From Bacteroidales bacterium (GTDB lineage Bacteria; Bacteroidota; Bacteroidia; Bacteroidales; Muribaculaceae), in assembly GCA_014800795.1 (NCBI GenBank), contig JAAVFL010000040.1, positions 54,167 through 118,166 on the forward strand: a stretch of 64,000 nt of DNA, read 5' to 3'. Position 1 is the first letter of the stretch. Each line of letters opens with the position of its first letter. The position numbers and the translations under genes are program-made. Below the pieces are notes generated by a model that was not told the DNA's origin, searched no databases, and saw nothing but the letters and a program-made list of their open reading frames with translations. Below, piece by piece: positions 1 to 64,000 of this stretch.

Positions 1-1513
1 TCTTGCCTATGTCGTGGTAGAGGGCGCCGGCGCGCACAAGCTGAACGTTGGCGCCGATGCGATGGGCTGCCTCGGTTGCGAGATTGCTGACCGCCATGGA
101 GTGTTGAAAGGTTCCCGGGCATTCCTGCGAGAGCTGTCGCAGGATTGAGTTGTTTATGTCAGACAGTTCGACGAGTGTCACTACCGATACCATTCCCGAA
201 AGTTTCTCGAACACGAATATGAGAATATAGGCGAAAGAGATCATCAGTGCGTTCACTCCGAAGAAGCCTATCAGTTTCCACGACAGCGATCCCAGCGATC
301 CGGCCGTCATAAGTTCCACGGCTATATATGAAACCACATAGGCGAGGAATCCAACCGCGGCCGAGCGAAGCAGTTGCGAGCGGCGCGAGAGCTCCTTGAG
401 CGAGAATATCACTACGCTTCCGGCCGTCATCTCTATGAAGATGAACTCGAGGGGGAAAGTGGCGAGAACCGTACACAGCAGAATCTCCACCAAATATGTG
501 AAGTAGGCCGTACGGGTATCGTAGAATACCGATATTATCACCGGAACAATGGCGAGCGGAACTATATAAATGCCCGAGACAAATGTATGCGACAGCACAA
601 CCGTGATTATGAAGAACACCGTCAGCAGCAGCAGCAGCGCCATCATCTCTTTCGGGCGCCCGAGTTTATCGGGATAGTACAGCAGACTGAAGCCGTAGAG
701 CAGTCCGAGCAGGATTATCACATATAGTGTCTGGCCTGCAAGGGTATTGCGTTGTCGGTTGCGGTCGTTGTTGGTAAGTTTGTCGAGTGTGGTCTCGTAG
801 GTTTTCAGAACCTGATAAATCTGTGGAGTTACGATGTCGCCCTGCGATATGATTCGTTCCCCTTTCTGTATCACCCCCACTCCGGCCACGATAGGCTGTA
901 TGAGCGATTCGCGATACATACGGGTGGCCTCTTTATCCTCCACCATATTGGGGTGAAGGAGCGACGAAAGTCCTACGGCGCGCACCGCCCTGTGTCCCTC
1001 TCCGTCGCGGAATATCGAGTCGATCATCGTGTAGGCCATGCGCTGCGACATATATCCGGCCGTGGAGTGCGAAATGTTTATGTTGTGTTCGGTGAATTTC
1101 ACTTCCGGAAGTTCGCCACGGTCGATGCGGCTTGCTGTCTGCTGGTCCACGATTCCATGTGCGTAAGCCTGACGGATGGCGCTGATGAGGCGCGAGCGTA
1201 TGAAAGGGGAGATGGAGTCGGCGCTCTCCACCGCCTCCACGGCGCGGCTTTCGGCGGCGAGGTCGCGCCTGTAGATGGGCACCATCACGTTGTCGATGCT
1301 GTCGACCATGGCTTTTACTGTAGCGGAATCGCGGTAGACGGTGATGTCGAACGGAGCGGTCAGCAGCGCATAGCTCCAAGGACGATTCTCCTCATAGCTG
1401 TATTTGTGACGGTTGTCGCGGGGCATGAAATATACCATCAGAGCGGTCGCCACAATGAACATGAGGCTCAGATATACCTTTCTGTGATTTTCCGAATTGC
1501 TGTTTGCTGCCAT
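1..1513 (-). CDS. pgpH: 7TM-HD family (PgpH/YqfF-like) HDIG-domain phosphohydrolase, partial (C-terminus beyond window start)
   Basis: Reverse strand from ATG at 1513 reads MAANSNSENHRKVYLSLMFIVATALMVYF...; the window edge encodes ...LVRAGALYHDIGK (HD motif). Open to the window edge, so absent from the ORF track. Confidence 0.85.
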   Translation of the reverse strand, partial: MAANSNSENHRKVYLSLMFIVATALMVYFMPRDNRHKYSYEENRPWSYALLTAPFDITVYRDSATVKAMVDSIDNVMVPIYRRDLAAESRAVEAVESADSISPFIRSRLISAIRQAYAHGIVDQQTASRIDRGELPEVKFTEHNINISHSTAGYMSQRMAYTMIDSIFRDGEGHRAVRAVGLSSLLHPNMVEDKEATRMYRESLIQPIVAGVGVIQKGERIISQGDIVTPQIYQVLKTYETTLDKLTNNDRNRQRNTLAGQTLYVIILLGLLYGFSLLYYPDKLGRPKEMMALLLLLTVFFIITVVLSHTFVSGIYIVPLAIVPVIISVFYDTRTAYFTYLVEILLCTVLATFPLEFIFIEMTAGSVVIFSLKELSRRSQLLRSAAVGFLAYVVSYIAVELMTAGSLGSLSWKLIGFFGVNALMISFAYILIFVFEKLSGMVSVVTLVELSDINNSILRQLSQECPGTFQHSMAVSNLATEAAHRIGANVQLVRAGALYHDIGK

Positions 1514-1529
1514 ATGAATTTAGAGTCAA

Positions 1530-3779
1530 TCAGATGGATATGCGGGCGGCTTTCTCCACCCCCTGTATTTTCTTTACTTTGCCGCACAAGTCGTTGACCT
1601 CCTCCACATCGGTCACCATCACGGAAAGGTCGCAGAAGAACACCTCTTTCTCGGCGCGTATGTCGAGGGCGCGTATGTTGAGCGCCAGGTTCGATGATAT
1701 GAGCGATATAAGTTCGTGGAGTATGCCGTGGCGGTCGATGCCTTCTATGCGGATATGGGCGAGGAAAGTGACGGCTCCCACATCCCAGCGTGTTGATAGA
1801 ATGCGAGGTCCGAAGCTGGCTTTCAGTGCATTGGCCCTCGGACAGTCGAGCGAGTGAACAACCACTTCGCCGTCGTCGTCCACGAATCCCAGAACCGCGT
1901 CGCCCGGAATCGGGTTGCAGCAGTCCGAGAAGCGGAAATTACCGTTGCCGTCGGCATCGAGTTTCAGAACGTAGATCTCCTTCATATTGATGGAACCGCG
2001 TTTGCCCGGGGTGGTTTCGGCGCCCGGTGTCTCCTCTTTGGTCTGCCGGCGCAGCAGTTTGTTGAGCAGGCGTTTGGTTGTGGAGCTCTGCTTGCGCAGT
2101 GTCTTTACCACATAGTCGTTCAGAACTATCTCCTGATTGCCGAGCAGATAGTAGAAATCATCGCGGTTGGCTGTCTTGTAAAGTCCCATCACCTTGGTGA
2201 TAGCCACATTGTCGTCGGCAATATCATGCTCCTTGAGGAATTGCGAGAATATCTCTTTGCCGGTGGCGATGGCAGGCTGGCGCAGTTTGCGCAGCGCCAC
2301 GCGCAGGCGCGACTTACCTTTGGCTGTGCTGAGAAAGTCGATCCATTCCGGTTTCGGAACCTGGCTGTGTGAGGTAAGCACCTCCACCTGGTCGCCGGAG
2401 TTTAGCCTGTGGCTCAGCGGAACGAGCTTATGGTTCACCTTACCCGCTATGCAGTGGCATCCGATCTGGCTGTGGAGGTTGAAGGCCACGTCGAGAACCG
2501 TGGCGTCCGTAGGGAGTGTCAGAAGTTCACCCTTAGGTGTGAACACCACTATCTCCGATGCAAAAAGGTTGAGCTTGAGAGTGTCGAGAAAGTCGAGCGC
2601 GTTGGGCTCCGGGTCCTCCAGAATATCCTGTATGGTGTGTAGCCACACGTTGAGTTCCGATTCTTCTTCACCCTCCACACCTACCTTGTATTTCCAGTGG
2701 GCTGCGAACCCCTTTTCGGCAATTTCGTCCATGCGGCGCGAGCGGATCTGCACTTCGATCCAGTTGCCGTCGGGTCCCATCACCGTCAGGTGGAGCGCCT
2801 GGTAACCGTTAGCTTTCGGGTTCGAGATCCAATCGCGTGTGCGCTCGGGGTGTAGCTTGTATATATCTGTGATGGCCGAATATATCTGCCAGCAGATACT
2901 CTTCTCCATAGCCGGGTCGTCGCAGTCGAACACTATGCGGGCGGCGTATAGATCGTAAACCTCCTCGAACGGTATATGTTTTTTCTCCATCTTGTTCCAG
3001 ATGGAATAAACCGACTTCACCCTTGCTTTTGCGGTATATTTCAGCCCCATGGCATCGAGCTTCTTCATCACAGGGCGTGCGAAGTTGGCGTAAATCTCGT
3101 TGCGCTGCTGCTCGGTGGCGGCGATTTTCTCGCTGATGCGCCGGTAGGCGTCGGGATGCTCATATTTGAAACTCAGATCCTCGAGTTCGGTCTTGATGGC
3201 GAAAAGCCCCAGCCGGTGGGCGAGCGGCGCATATATATATAGTGTCTCGCCGGCTATCTTATATTGCTTGTTGGGAGCCATTGATCCGAGGGTGCGCATG
3301 TTGTGGAGGCGGTCGGCCATCTTTATCAGCACAACGCGTATATCCTCGTTCATCGTAAGCAGAAGTTTGCGGAAGTTCTCGGCCTGTGCCGAGGCCTTGT
3401 CGCCGAATATACCTCCCGAAATCTTAGTCAGACCCTCTACGAGCTGGGCTATCTTTTTGCCGAAATTCTGTTCGATATCCTCAACGGTGTATTCCGTGTC
3501 CTCCACAACGTCGTGGAGCAGCGCGGCGCATATCGAGGTTGAGCCAAGACCGATCTCCTGACTGGCGATTTTGGCTACGGCTATCGGATGAAGTATATAG
3601 GGTTCGCCCGAGCGGCGGCGCACACCGTTGTGAGCCTCTTTGGCGAATCTGAACGCACGCTCTATTATTTCAACCTTCTTGCGGTGGTTGCTCTTGAGAT
3701 ACCCGTCGAGTACCTCGCGGAACGCCTCCTCTATCTGGCGATCCTCTGCCTCAGTGGTGAAACTGTTCTTCTGTGCCAT
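1530..3779 (-). CDS. Bifunctional (p)ppGpp synthetase/hydrolase, RelA/SpoT family
   Basis: 749 aa with HD domain (ALLHDVVEDTEYT), synthetase region (NGYQALHLTVMGPDGNWIEVQIRS), TGS and ACT regions. Confidence 0.95.
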   Translation of the reverse strand: MAQKNSFTTEAEDRQIEEAFREVLDGYLKSNHRKKVEIIERAFRFAKEAHNGVRRRSGEPYILHPIAVAKIASQEIGLGSTSICAALLHDVVEDTEYTVEDIEQNFGKKIAQLVEGLTKISGGIFGDKASAQAENFRKLLLTMNEDIRVVLIKMADRLHNMRTLGSMAPNKQYKIAGETLYIYAPLAHRLGLFAIKTELEDLSFKYEHPDAYRRISEKIAATEQQRNEIYANFARPVMKKLDAMGLKYTAKARVKSVYSIWNKMEKKHIPFEEVYDLYAARIVFDCDDPAMEKSICWQIYSAITDIYKLHPERTRDWISNPKANGYQALHLTVMGPDGNWIEVQIRSRRMDEIAEKGFAAHWKYKVGVEGEEESELNVWLHTIQDILEDPEPNALDFLDTLKLNLFASEIVVFTPKGELLTLPTDATVLDVAFNLHSQIGCHCIAGKVNHKLVPLSHRLNSGDQVEVLTSHSQVPKPEWIDFLSTAKGKSRLRVALRKLRQPAIATGKEIFSQFLKEHDIADDNVAITKVMGLYKTANRDDFYYLLGNQEIVLNDYVVKTLRKQSSTTKRLLNKLLRRQTKEETPGAETTPGKRGSINMKEIYVLKLDADGNGNFRFSDCCNPIPGDAVLGFVDDDGEVVVHSLDCPRANALKASFGPRILSTRWDVGAVTFLAHIRIEGIDRHGILHELISLISSNLALNIRALDIRAEKEVFFCDLSVMVTDVEEVNDLCGKVKKIQGVEKAARISI

Positions 3780-3985
3780 TTCGTTGTGGTCTCCCTTGTT
3801 TTAAGCTATGGCGGTGCCTATCCGCCCAATATCGCAAATTTACAACAATCCCCGCACACCTCAAAACGGTTAAGCGGTTTTTTGGGTGGAATAAGTTGAG
3901 AAGTGAAAAAGTGGCCGGGAAATAAAGGATAAGAGAAGAAGCAATGGTGTGGAGGTCGTGAGAAGTAGTAAGGGTCCGGGCAACC

Positions 3986-4137
3986 GCATCAAAATGCCAC
4001 GCATCGTGGAATGCAGGCCCGATTGTGACAGCAGATGGTGCGCATCGAACCCCGGTCATGCTCCCATCTCCGCGCCATTTATCCTTGACGGGGCCGGATC
4101 CCGTCGACGGCGCCTCGCTGATGGCCTGTTTTAATGC
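3986..4137 (-). repeat. Putative degenerate intergenic repeat, copy A
   Basis: Bounded by GCATCAAAA and TTTTAATGC; minus strand begins GCATTAAAACAGGCCATCAGCGAGGCGCC, similar to the copy at 13822. Confidence 0.5.
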
Positions 4138-4262
4138 AATTGACCTGAAAAAGAAGCAAGGCAACATTCCCTTTCATGAAACATTTTGGGAAGGCGCCTA
4201 TGCTTCTTTCCTCATTTTCTTTGTTGTTTGCGAAAAAAGCCATATCTTTGCAGTGAAAATAC

Positions 4263-4344
4263 GCCCGGATGGCGGAATCGGTAGACGCGACGGTCTCAAA
4301 CACCGTTGGGGCAACCCATCCCGGTTCGAGCCCGGGTCCGGGTA
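4263..4344 (+). tRNA. tRNA-Leu (anticodon CAA)
   Basis: GCCCGGA...TCCGGGT acceptor stem; anticodon stem ACGGT-CTCAAAC-ACCGT; T-arm GGTTCGAGCCC; variable arm present; no encoded CCA. Confidence 0.92.
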
Positions 4345-4350
4345 CACGCA

Positions 4351-4393
4351 GGTGGCTGTGTCATTTAACCAATGACGCAGCCACCTTTTTTTG
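4351..4393 (+). terminator. Rho-independent terminator downstream of tRNA-Leu
   Basis: GGTGGCTGTGTCA-tttaaccaa-TGACGCAGCCACC followed by TTTTTTT. Confidence 0.85.
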
Positions 4394-4440
4394 TGTAGCG
4401 CGATGCGGAAGCGGTCACCCGTGTGCAATAGCCTGAACTG

Positions 4441-4487
4441 TAAAAAAAAATAGAGAGGCGCGGCATCACTGCCTCGCCTCTCCCTTG
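4441..4487 (-). terminator. Terminator downstream of the 1208-aa lipoprotein gene
   Basis: On minus strand GAGAGGCG-aggcagtgatgccg-CGCCTCTC followed by TATTTTTTTTT. Confidence 0.75.
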
Positions 4488-4574
4488 AGTTAGTTCACTC
4501 TTGAGCTATTGATCTATATTGCTGACTTATATTAATTAATTCTTTTCAGAATTTAATTAATCCTTTTTTTTAGC

Positions 4575-7500
4575 TTAAAGACCTGGGTTGATGGTAACCT
4601 TAACTACGCTCTTGAGTTCGCCCCACTTGTGGGTTACAACTACAGGTATGTTAAGGACAAGGCTCTTCTGGAGCGCGATACCGTGACTGCTGAAGGTCAG
4701 AGTTCCATCTTCGGTTACATTTACCTCCCAGTTGAGGCTTGCGGGGGTACGTTCGTTAGTACCATCCTCATCTGTGATAGTGAGTTCACCTCCGAAGACA
4801 ACAGACTTGATGTCGTACCATTGTGCGAAATCAGTCTTGTCGGTGGTTACCTGACCATCTTCAACCTTGTATTCGGTGAATACGTTGTTGTAGCAGTCGG
4901 TGATGGTCATGCCCTCAGCGAGGTCGCGGGTCTGTTCAACCGAGTTCTGGGTAAGTGCTTCGATAGCGCCTGTGTTGAGGCTCTTGAGAGGCTTGATTAC
5001 CTGGAGGCTGGTTCCGGAAGTGATAGCGTAATCATTTCCGTTTTCTTTACCGTTGAGGTAGATGTACCATCCGAGGTTTACGGTAGCTTCTGCTTCTACG
5101 AGAGCGATACCGGCAGGGTTCTCACTGATGTTGAAGATAAGATCGGTTGTAACTTTTGCATCAGCTGCATCAAGGCCAAAGGCTTCGTGGTCGTCGTCGC
5201 CGGACCAGATGGTAGCGGCTACTTCAGTGCCCTTCACAACCTGATAAGCGCCTTCTTCTTCAGACGGAGCGGTTGCGCCGGCTGCAAACTGTGAGTCGCT
5301 TACACCTGCGATCTGGATATCCCAGTTAGCGCAGTCGAGCAGATTGTTGAGGTAAGGAAGATTACGGCCTGAGAGTACGTTGGTGTTGTATTCTGCAGTG
5401 GTGCTTCCGTCGTAGTTCTTAGGCATTTCCGTAGGCTGAATCTTCATTACACCGTTGCTGCTCCAGAAAGCGTCGTCGGTAGTACCCAGTGTGGGCAGTG
5501 CGGTCGGCCATTCAACAGTACCGTTAAGGGTAACTGTGATGCTCGGGAATGAAGTAGAAGTGAAAGTAACTTCTTTCTCGAGATCAACGTTCTTAGCAGC
5601 CATGTTAGCGAAGTCGCTCGGAGCTACTGTCCATGTGAAGATTGCTGTAGAAAGATCGGTGGGAACTGCGTCGAAGCTTGACGTTACACCGTCAGGATCA
5701 GTTACAGTGTAGTTCTCAACGAATTCTGCAGGAGTCATGTCGAACGGAAGTTCGTTGATCACATTCTTAACGAAGTAATCCCAAGTAACTGTAGCTTCGA
5801 ATTCCTCGCACTGGAGGGTCTTGGTGAATACATCGATTTCGAAGTCCTTGCCATCAAGTTCGCTGGTGTATTCGATTGTGAAGAACTTCTGGTCAACAAC
5901 CTGGTTGTTGTACTTCATCACAACGCTGATGATAGGAGTCTTACCGATGCGGCTTGCTGTACCTGCGTTTGTGGGGTTTTTGGGAGTAAGCTGTCCGTCG
6001 GCTGTTACAGTTGCGTAGAGCTGCTGGTTAACACCGTCTACAGTGTAAGCCTGAGCGGGAACAGAGTACTCGAATGTGAAGCCGAACGACTCGAGCTCTT
6101 CGGGGGTCATAACCTTATGGTTGGTGCCGTCGTTCATGCAGCCGGCAACAAGAGCTTTCAGGTCGAAGTATTCTCCCTCTTCATATGTGAAGGGAACTTC
6201 TGCAACGGGAGTTGCTGCGGGGTTGGCGGTCCAGATGTCTGAAGTAGCGAAGTGGTCTACGAGAGCGCGCTTGTCGTCAACGTGGGCGATTTCGGGGGTG
6301 AAGGTAGACTCTGCCAGGCGGCTGAATTCTGAGTAAACAACTGCGTCGGCAGCGTCTTCAGTTACAGTGTTGCCCTCAGCGTCGGTCCATTTGTAGTAGT
6401 TCTTCTCTGCGATGGGCACCTGAAGAGCGACTGTGTAGATGGAGTTGGGTTTGACGGCTTTGGCGTTGTCGATAGAACCGGTAACACCGTCATTCTTTGT
6501 AGCGGTAACTACGAGGTAGCCGGTGGCGCTATCCTTCTTGACGCTTACAACTTTCACTACGGGATCGTCAGCTGCACGGGTGGTGGCGATCTGCTGTACG
6601 AAAGCTACGTTAGCGGCATCGATGTCGTCGATGCTTACACCGGCAGGGTTCATGCGATAGTAAACCCGAGTGTCGTTGTTGGTAACGATTACAGGCTCAG
6701 CGTTAGCAGCGGGAGCTGCATAGATACCGGTGGCAGCGTTGAGGGTACCCATGGGCTTGAACGAAGCCGAGTAGAACTCGATGGTAGGAATACCACTTAC
6801 GTAAGCGCTGGGAACGAGGGTCAGACTGGTGAGACGCTTGGCGTTGATGGCAGCCAGAGTGCTCAGAGCGGAGTTGATCTGGCGGATATCATTCTGAACG
6901 GTAGTCAGAGTGGTCTTGATATCTTCGATGGCATCTTTGTTAGTCTGAACGTCTGTCTGAATACCTGTGATGGTACCTGTGATGGTTTCGATTTTATCCG
7001 TCACTTCAGTAACATTGCCCTGAAGGTCTGAGATCGCTGTAGCGTTCTTCAGGATGTCTGCCTGAGCGGTAGCAAGAGCTTCTTCAGCTGCAGTGATCTT
7101 GTCATTCAGTTCTGTAACATCGCCGTGAAGACCCTGCAATTCGTCGGCGAGGCCTGAAAGCAGTGTCTCGTAAGTGTTCTTGAATGTTTCAAGAGCGGCG
7201 AGCTGTGTATTAGTCTGGGTTACGAAAGTATTGTAAGCCGAGATCTGTGTCTGGAGAGCGGCGTCAACGTCTTCGATCTTGGTTTCGAGACCGGGGATGG
7301 TAGTTTCGACGATAGTGTTGATGCGCTCTGTCTCAGCTGCGATAGAAGCGGCGTTGGCAGCGATATCGGTTGTGTTTTTACCTACATTCTGGGTAAGAGC
7401 TGAGAGGTCGTTCTTAACGTTTCCGAGGTCGGTAGAGAGTGTGTTGACAGAGGTGTCGATACCGTCGATCTTTCCGCTCAGAGCTGCGATAAGGCTTGAG

Positions 7501-8201
7501 TTGCCGTTGATCTGATTGATGTAGTCGGCAAGCATCTCCTCGATCTCAGCTTTTGTGAGTTTCGAAGAAGCGATAGAAGCTTCGAGGGTAGCAACGGCTT
7601 CGTTGAGTTCCTGCTTGGTGGCAGCTTCTGCAACAGCTTTGGCAACGGCGTCGTATTGTTCGCCATATTCCTGCTTGAGCGCGTTGATCTGAGATTCGAT
7701 CTGGGCGCTGAGATTCTCTACCTGCTTTTTAGCCTCCTCTACAGCTTCGGCTTTAGCGGTGGCAGCGGCAGCCTGAGCAGCCATTGCTTCTGCGTTAGCG
7801 GCCTGAGCGGCAGCGTTGGCGTCAGCAGCTGCAGCGGCAGCATCAGCGGCAGCAGCTCCGGCAGCGTCGCCTGCAGCCTGTGCGGCAGCAGCGTCAGCGA
7901 GTGCGTCAGCAGCTGCATTCTTTGCTTCGGCAGCGGCGTTGGCAGCTGCTTCAGCGGCAGCGTTGGCGTTGGCGGCGTCGCTCTTCAGCTGGCTGAGTTC
8001 TTTCTCAAGAGCAGCAACCTGAGTCTTGAGAGCGTCGGACTGCTGGCTGAGTTTGTCGTCTATCTCTTTCTGCAGGGTGTCGTCGCGCTGATTGAGAGCG
8101 TCGATGTCGTCGCCGTAGTCCTGACAGCTGGTTACCATGGCTGCAGGAACAGAACCGAGCATTAAAGAGAATAACGTAGCTTTAAGAAACGTTTTCTTCA
8201 T
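4575..8201 (-). CDS. Large secreted lipoprotein-like surface protein; coiled-coil N-terminus resembling the PL29/DUF4988 N-terminal region, with Ala-rich segment
   Basis: N-terminus MKKTFLKATLFSLMLGSVPAAMVTSCQDYGDDIDALNQRDDTLQKEIDDKL (lipobox-like TSC), then about 85 Ala-rich residues, then long coiled coil and beta-rich C-terminus. Confidence 0.7.
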   Translation of the reverse strand: MKKTFLKATLFSLMLGSVPAAMVTSCQDYGDDIDALNQRDDTLQKEIDDKLSQQSDALKTQVAALEKELSQLKSDAANANAAAEAAANAAAEAKNAAADALADAAAAQAAGDAAGAAAADAAAAAADANAAAQAANAEAMAAQAAAATAKAEAVEEAKKQVENLSAQIESQINALKQEYGEQYDAVAKAVAEAATKQELNEAVATLEASIASSKLTKAEIEEMLADYINQINGNSSLIAALSGKIDGIDTSVNTLSTDLGNVKNDLSALTQNVGKNTTDIAANAASIAAETERINTIVETTIPGLETKIEDVDAALQTQISAYNTFVTQTNTQLAALETFKNTYETLLSGLADELQGLHGDVTELNDKITAAEEALATAQADILKNATAISDLQGNVTEVTDKIETITGTITGIQTDVQTNKDAIEDIKTTLTTVQNDIRQINSALSTLAAINAKRLTSLTLVPSAYVSGIPTIEFYSASFKPMGTLNAATGIYAAPAANAEPVIVTNNDTRVYYRMNPAGVSIDDIDAANVAFVQQIATTRAADDPVVKVVSVKKDSATGYLVVTATKNDGVTGSIDNAKAVKPNSIYTVALQVPIAEKNYYKWTDAEGNTVTEDAADAVVYSEFSRLAESTFTPEIAHVDDKRALVDHFATSDIWTANPAATPVAEVPFTYEEGEYFDLKALVAGCMNDGTNHKVMTPEELESFGFTFEYSVPAQAYTVDGVNQQLYATVTADGQLTPKNPTNAGTASRIGKTPIISVVMKYNNQVVDQKFFTIEYTSELDGKDFEIDVFTKTLQCEEFEATVTWDYFVKNVINELPFDMTPAEFVENYTVTDPDGVTSSFDAVPTDLSTAIFTWTVAPSDFANMAAKNVDLEKEVTFTSTSFPSITVTLNGTVEWPTALPTLGTTDDAFWSSNGVMKIQPTEMPKNYDGSTTAEYNTNVLSGRNLPYLNNLLDCANWDIQIAGVSDSQFAAGATAPSEEEGAYQVVKGTEVAATIWSGDDDHEAFGLDAADAKVTTDLIFNISENPAGIALVEAEATVNLGWYIYLNGKENGNDYAITSGTSLQVIKPLKSLNTGAIEALTQNSVEQTRDLAEGMTITDCYNNVFTEYKVEDGQVTTDKTDFAQWYDIKSVVFGGELTITDEDGTNERTPASLNWEVNVTEDGTLTFSSHGIALQKSLVLNIPVVVTHKWGELKSVVKVTINPGL

Positions 8202-8623
8202 AAATAATTATTTATTAAACGGTTAATAAAAAGATTTTGTCTATCTTGATGTATGTTGTGTTAATTGTTCCGGTTTATTATTAATAATGTGTATTTTGTA
8301 ATATTCTACCGTTCGCGATACGGCAGCAGGCGACATTACTGCATGTCGCGTGAATATCATCGGCAAAAGTAGTTGATTGGGGTGAGATAGAAACAATTTG
8401 AATATTGCAACATTGACGCAAAAGTGTTGCGATATTTGCAATTTATGGTTTTTCAGTAAAATTGTGTTAATCAGAAACGGTGTAAAGGTAATGAAATGTA
8501 GTGCGCTATGCGCCTCATATATGTTGCGGTGAATGCATCAGCGGATGGGCTTCGGTAATGTGTCGGCCCGCTTGGTTTATGCCTGGCCGACTGATATTCA
8601 TGCCCGGCGAGGAGGAGTCTGTT

Positions 8624-8851
8624 TCAGTTATCCTGCTGATTTTTACGATCAGGCAGATTGTTAGCCAGAATCTCGAAAAAATTGCGTCCGAGGATAATAG
8701 AAATCCTACCCAGAAGATCTGTGTCGATGGAGTTTTTCTGAAATAACCGGTATACGTTTGACCTGTCGAGATGCAGTTTCCGGGCAAACCACGATACGGT
8801 TCGTTCCTGTGCCTGCAATTCTTCCTTGATTAGCTGACCTATAGATATCAT
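8624..8851 (-). CDS. XRE/helix-turn-helix transcriptional regulator (small)
   Basis: MISIGQLIKEELQAQERTVSWFARKLHLDRSNVYRLFQKNSIDTDLLGRISIILGRNFFEILANNLP; HTH pattern. Start placed at the internal ATG of the listed ORF. Confidence 0.7.
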   Translation of the reverse strand: MISIGQLIKEELQAQERTVSWFARKLHLDRSNVYRLFQKNSIDTDLLGRISIILGRNFFEILANNLPDRKNQQDN

Positions 8852-9289
8852 AGAGCCTGCTGAATTGTACGTCTGCCGTTGACTTAGTTCCCGTTGTGTA
8901 GCCAAGGGGACAGAGTGTCGTTAATACAAAACGCGGGGAACATAGCCTTAATCCCCCACACAGGCATCGGCAAACGCCACACTCGAAGATCTCAGCCTGA
9001 AGCCCCGCGTTAGCCGAAATTGCGCACGACAAACAACATACACACATCCGGTCGGATAACCGGAAGGCATGTATGCATGTTGTCGGGAGTGATCACGACA
9101 AACCGAAGCGATGTTTAGGCTGCTTAGTCCATTTCGAGATTTTGAAATTTTGCCGATTTCGTGCGGAAAGGATTAAGCTAAACACGCTTAATAATAAATA
9201 CGGTCAGAGCAAGGCGACGCTTCGTCTGCCTGACATTTACAAAATTAGTGTTTTTTAGACGAAATAGCAAACCATAAAAATAAACAACC

Positions 9290-9565
9290 GCATCAAAACG
9301 GCATGTGAGTCGAGCGGGAAATCATCAGACCGCAAGATGGGGGAGGAGATGGGAGCTACCGGGCTGTGGAGTGTGGGGGGAAATGGGAGTGACCGGGCAC
9401 GATGTGAAGGTGGGGGCGGGCGTGATTTATGCTTCCGGTATCAGTCGGAGTAGGTGGGATTGTATAGGGTGTGGTAAATGGTTCCGGTCTTTGATAGGGT
9501 ATGGGTTTAATTGTGGGGATGTTGGCGTAGGGATGCGACAAAGGCTGCATCGTCAATTTTGATGC
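9290..9565 (+). repeat. Putative degenerate intergenic repeat, copy B
   Basis: Bounded by GCATCAAAAC and TTTTGATGC; contains AAGATGGGGGAGGAGATGGGAGC, shared in part with copy A (AAATGGCGCGGAGATGGGAGC). Confidence 0.4.
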
Positions 9566-9572
9566 AGCCTTT
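9540..9572 (-). terminator. Hairpin terminator downstream of the 9611..11356 gene
   Basis: AAAGGCTGCATC-gtcaattt-TGATGCAGCCTTT inverted repeat next to the minus-strand stop. Confidence 0.6.
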
Positions 9573-9610
9573 GTCTGTTGCTTGGGAGATGGTTTTGTAT
9601 AGAGGGGGGA

Positions 9611-11356
9611 TTATTCCTCCGGGGTGGCCACCGGATTGCCCTCGGCCGTGAGAGTGAGGATACCCTCAGCGGGGAACAGAGGAGAGGCTATAAGTATTGC
9701 GCCACCATCGAATGTGCGTGGCATTGTCAGGTTGAGAATGGGAGTGTCGCCGTCGCTGACGGTAAGGTCAGTGTCTTTGGCGGCGGTGAGCCTTGTCCAT
9801 GTACGGTAGTTTTCCGTTGCCGACGAGGGGACGTTGCGTAGTGAGCCTCCCATGGCAATTACGGTTCCGCCGGTGATGGTGAATCCGGCCGATGTGTTGC
9901 AGTAGATGCCTCCTGCCGGGGATGTGCCTCCCACGGCGGTCACCGATCCGCCGGATATGGCGATGCTCTCTTTGGCGCGGATGCCGTCGTCGGCAACGGA
10001 GTATGCGCTGACTGCGCTGTTGGCGGCGATGGTTATTCTGGGCGCGTTCAAGGCGTCGTCGTAGGCGTAGACGGTGGCTTCGCAGCCGGCGATGTCGATG
10101 TCGGCGTCGGTCTCTATGCCGCGGCTACCGTCGCTGCGGCCTGTGGATAGAACGGTAAGCGATCCGCCTGTGAGGGAAATCGGTCCGACAGCTTTTACTG
10201 CTTTCGAGGAGGCTGTGAAAGCTTCGGAATAGATATATTTTTCGCCGGAGCAGGATACTCCCACGGTTCCGCCTGTGAGGTCGATAGTGGTGGATGCATT
10301 GATTCCCTTTCCTCCCTTGCCGGTGGAGCGGAGCTCGATGTCGCCGTCGGAGATGGTGACATATGTGTCGGCTTTGAGGCAGGCAGCCGACGAGGTGTCG
10401 GTGACTTCCGGGTCGAATGTGCCGTCGCCGGTGGTGTTGAGCACGAGCTTACCTCCGTCGATGCGGATGTTCTGGTCGGTTTTCACCGCTTTTCCGGCGG
10501 GGGATGCGGTAAGGGCGTAGATGTAGCCGCCTTTCACCCACAGGCCGATGTCGTCAACAGCGTCACCTTTGAGGTGGATGCAGTTTTTGGCCGCTTCGGT
10601 GACGGCGATGGTGGTGCCGGGGCGCGTCACCATATAGCCGTCGACCGCTATACCATGGCGGTAGAGACCCTGCACGGTGAGGACACCGGTGCCGCTCACT
10701 ATCATGTCGCCTTCGGCGAAGAAGCATCCCTTGCGGTCTTCGGTCTCCGGGGTAGAGCCGGTGCGGTAGTAGGGATCGTCGGTATATTCGGTGCAGTCGG
10801 AGAGCGAATTGACCGAACCGTCGGCGAGATGTACGAACACTCTCTTCTTACACTGGTTGTTGATGGCCGGTCCGCGGTTGGAGCGGATGTTGGCCCCGTC
10901 GAGTGTGAGCTTGAATTTGTTGCCGCCATATATCTTGAGGCCGCCGTCGGAGGTCTGTCCCTTCACTATAATCTCCACACCGCTCACGTTGCCGGTCTGG
11001 AAATCGACTGTCGCGTAGCCCTCTTCCGTGTAGGTCCGGATGCGCTGGTTGGCGGTGGTGACGGTGGCTGTTTTGCCTGCGAACTCCACTGTCACTTTCT
11101 GGTTGAATGAGGAAAGTTCGTGGTAGATCTCGTCATTGGTTCCTACCGCGTCGTCATCTGCGTCGGTAGCTTTTTCACCGTGCCATACGGGGATGGTCTG
11201 GCTGAAAGGTGGAAGGGTGCCGTTGTCGGTGGCGGTTCCTTCTGTTCCTAAGCCCGGTTCTTCGGTCGTCTGGCTGCCCGGTCCGTCCTCGCTGCAGGAG
11301 GCTAAGAGGAATGCCGCCGATAATAGCGGGCAAAGATAGTGGATGGCTTTTTTCAT
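9611..11356 (-). CDS. Secreted lipoprotein with carbohydrate-binding (DUF4353-like) beta-helix-type domain
   Basis: MKKAIHYLCPLLSAAFLLASCSEDG lipoprotein signal; repeated SGGSVTAVG/GGTVIAMGG/DGGKLVLNTTGDGT motifs typical of these proteins. Confidence 0.7.
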   Translation of the reverse strand: MKKAIHYLCPLLSAAFLLASCSEDGPGSQTTEEPGLGTEGTATDNGTLPPFSQTIPVWHGEKATDADDDAVGTNDEIYHELSSFNQKVTVEFAGKTATVTTANQRIRTYTEEGYATVDFQTGNVSGVEIIVKGQTSDGGLKIYGGNKFKLTLDGANIRSNRGPAINNQCKKRVFVHLADGSVNSLSDCTEYTDDPYYRTGSTPETEDRKGCFFAEGDMIVSGTGVLTVQGLYRHGIAVDGYMVTRPGTTIAVTEAAKNCIHLKGDAVDDIGLWVKGGYIYALTASPAGKAVKTDQNIRIDGGKLVLNTTGDGTFDPEVTDTSSAACLKADTYVTISDGDIELRSTGKGGKGINASTTIDLTGGTVGVSCSGEKYIYSEAFTASSKAVKAVGPISLTGGSLTVLSTGRSDGSRGIETDADIDIAGCEATVYAYDDALNAPRITIAANSAVSAYSVADDGIRAKESIAISGGSVTAVGGTSPAGGIYCNTSAGFTITGGTVIAMGGSLRNVPSSATENYRTWTRLTAAKDTDLTVSDGDTPILNLTMPRTFDGGAILIASPLFPAEGILTLTAEGNPVATPEE

Positions 11357-11403
11357 GCGGATAAAATGAATTTTTTTTCAGTTTTCGGTTATGATACGTT
11401 TTT

Positions 11404-12123
11404 TCAGAGTTTGAATGTGTAGCCCACACCGATCACGTTGACGTTTCCGGTACCGTCTTCCACCCCCTGGATGAAGCGGTAGAAGAGTTCCACACGGTTG
11501 TGGCGGCTGATCTTGTACTCGGAGCCAATGGTGTATCGTATCTTCTCGACAGCGAATGCTTCCGACAGATTGTCGTACAGCTCCACGCTCGCGAACGGGG
11601 TGAATTTGCTTTTGCGGATGTTATAGTCGCATTCGATGCGCGAGCGGAGCATATGTTTGTCTTTCGGGGCAATCCATTCGTCGTCTTTCGCGGTTGTCTG
11701 GTCGGAGGCGTATTTTGGCACCCATTTGCCGAGGCGGTGGGTAAACTGATAGCGTTCGCGCAGCGACAGACCGAAGCGTCCGAGCTTGAGCTTACCGGTT
11801 ACGGAGGCGTAGGCGCGGTGGCGTCCGATCCAGTAGGGGGGTATGAAGTTCCCTTTGCGGGTTGTTTCCTCAAGGGTTTGTCCGATCATATATTTATAGC
11901 CCGCGTCGATCTTGAAATACTGATGTTTGTACTCTCCGTTCACCCCGAATGTAACACGCTCGGAGCTGCTCAGCTTGTTGTGGGTGCGGTATTCGACTTC
12001 GGCTCCCGCTCCCCAGTGTGATCCGAATGAGGTTTTGAACGAGGCCGAGGTCCACAGTTCCTGTGTCGCGGCGGGTAGAGCCACGGCAATAAATATAAGT
12101 ATAGTCAATAGTTTTGTTCTCAT
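11404..12123 (-). CDS. DUF2490-type outer-membrane beta-barrel protein
   Basis: Signal peptide MRTKLLTILIFIAVALPAATQ; alternating beta-strand pattern; ends ...NVNVIGVGYTFKL. Confidence 0.75.
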   Translation of the reverse strand: MRTKLLTILIFIAVALPAATQELWTSASFKTSFGSHWGAGAEVEYRTHNKLSSSERVTFGVNGEYKHQYFKIDAGYKYMIGQTLEETTRKGNFIPPYWIGRHRAYASVTGKLKLGRFGLSLRERYQFTHRLGKWVPKYASDQTTAKDDEWIAPKDKHMLRSRIECDYNIRKSKFTPFASVELYDNLSEAFAVEKIRYTIGSEYKISRHNRVELFYRFIQGVEDGTGNVNVIGVGYTFKL

Positions 12124-12135
12124 CGGCGGGAAGGT

Positions 12136-12801
12136 TCAGCTGTTTTCTTTGGGTAGTTTGAGCATACGGTTTACGGTGTTGTCGCCGTAGCGGTGGCTGT
12201 CGCGGTAAAAGATCTTCACCATGGCGGTGTCGCGGAGGAAATCGACAGCACCGATCTGGATTGTGACGATGTTCAGCCCCAGACGTTTGCGGAGATCTTC
12301 GATCATCTCTTCGCGTTTCTCCGGCACGATGAGGTCCACACGGTCGTAAACAATGAGCTTCTCTTCGTATGAGTTGGTGAACGGCAGTTTCTCGCACAGC
12401 CATATAATGCCGGTGAATATGAGGTTGGTGACGGTGAGTTCGGCGAAACTGAGCGTTACCGCAAGGGCGTTGATAACTGATATGGCGATAATTACGAACA
12501 GATATGTCATTTCCCTCACCGACATGGATTCCGTTCGGTAGCGTATTATGCCGAAGATGGCGAACAGGCCCAGGGCGAAGCCAACCTTTATCTTGACGCT
12601 CCCGAGCAGGTAGATGAGGAAGAAGATACTTACGGAAATGAGGGCGAAGGTGAAGAAGTATTCGCGGCGCCGGCTTTTGGGGTAATAGAGCCCTGCGATG
12701 ATGATCATTATGAACAGGGCGTTGAATGCGAAGCGGAGAAGGAGGGTGGTCATGTCGGATGTATCGATAAGCGGCGCATCCAGAAGTTCGATGTCTTCCA
12801 T
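12136..12801 (-). CDS. DUF4956 domain-containing membrane protein
   Basis: 221 aa with multiple TM segments (FALGLFAIFGIIRYRTESMSVREMTYLFVIIAISVINAL), characteristic of DUF4956. Confidence 0.8.
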   Translation of the reverse strand: MEDIELLDAPLIDTSDMTTLLLRFAFNALFIMIIIAGLYYPKSRRREYFFTFALISVSIFFLIYLLGSVKIKVGFALGLFAIFGIIRYRTESMSVREMTYLFVIIAISVINALAVTLSFAELTVTNLIFTGIIWLCEKLPFTNSYEEKLIVYDRVDLIVPEKREEMIEDLRKRLGLNIVTIQIGAVDFLRDTAMVKIFYRDSHRYGDNTVNRMLKLPKENS

Positions 12802-12869
12802 GGGGTGTTTGTATTCGTTTTTTTTAGATGGTTAGTGTTTGCTTTTTTTATTACCGTGATCCCGGGCTC

Positions 12870-13607
12870 TCACCGTGAAAGCATTTTGCTTATCATTCTG
12901 AGACGCGGCTTGAAGCGGTTGGAAGGGAGGGCGGGATTGGTGAGGGCCATACCCATGCAGTATTTGCTGAATCCGGACTGCTTGATGCGCAGCCGGTTCA
13001 GCATGGCGGCGATGGGCGATGCCACCCTGCCGTCGCGCTTGAGCTCGATGATTGCCAGGCCTGTGAGATCGCAGTCGGCTCCCGATACAAGATTGTGGAA
13101 GCGGAGTTTGGTGTCGATGGTCAGGCGTTCGGTTTTGTTCCTGTTCACGAGGGTAAGGCGGTAGAAGCGGTTCTCGATCTGGGGAACGAGTGTTTCGGCC
13201 TTATATCCCGACATTTTCAAAAGAAAATCGGAGCGTTCGGCTTCGGCGAGCCCTTTGCCCGAGGGAATGCGCTTCTTATCGGTGCGCCCCTTGTTGTTCT
13301 TGCGCTTTACCTCAAGGAACTCCACTCCCGAACCCTCGTAGCGGCGTACCCTCACTTTGTTGCGGGTAAGTTTTCCGTGGAGGTGGTTGCGGTACATCTC
13401 GCAGTCGGGGGTGTCGTAGTAGCGGGTATAGTAGGGCATGAGTACCTCTCCGTCAATGGCCTGGAGCATGTAGGCTTCCGACGCGAGGGCGAGCAGGCTG
13501 AGTAGCTGAGCCTCTGTCGCCACAAATTTTGTGTCGGTCCGGTTCATCAGTTTCACCTGCTTCATCTCTTCAAGTGAAATTGTCGGAAAGGTATCTAAAA
13601 CAGACAT
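12870..13607 (-). CDS. VTC-domain (polyphosphate polymerase domain) protein
   Basis: MNRTDTKFVATEAQL..., YYTRYYDTPDCEMYRNH, NKVRVRRYEGSGVEFLEVKRKNNKGRTDKKR; basic tunnel-type motifs of VTC/CYTH-like enzymes. Confidence 0.8.
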   Translation of the reverse strand: MSVLDTFPTISLEEMKQVKLMNRTDTKFVATEAQLLSLLALASEAYMLQAIDGEVLMPYYTRYYDTPDCEMYRNHLHGKLTRNKVRVRRYEGSGVEFLEVKRKNNKGRTDKKRIPSGKGLAEAERSDFLLKMSGYKAETLVPQIENRFYRLTLVNRNKTERLTIDTKLRFHNLVSGADCDLTGLAIIELKRDGRVASPIAAMLNRLRIKQSGFSKYCMGMALTNPALPSNRFKPRLRMISKMLSR

Positions 13608-13821
13608 TCTTCTGATTGTATAATTAATTTGGATCGTATCGAAACTGAAATCGTGATGTCTGATGATCCGGGGGCAGTTTCCCGCGTGATCTTCAGAGAT
13701 TCGTTATAATCTGACGCCGACATGGTCTCATGGTATTATTGTGGCAAATGTAGTGAAATAAGTATTGTAAGCCAAATAAATCAATTGTTTTAACAGAAAA
13801 TTTCCAATAAAAAGCGCGACA

Positions 13822-13972
13822 GCATCAAAACAGCCGATGGCGAGGCGCCTTAAGATGGCGGCGGAGCCGGCCCATGACAGCACGCCCGATAGGGGTGTGC
13901 GGCCATGGGTTCATGCCTCCTTTACGTTCCCGTTTATTCCTCTGCGGTATTCGTAATGGACGGTTTTGATGC
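13822..13972 (+). repeat. Putative degenerate intergenic repeat, copy C
   Basis: ACAGCATCAAAAC ... GTTTTGATGCTGT terminal inverted repeats; starts GCATCAAAACAGCCGATGGCGAGGCGCC. Confidence 0.5.
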
Positions 13973-14054
13973 TGTTGGCATGATTTTATTTATCGGAATA
14001 ATCCGTAGTGTGACAGCATGGAGGCGCAGAGGTATATCGCGTCAGATGGCGCGG

Positions 14055-15443
14055 TCAGATTTTGCGCAGTTCGAAATGGCGCACTACCGGTTTGTTGACG
14101 GTGTAGATGCGGTCGATAAGCATATTCATCTCATCTTCCATAGCTTTGCGCACAGGTTCGTGCATCATCTGTGCGTAGCGGTCGCGGCGTAATTTAAGCC
14201 ATGGATCGCTGTCGACATACTGATCCATCACTTCGATGGAGTGGCGGTTGTTGGCGTTCAGAAGTCCCTTGGGCTCGAAAAAGTTGTTCTGTATCCAGGC
14301 ATATTCGCGGAACTGGCGTTCGATTTCGCAGCGGCGTTCGTTGAGAAACATCACTGTCAGCGCCTGCTGATATTGTGGGGTGAGTGTGATTTCAGCGAGG
14401 TTGATCCCTTTGGCGAGGCTGTGGGCGCTCCATACGCCTATCTCTTCGCCGTCGATGGTGAGTTTGTAGTCGCCTTTCAGTCCGGTGACAGTGAGCATCT
14501 CGCGGTTCATCTCTTCGGTGAAAGGCACAATGTCGAGCGCTCTTGCCTGCGGACGGCTCATTCCCCATCCGCGCGCAATGGTGTCGGTGGGGTAGGGGAG
14601 TGCGTTGGCAAGATAGTTGAATGTGATTCGGTTTCCGTTCTTGCGCAGATCGGTGACGCTGCAGTTTTCCTCGCGGATTACACTTGGCTTGCCGGCATTG
14701 ATGGCTACGTCGGCAACCTTACTGCCGGTGAATCCCTGCGCTTTCAGGAACAGATAGGCCATCACCATGTGGCCGTCGTTGTCGGGGTGGATGCGGTCTG
14801 AACCGCAGAGGGTGAAGGTGGAGTCTTCGGTCTGACGGGCGCGGTTGATTTCGGTCATCGGGGCACAGAAATCAATCTGTTCCCAACCGTTGTCTGTGGC
14901 GGTCTGCATCTGTGTGGCTACAATACGCTCTATAGTGGCGGCTTTGCCGTTTATGTGATTGGCCGGAATGGCGGTTCCCTCGTCGAAGGGAGAGGTACCC
15001 ACCATTACAATGCGTGTGTCGGGAAGAGCCTTGAGGCGCTGCTCCATCTGCCGGAAGTTGCGTATGCTCTCCTCATATTTTTCGCGGGCGAACTGGCGTC
15101 CGTTCTCGCCGTTATGTTCGAAATATCCAGAATCGTTCATGCCGAAAGTAACCATCAGTACCGTGGGATCGTGGCTGAATACATCATTGTCGAGGCGGCG
15201 GGTCATTTCCAGGGCGGTGTCTCCCCCGATTCCGGCGTTGACCACGGTGATGGGCATCTCAGGGAAGCGGGTCATGTAGTAAGGCCAGATGTAGGAGTGA
15301 TAGTAGCCGCCGTCGGTGATGGAGTTGCCGAGGAATACGGCGCGTTCGCCATCTTTGAATGGTGCTACCTGCTGGGCTGTGATTGTGGTGAAGCATGTGG
15401 CTGCCGCCGCGAGTAGGAGAGTGAGACGTCTGAGGAACTGCAT
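14055..15443 (-). CDS. Secreted SGNH/GDSL-type hydrolase (esterase)
   Basis: Signal peptide; AVFLGNSITDGGYYHSYIW (block I), NAGIGGDTALEM, TFGMNDSG, and DRIHPDNDGH (block V). Confidence 0.88.
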   Translation of the reverse strand: MQFLRRLTLLLAAAATCFTTITAQQVAPFKDGERAVFLGNSITDGGYYHSYIWPYYMTRFPEMPITVVNAGIGGDTALEMTRRLDNDVFSHDPTVLMVTFGMNDSGYFEHNGENGRQFAREKYEESIRNFRQMEQRLKALPDTRIVMVGTSPFDEGTAIPANHINGKAATIERIVATQMQTATDNGWEQIDFCAPMTEINRARQTEDSTFTLCGSDRIHPDNDGHMVMAYLFLKAQGFTGSKVADVAINAGKPSVIREENCSVTDLRKNGNRITFNYLANALPYPTDTIARGWGMSRPQARALDIVPFTEEMNREMLTVTGLKGDYKLTIDGEEIGVWSAHSLAKGINLAEITLTPQYQQALTVMFLNERRCEIERQFREYAWIQNNFFEPKGLLNANNRHSIEVMDQYVDSDPWLKLRRDRYAQMMHEPVRKAMEDEMNMLIDRIYTVNKPVVRHFELRKI

Positions 15444-15479
15444 AGTTGAAAAATTTTGGTTTTAGGTAAGTCGTGGGTA

Positions 15480-18005
15480 TTATTTTATGAGGGACAGGGA
15501 AAAAGTGCGGAATCCGTTGCGCGGGGCGGTGGTATCGACGGCTCCTGAAGCCGCGGGTCCGGCTCGGTTGCCACTCAGATCGGTTTCCGCGATCCGCGCG
15601 GCGATGGCAGGTGTAAGGGTTGCCGGCTTGTCGCCGTGGGTGTTGTGGATGCGGATAGTCACGGTGCCGTCGGGTGCGGGGTGAACGGCGCTTAACCGGT
15701 ATCCTTCGCCATCGATCGACAGCACCGATCGGCTTTCAGGGACACCGGTTCCTCCGCAAACCACCCCACGCAGCGGCTCGCGGAACCGAAGGCTTTCGTC
15801 AGACAACGCTTCGGCGCCTGAGATGCCTCTATGGGGAAGGAGGGCATAGTTTATTACGGTAGGCCCGGTGATGCGGTAGTCCGGTCCCCACAGTCCGGGG
15901 CCTGAATATTGCACGGTAAGAGCCACAGGATGATCCGGGCCGTGAACGTAGCTCGTGGTATGGTCGGTCATCAGACCGAGCCCTTGGGCAGACAGGCTGT
16001 CGGTGGTGTCGATCCAGTTCAGGATCACGTTGTGGCGTATGTCGCTCCATCGGTTGAAGAATGTGGAGTCCTGCCGGCTCTCGCATACATCGAATGGCGC
16101 GTCTTTCCACAGCCGGTCGTGGTTGAAAGCTGTAGGAAGCATAAGGCATAGTTTGTAGCGGTCGTCGCAGAATGCGCGGCGGTCGCCTCGCCATGAAGTC
16201 TCGCGATATTCTCCGATTCCGGGATTGCCTTGCCAGTCGATATGCAGACTACAGTCAATGCGGTCGCTCCCCTTCGAGAGTGTGTAGGTATGACGGAAGG
16301 GGTGTCCGGCAATTTCTCCGGCGAGTGTAATGCTCTCCCCTAACGGAGAGCGGCTGATAGCGGCGATGGTGGCCGGCGTTTCTGCTGATGAACGGAAACG
16401 GTCTTCGTTGTAGAAAAATCCGCGCAGTTCGCCGAGTAAGAATCTGCATGTGTCGGCCGGTGCGAATTCCACATCGGGAATATCCTTGAGACGCAGGCTG
16501 CTGACAGCTCCTCCGCGGCTGAGGTCGAACGTTAGGCTTATCCGGTCGTTTCCGATGGTAGCGGTGCTGTCGGGCAAAACTTCTTCCGGCATTATGATTT
16601 GTCCGGGATCGGCGGTGATGGAATAGGTGGTGAATCCGAAAGGGGGAACCTCCGCCTCGAAGCTGATGCGCCGCTTTGATATACGCCGGCAGGCTACCGA
16701 TGAGCCGTCGGGTGCGGTGAGGCGTATGGTATATTCTGTATCGGGGAAGTAGGCGGGCAACTCGGCTTCCACTACTTCGCGGCGTGAGAGGGCGGTTGTG
16801 TTGAAAACCTTTACCATAGGTGTCGGTCCGGCGGCAGTGGCGTTTGTAGCGCGGGCAATCTCATCTTCAGCAAGTTCAACAGCGGTTGCCGTCCAATCTT
16901 TTATGGCATCCGCCCATGTTCCGGAGTTGCCTAACCGATTGTATGGCACAATCCATGAGTCATGATGCTGCGCGAGCATAAGCTGGCGCCATGCTTCATC
17001 AATATGGTTGAAATATGCGGAATCGGCAGATGTGGCGTTGCTCAATGCCGCTATCGCTGCAATCTTCTCGGCGAGGATAAGAGTGTTTTCGGCGTTACGC
17101 ACCTGTCGGGCGATCCGTTGCATCACTTGACTTCCCCACATCAGGTTCACTCTTATATCCTCTTGTGTGAAGTGGTGGCTTTCGGTAGGTTTGTCGGGTG
17201 CGACTGCGGCGATATAGTCGGTCCACAGGGTGTATTCCGATGCTGTGCGGTTCGCGCCGAGCCACGGCCCGTTGCGCCATCCCGCATCCTGATAACACAT
17301 TCCTATGGGGTTTTCGATTCCGGCGCGCCGGCATGTCCGCAGATATGATGGGTCGTTGCGCCAGGCTGTTGTCTGCCATGTGGAACCGGGTTCCGCTCCT
17401 TCGCAGGCGTAGCGGGGCACGGCGGTCATTTCCGTACCGTCGGGGCCGATGAGGTTTACCGTCTCTCCTCCGAATGGAGCCATATATCCTCCCCAGCAGG
17501 TGTCGGGACATTTGAGCGACAGGTAACTGAATCCGAATCCCCGCAATATTGCGGGCAGAGCGGATGTGAAGCATGGCTCCTCGGCGGCATATGTGGTGAA
17601 GGTTATGCCCGGAAAGTGGTGGCGCAGGCGTTCGATGCCGTAGCTGAACTGGCGGATGATGCTTTCTTCCTGTATATTATATAGGTATGGCTGGGCATAG
17701 GTGGGATTGGTGTATTCCATGCGTCGTTGTGAAAGCAGGGCAGCGAATGCTTGGAATGCTCCGGGGGTACGGGCGCGGACCGTGTCCCATGTCTCCGGCT
17801 CTATCTCCAGACCGATTTTCCAATCGGGGTTTTCCGTGAGTTTGTCGACGATGAACTGAGTTTTCCATTCCACAGGATAATGACCGTAGATTCCTCCGTG
17901 GTAGCCGTCGGCGAAATAGTTTTTGGCATACAGTGTGCCAAATGCTGTCGCAGCTGCCGCTGTAACGCATACAATCGTCCGGACGTGCCGTTTAGAAAAT
18001 CTCAT
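15480..18005 (-). CDS. Glycoside hydrolase family 38-like (alpha-mannosidase-like) secreted protein
   Basis: YHGGIYGHYPVEWKTQFIVDKLTENPDWKIGLEIEPETWD, LMLAQHHDSWIVPYN, beta-sandwich C-terminal domains. Start placed at MRFSKRHVRT (signal-like) rather than the ORF's first Met. Confidence 0.72.
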   Translation of the reverse strand: MRFSKRHVRTIVCVTAAAATAFGTLYAKNYFADGYHGGIYGHYPVEWKTQFIVDKLTENPDWKIGLEIEPETWDTVRARTPGAFQAFAALLSQRRMEYTNPTYAQPYLYNIQEESIIRQFSYGIERLRHHFPGITFTTYAAEEPCFTSALPAILRGFGFSYLSLKCPDTCWGGYMAPFGGETVNLIGPDGTEMTAVPRYACEGAEPGSTWQTTAWRNDPSYLRTCRRAGIENPIGMCYQDAGWRNGPWLGANRTASEYTLWTDYIAAVAPDKPTESHHFTQEDIRVNLMWGSQVMQRIARQVRNAENTLILAEKIAAIAALSNATSADSAYFNHIDEAWRQLMLAQHHDSWIVPYNRLGNSGTWADAIKDWTATAVELAEDEIARATNATAAGPTPMVKVFNTTALSRREVVEAELPAYFPDTEYTIRLTAPDGSSVACRRISKRRISFEAEVPPFGFTTYSITADPGQIIMPEEVLPDSTATIGNDRISLTFDLSRGGAVSSLRLKDIPDVEFAPADTCRFLLGELRGFFYNEDRFRSSAETPATIAAISRSPLGESITLAGEIAGHPFRHTYTLSKGSDRIDCSLHIDWQGNPGIGEYRETSWRGDRRAFCDDRYKLCLMLPTAFNHDRLWKDAPFDVCESRQDSTFFNRWSDIRHNVILNWIDTTDSLSAQGLGLMTDHTTSYVHGPDHPVALTVQYSGPGLWGPDYRITGPTVINYALLPHRGISGAEALSDESLRFREPLRGVVCGGTGVPESRSVLSIDGEGYRLSAVHPAPDGTVTIRIHNTHGDKPATLTPAIAARIAETDLSGNRAGPAASGAVDTTAPRNGFRTFSLSLIK

Positions 18006-18095
18006 ATATTCTAAAAAATATAATGTCAGCCGCATTCTGACGGATTTCACTCTGCAAATATACTGAAATTCTGTCGGATCTGAAATTATTATAAT

Positions 18096-18129
18096 CAACC
18101 CCGATATCGGAGCTCCGATATCGGGGTTG
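18096..18129. repeat. 34-bp perfect palindrome in intergenic region (possible terminator or operator)
   Basis: CAACCCCGATATCGGAG|CTCCGATATCGGGGTTG read directly. Confidence 0.9.
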
Positions 18130-18190
18130 GTCATGGGGCTGTCGATGTTAAAGCGGACAGCGTAGATTATCCGTGTGGTTTACTCATCTG

Positions 18191-21100
18191 TCAGCGGACG
18201 GTTAGTTTGTCAACCCGTGTGCCCACTTTAACGATGTAGGTGCCGGGTACTACGGATATGGCGTCATGGCCGGTTCCGCGGTTAGTGGCGACAGTGCGTC
18301 CGTCGATGCTGTAGACTGTGATATCCATGTTATCGGCGCCGAGTATGTTGATGCAGTCGGTTGAAGCGAATATGCGTACGGACTGCATGGCTGTATCATC
18401 GATGCCGGAAAGCTCGGGCGACGCAGGGTTGGAGAAGGCTGATTCTCCCCGGTTGCTGTACAGGGCAGTAACGGTGTAAACCGGTGTTTCCGCCACGTCG
18501 AAGGTGTCGACAAAGTGTGTGTCGGTCACCGGGGCGTCGTTGAGTCGCGTGCCGTCGCGGTAGATGTTGTAGCCGCTTATCTCAAGGTCGTCGACACTCG
18601 CGGCGGGTGTGAAGTTTACATCATCGATCATTGCTACATACTGGTCGCGGCTGATGTTGCGGATGGCGAAGTGGCGCGCTCCGGCGGGCAGGGTGACGAA
18701 GTACTGTGTCCATGTCCAGGGAATCTTTTCGAATTTTGCAACGCTTGTGAAGTCTGTCACATCGGTTCCTGTTGTGGAGTAGAGTACCTCTACGGTCTCG
18801 AAGCAGTCGGTGAGCATCGACTTAGCCCAGAATGAAATTGTCTGTGAGCCTCCGTAGAGCTCGGGCGATATGGCCCAGTCGTCGACACGCTCTTCAATGT
18901 AATCGGGTTCACCGTTTGTTACCGCCATCGAACCGAGGTAGCGGTTGCCGTTGTATGCGCGGTAGTAGCCGGGATCAGAGAAGTGTGAAACCATAGGTTC
19001 GTATGTGTCGTCGAATACGAACCACGACTGCTGTGAGGACGGTTGCGGACCGTAGGCCGGGAGCGCGAAGAAATTGAATCCGTAGATGCACTTTCCGTCG
19101 GCGTCGATCATAGTCCATCCGTTCACGTCAGATCTCCACGCAAGTGCGTTTTCGAAACCTTCGGTGATATCATCTGCATAGTCGCCGTTGAGGTCGGGCG
19201 TGCTCCATGTCAGCGTAATGGTCTTGTCATCATCGGCTGTGTATGCAGCGGTCAGATCCGCAACGGTCGGATAGTTGGGATATATGGTTATGACATCCAT
19301 GGGTACTGATTCGTTGTCGTCCAAATGGGTGTCGGCCGCATAGCTTACTTCAACCTGATATTCCACGCTTTCGGGGGTGGCGACAGAGTGAAGCTGCTGG
19401 AAGGTATGGCTGAAATGAAGGTCAGACGGGATGGCGGTAAATGTCTTGCTGTCGATCATTTCACCTTCGCGGAATAGCTGAAGCGTTATTTCATCGGCTT
19501 CTGCAAGACCTGTGTTGGCGAGTTCCACAGAGATGTTGGCGCAATTTCCGGCTTTCACACGTTGTGGAGCCTCGACTGAAAGCAGGGTCATGTCGTGGTC
19601 ATTGCGGTCCATAACTTTGAGATTGTCGATGTGCATCCACTGGAACTGATCAACGGTTCCGATGATGTTTACCTGTATCTGCTCTCCGGCATAATCGTTC
19701 AGGGGTACTTCAATGCGGTGCCATCCTTCTGTGCCGAAGTCGTTCAGGGTGACTGTTTTCACAGATTCGAAGCGGGCGTAACGTCCGATCTGCACTTCGA
19801 TGGTGTTGTTGTTGGGAAGGTCGGGCAGTGAGTAATTGAATACGTAGAAGGTGAGCGTCGGGTTGGTGGCGTCGGCCAGATCGATGATGCCTGTACGGAA
19901 ATATGCCCAGCTTCCTCTATATTCCGAGAACATGGCGAGCATACCGTTGTCATCGTCCTGCGACTGTACCTCCTCGAAGGTATTGTCAGATGCGTTGTCC
20001 CAGTATGCGTAGCGGTCGCTTCCACCCATAATCGACAGATATTCGGTCTGTAGATTCGGGAATGAATCTTCGTAGGGGAGGGGGTAGGGATCGCCGAGAG
20101 CTACGTATTCGGTAAGTACACCCTTTGTGTTCTCGCCGCCGGCCGTCTCCGACGTCACACCGAACTGCATGAACATCTGGGGTTGCTCCTCGGTAGGATA
20201 CATGATCTGGAATTTAGCGCTGGTTCCGGTAAGCTGATCAAGAATTTTCATATCGGAACCGGTGACATTGGTGTAGATGCAGTAGGTCACGAGCGACGGA
20301 TCCATCGGGGTGCCGTCGATGAAGGTTGTGACAGGTTTCCATTCCACGATTACCTCGCCGGGCACTTCAGTGCTGTAAGCCACAGCTTCGGTGACCCCGG
20401 CCGGCAGGTTGATACCTGCATATCCGGTGGCGACGGTCTCGACGCCTTTCCCGCTCCAGTTTGTGGCATCGGCGGTATAGACGTGGTTGCCTTCGCCGGC
20501 TTCCTCGTCGATGAATGTGATGGTCTGACCCGGAGTGGGGTTCGCGGTCGTATGAATCAGGGTACCGTCGCGGTAAACGTCGAGAGATTCAAGTGTTGTG
20601 AGAGTGTTGCCTCCAAGATCGGTGAGCGGTGCGGTAAGGGTAAGCGTCACCTTTGTGTCGCCTCCTGATGAAGATATGGCAGTGAAGTTTGTCGGAGCCG
20701 AGGGTGAGGTGCTCTCATAAGGCTCGCTGACGGTGAAGTTGGTGGTGAACAGCCACCAGTTGCCGGCCTCGGTTATGGAGTGGATGCCTATGTATTTGTC
20801 GCCATAGCCTTCAGGGGCGGCGAGGCCACGGAATGTGGTAAGCGCTTCGGCGCGGACTTCTGATGGCTCGATTACCTGTGAGGTCATGGCCTCGGGGGTG
20901 GGGCTGTCGCCGAGGAAAATCTCGAATTTGCCCGGCAGGTCGTGGTTGTAGACGCGGGCATCGAGCGATACCATATAATATTTGCCGGCCAGCATTGCCA
21001 TCGGGGGCGATATGAGCCAGTCGTCGCCGTCGCGTTCATCGTTGGCCTGCGAGCGAACTTCACCGTAGTAGAAATCCCATGTGCATCCGTCGTTGTTGCT

Positions 21101-22576
21101 GTCGATGATGGTGAAATAGTCCATATCGGCGGCATCGTCGAATGTCATCTTGTATGGCAGTGAGGCTGAGCCGGCCACGACTGCGCCGGATAGACCCTCT
21201 TCCGAGGGTGTGTCATTGCATATGGCTGTGACACCGTAGCGGTAGGCTATCAGCTCGCTTCCCAGATTGTAGTCCCATACGCTGGTGGTGGAGGTGCTTT
21301 CCTCGAGAACTTTACCGTCGGGGTGGCGTACTACCCGATAGGTGACAGCTGCTGAAAGAGGGCTGCCTTCGGGAGTGGTTGAAACTGCATCCCAGGTGAT
21401 ATGCGCCATGGAGTACTCCCTGACAGCGGTTACCTCCGGAACTGCCGGGGCAGCGTATCCTACAGCAAGCTTGATTTTTGCCGCAGGACTTTCTCCGGCT
21501 GCGTTTGACAGGATTACCTTGAATTCATACACGCCCGGTGCGGGGACTGTGACGTCTACCGAACGGTTGATTCCGGCGTAAACCTTTCCTGAAGCTACGA
21601 CGCTGCCTGCTGCCTCGATGATGAAATCGAGGTTCCCGCTGAGTTCGCTGCCGCCATATGTTACTGTTGGTGCGGTGAATGATATTTTTCCGGTAAGGGA
21701 GGAGGCAGCAAAAGAGGCCTCGAGGTCGTAGGGGGCTGCGGGTGCGCCGGGCTCCGCCGCTCCTTCCGACATATAAAGGCCGGTAACCACATATCCTTCC
21801 GGGTAGTCGGCAATCTTTGTGGCTTGTGCGGTGGCGGTGTCAACCGTGTAGAGCGAACATGTTTTGTCGGTGGTCTGGACGGCGGTGTACATAGTTCCGG
21901 ATTTGGTATCTATGATAGATGCCACGTGGATAAAAGGAACGAATTCACCGTCGACGAGCGGGGTAAATCCGGTGTCGCCCACCTTGGTCATTGAAGCGTC
22001 GGCTGAAGAGATTGAGTAAAGCGCTCCGTTTGTATCGAAGGCATAGAGGGTGCCTTCGGCATTGGCGGCCATGCCGCCGACATGGGTTGTGAGCATGCCG
22101 ATCTTGGTTTCGTCAAACTCGGTATCGTCACGCTCATATCTGTATAGGAAGTAGCTGGCACGGTCGTAATCGGTGGCGCATCCGTAGATAGTTCCGTCAG
22201 CCGGACTTACTGTATAGCCTGAGACCATGCCGCATGCCGCCGGCGAAACGCTGATCCCGTAGCTGAGCATAGGAGTCCAGTCCTGTGGATTGAACGGATA
22301 GAGGGAAATCTCTCCCCAGTAGGAAGCGGAATTGTTGAGGACCCCGACGTAGTAGATGTCGTTGGCCAAAAGGCCTCCTCCCGTAGCCTTGCGGTCGTCT
22401 GTAGCTCCGACAAGTTTGAATGATTCTGCTGTGGTGAGCGGAAGTTCATACACGCCGGGGGTGAACGAAGCGTCGGCCGTGTTGTAGACGCTACCGCACA
22501 ATACGCTTTCTGCGCCGTGTGAGTGCGGTAAAACGGCCACACTGCAAAGTAGTGTCGCGATAATTTGTTTTTTCAT
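18191..22576 (-). CDS. Large secreted multi-domain (Fn3 / choice-of-anchor J-like) protein with T9SS-like C-terminal domain
   Basis: Signal MKKQIIATLLCSVAVLPHSHGAES; repeated Fn3-like segments (APAVPEVTAVREYSMAHITWDAVS); WLISPPMAM and WAISPEL motifs; C-terminus VYSIDGRTVATNRG...GTYIVKVGTRVDKLTVR. Confidence 0.78.
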   Translation of the reverse strand: MKKQIIATLLCSVAVLPHSHGAESVLCGSVYNTADASFTPGVYELPLTTAESFKLVGATDDRKATGGGLLANDIYYVGVLNNSASYWGEISLYPFNPQDWTPMLSYGISVSPAACGMVSGYTVSPADGTIYGCATDYDRASYFLYRYERDDTEFDETKIGMLTTHVGGMAANAEGTLYAFDTNGALYSISSADASMTKVGDTGFTPLVDGEFVPFIHVASIIDTKSGTMYTAVQTTDKTCSLYTVDTATAQATKIADYPEGYVVTGLYMSEGAAEPGAPAAPYDLEASFAASSLTGKISFTAPTVTYGGSELSGNLDFIIEAAGSVVASGKVYAGINRSVDVTVPAPGVYEFKVILSNAAGESPAAKIKLAVGYAAPAVPEVTAVREYSMAHITWDAVSTTPEGSPLSAAVTYRVVRHPDGKVLEESTSTTSVWDYNLGSELIAYRYGVTAICNDTPSEEGLSGAVVAGSASLPYKMTFDDAADMDYFTIIDSNNDGCTWDFYYGEVRSQANDERDGDDWLISPPMAMLAGKYYMVSLDARVYNHDLPGKFEIFLGDSPTPEAMTSQVIEPSEVRAEALTTFRGLAAPEGYGDKYIGIHSITEAGNWWLFTTNFTVSEPYESTSPSAPTNFTAISSSGGDTKVTLTLTAPLTDLGGNTLTTLESLDVYRDGTLIHTTANPTPGQTITFIDEEAGEGNHVYTADATNWSGKGVETVATGYAGINLPAGVTEAVAYSTEVPGEVIVEWKPVTTFIDGTPMDPSLVTYCIYTNVTGSDMKILDQLTGTSAKFQIMYPTEEQPQMFMQFGVTSETAGGENTKGVLTEYVALGDPYPLPYEDSFPNLQTEYLSIMGGSDRYAYWDNASDNTFEEVQSQDDDNGMLAMFSEYRGSWAYFRTGIIDLADATNPTLTFYVFNYSLPDLPNNNTIEVQIGRYARFESVKTVTLNDFGTEGWHRIEVPLNDYAGEQIQVNIIGTVDQFQWMHIDNLKVMDRNDHDMTLLSVEAPQRVKAGNCANISVELANTGLAEADEITLQLFREGEMIDSKTFTAIPSDLHFSHTFQQLHSVATPESVEYQVEVSYAADTHLDDNESVPMDVITIYPNYPTVADLTAAYTADDDKTITLTWSTPDLNGDYADDITEGFENALAWRSDVNGWTMIDADGKCIYGFNFFALPAYGPQPSSQQSWFVFDDTYEPMVSHFSDPGYYRAYNGNRYLGSMAVTNGEPDYIEERVDDWAISPELYGGSQTISFWAKSMLTDCFETVEVLYSTTGTDVTDFTSVAKFEKIPWTWTQYFVTLPAGARHFAIRNISRDQYVAMIDDVNFTPAASVDDLEISGYNIYRDGTRLNDAPVTDTHFVDTFDVAETPVYTVTALYSNRGESAFSNPASPELSGIDDTAMQSVRIFASTDCINILGADNMDITVYSIDGRTVATNRGTGHDAISVVPGTYIVKVGTRVDKLTVR

Positions 22577-22916
22577 GAAACCTATTGAAAACTTTTATTC
22601 GTGTAGTTAATTTAACTGCAAAAGTAAATAAAATATCTGAGATAGGTATAAGCGGTTGGTTTGTTTTTTTTGCGGTATCGCCTCCGTCGGGAGGCAAAGT
22701 TTGGTTTGCTGTGGCTGTGCGGATGTGTTAATAGGTTGATTTTCAGTGAGGATGATAAAACTAAGGGAAATTAAGCTTTTAAGTTGATTTATATGTGTGC
22801 CTTTGTAATATGTGTGCCATTTTGTAAAGGGTTAATTCAGGTGTCCGGTCATTGTTGCTTTTGACATAGGATGGTAACAACTGTTTGTATCGCACAGTTG
22901 TTTTATCTGTTGAAGG

Positions 22917-23792
22917 ATGCAAAAGAATAATGATAAAAGTATGGCTATAAAGATAGGTGGAATTCGCAAGGCTCTCGGTGCCAACGGGTGTCGCGGACTT
23001 CATGCCGAAATGAACAGGGAGAAATGGAAGAAAGTGACGCTTGAGATAGCTCATGCGGTGGTGCTGACGCTGTCGGTACTTCTGATTGTGTTTATAAGTT
23101 ACGATACTTTCAAGGGGATTCCGTTTCTTCAGAGCCATTCCTACATGACGTTTCAGATGTGGGTGTGTGCGGTGTTCATAATGGATTTTTTTCTCGAACT
23201 TTTTCTGACACCGCGGGCGCTCAGATCCCGATACATACGCCACCGGTGGTTATATCTTTTTCTGTCTATTCCCTTTCTCAATATAGTCAATGCCTATCAC
23301 TTCGATCCGGGAGCGGATGCGTTGTATTTCATACGGTTCATACCGCTTGCGCGTGGGGCGCTCGCTCTGGTGATAGTTCTCGGTTACATAACATCGAACC
23401 GTATTACCGGGCTATTCGTCAGTTATATATCGATAGTGCTGCTCTCACTTTACTTTGCCGCGCTGATCTTTTTTGAGCGCGAACATCCGGTGAATGAATA
23501 TATCACAGACTTCTGGCAGGCATTCATATGGTGTTGCCTCGAAATCACTACCATAGGAAGTTCGGTGGCGCCGGTTACGGTGGCCGGAAAGATAATTTCG
23601 GTTATACTCGCCTACATGGGGCTGGTTATGTTTCCGCTGTTTACGGTGTATTTGAGCAGTCTTATTCTTAAGCGTCATGATATGTTAAATGTGTTTAAAA
23701 ACGCCACTGTCAGTGTTAAAAAAAGCTCCTCTCCGGACGAAAAAGGGGCATCAGACAAGCCGGAGGTTGCGCAGACCGAAATAAAAGCGTAA
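22917..23792 (+). CDS. Ion transporter / voltage-gated channel-like protein with noncanonical pore
   Basis: S1-S6-like TM segments; pore segment WCCLEITTIGSSVAPVTVAGKIISVILAYMGLVMFPLFTVYLSSLIL. Confidence 0.78.
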   Translation: MQKNNDKSMAIKIGGIRKALGANGCRGLHAEMNREKWKKVTLEIAHAVVLTLSVLLIVFISYDTFKGIPFLQSHSYMTFQMWVCAVFIMDFFLELFLTPRALRSRYIRHRWLYLFLSIPFLNIVNAYHFDPGADALYFIRFIPLARGALALVIVLGYITSNRITGLFVSYISIVLLSLYFAALIFFEREHPVNEYITDFWQAFIWCCLEITTIGSSVAPVTVAGKIISVILAYMGLVMFPLFTVYLSSLILKRHDMLNVFKNATVSVKKSSSPDEKGASDKPEVAQTEIKA

Positions 23793-23893
23793 ATTTGCAA
23801 TGAAGTTATCGGAGGAGGCTGAAAGGCTTCCTCCATTTGTTATGTAGACCGTATTCGGACTGCAGTTGCCGTTTCAATAAATATTTTCACGAG

Positions 23894-24361
23894 ATGATAG
23901 ACAAGGATCTTCTGAAACATTCGGTGGAGAAGGCGATCGAAGGTACAGATCTGTTTGTAGTCGACATAAAAGTGTCGGCCGATAATAATATTGTAGTGGA
24001 ACTGGATTCCCCGTCGAGCATCGATATCGACACGTGTGCCTCAGTCACACGCGCCATCGAGAAGGATTTTGACCGGGATGTGGAGGATTACGAGCTTGAA
24101 GTAGGCTCTGCCGGTCTTACGGCTCCCTTTAAGGTAAAAGGACAATATTTGAAAAATGTAGGCAACGACATAGAGGTGCTAACCCGCGACGGACGTAAGC
24201 TGCAGGGTGTTCTGACCGGTGTCGGCGACGACAGCTTTACCTTCGAGTATCCGGTGAAATATAAAGAGCCCGGTGCAAAACGCCCTGTAACGGTCATGCA
24301 ACCGGAAACCCTGAAGTTCGACGAAGCCAAATCGGTGAAATATTTGATATCGTTCAAGTGA
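23894..24361 (+). CDS. rimP: Ribosome maturation factor RimP
   Basis: MIDKDLLKHSVEKAIEGTDLFVVDIKVSADNNIVVELDSPSSIDIDTC..., YELEVGSAGLTAPF; located upstream of nusA. Confidence 0.9.
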   Translation: MIDKDLLKHSVEKAIEGTDLFVVDIKVSADNNIVVELDSPSSIDIDTCASVTRAIEKDFDRDVEDYELEVGSAGLTAPFKVKGQYLKNVGNDIEVLTRDGRKLQGVLTGVGDDSFTFEYPVKYKEPGAKRPVTVMQPETLKFDEAKSVKYLISFK

Positions 24362-24445
24362 CGAGCCCCGGCTGATGATCTCCTCCTCTCCGTAGTTACA
24401 TTAAAACGTAAATAAAACAACAACTACCACTTTTCTTTATACCCC

Positions 24446-25744
24446 ATGGCCAAGAAAGAGGAAACTCCCAATATGGTGGAACAGTTCGCCATATTCAAAG
24501 AACTGAAGAATATCGACAAGACCACCATGATCAGCGTGCTCGAGGAATCGTTCCGTAACGTGCTGGCAAAAATGTTCGGTACAGACGAAAATCTCGATGT
24601 GATTATGAACCCCGACAAAGGCGACGTTCAGATATTTCAGAATCTGACCGTAGTTCCTGACGGCGAGGTGGAGAATCCCAACCGCGAGATCTCGCTGAGC
24701 GATGCCCGTGCCGACAATGATCCGGAAGTAGAGATCGGCGATGAGCATACCAAGGAGATTATATTCGCAGATTTCGGCCGCCGTGCTATTCTGACCCTGC
24801 GTCAGACGCTTCAGTCGAAGATACTTGAGCTTCAGAAAGAAGCTATATACACCAAATTCAAGGAGCTTGAAGGGGAACTGGTGACCGGCGAGGTGTATCA
24901 GACCTGGTCGCGCGAGACCCTGCTTCTCGACGACGATAAGAACGAACTGCTTCTTCCCAAGAATCAGGCTATCCCCGGCGATTTCTTCCGTAAGGGGGAG
25001 ACCGTCCGCGCCGTTATCGCCAACGTAGACAATACGAATAATAATCCGAAGATTACCGTTTCGCGAACCAACGAGAACTTCCTCCGTCGTCTGTTTGAGC
25101 TTGAGGTGCCCGAGATAAACGAAGGCCTGATAAGCATACGTGCGGTTGCCCGCATTCCGGGGGAACGTGCGAAAATCGCTGTAGAAAGCTACGACGACCG
25201 CATCGACCCGGTTGGCGCTTGCGTAGGTGTGAAAGGTAGCCGTATCCACGGAATCGTGCGCGAGCTCCGTAATGAAAATATCGATGTAATCAACTTTACC
25301 AGCAATCCCACCCTGTTCATACAGCGCGCTTTGTCGCCCGCCCGTATATCTTCGATACGTATCGATGAGGAGGAAAAGAAAGCAGAGGTATTCCTCAAGC
25401 CCGATCAGGTGTCGCTTGCGATAGGTAAAGGTGGTCTGAATATCAAACTCGCTTCGATGCTTACCGGCTACGTGATCGACGTTTACCGCGATACAGATGA
25501 AAGCTACGAGGAGGATATCTATCTCGACGAATTCAAGGATGAAATCGAGGAGTGGATCATTGATGCACTCAAGGATATGGGCTGTGTTACAGCCAAGAGC
25601 GTACTTAATGCCCCTCGTGAAGAGCTTATCAACAAGGCCGATCTCGAGGAGCAGACTGTTGACGAGGTGCTCGCCATACTCCGTGCCGAATTTGAGGACG
25701 ATCAGACCGACGCGGCCGGCCCTGCATCTGACCAGAACGCCTGA
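24446..25744 (+). CDS. nusA: Transcription termination/antitermination protein NusA
   Basis: S1 and KH domains; KIAVESYDDRIDPVGACVGVKGSRI, VSLAIGKGGLNIKLAS. Confidence 0.97.
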   Translation: MAKKEETPNMVEQFAIFKELKNIDKTTMISVLEESFRNVLAKMFGTDENLDVIMNPDKGDVQIFQNLTVVPDGEVENPNREISLSDARADNDPEVEIGDEHTKEIIFADFGRRAILTLRQTLQSKILELQKEAIYTKFKELEGELVTGEVYQTWSRETLLLDDDKNELLLPKNQAIPGDFFRKGETVRAVIANVDNTNNNPKITVSRTNENFLRRLFELEVPEINEGLISIRAVARIPGERAKIAVESYDDRIDPVGACVGVKGSRIHGIVRELRNENIDVINFTSNPTLFIQRALSPARISSIRIDEEEKKAEVFLKPDQVSLAIGKGGLNIKLASMLTGYVIDVYRDTDESYEEDIYLDEFKDEIEEWIIDALKDMGCVTAKSVLNAPREELINKADLEEQTVDEVLAILRAEFEDDQTDAAGPASDQNA

Positions 25745-25825
25745 CAGACGTTAAACACAGCGGCCACTAGCCGCAATCAGAATCTCTCTATCCATAAACG
25801 ACTAAGAAATTATTAAATCCCATTC

Positions 25826-28726
25826 ATGGCGAGAATCAAGATAAGTACAGTAGCAAGAGACCTCAATGTGGCGCTTCCCACAGTGGTGGAATTTCTGCGT
25901 GGAAAAGACATTACCGTCGACGACAACCCCAATGCCCGTATAGATCAGGAGGTTGCGGATCTTCTGGTAAAAGAATTCAAGCGCGATAAAGACCAGAAAG
26001 ACAGATCGCAGGAGTTTACCAACACCCGTGTGAAATCAAAACCTGCCGCCGCTCCGCGTGCAACCGAGGAAATTAAAGTTGCGGTTCAGCCGATCAACGG
26101 TCCCCGAATTCTGGGGCATATCGAGCTTGACCGTCACGGAAATCCGGTGAAAGCCTCATCGAAGCCCAAGGATCAGTCTGCTCCTGCTCCCGCCAAGAGT
26201 GAATCCGAGCGTCGCGAGGAGGTTCCGGCTCCGGTTCAGAAACAAGCCGAGGCTCCCGAGGTAGCAAAAGAGAAACCTGCGGCTCCCGCTAAGGTAGCCG
26301 AGTCGGAAAAGCCGGCTCCGGCAAAACCGGCACCTGCGCCCGTAAAGGCTGCGCCCCCGAAGCCCGCGGCTCCGGCTCCGCGCCCGCAGCCGGCACAACC
26401 CTCGCCGGTTGCCGCTCCCGCGGCTGCAGCGCAGGATGATGATAAAAAGCAAAAAGAGGAGGAAATCTTCACTCTCGGACGTCCTCAGGATCGCCCGACC
26501 ATCAATGTGATCGGTAAGATAGATCTTTCTTCGCTTAACCAGAGTACCCGTCCTAAAAAGAAAAGCAAGGAGGAGCGCCGCAACGAGCGCCTCGCCAAAG
26601 CCAACGGCGGTGGAGCCTCTAACAATGGAAACGGTGGAGGCGATGGAGACCGCCGTAAGCGCAAACGCATAGGCGGTAAGGAGAAAATTGATATCGAGAA
26701 GAGTGCCAACCAACCCGGAGGAAACAATAATAACAACAACGGTGGTGGAGGCAAAGGTGGAGACCGTCGCGAACGTGGCGGAAAAGACCGGAACCGCCGC
26801 AATTCAGCTCCCGCACATACGGAAGTAAATGAGGAAGATGTACAGAAGCAGGTAAAAGAGGTGCTTGCCCGCCTGACAGCCAAGGGAACCAAGCGCGGTG
26901 TGAAATGGCGTAAGGAGAAACGCGAGGCAAACGCCGAGCGCGAGCGCGAACTTGCCGAACTTGAAGCAGCAGAGAGCAAAACTCTCAAGCTGACGGAGTT
27001 CGTTACCGCCAATGACCTCGCTTCCATGATGGATGTGCCTATCAACAAGGTGATCGGCACATGTATGAATCTGGGTGTAATGGTGTCTATCAACCAGCGC
27101 CTCGATGCCGAGACCATCAATATCGTGGCCGAAGAATTCGGCTTCAAGACCGAATTCGTGTCGGCAGAGGTTGTAGAGGCCATTCATCAGGAGGAGGATA
27201 GCGAGGAGGATCTTGAATCGCGTCCGCCGATCGTAACCGTGATGGGTCATGTTGACCACGGTAAGACATCGCTTCTCGACTATATCCGAAAAGCGAATGT
27301 GATTGCCGGTGAGGCCGGGGGTATCACACAGCATATCGGCGCATACAATGTGAAGTTGCCCGACGGGCGTCATATCACATTCCTCGATACTCCGGGTCAT
27401 GAAGCGTTCACCGCCATGCGTGCCCGCGGAGCAAAAGTTACCGATATCTGTATCATCATAGTCGCTGCCGACGACGATGTGATGCCTCAGACTGTGGAGG
27501 CTATCAATCATGCCAGTGCAGCAGGCGTGCCCATCGTATTTGCCATCAATAAGATAGATAAACCTGCCGCCAATCCCGACAAGATCAAGGAGCAGCTTGC
27601 CGCCATGAATTATCTCGTAGAGGACTGGGGCGGTAAATATCAGTCGCAGGATATATCGGCCAAGAAGGGTATCGGAGTAGAAGAACTGCTTGAAAAGGTA
27701 CTTCTCGAGGCAGAGATGCTCGATCTGAAAGCCAACCCCGACCGCAACGCAACCGGTTCGATCATTGAGTCCTCGCTTGACAAGGGCCGCGGTTATGTGG
27801 CTACGGTACTCGTGCAGAACGGTACGCTTCGTCAGGGAGATATCATTCTGGCAGGAACCCACTACGGTAAGATCAAGGCTATGTTCAACGAGCGTAATCA
27901 GCGCATCAAGGAGGCCGGTCCGGCCGAACCGGCGCTTATTCTCGGTCTTGACGGAGCCCCCACGGCGGGCGATACTTTCAACGTTCTTGACTCCGAGCAG
28001 GAAGCACGCGAAATTGCCAACAAGCGTCAGCAGTTGCAGCGCGAACTCGGCATGCGCACCTCCAAGCGTCTGACTCTCGATGATATCGCACGCCGTCAGG
28101 CTCTCGGTTCGTTCCAGGAACTCAATATCATTGTCAAGGGCGACGTTGACGGATCGATCGAGGCTCTCGGCGATTCGCTCATCAAGCTTTCAACTCCCGA
28201 GGTTCAGGTAAATGTGCTTCACAAGGCAGTCGGCGAGATTTCGGAGAGCGACGTTACTCTTGCGGCCGCATCCGATGCCATCATTATCGGTTTCCAGGTT
28301 CGCCCGTCGCAGGCTGCCCGCCGCGAAGCAGAGCGCGAGGGTGTGGAAATACGCCTTTACTCGGTGATCTATCAGGCTATCGAGGAGGTGAAAGATGCCA
28401 TGGCCGGTATGCTTGCTCCCGAAGTACGCGAGGAGATCACCGGTACGGCCGAAGTGCTTGAGACATATAAGATATCGAAGGTCGGAACGATTGCCGGAGC
28501 GCTCGTGCGCGAAGGTAAGATCAAGCGTACCAACAAGGTTCGTCTCATCCGTGAGGGTATCGTGCGCTATACCGGCGAGCTCGGTTCGCTCAAGCGATTC
28601 AAAGATGATGCAAAGGAGGTTGTCGCAGGTCTGGAATGCGGTCTGTCGATTCAGGGTTACAACGATATTCAGGTCGGCGACCTTATCGAAGGATTCGAGG
28701 AAGTGGAGGTGTCGCGCACACTCTGA
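25826..28726 (+). CDS. infB: Translation initiation factor IF-2
   Basis: G domain [32 protein letters not shown]; Pro/Ala/Lys-rich N-terminus. Confidence 0.98.
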
Positions 28727-28754
28727 TTTCCGAAGCTCCGGTAGCAATACTTCT

Positions 28755-29273
28755 GTGGCAAAAGCCCATATAAACATAGGATCTAATCTCGGCGACAGCA
28801 TTGCTCTTTTAGAGCAGGCTGTCGCCGGGATTGTTTCTATACATGGGGTAGGGGATGTCCGCAGATCGGGCATGATCACGAGCGAGCCATGGGGATTCAG
28901 CAGTCCGAATATGTTTGTGAATGTCGGGGTGGAGGTGGAGACTTCGTTGCCGGCTGAGGTGCTTTTCCGCCGGCTGACAGAGGTGCAGGACGGTATATCC
29001 GGAGCGTCGCACCGCAATGCCGACGGAAGCTATGCCGACCGCCTCGTGGATATCGATCTGATATTTTACGACAATATGGTGAGCGGGAGCGCTGAGCTTA
29101 CGTTGCCCCATCCGCGGATGCATCTGCGTGAATTTGTATTGCGGCCTGTCGCGGAGTTGTCGCCCGATTGGAGGCATCCGTTACTTGACAAGACTGCATC
29201 CGGGCTTCTTGATGATCTGCATCAGGGGCGGGCTATCTCGGCCGAGAGCATGCGGTGGCCGAAGCGGCAGTAG
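28755..29273 (+). CDS. folK: 2-amino-4-hydroxy-6-hydroxymethyldihydropteridine pyrophosphokinase (HPPK)
   Basis: INIGSNLGDSIALLEQAV...SEPWGFSSPNMFVNVGVEVET...RLVDIDLIFYDN...LPHPRMHLREFVLRPVAEL. GTG start inferred. Confidence 0.9.
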   Translation: MAKAHINIGSNLGDSIALLEQAVAGIVSIHGVGDVRRSGMITSEPWGFSSPNMFVNVGVEVETSLPAEVLFRRLTEVQDGISGASHRNADGSYADRLVDIDLIFYDNMVSGSAELTLPHPRMHLREFVLRPVAELSPDWRHPLLDKTASGLLDDLHQGRAISAESMRWPKRQ

Positions 29274-30508
29274 ATGCATTTGTTCTTTTCGCAGTATTCG
29301 CGACGTAGCTCAACGAGTGCCTGCGATGTAAAGGCATCGGGGCTTTTAAGTCCGGCTCCGGCGAATAGTCTTACGATTGAATTGCTCTCGGAGGCGAGCT
29401 GCTGAAGAAGTTCCACGGAGTGTTGCATCCCCTCGAAATCCTGAAGTGTCATGCGGCGTGCATGCATTAGGGGAACTGCTACGTTGATCAGCAGGGTATC
29501 TATGGAGTCTTTGCTGATGGCGGCCGACCGGGCTGATGTGGAATGTGTGTCGAATGTGAAATGCGTTGCCCAGAAGCCTGTGAGTTCGACAGAGAACAGC
29601 TCGCGGAGTTGCTCAACTGATTTGCAATCGTTGAGTTTGCCTACGAGATAAAATCCGCTGTGGATAAGGGCTGCGAGCATGGCTATGCGTCGGTAGGGAA
29701 AATTCTGTGGGCGCGTGCGCGCGAGTTTCCATAGCAACCTCGGGCGGTTTAATGAGAATTTATGTGCCATGAAGGTGTATTCCTCGCGTATGCGTGTCGT
29801 GTAGGGATGTTCGTCGGTGGTCTGCGGGGGTATAAGTCCGGCCTGGCCGATCAGCAGGGCCTCGACGGTAAGTTGCTCGTCGGCATGTTTGTTGAGGAAT
29901 TGCAGTGGCATGCTTTTGGCGAGCATCTCAAAGGGATCACTGTTCAGCCCGAAACCGAGGCCGCGCGCAAGGGTGATGTATGCTGCTCCTTCCCAGTGGC
30001 CGGCGGTATCTTTCACCAGTTGGAGTATGCGTTCGCTTTTACGGTAAAGACGTTCCATGGCGAGCGCCGTCAGCCAGTCGGAGCGGTATATCGATGGTGT
30101 GGAGGCAATCGTTGAGCGGCAAGGAAGGTCGTGTGAGGCTTCGGCAAGGAGGCTGTTGCAGCGGCGGGCAGCTTCAGGAGTGCAGGTTATGGTGATCTGT
30201 GGAATCACCGAACCGTCGCGTCGCTTTATTTCCATATCATTGTGCTGAACAACGTGGAGAATGACCGAATCGTATGTCGGATCCGAATCATGTTTGTGGC
30301 GGTACCAGTCTGAGGCACGCACATGTATTTCGATATTTCCGACCCATGTCTCTCCGTCGAGCGTGATACTGGCGTTGAAAAAGTCCGGTCCGGCGTCTGT
30401 GTTCAGTCGTCCCTGATTTACAATTGTAAGCGGTCTGCCGTCGACGGTTCTCATGCCTGGGCGCACCGCCAGGCGGTGTTGCCATACGAATTGCATCAGT
30501 TTTTCCAT
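29222..30508 (-). CDS. DUF2851 family protein
   Basis: MEKLMQFVWQHRLAV...IVNQGRLNTDAGPDFFNASITLDGETWVGNIEIHVRASDWYRHKHDSDPTYDSVILHVV. Confidence 0.85.
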   Translation of the reverse strand: MEKLMQFVWQHRLAVRPGMRTVDGRPLTIVNQGRLNTDAGPDFFNASITLDGETWVGNIEIHVRASDWYRHKHDSDPTYDSVILHVVQHNDMEIKRRDGSVIPQITITCTPEAARRCNSLLAEASHDLPCRSTIASTPSIYRSDWLTALAMERLYRKSERILQLVKDTAGHWEGAAYITLARGLGFGLNSDPFEMLAKSMPLQFLNKHADEQLTVEALLIGQAGLIPPQTTDEHPYTTRIREEYTFMAHKFSLNRPRLLWKLARTRPQNFPYRRIAMLAALIHSGFYLVGKLNDCKSVEQLRELFSVELTGFWATHFTFDTHSTSARSAAISKDSIDTLLINVAVPLMHARRMTLQDFEGMQHSVELLQQLASESNSIVRLFAGAGLKSPDAFTSQALVELRREYCEKNKCIYCRFGHRMLSAEIARP

Positions 30509-30689
30509 AACGTAGGCGGCTTTTGTCGGTTTATGATTGCGTCAGCTTGCAGGTATCTGTCCTTCCGTTAACCTGCTGATCAAAAGTACATAAAAATTTT
30601 GGGAATATCGTCACTGACGATGGCTATTTTTTATGAGTGTTTCAAAAAAAAACAGGTGCTCGGGTGTGTGAAATGGGTTTGCCGGCATA

Positions 30690-30745
30690 CGACAATGGCT
30701 ATGTCGTCGGTAATCGCAGCGACATAGCCATTGTCATGTTTTATT
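30690..30745 (-). terminator. Hairpin downstream of inositol-phosphate synthase gene
   Basis: ACAATGGCTATGTCG...CGACATAGCCATTGT inverted repeat in the intergenic region. Confidence 0.65.
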
Positions 30746-30776
30746 ATTTTATTCCGGTCTGAAACCGGTCGCAGTA

Positions 30777-32111
30777 TCAGTCGATAGTTTCGTCTGCGGG
30801 GTAACCGCCCATCTCGCGGATGGCGTTTTTGAGCATAACGTACTGCTGGAAGAGGTGGTTTACAGGCACTTCGTCCTTAGTGTAGTCGTGCATCGGGCTC
30901 TTGAGGAAGAAGCTCAGGAAGCGCTGTATGCCGTAGCGTCCGCAACGTGCGGCGAGGTCGCTGAGAAGCACGAGGTCGAGGCAGAGGGGAGCTGCGAGGA
31001 TAGAGTCGCGGCAGAGGAAGTTGATCTTGATCTGCATGGGGTAGCCCATCCATCCGAAGATGTCGATGTTGTCCCAGCCTTCCTTGTTGTCGTTGCGCGG
31101 GGGATAGTAGTTGATACGTACTTTGTGGTAGTATCCGTCGTGGTCGTTTCCTTCACCGCCACAGTTCACTCCATAGAGGTCGGGCTGTTCTTCAGGAACG
31201 AGGATTGATTCGAGTGTCGAGAGCTTGGAAACCTCTTTTGTGCGGAAGTTGGCGGGTTCGTCGAGCACGAGGCCATCGCGGTTGCCGAGGATGTTTGTAG
31301 AGAACCATCCGTTCAGACCGAGGCAACGTGTGCCGATGATGGGTGCGAAGCCTGATTTGACGAGTGTCTGGCCGGTCTTGAAGTCCTTGCCGGCGATAGG
31401 CATTTTGGTTTTCTCGGCGAGTTCCCACATAGCGGGGATATCGACGGTTGTATTGGGGGCGCCCATGATGAAGGGAGCGCCTTCTGTAAGTGCTGCGTAA
31501 GCGTAGCACATAGAGGGTGCGATATGCTCTTTGTCGTCAGCTTTCATTGCAGCCTCGAGTGCTTCGAGGGTGTAATGGCATTTCTCGTCGACCGGTACAT
31601 ATACTTCTGTAGAAGCAGCCCAAAGAACTACAACGCGGTCAACTCCGTTTTCTTTCTTGAAGTTGCGGATATCTTCGCGAAGCTGTTCAACCATTTCCCA
31701 GCGTGTCTTGCCAACCATCACGTTGTCGCCGTCGAGACGTTTTGCGTAGTTGTGGTCGAAAGCAGCTTTCATGGGCTTGATTGCTTCGAGTTCCTCCTTT
31801 ACGGGAAGGATATCTTTCTCTTTGAGAACCTCGGCGTGCATTGCCGATTCAAAAGCGTTCTGAGGATAAACATCCCATGCTCCGAATACGATGTCGTTGA
31901 GGTCGGTGATGGGTACGATTTCGTTGTATCTGAGATATTTCTTGTCTGCGCCTTCACCAACACGGATTTTGTCGTACTGGGTCATGGAGCCGACGGGCTT
32001 TGCCAGGCCTTTACGGGTCATTAATACGCCGGTCATGAAAGTAGTGGTAACGGCACCGAGACCTACCACCATAACGCCGAGCTTGCCTTCGGCTTTCTTT
32101 ACATTGCTCAT
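30777..32111 (-). CDS. Myo-inositol-1-phosphate synthase (inositol-3-phosphate synthase)
   Basis: LGVMVVGLGAVTTTFMTGVLM (Rossmann), GAPNTTVDIPAMWELAEKTKMPIAGKDFKTGQTLVKSGFAPIIGTRCLGLNGWFSTNILGNRDG, KIRV/YYHKVRINYYPPRNDNKEGWDNIDIFGW. Confidence 0.93.
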   Translation of the reverse strand: MSNVKKAEGKLGVMVVGLGAVTTTFMTGVLMTRKGLAKPVGSMTQYDKIRVGEGADKKYLRYNEIVPITDLNDIVFGAWDVYPQNAFESAMHAEVLKEKDILPVKEELEAIKPMKAAFDHNYAKRLDGDNVMVGKTRWEMVEQLREDIRNFKKENGVDRVVVLWAASTEVYVPVDEKCHYTLEALEAAMKADDKEHIAPSMCYAYAALTEGAPFIMGAPNTTVDIPAMWELAEKTKMPIAGKDFKTGQTLVKSGFAPIIGTRCLGLNGWFSTNILGNRDGLVLDEPANFRTKEVSKLSTLESILVPEEQPDLYGVNCGGEGNDHDGYYHKVRINYYPPRNDNKEGWDNIDIFGWMGYPMQIKINFLCRDSILAAPLCLDLVLLSDLAARCGRYGIQRFLSFFLKSPMHDYTKDEVPVNHLFQQYVMLKNAIREMGGYPADETID

Positions 32112-32428
32112 TTTCAGTTGTTATCTTTTGTTGTTTATTGTATTTCTGATGGTTTATCAGTTTTGGGATTTTCAAATACTGCTTAGTGAAGAGTTTTGTA
32201 AAAATCCTATTGTGAAAAGATGTTTTCAGGGCTCTCCCTGAAAATTCGTGTAAAAGTACACATTACTTTGGAAATGTAAAATTTTTTTAGTGGTAAAATT
32301 TGTGTCTTTTCGTCAAATAATGCCAAAATTAGGCTTATATTTGTAATAAAAGTTAATTTTAGAATGTATTGACTACGATAACGTTAACGTACGTTAACAA
32401 GGGGTGGAGGGAATCAAAGTCTTTTTTG

Positions 32429-33370
32429 TTAATTACGTTTGCCTCCGGAAACGTAGGCGGCATACCTGTCGATGAATCGCGTGAAGGCAGGGATGCGCAT
32501 GAATACGTACTCGAACAGCAGGAATCCGGTGAGGGCGCAAAGTATGCCGAGAGAGACATCTATAATATAGTGGTGTGAGGTGTATACGGCTGTGAACCAG
32601 ATTCCGAGTGTTACGATCGCCAGAAAAAGTCTGATCCATAGGGGAGACTTGCTTCGGAGCGAGTATATGAAGGCAACAAGGGTATAGGCGGAGTGAAGCG
32701 ACGGAACGGCGGCGAAAACATTGGAGTTACGTCCGTAGAGGGCGTTGAATATTCCCAGCCCTGTCATATTGTCGAATGCCGACAGGCCGGCAGTGTCTCC
32801 CGGGGTTCCGAGTATGAAGTCAAATCCGTATTTGGCCACATACCATGGCGGAGCGGCCGGGTGTATATAATAGCCTGCGAAGCCGATCAGATTGACCAAC
32901 AGGAATACGATGGCGAAGTGGAGATATGTTTTTATCTGGCCGCCGAAGTATAGCCAGAGGCCGAAAAGTATCGGAACCGGAACCCAGCAGAGATAGAAGA
33001 AGCCCCCGAGAAAATCAAGGACGGGAGATTTGTGGATGGCGAAAAATTCGTTTGGCGTCCGCACTATTCCATCTGTGCAGGTTATGCCGAACATGTCTTT
33101 CTCTGTGTTGTATATTCCCTCGATATCTACTGGATTTACTTCGTAGTTATGGACGATGTTCATCCAGTCGTATGAAATTCCGAATATGATGAACGGGAGC
33201 AGGGCCACCATCAGGCGCCTGGTTGCGGATGTAGCGAAGAATAGGATTGCCAGCAATATGGCTATCCAAAGGTGTTCCGGACGGAAGCCGACGCACATGG
33301 CTGTGACCGCGAGCCATATGGCAAGGGCTATGATCATTGTAGCGGATTCGCGGCGTGGGGGCATCTTCAT
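32429..33370 (-). CDS. PAP2/AUR1-like membrane phosphotransferase (inositol phosphorylceramide synthase-like)
   Basis: AAVPSLHSAYTLVAF and HHYIIDVSLGI motifs of the AUR1-type PAP2 fold; multiple TM helices; inositol gene neighbourhood. Confidence 0.78.
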   Translation of the reverse strand: MKMPPRRESATMIIALAIWLAVTAMCVGFRPEHLWIAILLAILFFATSATRRLMVALLPFIIFGISYDWMNIVHNYEVNPVDIEGIYNTEKDMFGITCTDGIVRTPNEFFAIHKSPVLDFLGGFFYLCWVPVPILFGLWLYFGGQIKTYLHFAIVFLLVNLIGFAGYYIHPAAPPWYVAKYGFDFILGTPGDTAGLSAFDNMTGLGIFNALYGRNSNVFAAVPSLHSAYTLVAFIYSLRSKSPLWIRLFLAIVTLGIWFTAVYTSHHYIIDVSLGILCALTGFLLFEYVFMRIPAFTRFIDRYAAYVSGGKRN

Positions 33371-33445
33371 AAAGTCAACGGTTGAAGCAGAGTTAAAAAA
33401 TCAATCGGTTCATCCCCCACCCGATCCAGCTTGGCAATTGCTGAT

Positions 33446-34135
33446 TTATTTACCCTTCAGTCCTTTGCGGCAAACGTCGATGCGTGCGAATGCGGTTATG
33501 TTTGCAAAAACGGCAATCACTGCCATAGCCACAAGCAGTATGATGAAAGCGGTGTCGGGCGACTGCGGAGCGGCAAGTCCGGTGATTCCGCAGGCGAGGC
33601 AGCCGGCGGAGGTGACTACCACTCGCTCGGGGCGCTGCATGAATCCGACCTTGCATTCGAGGCCGACGCCTTCGGCGCGGGCGCGCACGTAGCTTACCAT
33701 TATAGAGCCTACGAGCGCCAGAAATGCGATAAGAGCTCCAATTACCCATCCGTTCATGATGAGGTAGTAGCTGAGGGCGCCGAGGGTGAAGAGTTCGCAA
33801 TAGCGGTCAAGCACCGAGTCGTAGAGCGCTCCGAAGCGGCTTACCATATTGCCGAGACGTGCTACCTGTCCGTCGAGCATGTCGAAGAGCGAGAAGACAA
33901 TGGTAACCGCTCCGGCCCATGTTATGAGGTCGAAGCGCGGGGTTCCATATTTCTGGGCTTCATATCCGGCCCACGCGATGATGACAGCGGAAGCAAGATT
34001 GCCGAGCAGCCCTACTGTGGTTACCATGTTGGGAGTTACTCCCATTCGTATGAGCAGCCGTACGAAGGGGTTGATAACGGCATATATGCCTTGCTGCAGA
34101 CCGTCGCGTTCTTTTTTATACGTATTCTTGACCAT
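33446..34135 (-). CDS. CDP-alcohol phosphatidyltransferase (phosphatidylinositol(-phosphate) synthase-like)
   Basis: DMLDGQVARLGNMVSRFGALYDSVLDR matches the CDP-OH-P transferase motif. Start uncertain (alternative Met at 34192 overlaps GtrA by 29 bp). Confidence 0.85.
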   Translation of the reverse strand: MVKNTYKKERDGLQQGIYAVINPFVRLLIRMGVTPNMVTTVGLLGNLASAVIIAWAGYEAQKYGTPRFDLITWAGAVTIVFSLFDMLDGQVARLGNMVSRFGALYDSVLDRYCELFTLGALSYYLIMNGWVIGALIAFLALVGSIMVSYVRARAEGVGLECKVGFMQRPERVVVTSAGCLACGITGLAAPQSPDTAFIILLVAMAVIAVFANITAFARIDVCRKGLKGK

Positions 34136-34163
34136 CTTTTTTTCAGTCTGATGTGTGGATGTC

Positions 34164-34796
34164 TTATTCGGCAGAATCGTTTCCGCTGCCATCGTTATTG
34201 CGCCGGAATGTAATCCGGTTGACAAAGCGTATGGCGTATGGATCGAATCGTGTGGGTATGTATACGAAGTTTTTTTGCAAAAGAAAGTTCCATGCGAGCG
34301 AGACAACTAAGGAGATAAACAGTCGTGAGAATGCGAATATGCCATCGGGTCGCACTCCGATCTCGCCGAGCCATGTAATTTTCTGAAGAAGGTGGTTTAG
34401 GGTGGTGGTACCTCCTATGTTCAGAAGAAAGCTCCCCCCCCAGATGAGGAAATATTTTACGGCAACGGCTTTCACCGAGCAGTTGGCGGCGCGGAAGGTG
34501 AATTTATAGTTTATGCAGCAGTTGACGATGCCTCCCACTATCAGTCCGATTGCGGTGGCGAGGAAAGATCGCATCGGATCTTTTCCCATTGGCATGAATA
34601 CCCATGCGTAGAATACAAAACACACTCCCATGTCTATCCACGACGCGATCTGCGATGAAACCGACGAACGCAGGAAGGTGAAGATACCTTTCCCTGTCAT
34701 AAACTTATCGGCGAACCGGCGCACTGCTCCGGCCCTTGCGGGTGACGCGGTCTGCGGGTTTTCCACCGCGCTGTTATCGGGTACATTCCGGTTCAT
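34164..34796 (-). CDS. GtrA family membrane protein
   Basis: Four-TM pattern FLRSSVSSQIASWIDMGVCFVFYAW, GLIVGGIVNCCINYKFTF, SLAWNFLLQKNFVY. Confidence 0.8.
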   Translation of the reverse strand: MNRNVPDNSAVENPQTASPARAGAVRRFADKFMTGKGIFTFLRSSVSSQIASWIDMGVCFVFYAWVFMPMGKDPMRSFLATAIGLIVGGIVNCCINYKFTFRAANCSVKAVAVKYFLIWGGSFLLNIGGTTTLNHLLQKITWLGEIGVRPDGIFAFSRLFISLVVSLAWNFLLQKNFVYIPTRFDPYAIRFVNRITFRRNNDGSGNDSAE

Positions 34797-34800
34797 TGGT

Positions 34801-35661
34801 TTATGATTGTTTGGTGGTTGTGTTATGTCTCTTTATAGCTGACATTACAGCTTTGGCGATATTGGCGGCGGCTTCTGCGCGGCATGCCGAGAAGCTGGGC
34901 CAGTCGTTGAAGTCGATGATGGTGAGGGTTCCGTCGGCAGCCTGTATGCATTCACCGCCGTATACCATGATGTTGAGCTCGCGGGCTGCGGCATGGCAGA
35001 TAGTCTTGAGCTGGTTTTCCGTGGCCCGGTGCTCTTCTTTCAGCATTTTTGCATCTTCCGGATCGAAGGGGCGGAACCAATGGAAGAATGGCGTTCCCTC
35101 CACTCCATAGAATTTCACCAACTGTCCGGGCAGGTGGCGTGATATCACAGCGCGTTTGAATCCGCGCAGGAAATATTCCTGAAGCACATCCTGGGCTTCA
35201 TGTACGGAGCGTACGTAGCTTACATCCTCGGCATGTTGGGCGTGATAGTCGCCCCGCTTTATCCAGCATTGCTGCATGCCCAGACGCACGAGCCGTTGCT
35301 TTACAACCTCGTCGGTGTCGACCACGATGCTTTCGGGGTAGGGGATGTTGCTGCCGAGCAATATCCGCGCCTGACGCTCGCGGATGCAGTTCTCTATGCC
35401 GTAGCCTGAGTTGATTACGAGACGTCCCTCGTCTTCAAGCCGCTGGAGCATGTCGGTTGACCGTTTTTCACGACACATGTTGATGATGACCGGCTCTTTG
35501 GCGGCTCCGGTCGCGAATTGCTCCTCGCTGTAGATGTTGACTTCGCATCCGCGTTTGCGCAGTTGCTCGGCCACGGTATTCATTATCGTGGCGTCGTTCC
35601 CTATGTGATTGGGGGAGAATGCCCCTGCGCGCATTATGGCGGCAATCTGCGTAGTTGCCAT
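34801..35661 (-). CDS. ATP-grasp-like protein of unknown function in inositol-lipid cluster
   Basis: 286 aa; CWIKRGDYHAQHAEDVSYV, FYGVEGTPFFHWFRP, and C-terminal TLTIIDFNDWPSFSACRAEAAANIAK resembling the ATP-grasp metal-binding D/N motif. Fold assigned by eye. Confidence 0.55.
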   Translation of the reverse strand: MATTQIAAIMRAGAFSPNHIGNDATIMNTVAEQLRKRGCEVNIYSEEQFATGAAKEPVIINMCREKRSTDMLQRLEDEGRLVINSGYGIENCIRERQARILLGSNIPYPESIVVDTDEVVKQRLVRLGMQQCWIKRGDYHAQHAEDVSYVRSVHEAQDVLQEYFLRGFKRAVISRHLPGQLVKFYGVEGTPFFHWFRPFDPEDAKMLKEEHRATENQLKTICHAAARELNIMVYGGECIQAADGTLTIIDFNDWPSFSACRAEAAANIAKAVMSAIKRHNTTTKQS

Positions 35662-35871
35662 TATCGGTTAGTTATTCCTTTCCGGTGTGATTGCGCGGTA
35701 AAACCGCTTTCCGGCATGCAAAGTTAATATTTTTTGCTAAAACACGCAATACAAAGTAACTGCTGCCCCTGCACGCGTATAAAGTGTTGATATCCTGCCG
35801 CTGCCGCTGCGCAGTCAGATGTGAAGGTTGGTCTCGTGTTTCAGATTATTGGATTTGAATTGCATAATTAT

Positions 35872-35913
35872 CCCGCAGGAGAGTACGGTCCGGGGTACTC
35901 AACCTGCGGGATG
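35872..35913 (-). terminator. Hairpin downstream of crystallin-domain protein gene
   Basis: ATCCCGCAGG-AGAGTAC-ggtccgg-GGTACTC-AACCTGCGGGAT inverted repeat after the minus-strand stop. Confidence 0.6.
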
Positions 35914-35940
35914 TATGTTGGCCTGAGCGCGAGGGTTGCG

Positions 35941-37365
35941 TCAGCGTATGGCGGTTTTAACGGAATCGCCGGCTGATCTTACGATGTATATTCCGGCTGT
36001 GATGCCGTCGGTAGCCACTTCTGTCTTTCCGGTTGGAGCGGCGGGGGTTGCGGATACAAGTGTGCCGGCAGCGTTATAAAGTTCAACAAAGTCGCCTGCG
36101 GCTCCTGTTACCGCGAGTGTGCCGGGGGTGGCCTCTACTTGCATTCCGGTTGTTGCGGAGGATACGGCGGCAACGGAGTTTTCTTCGTTGGCTTCTATTC
36201 TGATGGAGCAGACTTTGTCGTTCCAGTCGCTTCCTACGAAGGTGGTTGATTCGGTCCACACGGATGGTGTGCCGCGCAGTGCGCTACCTTTGTACATGGA
36301 TACGGTGTATCCCTCCTTTACAATTTTAAGAGATGTGATGTCGCGTGCCTGAATGCCGTATAGTGCGAGATCGGCCTGTGTGAATTCTCCGGCAGGGAGG
36401 CCGACAGCGTAGCCGCCGAAGTCGATGTCCTGATAAAAAATGGCTACAGGGTCTTGTTCTTCAACGGTAGGATAGATGCGGTTGATCGCGGTAGCCCATT
36501 CGTTGAGATTGCGCGCCTCGCTGTTATAGTTCCATAGGAAACCGCCTTCGGTGCCGCAGTTGTCGCGCCAGTTGGTGAAGCTCGATTTCATGGCGCTGAT
36601 ATCGGCGCTTGCCTCGCAGTCGAAGCCGATATACATGGGTATGTCGCCGAATACTTTCCAGTCGTCGGGATTGTTCCATGCGCCTCCGCCGTAGGTCTGT
36701 AGGTAGACGATCTCGCAGATTTCCGAATCGGCGTTAAGTTTCGCCACAAGACGTTGCCAGAACGATTTGTTGGTGTATGGTGCGATGGTGGTCTTAAATC
36801 CTATTTCGGCGAGCATCAGATGAAAGGCGGCGGCAGCGTTGACATCGTAGTCCTGTTCCTGATCGTTGTTGACAGCCACGACTTGGGGAAGCGCCTCATG
36901 GAGAGCCTTGAAGTTGCGGTAGAGAATAGTCTCTTCTCCCGTTCCGTCGCGTTCCACAAGTTTCTTTATATTGCCGTATGAGCCGTTGCCCCAGCCGCCG
37001 ATGCAGAATTCCAGTCGGCTTATAGATGTTGGCGCGGTGAGCAGGTTGGTGATATCCTTGATGTAGTTGGGCTGATATTTGCCGAACACGTATTCTCCGT
37101 CCTGACACATGATACCTCCCGCTTCTGCCGCCTGCTGGTTACTCCAGTTGAAGTCGGTGGTCAGTGAGCCGTCCTCTTCCACGTTTACGTTGAACAGGAT
37201 TGCGGTGGTGTAGCCTGAGTTACGCAGGTTTGTGATAGCCTGGGAGCGGTTGCGGCGCATATGTCCGCAGGCATATATCGCCGACTGGGCGCATATGTCC
37301 GCAGCGCCGGTAAGCAGCATTATACCGGAGAGCAGCAGCCGGCCGGCGAAAGTTTTGATTTTCAT
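35941..37365 (-). CDS. Secreted protein: N-terminal glycosidase-like domain, beta/gamma-crystallin domain, T9SS-like C-terminus
   Basis: Signal MKIKTFAGRLLLSGIMLLTGAADICAQ; AIFYQDIDFGGYAVGLPAGEFTQADLALYGIQARDITSLKIVKEGYTVSMYKG...DKVCSIRIE crystallin-like; C-terminus GIYIVRSAGDSVKTAIR. Confidence 0.72.
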   Translation of the reverse strand: MKIKTFAGRLLLSGIMLLTGAADICAQSAIYACGHMRRNRSQAITNLRNSGYTTAILFNVNVEEDGSLTTDFNWSNQQAAEAGGIMCQDGEYVFGKYQPNYIKDITNLLTAPTSISRLEFCIGGWGNGSYGNIKKLVERDGTGEETILYRNFKALHEALPQVVAVNNDQEQDYDVNAAAAFHLMLAEIGFKTTIAPYTNKSFWQRLVAKLNADSEICEIVYLQTYGGGAWNNPDDWKVFGDIPMYIGFDCEASADISAMKSSFTNWRDNCGTEGGFLWNYNSEARNLNEWATAINRIYPTVEEQDPVAIFYQDIDFGGYAVGLPAGEFTQADLALYGIQARDITSLKIVKEGYTVSMYKGSALRGTPSVWTESTTFVGSDWNDKVCSIRIEANEENSVAAVSSATTGMQVEATPGTLAVTGAAGDFVELYNAAGTLVSATPAAPTGKTEVATDGITAGIYIVRSAGDSVKTAIR

Positions 37366-37562
37366 AACGGGAATTGCTATTTTGGTTATTGATAGTTTTC
37401 GGGGGTTTCGGCTGACAAAGTTATATATTTTTCCGTACCCCTGCAATATATCGCGGCTGTTTCGTCGGGGGGGGTGAGGCTGCCTGCAATGTCGGGTGAT
37501 CCGATATTATATATGATTTTACGGAGTATAACCGGTCGCATTCATCCTTCCCCTCGCGCGGC

Positions 37563-38318
37563 TCAGCGGGGGGAAAAGGCAAGGAGAGCGCGACAAAGAG
37601 GGCGCTCGGCGTGGACGAGCTCGGCGAGGGTTGTTTCGGCGGGGATCGCTTCACCGGGAGGGGTGACGGTTGACAGCCGCACTTCCACCGGTTCGTCATA
37701 ATAGGCCTCGTGGATGTAGTTGATCTCGAAGCGGGTGAGGCGGTTGCGGTCGTGAAAATCGAGCGACCAGCAGTTGAGCAGCAGTTCGATGTAGCGCGAC
37801 GAGTTGACGTGGCGGTTAACGTCGAGATCGCAGTATGTGAACCGGTAGGGGATGGTGGTGTAGCCGGTGAGAGGGCGCAGGCGCGTCAGCGGGGCAGCCT
37901 GACATGTGATGTCGCCGGGGAACAATTCGCGTATATGGTACATATGCGACAGGTCCGTTGCCTGGCGTGTCTCCGTGTCGAGTACGGCCCACACAGTGCG
38001 GGCCCAGCCTATGGTTTTGCCAGTGCCGTCGAGTATTTCATAATCGCGGTCGGAAAAGAGGCGGTTGATGCCTGTCATCCATGTGCGTATGGTATAGTTC
38101 TCGTTTACTCCGGGATAGCGGGTCATCTCAACACCGACGCGTGAAAGCACCCAGGTCTCGTGGCGTGTGACGAGATAGGCATAGCCGATGCCTACATCGT
38201 TGGCATGCAGGGTGGCGACTTCTATAAGTCGGTTTATAAGAAGGGTTATTGGCATGCGTCCCTGAGGATTACATTCAGCGGGGGTGAGGAAGTATGTGCG
38301 TTCGAATATCTTTTCCAT
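37563..38318 (-). CDS. Acyl-[acyl-carrier-protein] thioesterase
   Basis: FERTYFLTPAECNPQGRMPITLLINRLIEVATLHANDVGIGY...TWVLSRVGVEMTRYPGVNENYTIRTW...DLDVNRHVNSSRYIE; two hotdog halves. Confidence 0.88.
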   Translation of the reverse strand: MEKIFERTYFLTPAECNPQGRMPITLLINRLIEVATLHANDVGIGYAYLVTRHETWVLSRVGVEMTRYPGVNENYTIRTWMTGINRLFSDRDYEILDGTGKTIGWARTVWAVLDTETRQATDLSHMYHIRELFPGDITCQAAPLTRLRPLTGYTTIPYRFTYCDLDVNRHVNSSRYIELLLNCWSLDFHDRNRLTRFEINYIHEAYYDEPVEVRLSTVTPPGEAIPAETTLAELVHAERPLCRALLAFSPR

Positions 38319-38538
38319 ATGGCAAATTTACGGAGTTCGCTCTGTATGTGCAAAAAAAAGCAGGGGCGTTATGAACCTTGAAGTGTCTGGAGCTGATTTT
38401 CCTGATTATAGATTGTAGTCCAGACGCTTTTCCTGAACCGGATCAAATAATGCGTCGCGGTGCGTCAGAGGGTAGTGGCGGTATGGATTTCCTGCACATG
38501 CATAAAATTATAATAATTGATAATATGTGGAAAAAATA

Positions 38539-38569
38539 TTGTCAGATAGTAAAAATATGTGTAACTTTG
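38539..38569 (+). promoter_or_regulatory. Bacteroidetes-type promoter upstream of S8 protease gene
   Basis: TTG-N20-TAACTTTG, about 145 bp before the ATG at 38714. Confidence 0.6.
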
Positions 38570-38713
38570 TCGAGCTGTTGGCGTAAAATTGCTTTTATGA
38601 ATTAATTTTTCGTTGTTTTGATCGTTGTATTAAGAGGTTGTGTATCCATAATGTGGCAAAATGCATGAAAATCGGCATTTGATACAATAGTTTAAAGAAA
38701 TAAATCAATCAAG

Positions 38714-41101
38714 ATGAAAAAAATATATATTACATCCCTGATGGCGCTTTCGCTCTTTTCGGCAGGGGCGGGTGTGCTCGACCTCCAGAGCCGCCGACAG
38801 TTGCTTGAACGTGAACAGCTCCGTCAACCGCGTACTTCTGTGGCAGGAAGCGTGCGCCAGAAGGCTCAGTCTGCAAAGTCCATCCTTACCGGGCGTGAGA
38901 CCACTCTGGCATTTGTTAAGATTGAGGATGGTTATACAGCCGATGATCTGCGTGCCGACGGAATCAATGTGCTTACGGTGCGTGGCAATGTAGCTATCGC
39001 CGAGGTCCCTTATTCCGAGGCTGAAGTTCTGGCGGCGAAGAGCAGTGTGAAACTGATGCAGTTCGAACGTCCGGTGAATGTGAAGATGGATATTGCCCGC
39101 GCGGTATCCGGAACGGATGTCATACATGAGGGGGCAGACGGTCTGCCGCGCGCCTATACAGGTAAAGGTGTGTTGGCCGCGATTGTCGATCAGGGTATGG
39201 ATCCCAATCATGTCAACTTTCTTGATGCTGACGGTGAAAACCGTATCAAATATCTGGCGCAGATGCGCTACAACGCCATGGGTACTGACGTGGCACCCGT
39301 TTATTACGGGTCGGATGTAAAAGATGCACGTCCGATTTCGGAATTCACAACCGACGATCAGTCGACTTATCACGGAACACACACCCTCGGTATCATGGCA
39401 GGATCCTACAAGGGGGCTCTCGAGGTGTCGGAAGGGACCGATGCACTCGGTGAGTCTATCGTAAAGACTGTCGACAATCCATACTACGGTGTGGCGACGG
39501 ATGCTGATCTGGCTGTGTCGTGCGGTCTGCTTACCGATGTCTGCATAGCTTACGGCATGGATTACATGTATGGCTACGGGGTTGAGTACAGACAGATGCC
39601 GATGGTCTACAATCTTTCGCTCGGTTCGAACACCGGCGCCCACGATCCCCGCTCGTCGATGTCGGAATTTCTCGATGCCGTGGGTGAAGAAACCATAATT
39701 TGTGTGTCGGCAGGTAACGAGGGCGATTCCAAGGCCGCCCTTAACAAGACACTTTCGGAAAGCGATAATACGATAAAGACCTTCATCCATCCCAAGTTGT
39801 ATCATTACGAGGAAGGTGGGCAGAGTGTCGAGACACAGAATACATGGCGCTACGGAAATATCACCGTTTATGGCGACGATGATACGGAGTTCCAGGTGCG
39901 TGTAGTCCTATACCGTAAGAGCCGCAACTACCGTGTGGCGTATGAGATGCCGGCTGTTTCGACCGATACATATAAGGTATATTGCACGGATGATAGCTAC
40001 GGCGGCGACGTGGTGGCTCCGGCCAACGGCCCGTTCGCGGCATATTTCGATGGTTACGTGGCTATAGCCCGGATGCTTGATCCGGCTACAAACCGCTTCT
40101 ACTGCGACATCCAGCTCGACATAATAGACAAGGAAGCTAATTATAAGGACGAGGAGATGCTCGTAGGGCTTGAGGTGACCGGTACGGCAGGTCATCGCTA
40201 TGATGTTTACAGCGATGCCACCACCGTAAGTTTCGATAACTACGGAATCGAGGGCTTTGACGACGGATCGCGTAACGGCACTCTCTCGGATATGGCGGTG
40301 GGCTACAATCTGGTGACTGTAGGATCGTACAATACCCGTCAGGAGTGGACAACTCTCGACGGTGGCAAACCCAGCTATGCCGGCGACGGTTTCCGCCCCG
40401 GATATGTGAGTGATTTCTCATCGTTCTCAACTCTGGCCGACGGACGCAACCTGCCTCTGGTGTGCGCACCCGGATCTGCCGTTATATCGTCGATGAGCCT
40501 TCCATATATGGAATATTACACCGATTATCTGGCATCGCAGACCGGTGTCAAGCTTACCGATGCGATGCGCCGTGAATATTACGATTATCTTTGCAGCGGG
40601 CGTGCCACCGGCGCCGATGGCAAAATCCATTACTGGAAGCAGGAGGTCGGAACCTCGATGTCAACTCCTTTTGTGGCAGGTAATATAGCTCTCTGGCTTG
40701 AGGCTGATCCCACGCTGAAGATTCAGGATGTTCAGGATATCATAGCCCGCACGGCTGTGCGCGATGAATATGTGGAGGCAGGCGATCCGGTTCAGTGGGG
40801 CGCCGGTAAGTTCGATGCGCTCGCAGGTCTTAAAGAGGTGATCCGTAATACGGGGATCGTAGGTGTATCCTCCGGCAGCCACAACGACCGCCTGATGGTA
40901 ACCTCCGAGGGATCTGGCAGATTTAATGTTTTCGTCGGAGGCGCCACCGCTGTTGATGTGGCCCTCACTTCGATGAGCGGATCCGTAGCGTTACGTCAGA
41001 GCGGTGCCGGCGATGAACTAAGTGTGGATGCATCGTCGCTTCCGGCAGGGGTGTATGTGCTTACTGCTAACGGTCACTCTCAGAAAATTGTACTAAGATA
41101 A
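38714..41101 (+). CDS. Secreted S8 family (subtilisin-like) serine peptidase with T9SS-like C-terminus
   Basis: AAIVDQGMDPNHVNF (Asp), TYHGTHTLGIMAGS (His), GTSMSTPFVAGNIALWLEADP (Ser); C-terminus LPAGVYVLTANGHSQKIVLR. Confidence 0.93.
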   Translation: MKKIYITSLMALSLFSAGAGVLDLQSRRQLLEREQLRQPRTSVAGSVRQKAQSAKSILTGRETTLAFVKIEDGYTADDLRADGINVLTVRGNVAIAEVPYSEAEVLAAKSSVKLMQFERPVNVKMDIARAVSGTDVIHEGADGLPRAYTGKGVLAAIVDQGMDPNHVNFLDADGENRIKYLAQMRYNAMGTDVAPVYYGSDVKDARPISEFTTDDQSTYHGTHTLGIMAGSYKGALEVSEGTDALGESIVKTVDNPYYGVATDADLAVSCGLLTDVCIAYGMDYMYGYGVEYRQMPMVYNLSLGSNTGAHDPRSSMSEFLDAVGEETIICVSAGNEGDSKAALNKTLSESDNTIKTFIHPKLYHYEEGGQSVETQNTWRYGNITVYGDDDTEFQVRVVLYRKSRNYRVAYEMPAVSTDTYKVYCTDDSYGGDVVAPANGPFAAYFDGYVAIARMLDPATNRFYCDIQLDIIDKEANYKDEEMLVGLEVTGTAGHRYDVYSDATTVSFDNYGIEGFDDGSRNGTLSDMAVGYNLVTVGSYNTRQEWTTLDGGKPSYAGDGFRPGYVSDFSSFSTLADGRNLPLVCAPGSAVISSMSLPYMEYYTDYLASQTGVKLTDAMRREYYDYLCSGRATGADGKIHYWKQEVGTSMSTPFVAGNIALWLEADPTLKIQDVQDIIARTAVRDEYVEAGDPVQWGAGKFDALAGLKEVIRNTGIVGVSSGSHNDRLMVTSEGSGRFNVFVGGATAVDVALTSMSGSVALRQSGAGDELSVDASSLPAGVYVLTANGHSQKIVLR

Positions 41102-41126
41102 TAATCAACCAACCAACAACCGGTAT

Positions 41127-44100
41127 ATGAACTGTAGTTTTGCTAAAATTGCCACAGGACTTTTCGTGGCTGCCGCCATGGCGTCGGGGGGAGCCCAGAA
41201 CCTGTCGGCCCAGAATGCTGAGGTTCCGATCATCACATTCAAAACAAATATTTATGACACCTATGGTGCGGAAAATTCTTTCCATATTACTCTCGGAGCC
41301 ACCGAAACAGATTATTTCGATGTAGACTGCGGCTTCGGAATGGTGGAGGCGGAGGTGTCGCCGGCATATTTCAATTCTGAAACACAGGCTATGGTGGGCA
41401 CTCCTATTCAATGTGTGGTAAGCCAGGAAGGTCTGGTGAAAATATATGGCGATCCGGCCAAGATCGATTATATAGATTGCGAGGGTTGCTATATCGACTG
41501 GATCGAGATGCCGGATCTTGTAAATCTGGAAATCATTGATATGTCGCACAACGAGCTGAAGCGTCTCGACCTGTCGCCATTCAGAAATCTCTATGCCGTG
41601 TATCTCTCCGACAATCCTTTTACACCAGAAAATCCGGCAAAGATTGGCCCGGATCATCCGAATCTGACTATTCTCGAACTTGATATTCTCGACTATGTGG
41701 ATCAGGATCTCAACCTGAGCGATTATCCTGCTCTTCAGGCTTTCGACGGTTATCATACGCTGGATCTGCGGAAGGTTGATGTTTCGGGATGTCCGCAATT
41801 GCGCTCGCTCACTCTCGAAATGACTTCCGTTGAGAGTCTCGACTTATCGAAGAATGCGAATCTGATGAGCCTCAACATATCTGAAAGCCGTGTGCGCTCT
41901 GTTGATCTGAGTAAGAACACCAAACTTCAGTATCTCTATTGCGGTCACACCTCCGGATTCGTAAACACCGATATAAAGATGGACAAGGTGGATGTAACCA
42001 ACAATGGCGAACTGGTGTATCTTGCGGCTCAATGCAACGATCTTACTTCGATCGACCTGAGCAACAATCCCAATCTGGTGAACCTGTTGCTTCAGGGAAA
42101 TAATCTGTCTGAGATAGATCTCAGCGCAAATACGGAGCTTTATCGCGTGAATTTGTCAGGAAACAATTTTTCTTTCGCCACACTTCCGGTGCCGCAACCT
42201 ACATGGGGAGAGTATTATTACGATAATCAACATTTCGAGGTAAACCGCAGCTATGAGGTGAACAAACCAATCGACTTCTCGGCCAAGGTTATGCGCCCGG
42301 GATCGGTTACGACTGCCCAACCCTATACGATACCTTACGGCAGTCAGCCTGAGGAAATGGATGCCTCCACCTATACTTTCGAGAACGGTATAATAACCTT
42401 TAATGAAGTTCCGGCGGACTCGGTATATGTGAAATTCGCCAATACTGTTTTTGAAGAATATACGATTGAGTCCGGAACTTTCAAGATCAAGAGCGCCGCC
42501 GAGATGAATCAGCCCTCCAATGTGCTTTCGATCCATGTGGATGCCACACGCTCCGCCGATACGTTCGCCTTCAAGGTAGGATTGGATTCAAGCCGGTCGG
42601 GGAGCGATGAGTTCTATGTCGACGTGCAGTCGCGCGGTGAAGTTGCCCGCCATACATTCAGCGCGGCTTCCGTTACTGTTCCTGCTGAAAACAATGTGAC
42701 ACTTACGCTTCCTTCCGGAGCGGATGCCGATCTGGTGGTATACATGCCAGAAAATTCGGTTCTGACAGCTTTGGAAATCGAAAGTATGCCGGTTGCATCC
42801 ATCGATTTGTCACGTGCCACCGAGTTGCGCACTCTGGCTGTGAGAGGCTGCGGGCTTGGGAATATCGATCTCCGCTACAACCGTTGCCTTACGTTTATCG
42901 ACCTGTCGGATAACAATCTCCCCGCGCTCGATCTGAGCGGCGTGTATGGAAATTACGAAAAATTCGTTCTTACCACGGTTATAGCCGACCACAATGAAAT
43001 ATCCGAATTCATCGTTCCCTCTCCGGCCAGTATAGAGGTGGTGGACCTGTCATATAACAAGCTCTCGCAGCTTCTTCTGCAAAATTATACCGGCATAAAG
43101 AAAATTGATCTGAGCCACAACTCTATTACCGGAAGCATTACGCTTACATATCTGACAGAAGCCGAGTGTATTGATCTGTCGTATAATCAGCTTGAAGACA
43201 TGCTGATAGATACTTTCCCCGCGAATGTATCTTTCGACATAAGCCATAACAGATTCACCTTTGCCACACTGCCCTATCTGCCACAATATGCAGGTTATGT
43301 CTATGCGCCTCAGGCCACGCTCGAGATCGTGAATCCCGCGCCTGCCGTCAACATATCCGCCCAGAACCGCGATATAGATGGGGTGTCGACATCTTTCATC
43401 TGGAAAAATGTAGCCGATGGCAAGCCCCTCGCAGAAGGCACCGATATGGAATGTAACGGAGGGGCTACGCGCTTCCTTCCCGCGGCCTTAGGCAAGGAGG
43501 TTTATTGCGAGTTAAGTCATACCGCCTTTCCGCAATTCAGAGGCGAGGATATGTTCTGCACCACCACTACAAAAATTGTTGATGCTCCTACCAAAGTTGT
43601 GGCCTCCTTTACGACAACTTCCTCTGTTAGCAATGCGGAGGTAATATTCCGCGGTCATAAGAACACGGCCCTCTACATCGACTGGCGTGGCGACGGAAGC
43701 GAATATACGCAGTATCCAGTTGTGTCGGGCAGCTATTTGAGCTATCCCGAACAGACTACCTATGCCGGAGCGAACGTAAAGATCTACACTTATGAGGATC
43801 CGTCCGACATCAGTGTATTCTCTATTTACGATACCCCGATGCAGAATCTCGATGCGTCGGCTCTTACCGGAGTATATGCCTTCTCGATAGGTGGCTGCGG
43901 TATTGATGAAGCCAACGTAGTGTTCCCGGCCACAACCGCAATCATCGAAATGAATCTTTCGGATAATAATTTTTCGACCAAGAATTTCAGTGAATTTGTG
44001 GAACTCAAGAGTCTCAATCTTTCGAACAACTCATATGAGGTGTTCGATGCAGGCAACCTACCTGCTCTTCAGACACTGTTTATGGACCGCAACAAACTGA

Positions 44101-44816
44101 CTGAACTCAAACTCAACAATCCGTCGATGTGGGGATTGTCGGTAGCCGTCAATATGCTTTCGGAAATGGATTTCAGCAATGCTAAAAAAATAACCGATCT
44201 TGTTCTTTCAAACAATAACTTCAGGAGCATCGACCTGAAGCCTCTTGCAAGCCGGTTGGTGACCCTTGCTTTAGACCAGAATCGATTTACCTTCGCATCG
44301 CTTCCTCGCAGGTCGGCGATGTATGCACTGACAAATTACTTTTACGGAAACCAGGCAGATGTGGAGGTAACTTGTGTCGACGGAAAGGTTGACCTGTCGG
44401 ATAATGCAAAGGTCGACGGTATAGCTACGGAATACGCGTGGTATCTCGGTCCTGTTGAATATGACAGCGAGACCGGTGAATTTGTAGGCGAGTTGCTCGA
44501 CAACTCCGGTGCTGATCCGGAATACACCGTGGAGAATGGTGTCACTTCATTCTTCTCTACCTTCGACGATAATGTTTGCGGTGTGCTTACTAATTCAAAT
44601 TATCCCAACCTGATTCTGTACACCGTTCCGGTGCATGTTGACCGCTCGGCCGGAGTAGACAACGTATCTGCCGACTATGCCGACCCCGATGCGCCTGTAG
44701 ATGTCTACACCGTGTCCGGTGTCTTGATCCGCTCGCAGGTAGCTCCCGCCGAGGCGACAGCCGGTCTCGCTCCCGGCATCTATGTCGTGGGCGGCAGCAA
44801 AGTGGCCGTCCGCTGA
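41127..44816 (+). CDS. Leucine-rich repeat surface protein, three LRR modules, T9SS-like C-terminus
   Basis: Repeats such as LDLSKNANLMSLNISESRVRSVDLSKNTKLQYL; C-terminus VDVYTVSGVLIRSQ...LAPGIYVVGGSKVAVR. Confidence 0.88.
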   Translation: MNCSFAKIATGLFVAAAMASGGAQNLSAQNAEVPIITFKTNIYDTYGAENSFHITLGATETDYFDVDCGFGMVEAEVSPAYFNSETQAMVGTPIQCVVSQEGLVKIYGDPAKIDYIDCEGCYIDWIEMPDLVNLEIIDMSHNELKRLDLSPFRNLYAVYLSDNPFTPENPAKIGPDHPNLTILELDILDYVDQDLNLSDYPALQAFDGYHTLDLRKVDVSGCPQLRSLTLEMTSVESLDLSKNANLMSLNISESRVRSVDLSKNTKLQYLYCGHTSGFVNTDIKMDKVDVTNNGELVYLAAQCNDLTSIDLSNNPNLVNLLLQGNNLSEIDLSANTELYRVNLSGNNFSFATLPVPQPTWGEYYYDNQHFEVNRSYEVNKPIDFSAKVMRPGSVTTAQPYTIPYGSQPEEMDASTYTFENGIITFNEVPADSVYVKFANTVFEEYTIESGTFKIKSAAEMNQPSNVLSIHVDATRSADTFAFKVGLDSSRSGSDEFYVDVQSRGEVARHTFSAASVTVPAENNVTLTLPSGADADLVVYMPENSVLTALEIESMPVASIDLSRATELRTLAVRGCGLGNIDLRYNRCLTFIDLSDNNLPALDLSGVYGNYEKFVLTTVIADHNEISEFIVPSPASIEVVDLSYNKLSQLLLQNYTGIKKIDLSHNSITGSITLTYLTEAECIDLSYNQLEDMLIDTFPANVSFDISHNRFTFATLPYLPQYAGYVYAPQATLEIVNPAPAVNISAQNRDIDGVSTSFIWKNVADGKPLAEGTDMECNGGATRFLPAALGKEVYCELSHTAFPQFRGEDMFCTTTTKIVDAPTKVVASFTTTSSVSNAEVIFRGHKNTALYIDWRGDGSEYTQYPVVSGSYLSYPEQTTYAGANVKIYTYEDPSDISVFSIYDTPMQNLDASALTGVYAFSIGGCGIDEANVVFPATTAIIEMNLSDNNFSTKNFSEFVELKSLNLSNNSYEVFDAGNLPALQTLFMDRNKLTELKLNNPSMWGLSVAVNMLSEMDFSNAKKITDLVLSNNNFRSIDLKPLASRLVTLALDQNRFTFASLPRRSAMYALTNYFYGNQADVEVTCVDGKVDLSDNAKVDGIATEYAWYLGPVEYDSETGEFVGELLDNSGADPEYTVENGVTSFFSTFDDNVCGVLTNSNYPNLILYTVPVHVDRSAGVDNVSADYADPDAPVDVYTVSGVLIRSQVAPAEATAGLAPGIYVVGGSKVAVR

Positions 44817-44835
44817 GAAAACTACCGGTTTTATT

Positions 44836-44885
44836 AAGTAAGATGCGGTGTGGCGATTGTGTTTTCGTCACATCGCATCTTACTT
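44836..44885 (+). terminator. Terminator after LRR protein gene
   Basis: AGTAAGATGCGGTGTGGCGA...TCGTCACATCGCATCTTACT followed by TTT. Confidence 0.75.
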
Positions 44886-45170
44886 TTAAGTTATGAGATA
44901 CAGTGCAACTCGCACATACCTACAGCACCTCGCGCACGACTATTTTGATACATTTGTTGTGATATATGCGATATATATGTTGCGCATATTGCAGTTAATT
45001 CGTAATTTTGCGCGTGGAGGCGACCGCGTAAACTTGTTTGTGATCGGATGGTTGGCTTTCGGAAAAATAGGGGTATATGCATTCTACGCCACGGTTGATG
45101 CTGTTTTGTCAGAGCTGTCGCGCGTTGGTTTCGGCATATCGGTTCACACTCCTTCTTTAGAAACCAATTA

Positions 45171-48100
45171 TTGTACAATACCGGCGAAGTGAGCCACGCG
45201 GTAAAAAATTTTCCAAAACCGTATGAAAAGGTTTTTACTTGCGATTTTCGGGGGAATTCTGCTGTTTTTACCCCCCCCCGTATTTTAGCTCAATCATTTG
45301 AGTTTCAAGGAATTAATTACGAGATTAGTAATAACGAGAACAAAACGTGTGCCGTCACCGGCTACACAACCATCCCCGAAAATCTTGTGATTCCGGCGGA
45401 AGTCACCTACGAGGACGAAAATTATGCCGTAACCGAAATTGCCGGTTACGCGTTTAGCAGTTGCGGTTCGCTTAAGTCATGTATTATTCCCGCTAAGGTA
45501 ACTGAACTCGGGGAAGATGTGTTTGGAGGATGCTGGCGCTTAGCCAAAGTTCTGTATCCCTCTACTCTTGAGCCGGAATTTGGATACAGTAATCCTCTTA
45601 CAGTTTCATATGATCCTGAGAATGGGATGACAGTCGACTCACACGGATGTGCTTACACTGACAATGGAGAGACACTTATATTTGTTCCTGTAGGGGATGT
45701 GGGTGACCTGATTATTCCTGAGGGTGTGAGGACTATAACTTCTACGGCATTCCGCGGGTGTGAAATCAAGGCCCTGACATTACCTTCGACGCTGGAGACT
45801 ATTGAAGGAGATGCGTTTATGTTCGGTTATGATTCGTCAACAGACGATTATCTGGCAATGGGATGCAGCATTGAGCGTGTGAACTTCGTAGACTGGTCGA
45901 AATGGTATGCAAATGCGAAGCTCGGCAATCTGAACTCAAATCCATACCGCGAGTGTGGCGCTTACGCGGGTGGTATACAGATTGTGAATCCTCCCATGCC
46001 TGACGGACTGACAGAGATCGGCGATTACGTGAATGTGGGTATTACTTTCGACGGCGAGATAATCTTCCCTTCCACACTGAGGAAGATCGGAGCGTATGCG
46101 TTCTCCGGTCAGAAGGATCTCTACTATGTGGAGTTTCCGGATGGGCTTGAGGAGATAGGGGCTCACGCTTTCGACGGTTGTGAAACCCTGACTTTCGAGA
46201 GCTTACCTTCAACGCTCACCTCAATCGGCGCATATGCGTTCAACGGGTGCGCAAGCCAGACTGCCATCGTGCTGCCTGAGAAGCTTACAGATCTCGGAGA
46301 AGGAGCCTTCTCCAATATGACAAGTCTGAAGAAAGCGGTTCTATTCTCTAAACTTACTGAGGTCCCGGATAAGCTCTGCTACGAATGTAACAAGCTTGAG
46401 AGCGTGTATCTACCAAAGATGGCAACCAGCATAGGTTTTCAAGCCTTTGCTGATACAGCTTTGGATGAAGTGATTTTACCTCAGGTAATAGAAACTATAG
46501 ATGACTTTGCTTTTGCAAAAGAATCTGAGCGAGGAGCTGGAGCCCTTAGTAAAATTTCCTTCCCGGAAAGCCTTCAGGAGATCGGCGAAGGGGCCTTTAT
46601 GTCTCAGAAATTCCGAATCCTCGAATTTAATGAAGGGTTGAAAACTATTGGATACGCGGCTTTCGCAAATAACAATAATCTCACAACCATCAAATTCCCG
46701 TCGACTCTTGAATCAATCGGTCAGAACGCTTTTTCAACTTCTTATTATGATAAGAAAACAACCAGGGTCATACTCCCCTCAACTATGACTGAACTGGGTT
46801 CAGGTGCGTTCAGCAATAACGCTGTCGGCGAATTTGAAACGGGCGATGGTCTAACCACTATTGAAGTATGGTCCTTGGGCCGCCCGCAAATCCTGACAAT
46901 CGGCAGCGGTGTGAAAAGTATTGCCGACGGTGCGCTTGATTTCTCCGAAATGAAGGTGTTCCGCATGAAGTGTAAGACACCTCCGTCTGTAGCCACGGCC
47001 TTCAACGTCACCGACGAGCAGATCGACAAGCTCGCATTCATAGTTCCCGACGGTGCCAAAACCGCTTATGAGCGCAATCCGCGTTGGAAAGTGTTCAATA
47101 TCGTAGAGGAGTCGGAGAGCGATGTGACGGTGTATGTCGACGGCACATTCTCCATCGCCGAGGAGGTGCGCATGCAGAGCGGCATCATGCCTTCGCTGGT
47201 TACCAAGCTGAGGGTTACCGGTACGCTCGCCGACAGCGACTGGCGTCTGATCAACGAAAACATGGTATCGCTGATCTCGCTCGATCTCTCCGGGATTTCC
47301 AACACCGAGATTCCTGACGGGGCATTTGAGAATAAGGATCTTCTTGCTGAAATCATCCTCCCGTCGCAGCTGACAAAAATCGGCAACAGCGCCTTCTCAG
47401 GATGCTCGCTCCTTGACACACCTGAGCTTCCGGAAACTCTGGAATATATCGGCGGATATGCGTTCAGAGGATGTCAGAGGCTCTCGATTTCGGTGCTTCC
47501 CGATGCGCTGGAGTTCATGGGTTACGGAAGTTTCCAGGGATGTACTTCCCTTCGCTCCATCATTGCCGGCCCGAACATGGTTCTGGACACTTCTGCCGCC
47601 GGTTTTAATTTCCAAGACTGTACGGCTCTCGAGTTTGTGGACTTTGGTCGCACCCCGATAGAACATCTGCCGTGGGCTACATTTAAGGGATGCACTTCGC
47701 TTACCGACATTGTGCTTCCGCAGAATCTGAACTATATCGCATCTGATGTGTTCGCCAACTCAGCTCTGGAGTCGGTAGACCTACCTGCGACTCTCGAGTC
47801 GATCGGCAACAGCGCTTTCCAGGGAACAAAACTGCGCACCGTAAGCATACCCGAAGGGGTGACCTATATCAGCGACAATACTTTCGCCGATTGCGCCCGA
47901 CTTATCAATGTGAATTTTCCGGAGTCGCTGACCGGTATCGGTACAAATGTTATGAACGGCTCTACGAAGGTGTCGGGTATCAGCTGTCCGTCGGTAGATG
48001 CTCCGTCGGCCCAGACCGGCGCGTTCGCATCGCTGAGCGCACGTAAGTGCAGCCTGACGGTTCCTCGTCAGTCGTACCGCGCATATCTAAGCGCTCCCCA

Positions 48101-48773
48101 GTGGGGCATCTTCGCCAATCTGATTAACTCGCTCAATGTCACAGTGCCCGAGAACGCTGTTCTTACCTCAGTAGACGAGGAAGAGTATCAGGAAATAGTG
48201 GAAGAGGAGGCACTTATAGCCGAAGCCGAGGCTCCCCTTGAGGAAGAGGAGGAGAATCCTGAGGAGAACGAAGATGAAAACGGCGGCGAAGATAATGGCG
48301 AAGATGAAAACACCCCCGCCCCATCGCGCGCAAAGATCCGCAAGGCTGCCCGCGAAACGCTCACCTCGACAGGCCGAAACTACGCACGTCTGTTTGACGG
48401 CGCCACCCTCGGCTCGCCCAAGACCTCGAAGGGAACGCGCGTGTTCATCAACCTGAAGGAGAACACTACGCTCAAGGCCGTGCGCTACAACAACAAGGAT
48501 ATCACCGATCAGTTGGATGGCAACAACTCGATACTGCTGCCACAGAACGCCGCCGGATCGCTCGAGATTGTAACTGAAGCCATTATTACCGGTATCGAAG
48601 AGGTTGCTGCCTCTGCCGGCGGATCGATCGATGCCGACACCCTCTGCTCGGTATATGATACCGCAGGCCGTCTGGTAGCTTCGGGTCGCCGTGGAGAGGT
48701 AGTATCGGAACTCTCGGCCGGTCTCTACATCCTCAAGGCGGGTCCGCTGACCGAGAAGATCGCTGTGAAATAA
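45171..48773 (+). CDS. BspA-type (LRR_5) leucine-rich repeat surface protein with T9SS-like C-terminus; likely start ATG 45223 is out of frame by one base at a C9 tract
   Basis: Repeats like IGAYAFSGQKDLYYVEFPDGLEEIGAHAFDGCETL; C-terminus VYDTAGRLVASGRRGEVVSELSAGLYILKAGPLTEKIAVK. The listed ORF begins at TTG without a signal peptide. Confidence 0.85.
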   Translation: MYNTGEVSHAVKNFPKPYEKVFTCDFRGNSAVFTPPRILAQSFEFQGINYEISNNENKTCAVTGYTTIPENLVIPAEVTYEDENYAVTEIAGYAFSSCGSLKSCIIPAKVTELGEDVFGGCWRLAKVLYPSTLEPEFGYSNPLTVSYDPENGMTVDSHGCAYTDNGETLIFVPVGDVGDLIIPEGVRTITSTAFRGCEIKALTLPSTLETIEGDAFMFGYDSSTDDYLAMGCSIERVNFVDWSKWYANAKLGNLNSNPYRECGAYAGGIQIVNPPMPDGLTEIGDYVNVGITFDGEIIFPSTLRKIGAYAFSGQKDLYYVEFPDGLEEIGAHAFDGCETLTFESLPSTLTSIGAYAFNGCASQTAIVLPEKLTDLGEGAFSNMTSLKKAVLFSKLTEVPDKLCYECNKLESVYLPKMATSIGFQAFADTALDEVILPQVIETIDDFAFAKESERGAGALSKISFPESLQEIGEGAFMSQKFRILEFNEGLKTIGYAAFANNNNLTTIKFPSTLESIGQNAFSTSYYDKKTTRVILPSTMTELGSGAFSNNAVGEFETGDGLTTIEVWSLGRPQILTIGSGVKSIADGALDFSEMKVFRMKCKTPPSVATAFNVTDEQIDKLAFIVPDGAKTAYERNPRWKVFNIVEESESDVTVYVDGTFSIAEEVRMQSGIMPSLVTKLRVTGTLADSDWRLINENMVSLISLDLSGISNTEIPDGAFENKDLLAEIILPSQLTKIGNSAFSGCSLLDTPELPETLEYIGGYAFRGCQRLSISVLPDALEFMGYGSFQGCTSLRSIIAGPNMVLDTSAAGFNFQDCTALEFVDFGRTPIEHLPWATFKGCTSLTDIVLPQNLNYIASDVFANSALESVDLPATLESIGNSAFQGTKLRTVSIPEGVTYISDNTFADCARLINVNFPESLTGIGTNVMNGSTKVSGISCPSVDAPSAQTGAFASLSARKCSLTVPRQSYRAYLSAPQWGIFANLINSLNVTVPENAVLTSVDEEEYQEIVEEEALIAEAEAPLEEEEENPEENEDENGGEDNGEDENTPAPSRAKIRKAARETLTSTGRNYARLFDGATLGSPKTSKGTRVFINLKENTTLKAVRYNNKDITDQLDGNNSILLPQNAAGSLEIVTEAIITGIEEVAASAGGSIDADTLCSVYDTAGRLVASGRRGEVVSELSAGLYILKAGPLTEKIAVK
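45271..45279 (+). repeat. Homopolymeric C9 tract at signal-peptide/body junction
   Basis: gctgttttta ccccccccc gtattttagct read directly. Confidence 0.95.
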
Positions 48774-48827
48774 CTTAGCGGAGGAGCCGCCTGGCCTCTC
48801 CATTCATATTGACATAATACTTACCCG

Positions 48828-48866
48828 AAGCCCGGGCGCAACCATAAGGTGCGCCCGGGCTTTATA
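48828..48866. terminator. Terminator between convergent LRR and porin genes
   Basis: AAGCCCGGGCGCA-accataagg-TGCGCCCGGGCTT. Confidence 0.8.
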
Positions 48867-48891
48867 GTAACCGATGTAGTCGGGGGCTCGT

Positions 48892-50046
48892 TCAGAAGAT
48901 GATCTGGAAGCGGGCCTGGATGGTGTTGACGTGGCGGTCGGCAGGGTCGATGGCGCGGTCGCGCACGGTGGTGTAGCTGTAGCGTAGTCGGGCTATCATA
49001 TATTTGTTGATATAGTAGTTGAGGGTGCAGGATGCTCCCTGGGTGATGCCGCCATAGATGTCGGCAGAGGTGTCGTTGGCGTTGGTGTAGTTGTACATCA
49101 GGGCGACTTCAAGCGAGCCGGGAGCCGGAGTTGCGATTCCTCCGTCGCCGGGCGAATATACATAGTCGCCACCCTTGACTATGCCGCGCAGAATGCCGTA
49201 AACGCCGTGGGCCTGATAGTTGCCGAAACCTCCGTCGCGCCATATGTTCATATAGTAATACTGGCTTTCAAGAGCCATGCGTCCGTAGCCGAGCAACAGT
49301 TCTGGTGAACATTTGAACTGGCCGGTGGCGTGGTCGATGGTTACGTCGAGCAGGCTTACTTTTGATACGCGCGAGGGGAAGTTCGATGAAAAGGTGAAAC
49401 TCTTGTGGTTAAGTTCCTCATCGGTGCTGTAGGTGGGTGTGGCATAGTTGAACGAACTGCCTATCTGAACAATTCTGCCATCGGTGGTTATGGGTCGCCA
49501 AAGCAGTCGGCTCTGGAATCCGTAGCCTTGCTTACCCATTTGCGAGGCATTCATGCTGATGGCTTGATTTTCTACGAATACACTTGCTGTGGCGAACCAT
49601 TTCGGTACGGAATGCTGATACATTGCGCCAATCAGGCGCGGACCGGCATAGAAAAATTCGTTGCTTGTGGATTCTTCCATCGTAACCTTCATGGAGGAGC
49701 TCGTAGCGGAGTTCAGTCCGAACTGCTGTACGAAATATCCGGCTCTTATGAAGTTTGAAGGATTGAAGTCGTATTCGATGAAGATGTCCTTCATGTTCAC
49801 TTTGGCATAGGCGAACCCCAGGTCAAGCTTGGCTTTCCATTTGCCATAGGATGCCTTTACTCCGATGCGTGCATCGGGAATGGCTACTCCGCTTGTGAAG
49901 CCTTCGTGTTCGTCGCCCGGCATATATACGGCTCCGTCGGCGAGAATACGTCCAGTGGGAGTGACTTTCAGTTTGTCCCCGTTCTCCTGTGCGGCGGCAG
50001 AGAGTGTGACGGCTGCCACCATTATACTGAAATACAATGGTCTCAT
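48892..50046 (-). CDS. Outer-membrane porin (phosphate-selective OprO/P-like)
   Basis: Signal peptide; KWKAKLDLGFAYAKVNMKDIFIEYDFNPSNFIRAGYFVQQFGLNSATSS; C-terminal Phe (TIQARFQIIF). Confidence 0.82.
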   Translation of the reverse strand: MRPLYFSIMVAAVTLSAAAQENGDKLKVTPTGRILADGAVYMPGDEHEGFTSGVAIPDARIGVKASYGKWKAKLDLGFAYAKVNMKDIFIEYDFNPSNFIRAGYFVQQFGLNSATSSSMKVTMEESTSNEFFYAGPRLIGAMYQHSVPKWFATASVFVENQAISMNASQMGKQGYGFQSRLLWRPITTDGRIVQIGSSFNYATPTYSTDEELNHKSFTFSSNFPSRVSKVSLLDVTIDHATGQFKCSPELLLGYGRMALESQYYYMNIWRDGGFGNYQAHGVYGILRGIVKGGDYVYSPGDGGIATPAPGSLEVALMYNYTNANDTSADIYGGITQGASCTLNYYINKYMIARLRYSYTTVRDRAIDPADRHVNTIQARFQIIF

Positions 50047-50223
50047 AGTAAATAGTAATTAGAAAGTAGTAAATAGAGAATTGAAGAGGAGAGGAGAATG
50101 AGAAATCAATCGCGGTCAGATCAATCAGTGCTATCCGTAAGTTACCGGTTGCTTGACCGCCATTCGGTCGCATTGCGCGGATAGAGGATTGATAATTGCG
50201 CAAGTAGCGAGAACTAATGATTG

Positions 50224-51048
50224 TCAGAGTGTCGGAGTAGGGGTAGGAGTGCCCGGGGTGACTTTACCTTCTTTCTTGAGCTGTTTGAACTCTGCTTTGG
50301 CTTTGGCGAGCTGCTTGGTGAAGCCGGGGTCGGCGTGGAGGCGTGCTACGGTCATTGCTCCTGTAATGCGGCCGGCATCGACATCGCTCTGGAAATGGTA
50401 GCCGCAGATTACACGGCTTTCGCCCATCTCGTAGCCGCGTTTGAGAATTTCGTTCTGACGTTCGGGATTGATTTCAGCGAGTACGAGGGCTGTGGCCCAT
50501 CCCAATGAGCTGTGTCCCGAGGGGTATGAGCCGTTGGTAGAAAGTTCCTGTTGCTGCTCGGGGTTACAGGTATCTTCCTCGTAGAATATGAACGGGCGTG
50601 TACGGTCGTAGTAGCGTTTGGCTTCGCGTGTGCCGAGGTCGCCGGCATCTTCGCGCATCCCCACTATGAGTTTCAGGATTTCAGGTGCGTTTTCCTCGTT
50701 GATTTCAACGCCGAACGCCTCGGAGTAGGCTTTCGGGAGGCCGTCGCCGGTGACGCGGGCATCCTGAGCGGCCTGCTCGCCACGCGCTGTCTTACGCTGG
50801 AGTTTACCCCAGTTGTAGCGTGCCTGATCGTAGAGGAACAGGATTGATCCGCCATCGGGGGGACCCGGGAGAATTGTCAGACTGTTGGGGCAATCTCCCT
50901 CCTGAAGGAAGAAAACTTCGGGTTCTGTACGGTGATCCTTCACATCGTTGGGATTGAGAGGAGCCTGAGCTGAGATTGTCGCGCAGAATGTAGCGGCGAA
51001 CATGCCTGCGAGAATATTGCGCAGGATTTTTGATTCTGTCGGTCTCAT
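50224..51048 (-). CDS. Secreted PAP2-type class A acid phosphatase-like protein
   Basis: KRYYDRTRPFIF...NGSYPSGHSSLGWATALVLAEI...SRVICGYHFQSDVDAGR motifs. Confidence 0.88.
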   Translation of the reverse strand: MRPTESKILRNILAGMFAATFCATISAQAPLNPNDVKDHRTEPEVFFLQEGDCPNSLTILPGPPDGGSILFLYDQARYNWGKLQRKTARGEQAAQDARVTGDGLPKAYSEAFGVEINEENAPEILKLIVGMREDAGDLGTREAKRYYDRTRPFIFYEEDTCNPEQQQELSTNGSYPSGHSSLGWATALVLAEINPERQNEILKRGYEMGESRVICGYHFQSDVDAGRITGAMTVARLHADPGFTKQLAKAKAEFKQLKKEGKVTPGTPTPTPTL

Positions 51049-51244
51049 AGCGGAAATTTTTTAACAGTTTTTCAATTGGCAGGCGTTTGGGTGTGTGGTG
51101 TGTATGTGTGTTACCTCTGTACGACGGAGCTTACGTTACATCGCAATCTCATGCGTCTGCCGTTAATTCAGAATTTAGGTAAGAATTTTATTGTTCGAAC
51201 TTTACAACCGCCGACATAGTGACAGGCGACTGTAAAATTTAAAC

Positions 51245-51285
51245 CGTGGAGTGTAGAGAAAAGTTCTACATTCCACGGTTAAAAA
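51245..51285. terminator. Hairpin between MATE and acid phosphatase genes
   Basis: CCGTGGAGTGTAGA-gaaaagt-TCTACATTCCACGG followed by TTAAAAA. Confidence 0.65.
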
Positions 51286-51320
51286 GTATATGTTAAATTA
51301 ACGCAATAAGTGCGGTTGCC

Positions 51321-52724
51321 TCACAGCCTCTGTCGCGACAGCTGATCCACGGAGCGCAGGCGTGGCAGATAGTAGGCCATCAGCGCGGCGGTGACGACGG
51401 TCGCGCATATATCGGAGATGTAGAATGTGCTCCATACACCTTCCAGACCCATAACTTCCGGAAGCCACAGCAGCAGTGGAATAAAGAAGATTACCTGACG
51501 GGTGAGGCTGAGGAATATGGATATCCCGATTTTTCCGATACTTTGAAAATAGGTGGTGGATACGATCTGGAAGCCTACGACAGCGAATACAAGCATGCCG
51601 GTGCGCAGGGCATGGGCGGTGAATTCTACGAGATCGGGGTCGGCGACGAATGCCCGCGCGATGAAATCCGGACATAATTGTCCGCCGGCCCATCCGATAG
51701 CGCTGATTACCGTGGCTGCTATGACAGCCAGACGGTAAACGGCTATAACTCTGTGAGGTGCGCCGTGGCCGTAGTTGAAACCGACTATGGGTTGCATACC
51801 CTGGCAGATTCCGAGTATTATGCAGCAGAGCATTGAGGTGTAGGTGACGAAAATGCCGGAGGCGGCAATGGCTTCCACTCCGCCGTATTCAAGCAGCGAG
51901 CGGTTTATGAGAATGTTGATCAGGCATGTGGCCACATTGATGATCGAAGGAGCTGCGCCTATGCCTACGATAGCCCAGATTACTTTCATGGAGGGGCGGA
52001 AGATACCTCGCCTGAAAGTTACCGGCCCGTTGGAGGGGCGGAAGAAGTGCCACATCACGAAGATCATTGATATGGTCATGGATATGTCTGTGGCTATGGC
52101 GGCTCCCTTTATACCCCAGCGGAACACGTAGATAAACAGCGGGGCAAGGACTATGTTCAGCCCCGCGCCTATGAACATCGTCACCATGGCGCGTACCGGG
52201 AAGCCCGATGCCCGCATAATATTGTTGAAGGAGAAAGTCAGATTGGTGAGGAGCAGGCCGGGGAGGATATACATCATGAAGTCGCGGGCATAGGGGAGGG
52301 TCACGTCGTTGGCTCCGAACAGCCGGAGTATGTGATCCATCCCGAGGGCGAAGGCGAGGATATAGGCGGTGCCTATGCCGAGCGTCAGGTTGAGCGAGTT
52401 TCCGAGTACGCGGGCAGCCGCCCCGTAGTCGTGGCCTCCGAGATGGATGCTCACTCTCGCTGCCGCGCCGGCTCCAACAAGTACGCCCAAGGCCGTGGCG
52501 ATATTCATTACCGGAAAGGTGATTGCCAGACCGGCTATAGCCTCCGGACCTATTACCTGGCCTATGAATATTCGGTCGACTATATTGTAAAGTTGCATCA
52601 CGAGCATACCTGCCACTGCGGGGAGCGAATATTTCCACAGCAGCCTTCCTATCGGCATAGAGGCGAGTTCGCGCAGATTCTGCTGCTTTTCGGGAGATGA
52701 GGTTTCTGTGGTATCGTCGTGCAT
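51321..52724 (-). CDS. MATE family efflux transporter
   Basis: PIGRLLWKYSLPAVAGMLVMQLYNIVDRIFIGQVIGPEAIAGLAITFPVMN; 12-TM pattern. Confidence 0.93.
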   Translation of the reverse strand: MHDDTTETSSPEKQQNLRELASMPIGRLLWKYSLPAVAGMLVMQLYNIVDRIFIGQVIGPEAIAGLAITFPVMNIATALGVLVGAGAAARVSIHLGGHDYGAAARVLGNSLNLTLGIGTAYILAFALGMDHILRLFGANDVTLPYARDFMMYILPGLLLTNLTFSFNNIMRASGFPVRAMVTMFIGAGLNIVLAPLFIYVFRWGIKGAAIATDISMTISMIFVMWHFFRPSNGPVTFRRGIFRPSMKVIWAIVGIGAAPSIINVATCLINILINRSLLEYGGVEAIAASGIFVTYTSMLCCIILGICQGMQPIVGFNYGHGAPHRVIAVYRLAVIAATVISAIGWAGGQLCPDFIARAFVADPDLVEFTAHALRTGMLVFAVVGFQIVSTTYFQSIGKIGISIFLSLTRQVIFFIPLLLWLPEVMGLEGVWSTFYISDICATVVTAALMAYYLPRLRSVDQLSRQRL

Positions 52725-52999
52725 CTGGAATAATTAATGCGTTTCCGGGGTTATTTTTTGCAAAAATAGTGAAAAATTCCCGTTGCATATGCTCCGATGC
52801 GGTGGCTAAGCTCCGGCGGAGGGCCGATTTAAGTTTTTTTTTATAAATTAATTAACAAGGACGGTGGAAATTGGCTAACTTTGCTTCGTGATTGGATGTT
52901 AGTATATCCGGAAGCACCTATGATGGTGCCGGAGCGGTGTGTCCGCTCTTCCTGATAATAGAAGAAACATCTTACTGCAACTTAAAAACGAAATCCTTT

Positions 53000-53638
53000 A
53001 TGGAAAACAACGAAAACAAAGGTCTCGACCGCATAAGCTATGCGCTCGGTCTCAGCATGGGTAACAATTTCCGTGCTTCCGGCATCAATGAAATTAATGT
53101 TCAGGACTTTGCCGACGGCGTAGCAGCCGTGTTCTATGGCGCACAGCCCAAAATGAGCTATGACGAGGCCAAGGCTGAGATTCAGTCTTATTTTACCGAG
53201 CTTGAGAAGAAACAGCGCGCGGCTGCTGAAGAACTCGGCAAACAGAACAAGGCGCTCGGCGAGCAGTATCTTGCCGAAAACGGCAAGCGTGCTGAAGTTA
53301 AGACCCTCCCCAGCGGTCTGCAATATGAAGTGATCACCGAAGGCGACGGTCCTGTACCTGCGGCTACCGATCAGGTAGAGGTTCACTATACCGGTAAGTT
53401 GATCGACGGAACGGTATTCGATTCGTCGGTTGACCGCGGAGTGCCCGCGACTTTCGGTGTAACACAGGTTATACCCGGTTGGGTAGAGGCTCTGCAACTG
53501 ATGAAGGCAGGCTCGAAATGGCGTCTGTTCATCCCCTCAGAGCTCGCTTACGGTCCGAACGGCGCTCCCGGTAGCCCGATCGGTCCGAACGCAACCCTCG
53601 TGTTCGATGTGGAACTTCTGAAGGTAATCGGCAAGTGA
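53000..53638 (+). CDS. FKBP-type peptidyl-prolyl cis-trans isomerase (no signal peptide)
   Basis: DRISYALGLSMGNNFRASGI (FKBP_N) and VEVHYTGKLIDGTVFDSSVDRGVPATFGVTQVIPGWVEALQLMKAGSKWRLFIPSELAYG. Confidence 0.93.
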   Translation: MENNENKGLDRISYALGLSMGNNFRASGINEINVQDFADGVAAVFYGAQPKMSYDEAKAEIQSYFTELEKKQRAAAEELGKQNKALGEQYLAENGKRAEVKTLPSGLQYEVITEGDGPVPAATDQVEVHYTGKLIDGTVFDSSVDRGVPATFGVTQVIPGWVEALQLMKAGSKWRLFIPSELAYGPNGAPGSPIGPNATLVFDVELLKVIGK

Positions 53639-54501
53639 TAGCCCTGAAGAAAATATTTTTTCCCGCAGCACTGGCAATGCTCGGCATTGCCGGAATGACA
53701 GCGCAGAGCGCCGCCCCGGCTCCATCCGACGGTCCTTCGGCCGAGGTCTATAAGGTTCCGGCCGATTCGGCGGCGGCAGCCTTTGCCACCATTATGGCCG
53801 AATATCTCAAACCGGAGCTGGAGAAGCAGTTTCCGGGCGACACGGCTGCCATCGCTGAATTCGTGCGTGGTGTGGAACACGCTTTCGAGATAAAGAATGT
53901 TGATGCGCCATATTTCTTTGGTGTCCGCAGCGGCTTTGGTCTTATTGACCGTGTGGAGGCCATGCAGGAGATGGGATTTCCGTTTACCTCATCGGAATTC
54001 AGCCGTAGTCTGGGAGATGCTCTCCGTGGGTCGGCGATGGGTTTCGATGTGAAGAGCGCCGATGCGTTTTTGCGCACTTCGGTGGAGCGCATGAATCCGC
54101 AGCAGGAGGCTGAGGCTGTCACCCCCGAGTCGCAACAGGAGTTTCTCGATGCCCAGAAGGCGCGTCCCGGCGTTACCGAAACTCCGTCGGGGCTTCTTTT
54201 CGAAGTGATAACCGAGGGTGAGGGTGAAACACCGGTCGCAACCGATAAGGTAAGAGTGACTTATACAGGGCGTCTTGCAGACGGCACGGTGTTCGATGAA
54301 ACCTCGCGTCCGATTGAATTCCCGATTCAGGGGCTGGTTCCCGGATTCAGTGAAGGACTTATGATGATGAAGCCGGGGGGTGAGTACCGCCTGTTCATTC
54401 CGGCACCTCTCGGTTATGGCGAGCGTGGAGCCGCAGGGGTCATTCCTCCCGGAGCGGCGCTTGACTTCACGGTAAAACTGCTCGATGTCCTCAAGCAATA
54501 A
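53635..54501 (+). CDS. FKBP-type peptidyl-prolyl cis-trans isomerase, exported
   Basis: GTG start overlapping the previous stop; signal peptide ALKKIFFPAALAMLGIAGMTAQS; VRVTYTGRLADGTVFDETSRPIEFPIQGLVPGFSEGLMMMKPGGEYRLFIPAPLGYG. Confidence 0.9.
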   Translation: MIALKKIFFPAALAMLGIAGMTAQSAAPAPSDGPSAEVYKVPADSAAAAFATIMAEYLKPELEKQFPGDTAAIAEFVRGVEHAFEIKNVDAPYFFGVRSGFGLIDRVEAMQEMGFPFTSSEFSRSLGDALRGSAMGFDVKSADAFLRTSVERMNPQQEAEAVTPESQQEFLDAQKARPGVTETPSGLLFEVITEGEGETPVATDKVRVTYTGRLADGTVFDETSRPIEFPIQGLVPGFSEGLMMMKPGGEYRLFIPAPLGYGERGAAGVIPPGAALDFTVKLLDVLKQ

Positions 54502-54570
54502 CCTATACCGATAGCTGATTGCGGGTGCGGGCACACAGAATGGAAAACAACTGAATTATTAATAACTGAT

Positions 54571-55470
54571 ATGAAAAAAATCTTTTTAGGTTTCGGTGCA
54601 GCCGCTGTTATGGCAGCCGGACTTAGCTCGTGTGGCAATGGCGCGAGCACAAATGCTTCTGCCGAAGACAAGGCTCTCGGCGATTCTACCGCCACAATCA
54701 TAGGCGAATTCGCAGCAGCCCGTTCTGTTGCTGAATATCAGCAGATGAAAGAGATGCAGCCCGAGATGGCGGCCAAATTCTCTAAAGCTGCTTATCTGAA
54801 GGGTCTGAAAGCGGTTCTTGACGCAGATACTTCGGATATGTCGTATTTCCGCGGTCTTCAGATGGGTCTCCAGCTGGTAAATCCCATCATCGGAATCAAT
54901 CAGGACGCGGGTGTTCCCGTATCGAAAGATGTTGTTTATGCAGCTTTCAAGAAAGTTTACGAGCAGGATAGCGTAGCTGATACAGGCCTTTATTTCCAGC
55001 AGTATCAGAACATCATGCGCGATCTTTCGCAGCGTGTGGAACAGAAGCGCGAGCAGGCTCTAGCCGAAAGCGATGAGGCTAAGGCAAATCTCGCCGAGGG
55101 TGAGGCTTACTGCGAGAAGATGCTTTCCGAAGGCTATCAGAAAACTGAGAGCGGCCTCGTTTATAAGATCATCAACCCCGGAACCGAGCCGAAGGTGACA
55201 GCCGCCGACCGCGCTGTGATCGAATACACCGGTAAGCTCGTTGACGGCACACAGTTCGACAGCAACGCCGGTCATGCTACAGCTATGAGTGTAGCTCAGT
55301 TCGTTCCCGGTTTCAAGGAAGCTCTCTGCCTTCTTGGCGCCGGCGGTAAGATGGTGGCAGTGATTCCCCCCGCGCTTGCTTACGGTGTGAAGGGTGCAGG
55401 CGAACAGATCGGCCCGAATGCAACTCTGGTATTCGATATCGATGTTCTCGAGATCAATCCCAAGAAATAA
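54571..55470 (+). CDS. FKBP-type peptidyl-prolyl cis-trans isomerase, lipoprotein
   Basis: Lipobox LSSCGNG; AVIEYTGKLVDGTQFDSNAGHATAMSVAQFVPGFKEALCLLGAGGKMVAVIPPALAYG. Confidence 0.92.
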   Translation: MKKIFLGFGAAAVMAAGLSSCGNGASTNASAEDKALGDSTATIIGEFAAARSVAEYQQMKEMQPEMAAKFSKAAYLKGLKAVLDADTSDMSYFRGLQMGLQLVNPIIGINQDAGVPVSKDVVYAAFKKVYEQDSVADTGLYFQQYQNIMRDLSQRVEQKREQALAESDEAKANLAEGEAYCEKMLSEGYQKTESGLVYKIINPGTEPKVTAADRAVIEYTGKLVDGTQFDSNAGHATAMSVAQFVPGFKEALCLLGAGGKMVAVIPPALAYGVKGAGEQIGPNATLVFDIDVLEINPKK

Positions 55471-55525
55471 ATCCTGAATTTTTACTGTGGCCACAATGGC
55501 CGCCGTACAGCCTGAAACACGCCGG

Positions 55526-55557
55526 AATGGACCTGAGGTCAGTTCCGGCGTTTTTTA
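55526..55557 (+). terminator. Terminator of FKBP operon
   Basis: ACGCCGGAA...TTCCGGCGTTTTTT. Confidence 0.8.
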
Positions 55558-55629
55558 TGGTGATCTGTAATGAGGGTTGCAGGTTTTGTCGTACCTTTGC
55601 AGAACTTATCCTAATAAACTATTTTTATC

Positions 55630-56403
55630 ATGAATAACAGATTGATTCTGATTTCGGCATTATCGCTGATGGCGGCCGGCGCGGTAGCCGCTCCTAAAGA
55701 TTATCCACAGCCGGAGGGTATGCGTCCTGGCATGAGCGAGTACTGGACCCCACAACCCAAAGTAGTGACCCCAGGCGATATCGCTACAAACTCCGCACCG
55801 TCCGACGCTATTGTGCTTTTCGACGGTAAGAATCTTGACGCATGGAAGAGCTCGCGAACGGGCGAGGCTGCCGGATGGGATGTGCATGATGGTGTAGTGA
55901 CTGTCAACAAATCGCACGGCGACATCCAGACCAAAGACAACTTCGACAGCTTCCAGCTTCATCTCGAATGGATGGTTCCGGAAAATATCCATGGCGAGAG
56001 CCAGGGACGCGGCAATAGCGGTGTGTTCCTTCAGGGACTGTATGAGGTTCAGGTGCTCGACTGCTACGACAACGAGACCTACGTGAACGGCATGACCGGA
56101 TCGATCTACAAGCAGAAAGCTCCTACGGCCAACGTGATGCGCAAGCCGGGCGAATGGAATGTGTACGACATTATCTATACCTCGCCGGTGTTCAATGAAG
56201 ACGGCACATATAAGGTGCATCCCAAAGTGACAGTGATTCAGAACGGATGTGTGATTGTCAACAACTACGACATTCAGGGCACTACGGAATATGTCGGCTT
56301 CCCCCGCGTGGTGAAGCATGGCGACGGCCCGATCATCCTTCAGTCGCACGGCGACCCCAGCGAGCCCATAAGCTTCCGCAACATCTGGCTCCGCCCCCTC
56401 TGA
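55630..56403 (+). CDS. Secreted DUF1080 (3-keto-disaccharide hydrolase-like) protein
   Basis: AIVLFDGKNLDAWKSSRTGEAAGWDVHDGVVTVNKSHGDIQTKDNFDSFQLHLEWMVPENIHGESQGRGNSGVFLQGLYEVQVLDCYDNETY...GDPSEPISFRNIWLRPL. Confidence 0.92.
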   Translation: MNNRLILISALSLMAAGAVAAPKDYPQPEGMRPGMSEYWTPQPKVVTPGDIATNSAPSDAIVLFDGKNLDAWKSSRTGEAAGWDVHDGVVTVNKSHGDIQTKDNFDSFQLHLEWMVPENIHGESQGRGNSGVFLQGLYEVQVLDCYDNETYVNGMTGSIYKQKAPTANVMRKPGEWNVYDIIYTSPVFNEDGTYKVHPKVTVIQNGCVIVNNYDIQGTTEYVGFPRVVKHGDGPIILQSHGDPSEPISFRNIWLRPL

Positions 56404-56423
56404 TCCCAGCGGAATGGTTTAAA

Positions 56424-56466
56424 TGCGAGGGTATGTCTGCACTAATCGCAGACATACCCTCGTTTT
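56424..56466. terminator. Bidirectional-type terminator between convergent genes
   Basis: CGAGGGTATGTCTGC-actaatc-GCAGACATACCCTCG-TTTTT. Confidence 0.88.
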
Positions 56467-56540
56467 TAATTGTTTAAATTGTGGATAATAGATTATATTA
56501 TTCCAGCAAGCCGTATACTCTTATATGAAGAATACTATGA

Positions 56541-57857
56541 TTACTCCTCTTCCGGGGTATGGCGGTTGTCGCGGGCTTCCTTGAATTTCTGCTTCATGGT
56601 GGGGTTGCCGTGGGTGAGTTTGCGGATGGTGAGGGCTTCCACCTTGTCATTGGCGAGGCGGAGATTGTTTTCGGAGCCGACGAGGCTTTCGCGCACTTTC
56701 TGGAGCTGGGCTATGGAGTTGTCGATGGCTTTGATGGCGTCGCCGAATTTCTTGGAGGCCTGCATGTAGTTGTAGCCGAATCCTTCGCGGAATTTTTCAA
56801 GTTTCTCCTCGAAGTTGGTGATGTCGATGCTCTGGCGGCGGGCGGCCTCGAGCTCTGCCTTATATTCGGCGGCGCGGCGCGAGGCTTTGGTGAGCAGGGC
56901 TATGATTGGAAGGAAAAACTGCGGACGTACGACGAACATCTTGTCGTAGGCGTAGGAAACGTCGACTATGCCGTCGTTGTATAGTTCGCTCGTGGGTTCG
57001 AGAAGCGACACGAGCACGGCATATTCGCACTTCTTGGCCTTGCGGTCCTGGTCGAGCTTCTTGAAAAAGTCGCTGTTGCGGTGTTTGGTGGCTGTCTGGT
57101 CGGCCTCGTTCTTCATCTCGAACATGATGGAAATGTATTCCACTCCGTCGGCGAAGTCGCGGAATATGAAGTCGCCTTTGCTGCCTGTGCTGGCGTCGTT
57201 GTCTTTGTCAAAAAAGGCGTTGGGGTAGGCGGTGGTGCGTATGCGGTTGAACTCGGTGGCGCAATGCTGTTCGAGTGATTCGCCTATCATCTTGGTGCTG
57301 AGGCGCGCCTTCATGTCGCGGTAAAGCTCTATGGCGGCGTCTTTTTCCTTTATAATGGCTTCGTGACGCTCGCGCATGCTCGCCTCGCGGAGCAGCGCCT
57401 CGGACTTCACTGTTGCAACCTCGTTGGTGAGGCGGGCGATCTCTTTTTCCTTAAGTCCTGTTTCGCGTTCCACTTCGAGCTGGCGCATACGTTCGTTGGC
57501 CGATAGCTCCTGGCGCAGGCGGGCTATCTCGGCGTCGCGCTTGGCGAGGTCTGCCGCCAGTTCGAGCTCGCGGGTTTTCACTGCGGTCTGCATCTTCTGG
57601 GTCAGTTCGCTTATGCGGGCGTCGCGTTCGGCGAGTTTCAGCTCACGGGTGGCGAGCTGTTTCTGGAAATCATTTTTCAGCTCGTTGGTTTTCGAGGTGA
57701 GTTCGGCCTGCATCAGGCGGCGGTTTTCGGCCGTGCGTCGGTCGAGCTCGTCGTTGAAAACGGAGTTTCTCACCTGATTGGCAAGCGATTCAAACATATC
57801 TTCGTCAACACTGAATACATGCTGGCAGTGAGGGCATTTGAGTTCTTTCATGTTCAT
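56541..57857 (-). CDS. DUF2130 domain-containing protein (coiled-coil plus nuclease-like region)
   Basis: [31 protein letters not shown]..., long coiled coil, then [39 protein letters not shown]. Confidence 0.85.
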
Positions 57858-57906
57858 TTTCGGGCTAAGATGGAGAGATAAACAAAGGTAAGAATTTTTT
57901 TGAAAT

Positions 57907-57937
57907 TTTGCAGCGGAGAAAATTGTTGTTATATTTG
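57907..57937 (+). promoter_or_regulatory. Bacteroidetes-type promoter upstream of pyrH
   Basis: TTTG-N19-TATATTTG, ending 22 bp before the pyrH ATG. Confidence 0.75.
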
Positions 57938-57959
57938 TGAATCGAATGAATTGCAACAG

Positions 57960-58676
57960 ATGAACATGAGAACGAAATACAATAGAGTGCTGCTGAAACT
58001 CAGCGGTGAATCGCTGATGGGTAGTCAGGGTTACGGCATAGATCCGGTTCGTCTGGGTGAATATGCCGCCCAGATAAAGGCTGCCGCCGAGGCCGGAACG
58101 CAGATCGCGATAGTGATAGGTGGCGGGAACATTTTCCGCGGCATGCAGGGTGCGGCCAAGGGGTTCGACCGTGTTAAGGGTGACCAGATGGGTATGCTCG
58201 CTACGGTTATCAATTCGCTGGCGCTCAGTTCGGCGCTTACCGCCATCGGGCAGAAAGCCCGGGTGTTCACCGCTATCAATATGTATCCGATAGGTGAATA
58301 TTACAGCAAGTGGCATGCTATCGAGGCTATGGAGCGTGGCGAGGTGGCTATCCTTTCGGGGGGAACGGGGTGTCCGTTCTTCACTACCGATACCGGGGCT
58401 GCACTGCGCGGTGTGGAGGTGGAAGCCGATGTGATGCTGAAGGGAACGCGTGTCGACGGTGTCTACACGGCCGATCCTGAGAAAGATCCGACCGCAACGA
58501 AATTCAGCGAGATCACCTACGACGAGGTCTACAACCGCGGTCTGAAAGTGATGGATCTCACCGCTACGGCTCTCTGCAAGGAGAATAAGCTTCCGATAAT
58601 CGTGTTCGATATGGATACGGTCGGCAATCTCGCCAAAGTACTCGACGGCGAGTCAATCGGCACCCTCGTTTACTGA
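57960..58676 (+). CDS. pyrH: UMP kinase
   Basis: [23 protein letters not shown]...[11 protein letters not shown]...[29 protein letters not shown]. Confidence 0.96.
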
Positions 58677-58703
58677 AGAAATCAATAAAATTACATAATT
58701 ACC

Positions 58704-59264
58704 ATGACAGATCCCAAGACATATCTCGACCCCGCAGAGGAGAAGATGGAGATGGCAGTGGCCTATCTCGACGAGTCGCTGGCACATATCCGTGCAGGCA
58801 AGGCAAATCCGAAAATTCTCGACGGCATCCGTGTGAGCTACTATGGTTCGGCTGCTCCTATCTCGAATGTAGCCAATGTTTCGGTGCCTGATGCGCGCAC
58901 CATCGTTATCACACCCTGGGAGAAATCGATGTTCAAGGAGATAGAGAAAGCGATTATCAATTCCGAGTTGGGAATCATGCCTGAAAACAACGGTGAGGTG
59001 ATCCGTCTTTCCATCCCGCCGCTGACCGAAGACCGCCGCAAGATGCTCGTAAAGCAGTCGAAGGCTGAGGCTGAGCAGGCCAAGGTGAGTGTGCGCAATG
59101 CCCGCCGCGATGCTATCGACGGTCTGAAAAAAGCCGTTAAGCAGGGAATGCCCGAGGATGTGGAGAAGGATGCCGAGACTACCGCCCAGAAGCTCCACGA
59201 CAAGTATCTCAAGCGTATCGACGATCTATTCGCAGCGAAGGAGAAAGAGATTCTCACAGTCTGA
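58704..59264 (+). CDS. frr: Ribosome recycling factor
   Basis: [70 protein letters not shown]. Confidence 0.97.
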
Positions 59265-59312
59265 AAGTGTGCAGACAGAGGAGAGCGATTCCCTTTTTTG
59301 AATACAGTATTC

Positions 59313-59360
59313 CCGGAAGTCCGGTTCTCGCAGTCGGGGACCGGCTTCCTTAATTTTTAT
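59313..59360 (+). terminator. Terminator downstream of frr
   Basis: GGAAGTCCGGTTCTCG-cagt-CGGGGACCGGCTTCC-TTAATTTTT. Confidence 0.75.
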
Positions 59361-59410
59361 GCCGGGAGCATATCCTGACCATATGCCCGCGGGTTGATAA
59401 TTAACTGATA

Positions 59411-60190
59411 ATGCAGACAATTCTATTTCATTCCACAATATTCGGTCCGATTCATTCGCGTCGTCTCGGAACATCGCTCGGTGTGAATCTTTCGCCGCGC
59501 GACGGGAAGGTGTGTTCGTTCGACTGCCTTTACTGCGAGGCGGGTTTTAACGCTCAGGGTGCTGGCAAAGCGGGCCTTCCCCCCCGCGCCGAGGTGTGTT
59601 CGCTACTTGAAGAGAAGCTGCGCTCTATGTCGGAAAACGGCGAACGTCTCGACGTCATAACTTTTTCGGGTAATGGCGAACCTACTATGCACCCCGATTT
59701 CGAGGGAGTGGTAAATGATACGCTGGAGCTGCGCGACCGCTATTTCCCCGAGGCGAAAGTGAGCGTGCTTTCCAATTCCACCCGTCTTGGCGATCCGGGG
59801 GTGTGCCGGGCATTGCTCCGCGTCGACAATAATATACTGAAACTCGATTCGGCTCTCGACGGCACGATCCGTCTGCTCGACCGTCCGAATTCTCCGGCAT
59901 TTACCGCTGAAAAGGTAATCGGGGAGCTGCGGCAGTTTGAGGGGCAGGCTGTTATTCAGACTATGATGTTGCGTGGAGAGTTCGATGGTAAGATAATAGA
60001 CAATACTGTCCCTGAAGAGGTTGACGCTCTTATCGAGGCTTATCGGCGCATAAAGCCTCGTGAGATAATGCTTTATTCGCTCGATCGTCTCACTCCGGCC
60101 ACGGGGTTGGTGAAGGTTCCCATCGAGGAGCTGCGGGCCATCGGTAAGGAGATAGAAGAGGCTACCGGAATTCCGGTGCAGGTAAACTGA
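59411..60190 (+). CDS. Radical SAM protein
   Basis: FGPIHSRRLGTSLGVNLSPRDGKVCSFDCLYCEAGFN (CxxxCxxC); TFSGNGEPTMHPDFEGVV. Confidence 0.9.
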   Translation: MQTILFHSTIFGPIHSRRLGTSLGVNLSPRDGKVCSFDCLYCEAGFNAQGAGKAGLPPRAEVCSLLEEKLRSMSENGERLDVITFSGNGEPTMHPDFEGVVNDTLELRDRYFPEAKVSVLSNSTRLGDPGVCRALLRVDNNILKLDSALDGTIRLLDRPNSPAFTAEKVIGELRQFEGQAVIQTMMLRGEFDGKIIDNTVPEEVDALIEAYRRIKPREIMLYSLDRLTPATGLVKVPIEELRAIGKEIEEATGIPVQVN

Positions 60191-60196
60191 CCCCCT

Positions 60197-61135
60197 ATGG
60201 AGCAGAAATTTCTTGACAGTGGGTTGGCGGGTGTCGTACCGCCGTCGTTGAAACCGGGTGATGGTGTGGCAATCGTGTCGCCGGCGTCACATATCGACAG
60301 CACACTGATCGACAGTGCGGTGGCGGCTCTTGCTGCTGAGGGCTACAGCCCGGTTGTAGGAGCGCATGCGCGCGGATGCAGCGGGTCATTCAGCGCTGAC
60401 CGCGAGGGGAGGCTGCAGGATTTGCGCGACGCTATTCTCGATGAGAGTGTCAGGGCGATAATTTGTTCGCGCGGAGGGTATGGAGCGGTTCATCTGCTTG
60501 AAGACCTTGACAGAATCGACAGCCAGTACTTCTCGAAATGGCTGGTGGGTTTCAGCGATATCACGGCCCTGCATGCGCTTTGGCTACGCAAGGGTTATGC
60601 CAGTCTGCATGCTGCGATGGCGAAATATATCGGTCGCCGGGAACAGTTCCCCTGCTTCCGCGACGAGATGTCGATGCTTGCCTGGGATGGCGACCTGTCC
60701 CGATTCGACCGCCATTACGGACCGCACCGCTTCAATTGTCGGGGGGAATGCCGCGGCAGGGTGGTGGGTGGCAATCTTGCAGTTCTTGGAGGGATAATCG
60801 GAACTCCGTTCGATCCTGTCCGTCCGGGCGATATACTGTTTATCGAGGATATTGCGGAGCCGATCTACAAGGTAGAGCGCATACTATGGCAACTGCGCCT
60901 GCGCGGGGTGTTTGGCCGTCTCGGTGGTCTCATGGTAGGGCAGTTCACAGAATACCGTCCGTCGGCTGACCATCCTGATATGGAGACAATGATAGACCGT
61001 TTTACAGCCGGATATGACTTTCCGCGGGCTTACGGCATTCCTTCGGGACACATCGAGGAGAACGCGCCGCTTCTCATGGGAGCTGAGGCACACCTCCGGG
61101 TGGATGCCTCCGGGGTGTGCCTCAGCTATGTGTAA
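60197..61135 (+). CDS. LD-carboxypeptidase (S66 family)
   Basis: LKPGDGVAIVSPASHI...VRAIICSRGGYGAVHLLEDLD...LVGFSDITALHALWLRKGYASLHA. Confidence 0.93.
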   Translation: MEQKFLDSGLAGVVPPSLKPGDGVAIVSPASHIDSTLIDSAVAALAAEGYSPVVGAHARGCSGSFSADREGRLQDLRDAILDESVRAIICSRGGYGAVHLLEDLDRIDSQYFSKWLVGFSDITALHALWLRKGYASLHAAMAKYIGRREQFPCFRDEMSMLAWDGDLSRFDRHYGPHRFNCRGECRGRVVGGNLAVLGGIIGTPFDPVRPGDILFIEDIAEPIYKVERILWQLRLRGVFGRLGGLMVGQFTEYRPSADHPDMETMIDRFTAGYDFPRAYGIPSGHIEENAPLLMGAEAHLRVDASGVCLSYV

Positions 61136-61189
61136 ATGGAATAATTGCGTTGTAGCCGTTGTCGTTGCGCCATAGCTATTAAGATACGC

Positions 61190-61228
61190 AAGTGGCTGTG
61201 TCGGTTTGTTTTGACACAGCCACTTGTT
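61190..61228 (+). terminator. Hairpin downstream of LD-carboxypeptidase gene
   Basis: CAAGTGGCTGTGTC-ggtttgtttt-GACACAGCCACTTG. Confidence 0.75.
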
Positions 61229-61251
61229 GATTCGTTTGGGAAATAAGGTTG

Positions 61252-62613
61252 TTAGTCGAGGTTGTAACCGAGCTTCTTGGCGACGCGTTCGAGGGTCTCG
61301 CGCGAGTTGAGAAGCTGGGAATAGCATACGCCGTCGCTGCATTGGCCTCCGAGCAAGCGCAGACGTTCGGAATATGCGTCCCAATCGGTGATCGGGCGTC
61401 GGCTGATGCCGGTTTTCATAGCGGCTTGTGCTACGGCAGGGGGAATGGTAAGTATCAGGCGGTTGTCCATGGGCTTGGGCAGGATATAGTCTTTGCTGAA
61501 CTTCATGTCGGGCTCATGGTATGCCTCTTTTACATTTTCGGGAACAGGTTCGCGGGTTAGCTCGGCGATGGCGTGGGCTGCTGCCAGTTTCATCTCTTCG
61601 TTGATGGCTGATGCGCCGCAGTCGAGTGCGCCGCGGAATATGTAGGGGAATCCGAGTACGTTGTTGATCTGGTTGGGGTAGTCGGAGCGACCGGTGGCGA
61701 ATATGAGGTCGGGGCGTGCTGCAACAGCTACGTCGTAGGCGATCTCGGGATCAGGATTTGCCAGAGCGAACACGATGGGGCGCGGTGCCATGGACTTCAC
61801 CATCTCGGGCGTGACGACGTCGCGCACAGATAACCCGAGGAAAAGGTCTGCATCTACCATCGCTTCCTCCAGGGTGTGGAGGTCGCGTGTGGTGGCGAAT
61901 TCGCGTTTCTGTTCGGAAAGCCCCGGGCGGTCGGCGCGGATAACGCCTTTCGAATCGCACATCACTACATTTTCGTGTTTTACACCCAGAGCTGTGTATA
62001 GGCGGGTGCATGAAATGGCGGCAGCCCCGGCGCCGTTAACTACCACGCGCAGATCCGACAGCTTTTTGTTTTGAAGTTCGGCGGCATTGAGTAGAGCGGC
62101 TCCTGAGATGATGGCGGTTCCGTGTTGGTCGTCGTGCATCACGGGGATATCGCATTGACGTTTCAACTCCTCCTCGATTTCAAAGCATTCGGGTGCCTTG
62201 ATATCTTCCAGATTGATGCCTCCGAAGGTGGGAGAGAGGGCTTTTACTATCTCAATGAATTTTTTCGGATCTTTTTCGTTTATCTCGATATCGTAGCAGT
62301 CGAGACCGGCGAATATCTTGAAAAGCAGTGCTTTACCTTCCATTACCGGTTTGCCCGCCGTGGCTCCTATATCTCCCAGCCCCAGTACGGCAGTGCCGTT
62401 GGATATCACCGCCACAAGATTTCCTTTGTTGGTGTATTCCCAAACCTTCGACTCCTTTTCCTTGATTTCAAGGCAGGGGTAAGCCACGCCTGGGGAATAT
62501 GCCAGAGCAAGATCGGCAGGTGAATTATAGGGCTTTGTCGGTAATACTTCGATTTTTCCGGGGCGTGGATCGCTGTGGTAGGCGAGCGCCATTTTTTTCA
62601 GTAGATTTTCCAT
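61252..62613 (-). CDS. NAD(P)-dependent malic enzyme (malic domain only)
   Basis: [22 protein letters not shown]...[28 protein letters not shown]...[19 protein letters not shown]. Confidence 0.93.
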
Positions 62614-62797
62614 ATCTTGTTTGTTCGTCTTTTACATATATAATCTGGAAGCTGCTTTGTTAATGGGGAAATAAATTTAATAAGTAAGTCGTGAGATTTA
62701 TCAATGCGCACTATTCTCGCTTCTTAATATTGTTTGATCTGTCAGCTACATTATATATAAGTGTGATATGGAGAGAAAGGTTCGGGTATGCACCGTT

Positions 62798-63451
62798 TTA
62801 TTCCTTTATTCCGTATGCAAGGTCCCCGGCATCGCCAAGACCCGGTACGATGTAAGAATGGGCGTTGATTTCCGGATCAACGGCTCCGATCCAGAGGGTA
62901 GTTTTATCTTCAGGGAAATGTTTTTTTACAAATTCCACTGCCTGACGTGAAGCTACTACTGATGCCACATGTATGTGTGCCGGTTCGCCTTTTGTGAGTA
63001 GCGCGCGGTAACTCAGCTCCATTGATGCACCGGTGGCAAGCATCGGATCGGCGAGGATGAGGGTTTTGCCGTCGAGGCGTGGCGATGCAAGGTATTCGAT
63101 GCAAATGTCGAAGTTTTCTTTCTCTTTATATTTACGGTATGCCGATACGAAGGCGTTCTGAGCATGGTCGAAATAGTTGAGGAAGCCCTGATGAAATGGT
63201 ACACCGGCTCGGAAAATAGTGGCGAGAACGAGTTGTGTGGCTATTACATCGCTTTGCGTGGTGGTGAGAGGTGTAGTTGTTGTCACGGTCTTATAATCGA
63301 GTGTCTTGCTTATCTCATAGGCCATGATTTCTCCGATGCGTTCGAGATTGCGACGGAACCGGAGCATATCTTTCTGAATGTTGACATCGCGCAGTTCGGT
63401 CATATATTGACTGATCAGTGAGTGCTGCTCTGCAAAGTTAATTACCTTCAT
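62798..63451 (-). CDS. upp: Uracil phosphoribosyltransferase
   Basis: MKVINFAEQHSLISQYMTELRD...TLILADPMLATGASMELSYRALLTKGEPAHIHVASVVAS; PRPP motif somewhat divergent. Confidence 0.9.
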   Translation of the reverse strand: MKVINFAEQHSLISQYMTELRDVNIQKDMLRFRRNLERIGEIMAYEISKTLDYKTVTTTTPLTTTQSDVIATQLVLATIFRAGVPFHQGFLNYFDHAQNAFVSAYRKYKEKENFDICIEYLASPRLDGKTLILADPMLATGASMELSYRALLTKGEPAHIHVASVVASRQAVEFVKKHFPEDKTTLWIGAVDPEINAHSYIVPGLGDAGDLAYGIKE

Positions 63452-63717
63452 ATTCTGTTTTTTTTTGGGGGGCTGCCGCTGCAGGGTAGCCACGGCGGTT
63501 GTTATATAGTTGAAACGTTTGAATGGCGGTTTTTGCTTATGCAAAGTTAAGCAGTTGGCGGAAATAATCGTCTATCCGTAGTAAGTTATTTTTGTATGGA
63601 ATGCTTGTGAAAGCGTTTCGCAAATGAGAATATATGGCTGTTATATGGGGTAAAACAGTGACGATTCGTGAATATGTGTTAAATTTAAGGGTTTCTGCAA
63701 ACTTTTTGGCTGGAATG

Positions 63718-63749
63718 TTTGGTAGTTTCGGAGAGAGTTTCTATCTTTG
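63718..63749 (+). promoter_or_regulatory. Bacteroidetes-type promoter
   Basis: TTTG-N20-TATCTTTG. Confidence 0.65.
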
Positions 63750-63898
63750 CACCCGCTTTCAGGAACGGCGCAGCGGCGCCACCGGCACAAACCGCGCGGC
63801 GGCGCTGTCGGCTCAGGATCCGGGGCATGTCTCCCTAAAGGTGGTAACACCTGAATGATCCGGAAGGTTCGAAAAAATTTGAAAAAAACGCGAAAAAT

Positions 63899-63929
63899 TT
63901 TGTGGTTTCAAAAATAAGTTGTAATTTTG
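63899..63929 (+). promoter_or_regulatory. Bacteroidetes-type promoter for a gene beyond the window
   Basis: TTTG-N19-TAATTTTG. Confidence 0.7.
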
Positions 63930-64000
63930 CAACGTTTTTCGGCGACACCGAAAGCGACTTTTGAAAGAGAGTACATTGAAAGATTTGCAATAGTGACGAA

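Follow-up and report, generated by a model that had tools for sequence, protein, structure and literature searches.

Genomic context of the BspA-type gene

The window, the whole stretch of 64 kb analysed here, lies within contig C40 of a 2.72-Mb genome that is assembled in 54 contigs and is 99 per cent complete. Within it, a mechanically predicted open reading frame (45171-48773, TTG start, 1,200 aa) has a body of 1,160 residues that matches the family PF13306 (LRR_5) with an E value of 7.6e-134 and a score of 440 bits against a gathering cut-off of 27.7, bearing out the original prediction of a BspA-like LRR body; its frame is open to 48773. The gene and its upstream surroundings comprise the following features:

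38714-41101: subtilase with a T9SS-type tail, upstream of the BspA-type gene
41127-44816: upstream LRR protein gene, with internalin-like LRRs
44837..44884, plus strand: terminator-like intrinsic hairpin from a terminator scan (20-pair stem, then a T-rich tail)
44980..45010, plus strand: match to a Bacteroidetes-type promoter, TTG-N20-TAATTTTG (-33/-7), from a pattern scan (consensus match only)
45171..45278, plus strand: leader of the mechanically predicted ORF, with a TTG start and in the body frame, LYNTGEVSHAVKNFPKPYEKVFTCDFRGNSAVFTPP, without a signal peptide
45223..45288, plus strand: ATG and signal-peptide frame, MKRFLLAIFGGILLFLPPPVF followed by TAG (45286-45288)
45271..45279, plus strand: C9 homopolymer at the frame break, between the hydrophobic core of the signal peptide and ILAQ
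45279..48773, plus strand: body frame of the BspA-type LRR protein, no internal stop

The hairpin stands after the upstream LRR gene and parts it from the BspA-type gene; the promoter match, one of 15 that the pattern has in the window on both strands, would give a predicted 5' leader of about 200 nt. On the 3' side of the BspA-type gene is a porin gene on the opposite strand, for which the nearest named records are MAGs of Muribaculaceae and Porphyromonadaceae. In record L131, which is syntenic, the porin directly adjoins the upstream LRR gene with no BspA-type gene between them: this record keeps the subtilase and the LRR gene beside the porin, and the BspA-type gene is not kept.

The coding score of the body is typical of its genome, and there is no further lesion over its 1,160 codons. 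A Sec signal peptide directly before the N-terminal domain is present in the out-of-frame reading from the ATG, a layout that relatives share. We read the gene as coding for a BspA-type LRR protein that is secreted or exposed at the surface, by analogy a putative adhesin. The sorting domain TIGR04183 (NCBIfam) was reported for the neighbouring subtilase and not for the BspA-type protein, whose C-terminal tail resembles a T9SS sorting tail by eye and is not scored as one; a model of the T9SS translocon SprA found no match anywhere, controls included.

A frame break at the C9 tract

The coordinates given in the original prediction proved right: an ATG at 45223 opens the signal-peptide frame, nine C's occupy 45271-45279, and the stop TAG follows at 45286. 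The body frame, one frame away, is entered at R-I-L-A-Q-S-F (codon 45279). Because a signal-peptide-like ATG peptide in another frame near the gene start occurs in only 1 of 233 genes sampled from the same genome, we judge that the upstream peptide is not a product of chance. Over the 48 bases before the tract, the signal-peptide frame also scores as more coding than the other two, a weak difference given the shortness of the stretch.

As reference for the frame test we took L263 (genome G312), which of the full-length relatives with a preserved 5' end is the closest; in a family search it aligned along nearly all of the body at 42 per cent identity. Its N-terminus, MKRFLLTLVGMLLALP, matches the signal-peptide frame over residues 1-16 (0 or 1 of 2,000 shuffles as good) and the body frame from residue 17 (0 of 2,000 shuffles as good), where ILAQDF... 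stands against ILAQSF... in the body frame. Residues 1-16 lie in one frame and those from 17 onward in the other, and the break is therefore at the C tract. Signal peptide and body are thus consecutive on one intact relative protein, and the length of the tract sets the reading frame of the product. Both the signal peptide and the position of the break, as originally predicted, are upheld by this alignment.

The leader that starts at TTG 45171 aligns to the same relative more weakly and in a displaced position (26 of 2000 shuffles as good), and we judge it not to be the real N-terminus. This agrees with the earlier view of the TTG as an implausible start: the leader is out of register, and intact relatives begin with a signal peptide.

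Relatives and conservation of the tract

The family search returned relatives at 33-57 per cent identity, and relatives and paralogs share an order in which the signal peptide is followed by F-x-x-x-G-x-x-Y. The comparison of tract lengths in orthologous loci that had been proposed as a check went against a conserved tract: a genus search recovered no ortholog in 13 congeneric species, and the seven relatives with a readable 5' end have no C or G run of at least 6 and no A or T run of at least 7 near the start. Searching contigs with the protein for orthologs of other tract length likewise found no relative, and an exact scan of viral contigs for the upstream flank came back empty. With 13 congeners lacking it, the gene is species-specific within its genus.

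C tracts and frame breaks elsewhere in the genome

At nine bases, the tract lies just at the mononucleotide G/C cut-off of 9 that phasome surveys use for phase-variable loci (PMC5953494). Its length is not beyond chance for this genome, which has five C9 tracts, 15 C8 tracts and none longer; C8 matches in the window are within the expectation from dinucleotide shuffles. Genome-wide, 10 of the 11 coding C8/C9 tracts are in frame, in genes that include (names read from translations) ClpX, a LolD-type ABC protein, a polysaccharide flippase and a GtrA-like protein, and these tracts are not concentrated in surface genes. Since they also occur in housekeeping genes, the tract at the BspA-type gene may be accidental. 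Retention by selection, a supporting and not strictly defining feature of phase-variable loci, was likewise not seen, given the seven relatives without a tract and the similar tracts in the ClpX, LolD and GtrA-like genes.

We also surveyed 447 kb of the genome, including the window, for shifts of coding frame that no start codon accompanies. Many ordinary operon junctions come up in the coding-potential scan; those candidates that lack an ATG were inspected by eye. Roughly one further clear break emerged, in a small XRE-like gene that is split over two frames (G000:C4 about 145446-145900) and not at a homopolymer. Coding homopolymer runs of at least 7 in this sample sit within intact coding frames. 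A wider assembly error behind the break is unlikely: the rarity of frame breaks and the in-frame state of most C8/C9 tracts weaken what the original prediction had named as its main alternative. The assembly does not in general break homopolymers, and an error confined to this single tract has a small probability.

Other LRR_5 loci were compared across the same genome, which has ten, four of them disrupted including the C9 locus; three of the other nine are thus disrupted, by lesions that switching at a tract does not account for. At G000:C21 about 5755 (L091 about nt 1256-1268), a BspA-type LRR gene with an open frame of 750 codons is shifted by one base at an A7 run that follows its ATG directly, so that here too the signal peptide is cut off; the A7 run is too short for a typical switch. 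An LRR_5 gene at G000:C2:66.5-70 kb (L092) has an internal TAG, and an LRR_5 relic at G000:C35:147.5-148.7 kb (L096) carries two frame shifts away from homopolymers. In this lineage, ordinary mutation is removing members of the family.

Related layouts and a G-run element in other Muribaculaceae

The layout of an ATGA followed after 20-50 nt by C9 was sought in 397 Muribaculaceae genomes alongside a reversed control, and is not visibly enriched: by eye, counts were of the same order in both. Twelve matches were read, of which three (L222, L225 and L227) stay open over a long stretch across the tract in the frame of the ATG; only L225 among these has a signal-peptide-like N-terminus. This 1,132-residue ORF without a Pfam match (L225:1043-4438, genome G339) contains an in-frame C9 at its signal-peptide-like start, and so shares the layout of the BspA-type gene but is ON. 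Two Acyltransferase_3 genes carry an in-frame tract within their first codons, a C8 at G000:C52 about 13722 (L097:76-1245, minus strand) and a C10 at L227:814-1911 in another genus; acyltransferases are a class that is often phase variable elsewhere.

A promoter-like element of a different kind was observed in other Muribaculaceae (L272-L301, L100-L129), consisting of TTAAC direct repeats, G6-G11, TAA, about 14-17 nt and TAnnTTTG; the repeats often, not always, precede the poly-G-TAA, which keeps a fixed distance to the TAnnTTTG box. A search for G9-TA-N12..32-TAnnTTTG gave 146 matches in 149 genomes, and its reversed form 4 (hand tally); for TTAAC-N2..6-G5-N14..30-TAnnTTTG the counts are 69, in 39 genomes, and 1. 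Matches that join TTAAC, G run and TAnnTTTG are mostly 42-45 bases long with G6 to G10, such that total length is nearly constant. Many genes downstream encode secreted proteins or lipoproteins, that in L291 being BspA-like by eye. The element looks like a promoter or regulator element, and could be a site for a regulator built around a G run, or else represent promoters of a class tuned by homopolymers; we did not find it described in the literature searched. A reading of the C9 tract as such a G9-TAA promoter element on the minus strand was rejected: by inspection, neither the TTAAC nor the TAnnTTTG part is present on that strand, and the absence of any match to either G-run pattern in the genome of the C9 locus also rules against it. 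Elsewhere, a near-perfect palindrome, gcgCCCCCCCCCggaaaaatatttttccGGGGGGGGcgc (G000:C46:53671-53703), stands upstream of a 715-codon open frame.

Interpretation of the C9 locus

We read the sequenced allele as OFF, brought into that state by slippage in a tract prone to mutation, and as potentially reversible. In this model, the gene's own promoter would drive a secreted or surface BspA-type LRR protein whose frame has been broken by slippage in the C9 tract, in the c-region of the signal peptide. A ribosome would read the signal peptide and stop after 21 codons, so that no secreted LRR protein would come from this allele. Apart from this one-base change in a slippage-prone run the gene is intact, so that replication slippage could in principle bring the two parts back into frame. 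A phase-variable locus by definition needs observed, reversible and frequent switching, and accidental tracts do not count as phase variation (PMC11868660). Phase variation here is a reasonable hypothesis, not a result. That this is a phase-variable (translational ON/OFF) locus of a putative adhesin is the likeliest of the readings and comes near to an even chance without reaching it, and a true translational phase switch, based on a C homopolymer within the signal-peptide region of a Muribaculaceae adhesin of BspA type, is a tentative reading that we place somewhat below even. We infer that in such a switch C9 would be true in cells, with its length varying between cells and both states in use. 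Of the phase-variation layout originally predicted, the signal peptide, the body and the break at C9 have held. Variation in tract length and reversibility are hypothetical; the tract is not conserved in relatives, and the ordinary decay of other LRR_5 genes counts against a switch.

That decay by ordinary mutation makes a recent simple loss a serious rival, in which an accidental C tract mutated once and left a young pseudogene in a decaying family, with no evolved switch. The nonsense mutation and ordinary frame shifts at other LRR_5 loci, the accessory nature of the gene (absent in 13 congeners and from the syntenic site of L131), the lack of a tract in the seven relatives with a readable 5' end and the tracts of equal length in unrelated genes all fit such a loss, as does the separation of accidental tracts from phase variation in PMC11868660. 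However, the 1,160-codon body has no further lesion and the one lesion is of an easily reversible kind; a pristine body with a normal coding score counts for a switch, unlike the relic on C35 with its two frame shifts. We regard simple loss as a substantial possibility, if on balance an unlikely one. A sequencing or assembly error, by which cells would carry an in-frame tract and the gene would be ON, is improbable: homopolymer length is a classic weak point of several platforms, and at the second LRR gene, on C21, the frame break likewise falls on a homopolymer, but 10 of 11 coding C8/C9 tracts are in frame, the one or so other clear frame break in 447 kb is not at a homopolymer, and coding runs of at least 7 in that sample lie inside intact frames.

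Two further readings would leave the gene expressed in some form. The break could be bypassed by -1 ribosomal or transcriptional slippage on the C run, giving some full-length protein from a leaky OFF state. A C run permits re-pairing after a -1 slip, frame geometry calls for a slip in just that direction, and folding of the RNA downstream is somewhat better than that of shuffles (z -2.0, 8/200), yet the relatives are without such a site and no conserved stimulatory structure was shown, which leaves this bypass highly unlikely. A true start of the protein at TTG 45171, or at some other codon of the body frame, without a signal peptide we find barely credible: the ORF is open from 45171, but all intact relatives with a 5' end have a signal peptide directly before the same domain, and the alignment of the leader is poorer and out of register.

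Inversion is the textbook mechanism for surface-protein control in gut Bacteroidales. If length variants exist at the C9 locus, a slippage-based switch would be added to a group in which surface variation is usually put down to DNA inversion, and annotation pipelines would be missing secreted proteins caught in the OFF frame. If there are none, the locus would be a plain case of a recently formed pseudogene at a homopolymer, and would warn against taking every such tract for a switch.

Comparison with known systems

In Neisseria, the tract of pilC1 and pilC2 is positioned within the signal-peptide region. The likeness to the C9 locus is a C/G homopolymer of at least 9 within the reading frame of a secreted, adhesion-related protein; however, the pilC tracts are 9-20 long, conserved and experimentally switching, whereas the tract here is C9, lineage-specific and a candidate (PMC5953494). 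The invertible promoters of gut Bacteroides (capsule, SusC/SusD) likewise turn a Bacteroidales surface product ON and OFF, as the locus here is a candidate to do, but act by DNA inversion at the level of transcription, in contrast to slippage within the reading frame (PMC11868660). Short C tracts in which a one-base change leads to loss of the product are also known from siaD of MenB (C7) and from streptococcal mga (C8), which differ in being classed as accidental mutation-prone tracts and not as phase variation (PMC11868660); the C9 locus may be of the same sort. Repeat-tract phase variation of BspA-like proteins is already known in a mycoplasma, to which the C9 locus at best adds one case: BspA-like proteins of Ca. 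Mycoplasma girerdii are repeat-tract phase variable, and the reference state of some is OFF (PMC5476646). The repeats of that mollicute are dinucleotides, and length variants were seen in reads of one population, whereas one genome is at hand here; what the two have in common is a BspA/LRR surface protein with a frame-shifting simple repeat, found OFF in the reference for some of the mycoplasma's proteins (PMC5476646) and, as we read it, for the allele sequenced here.
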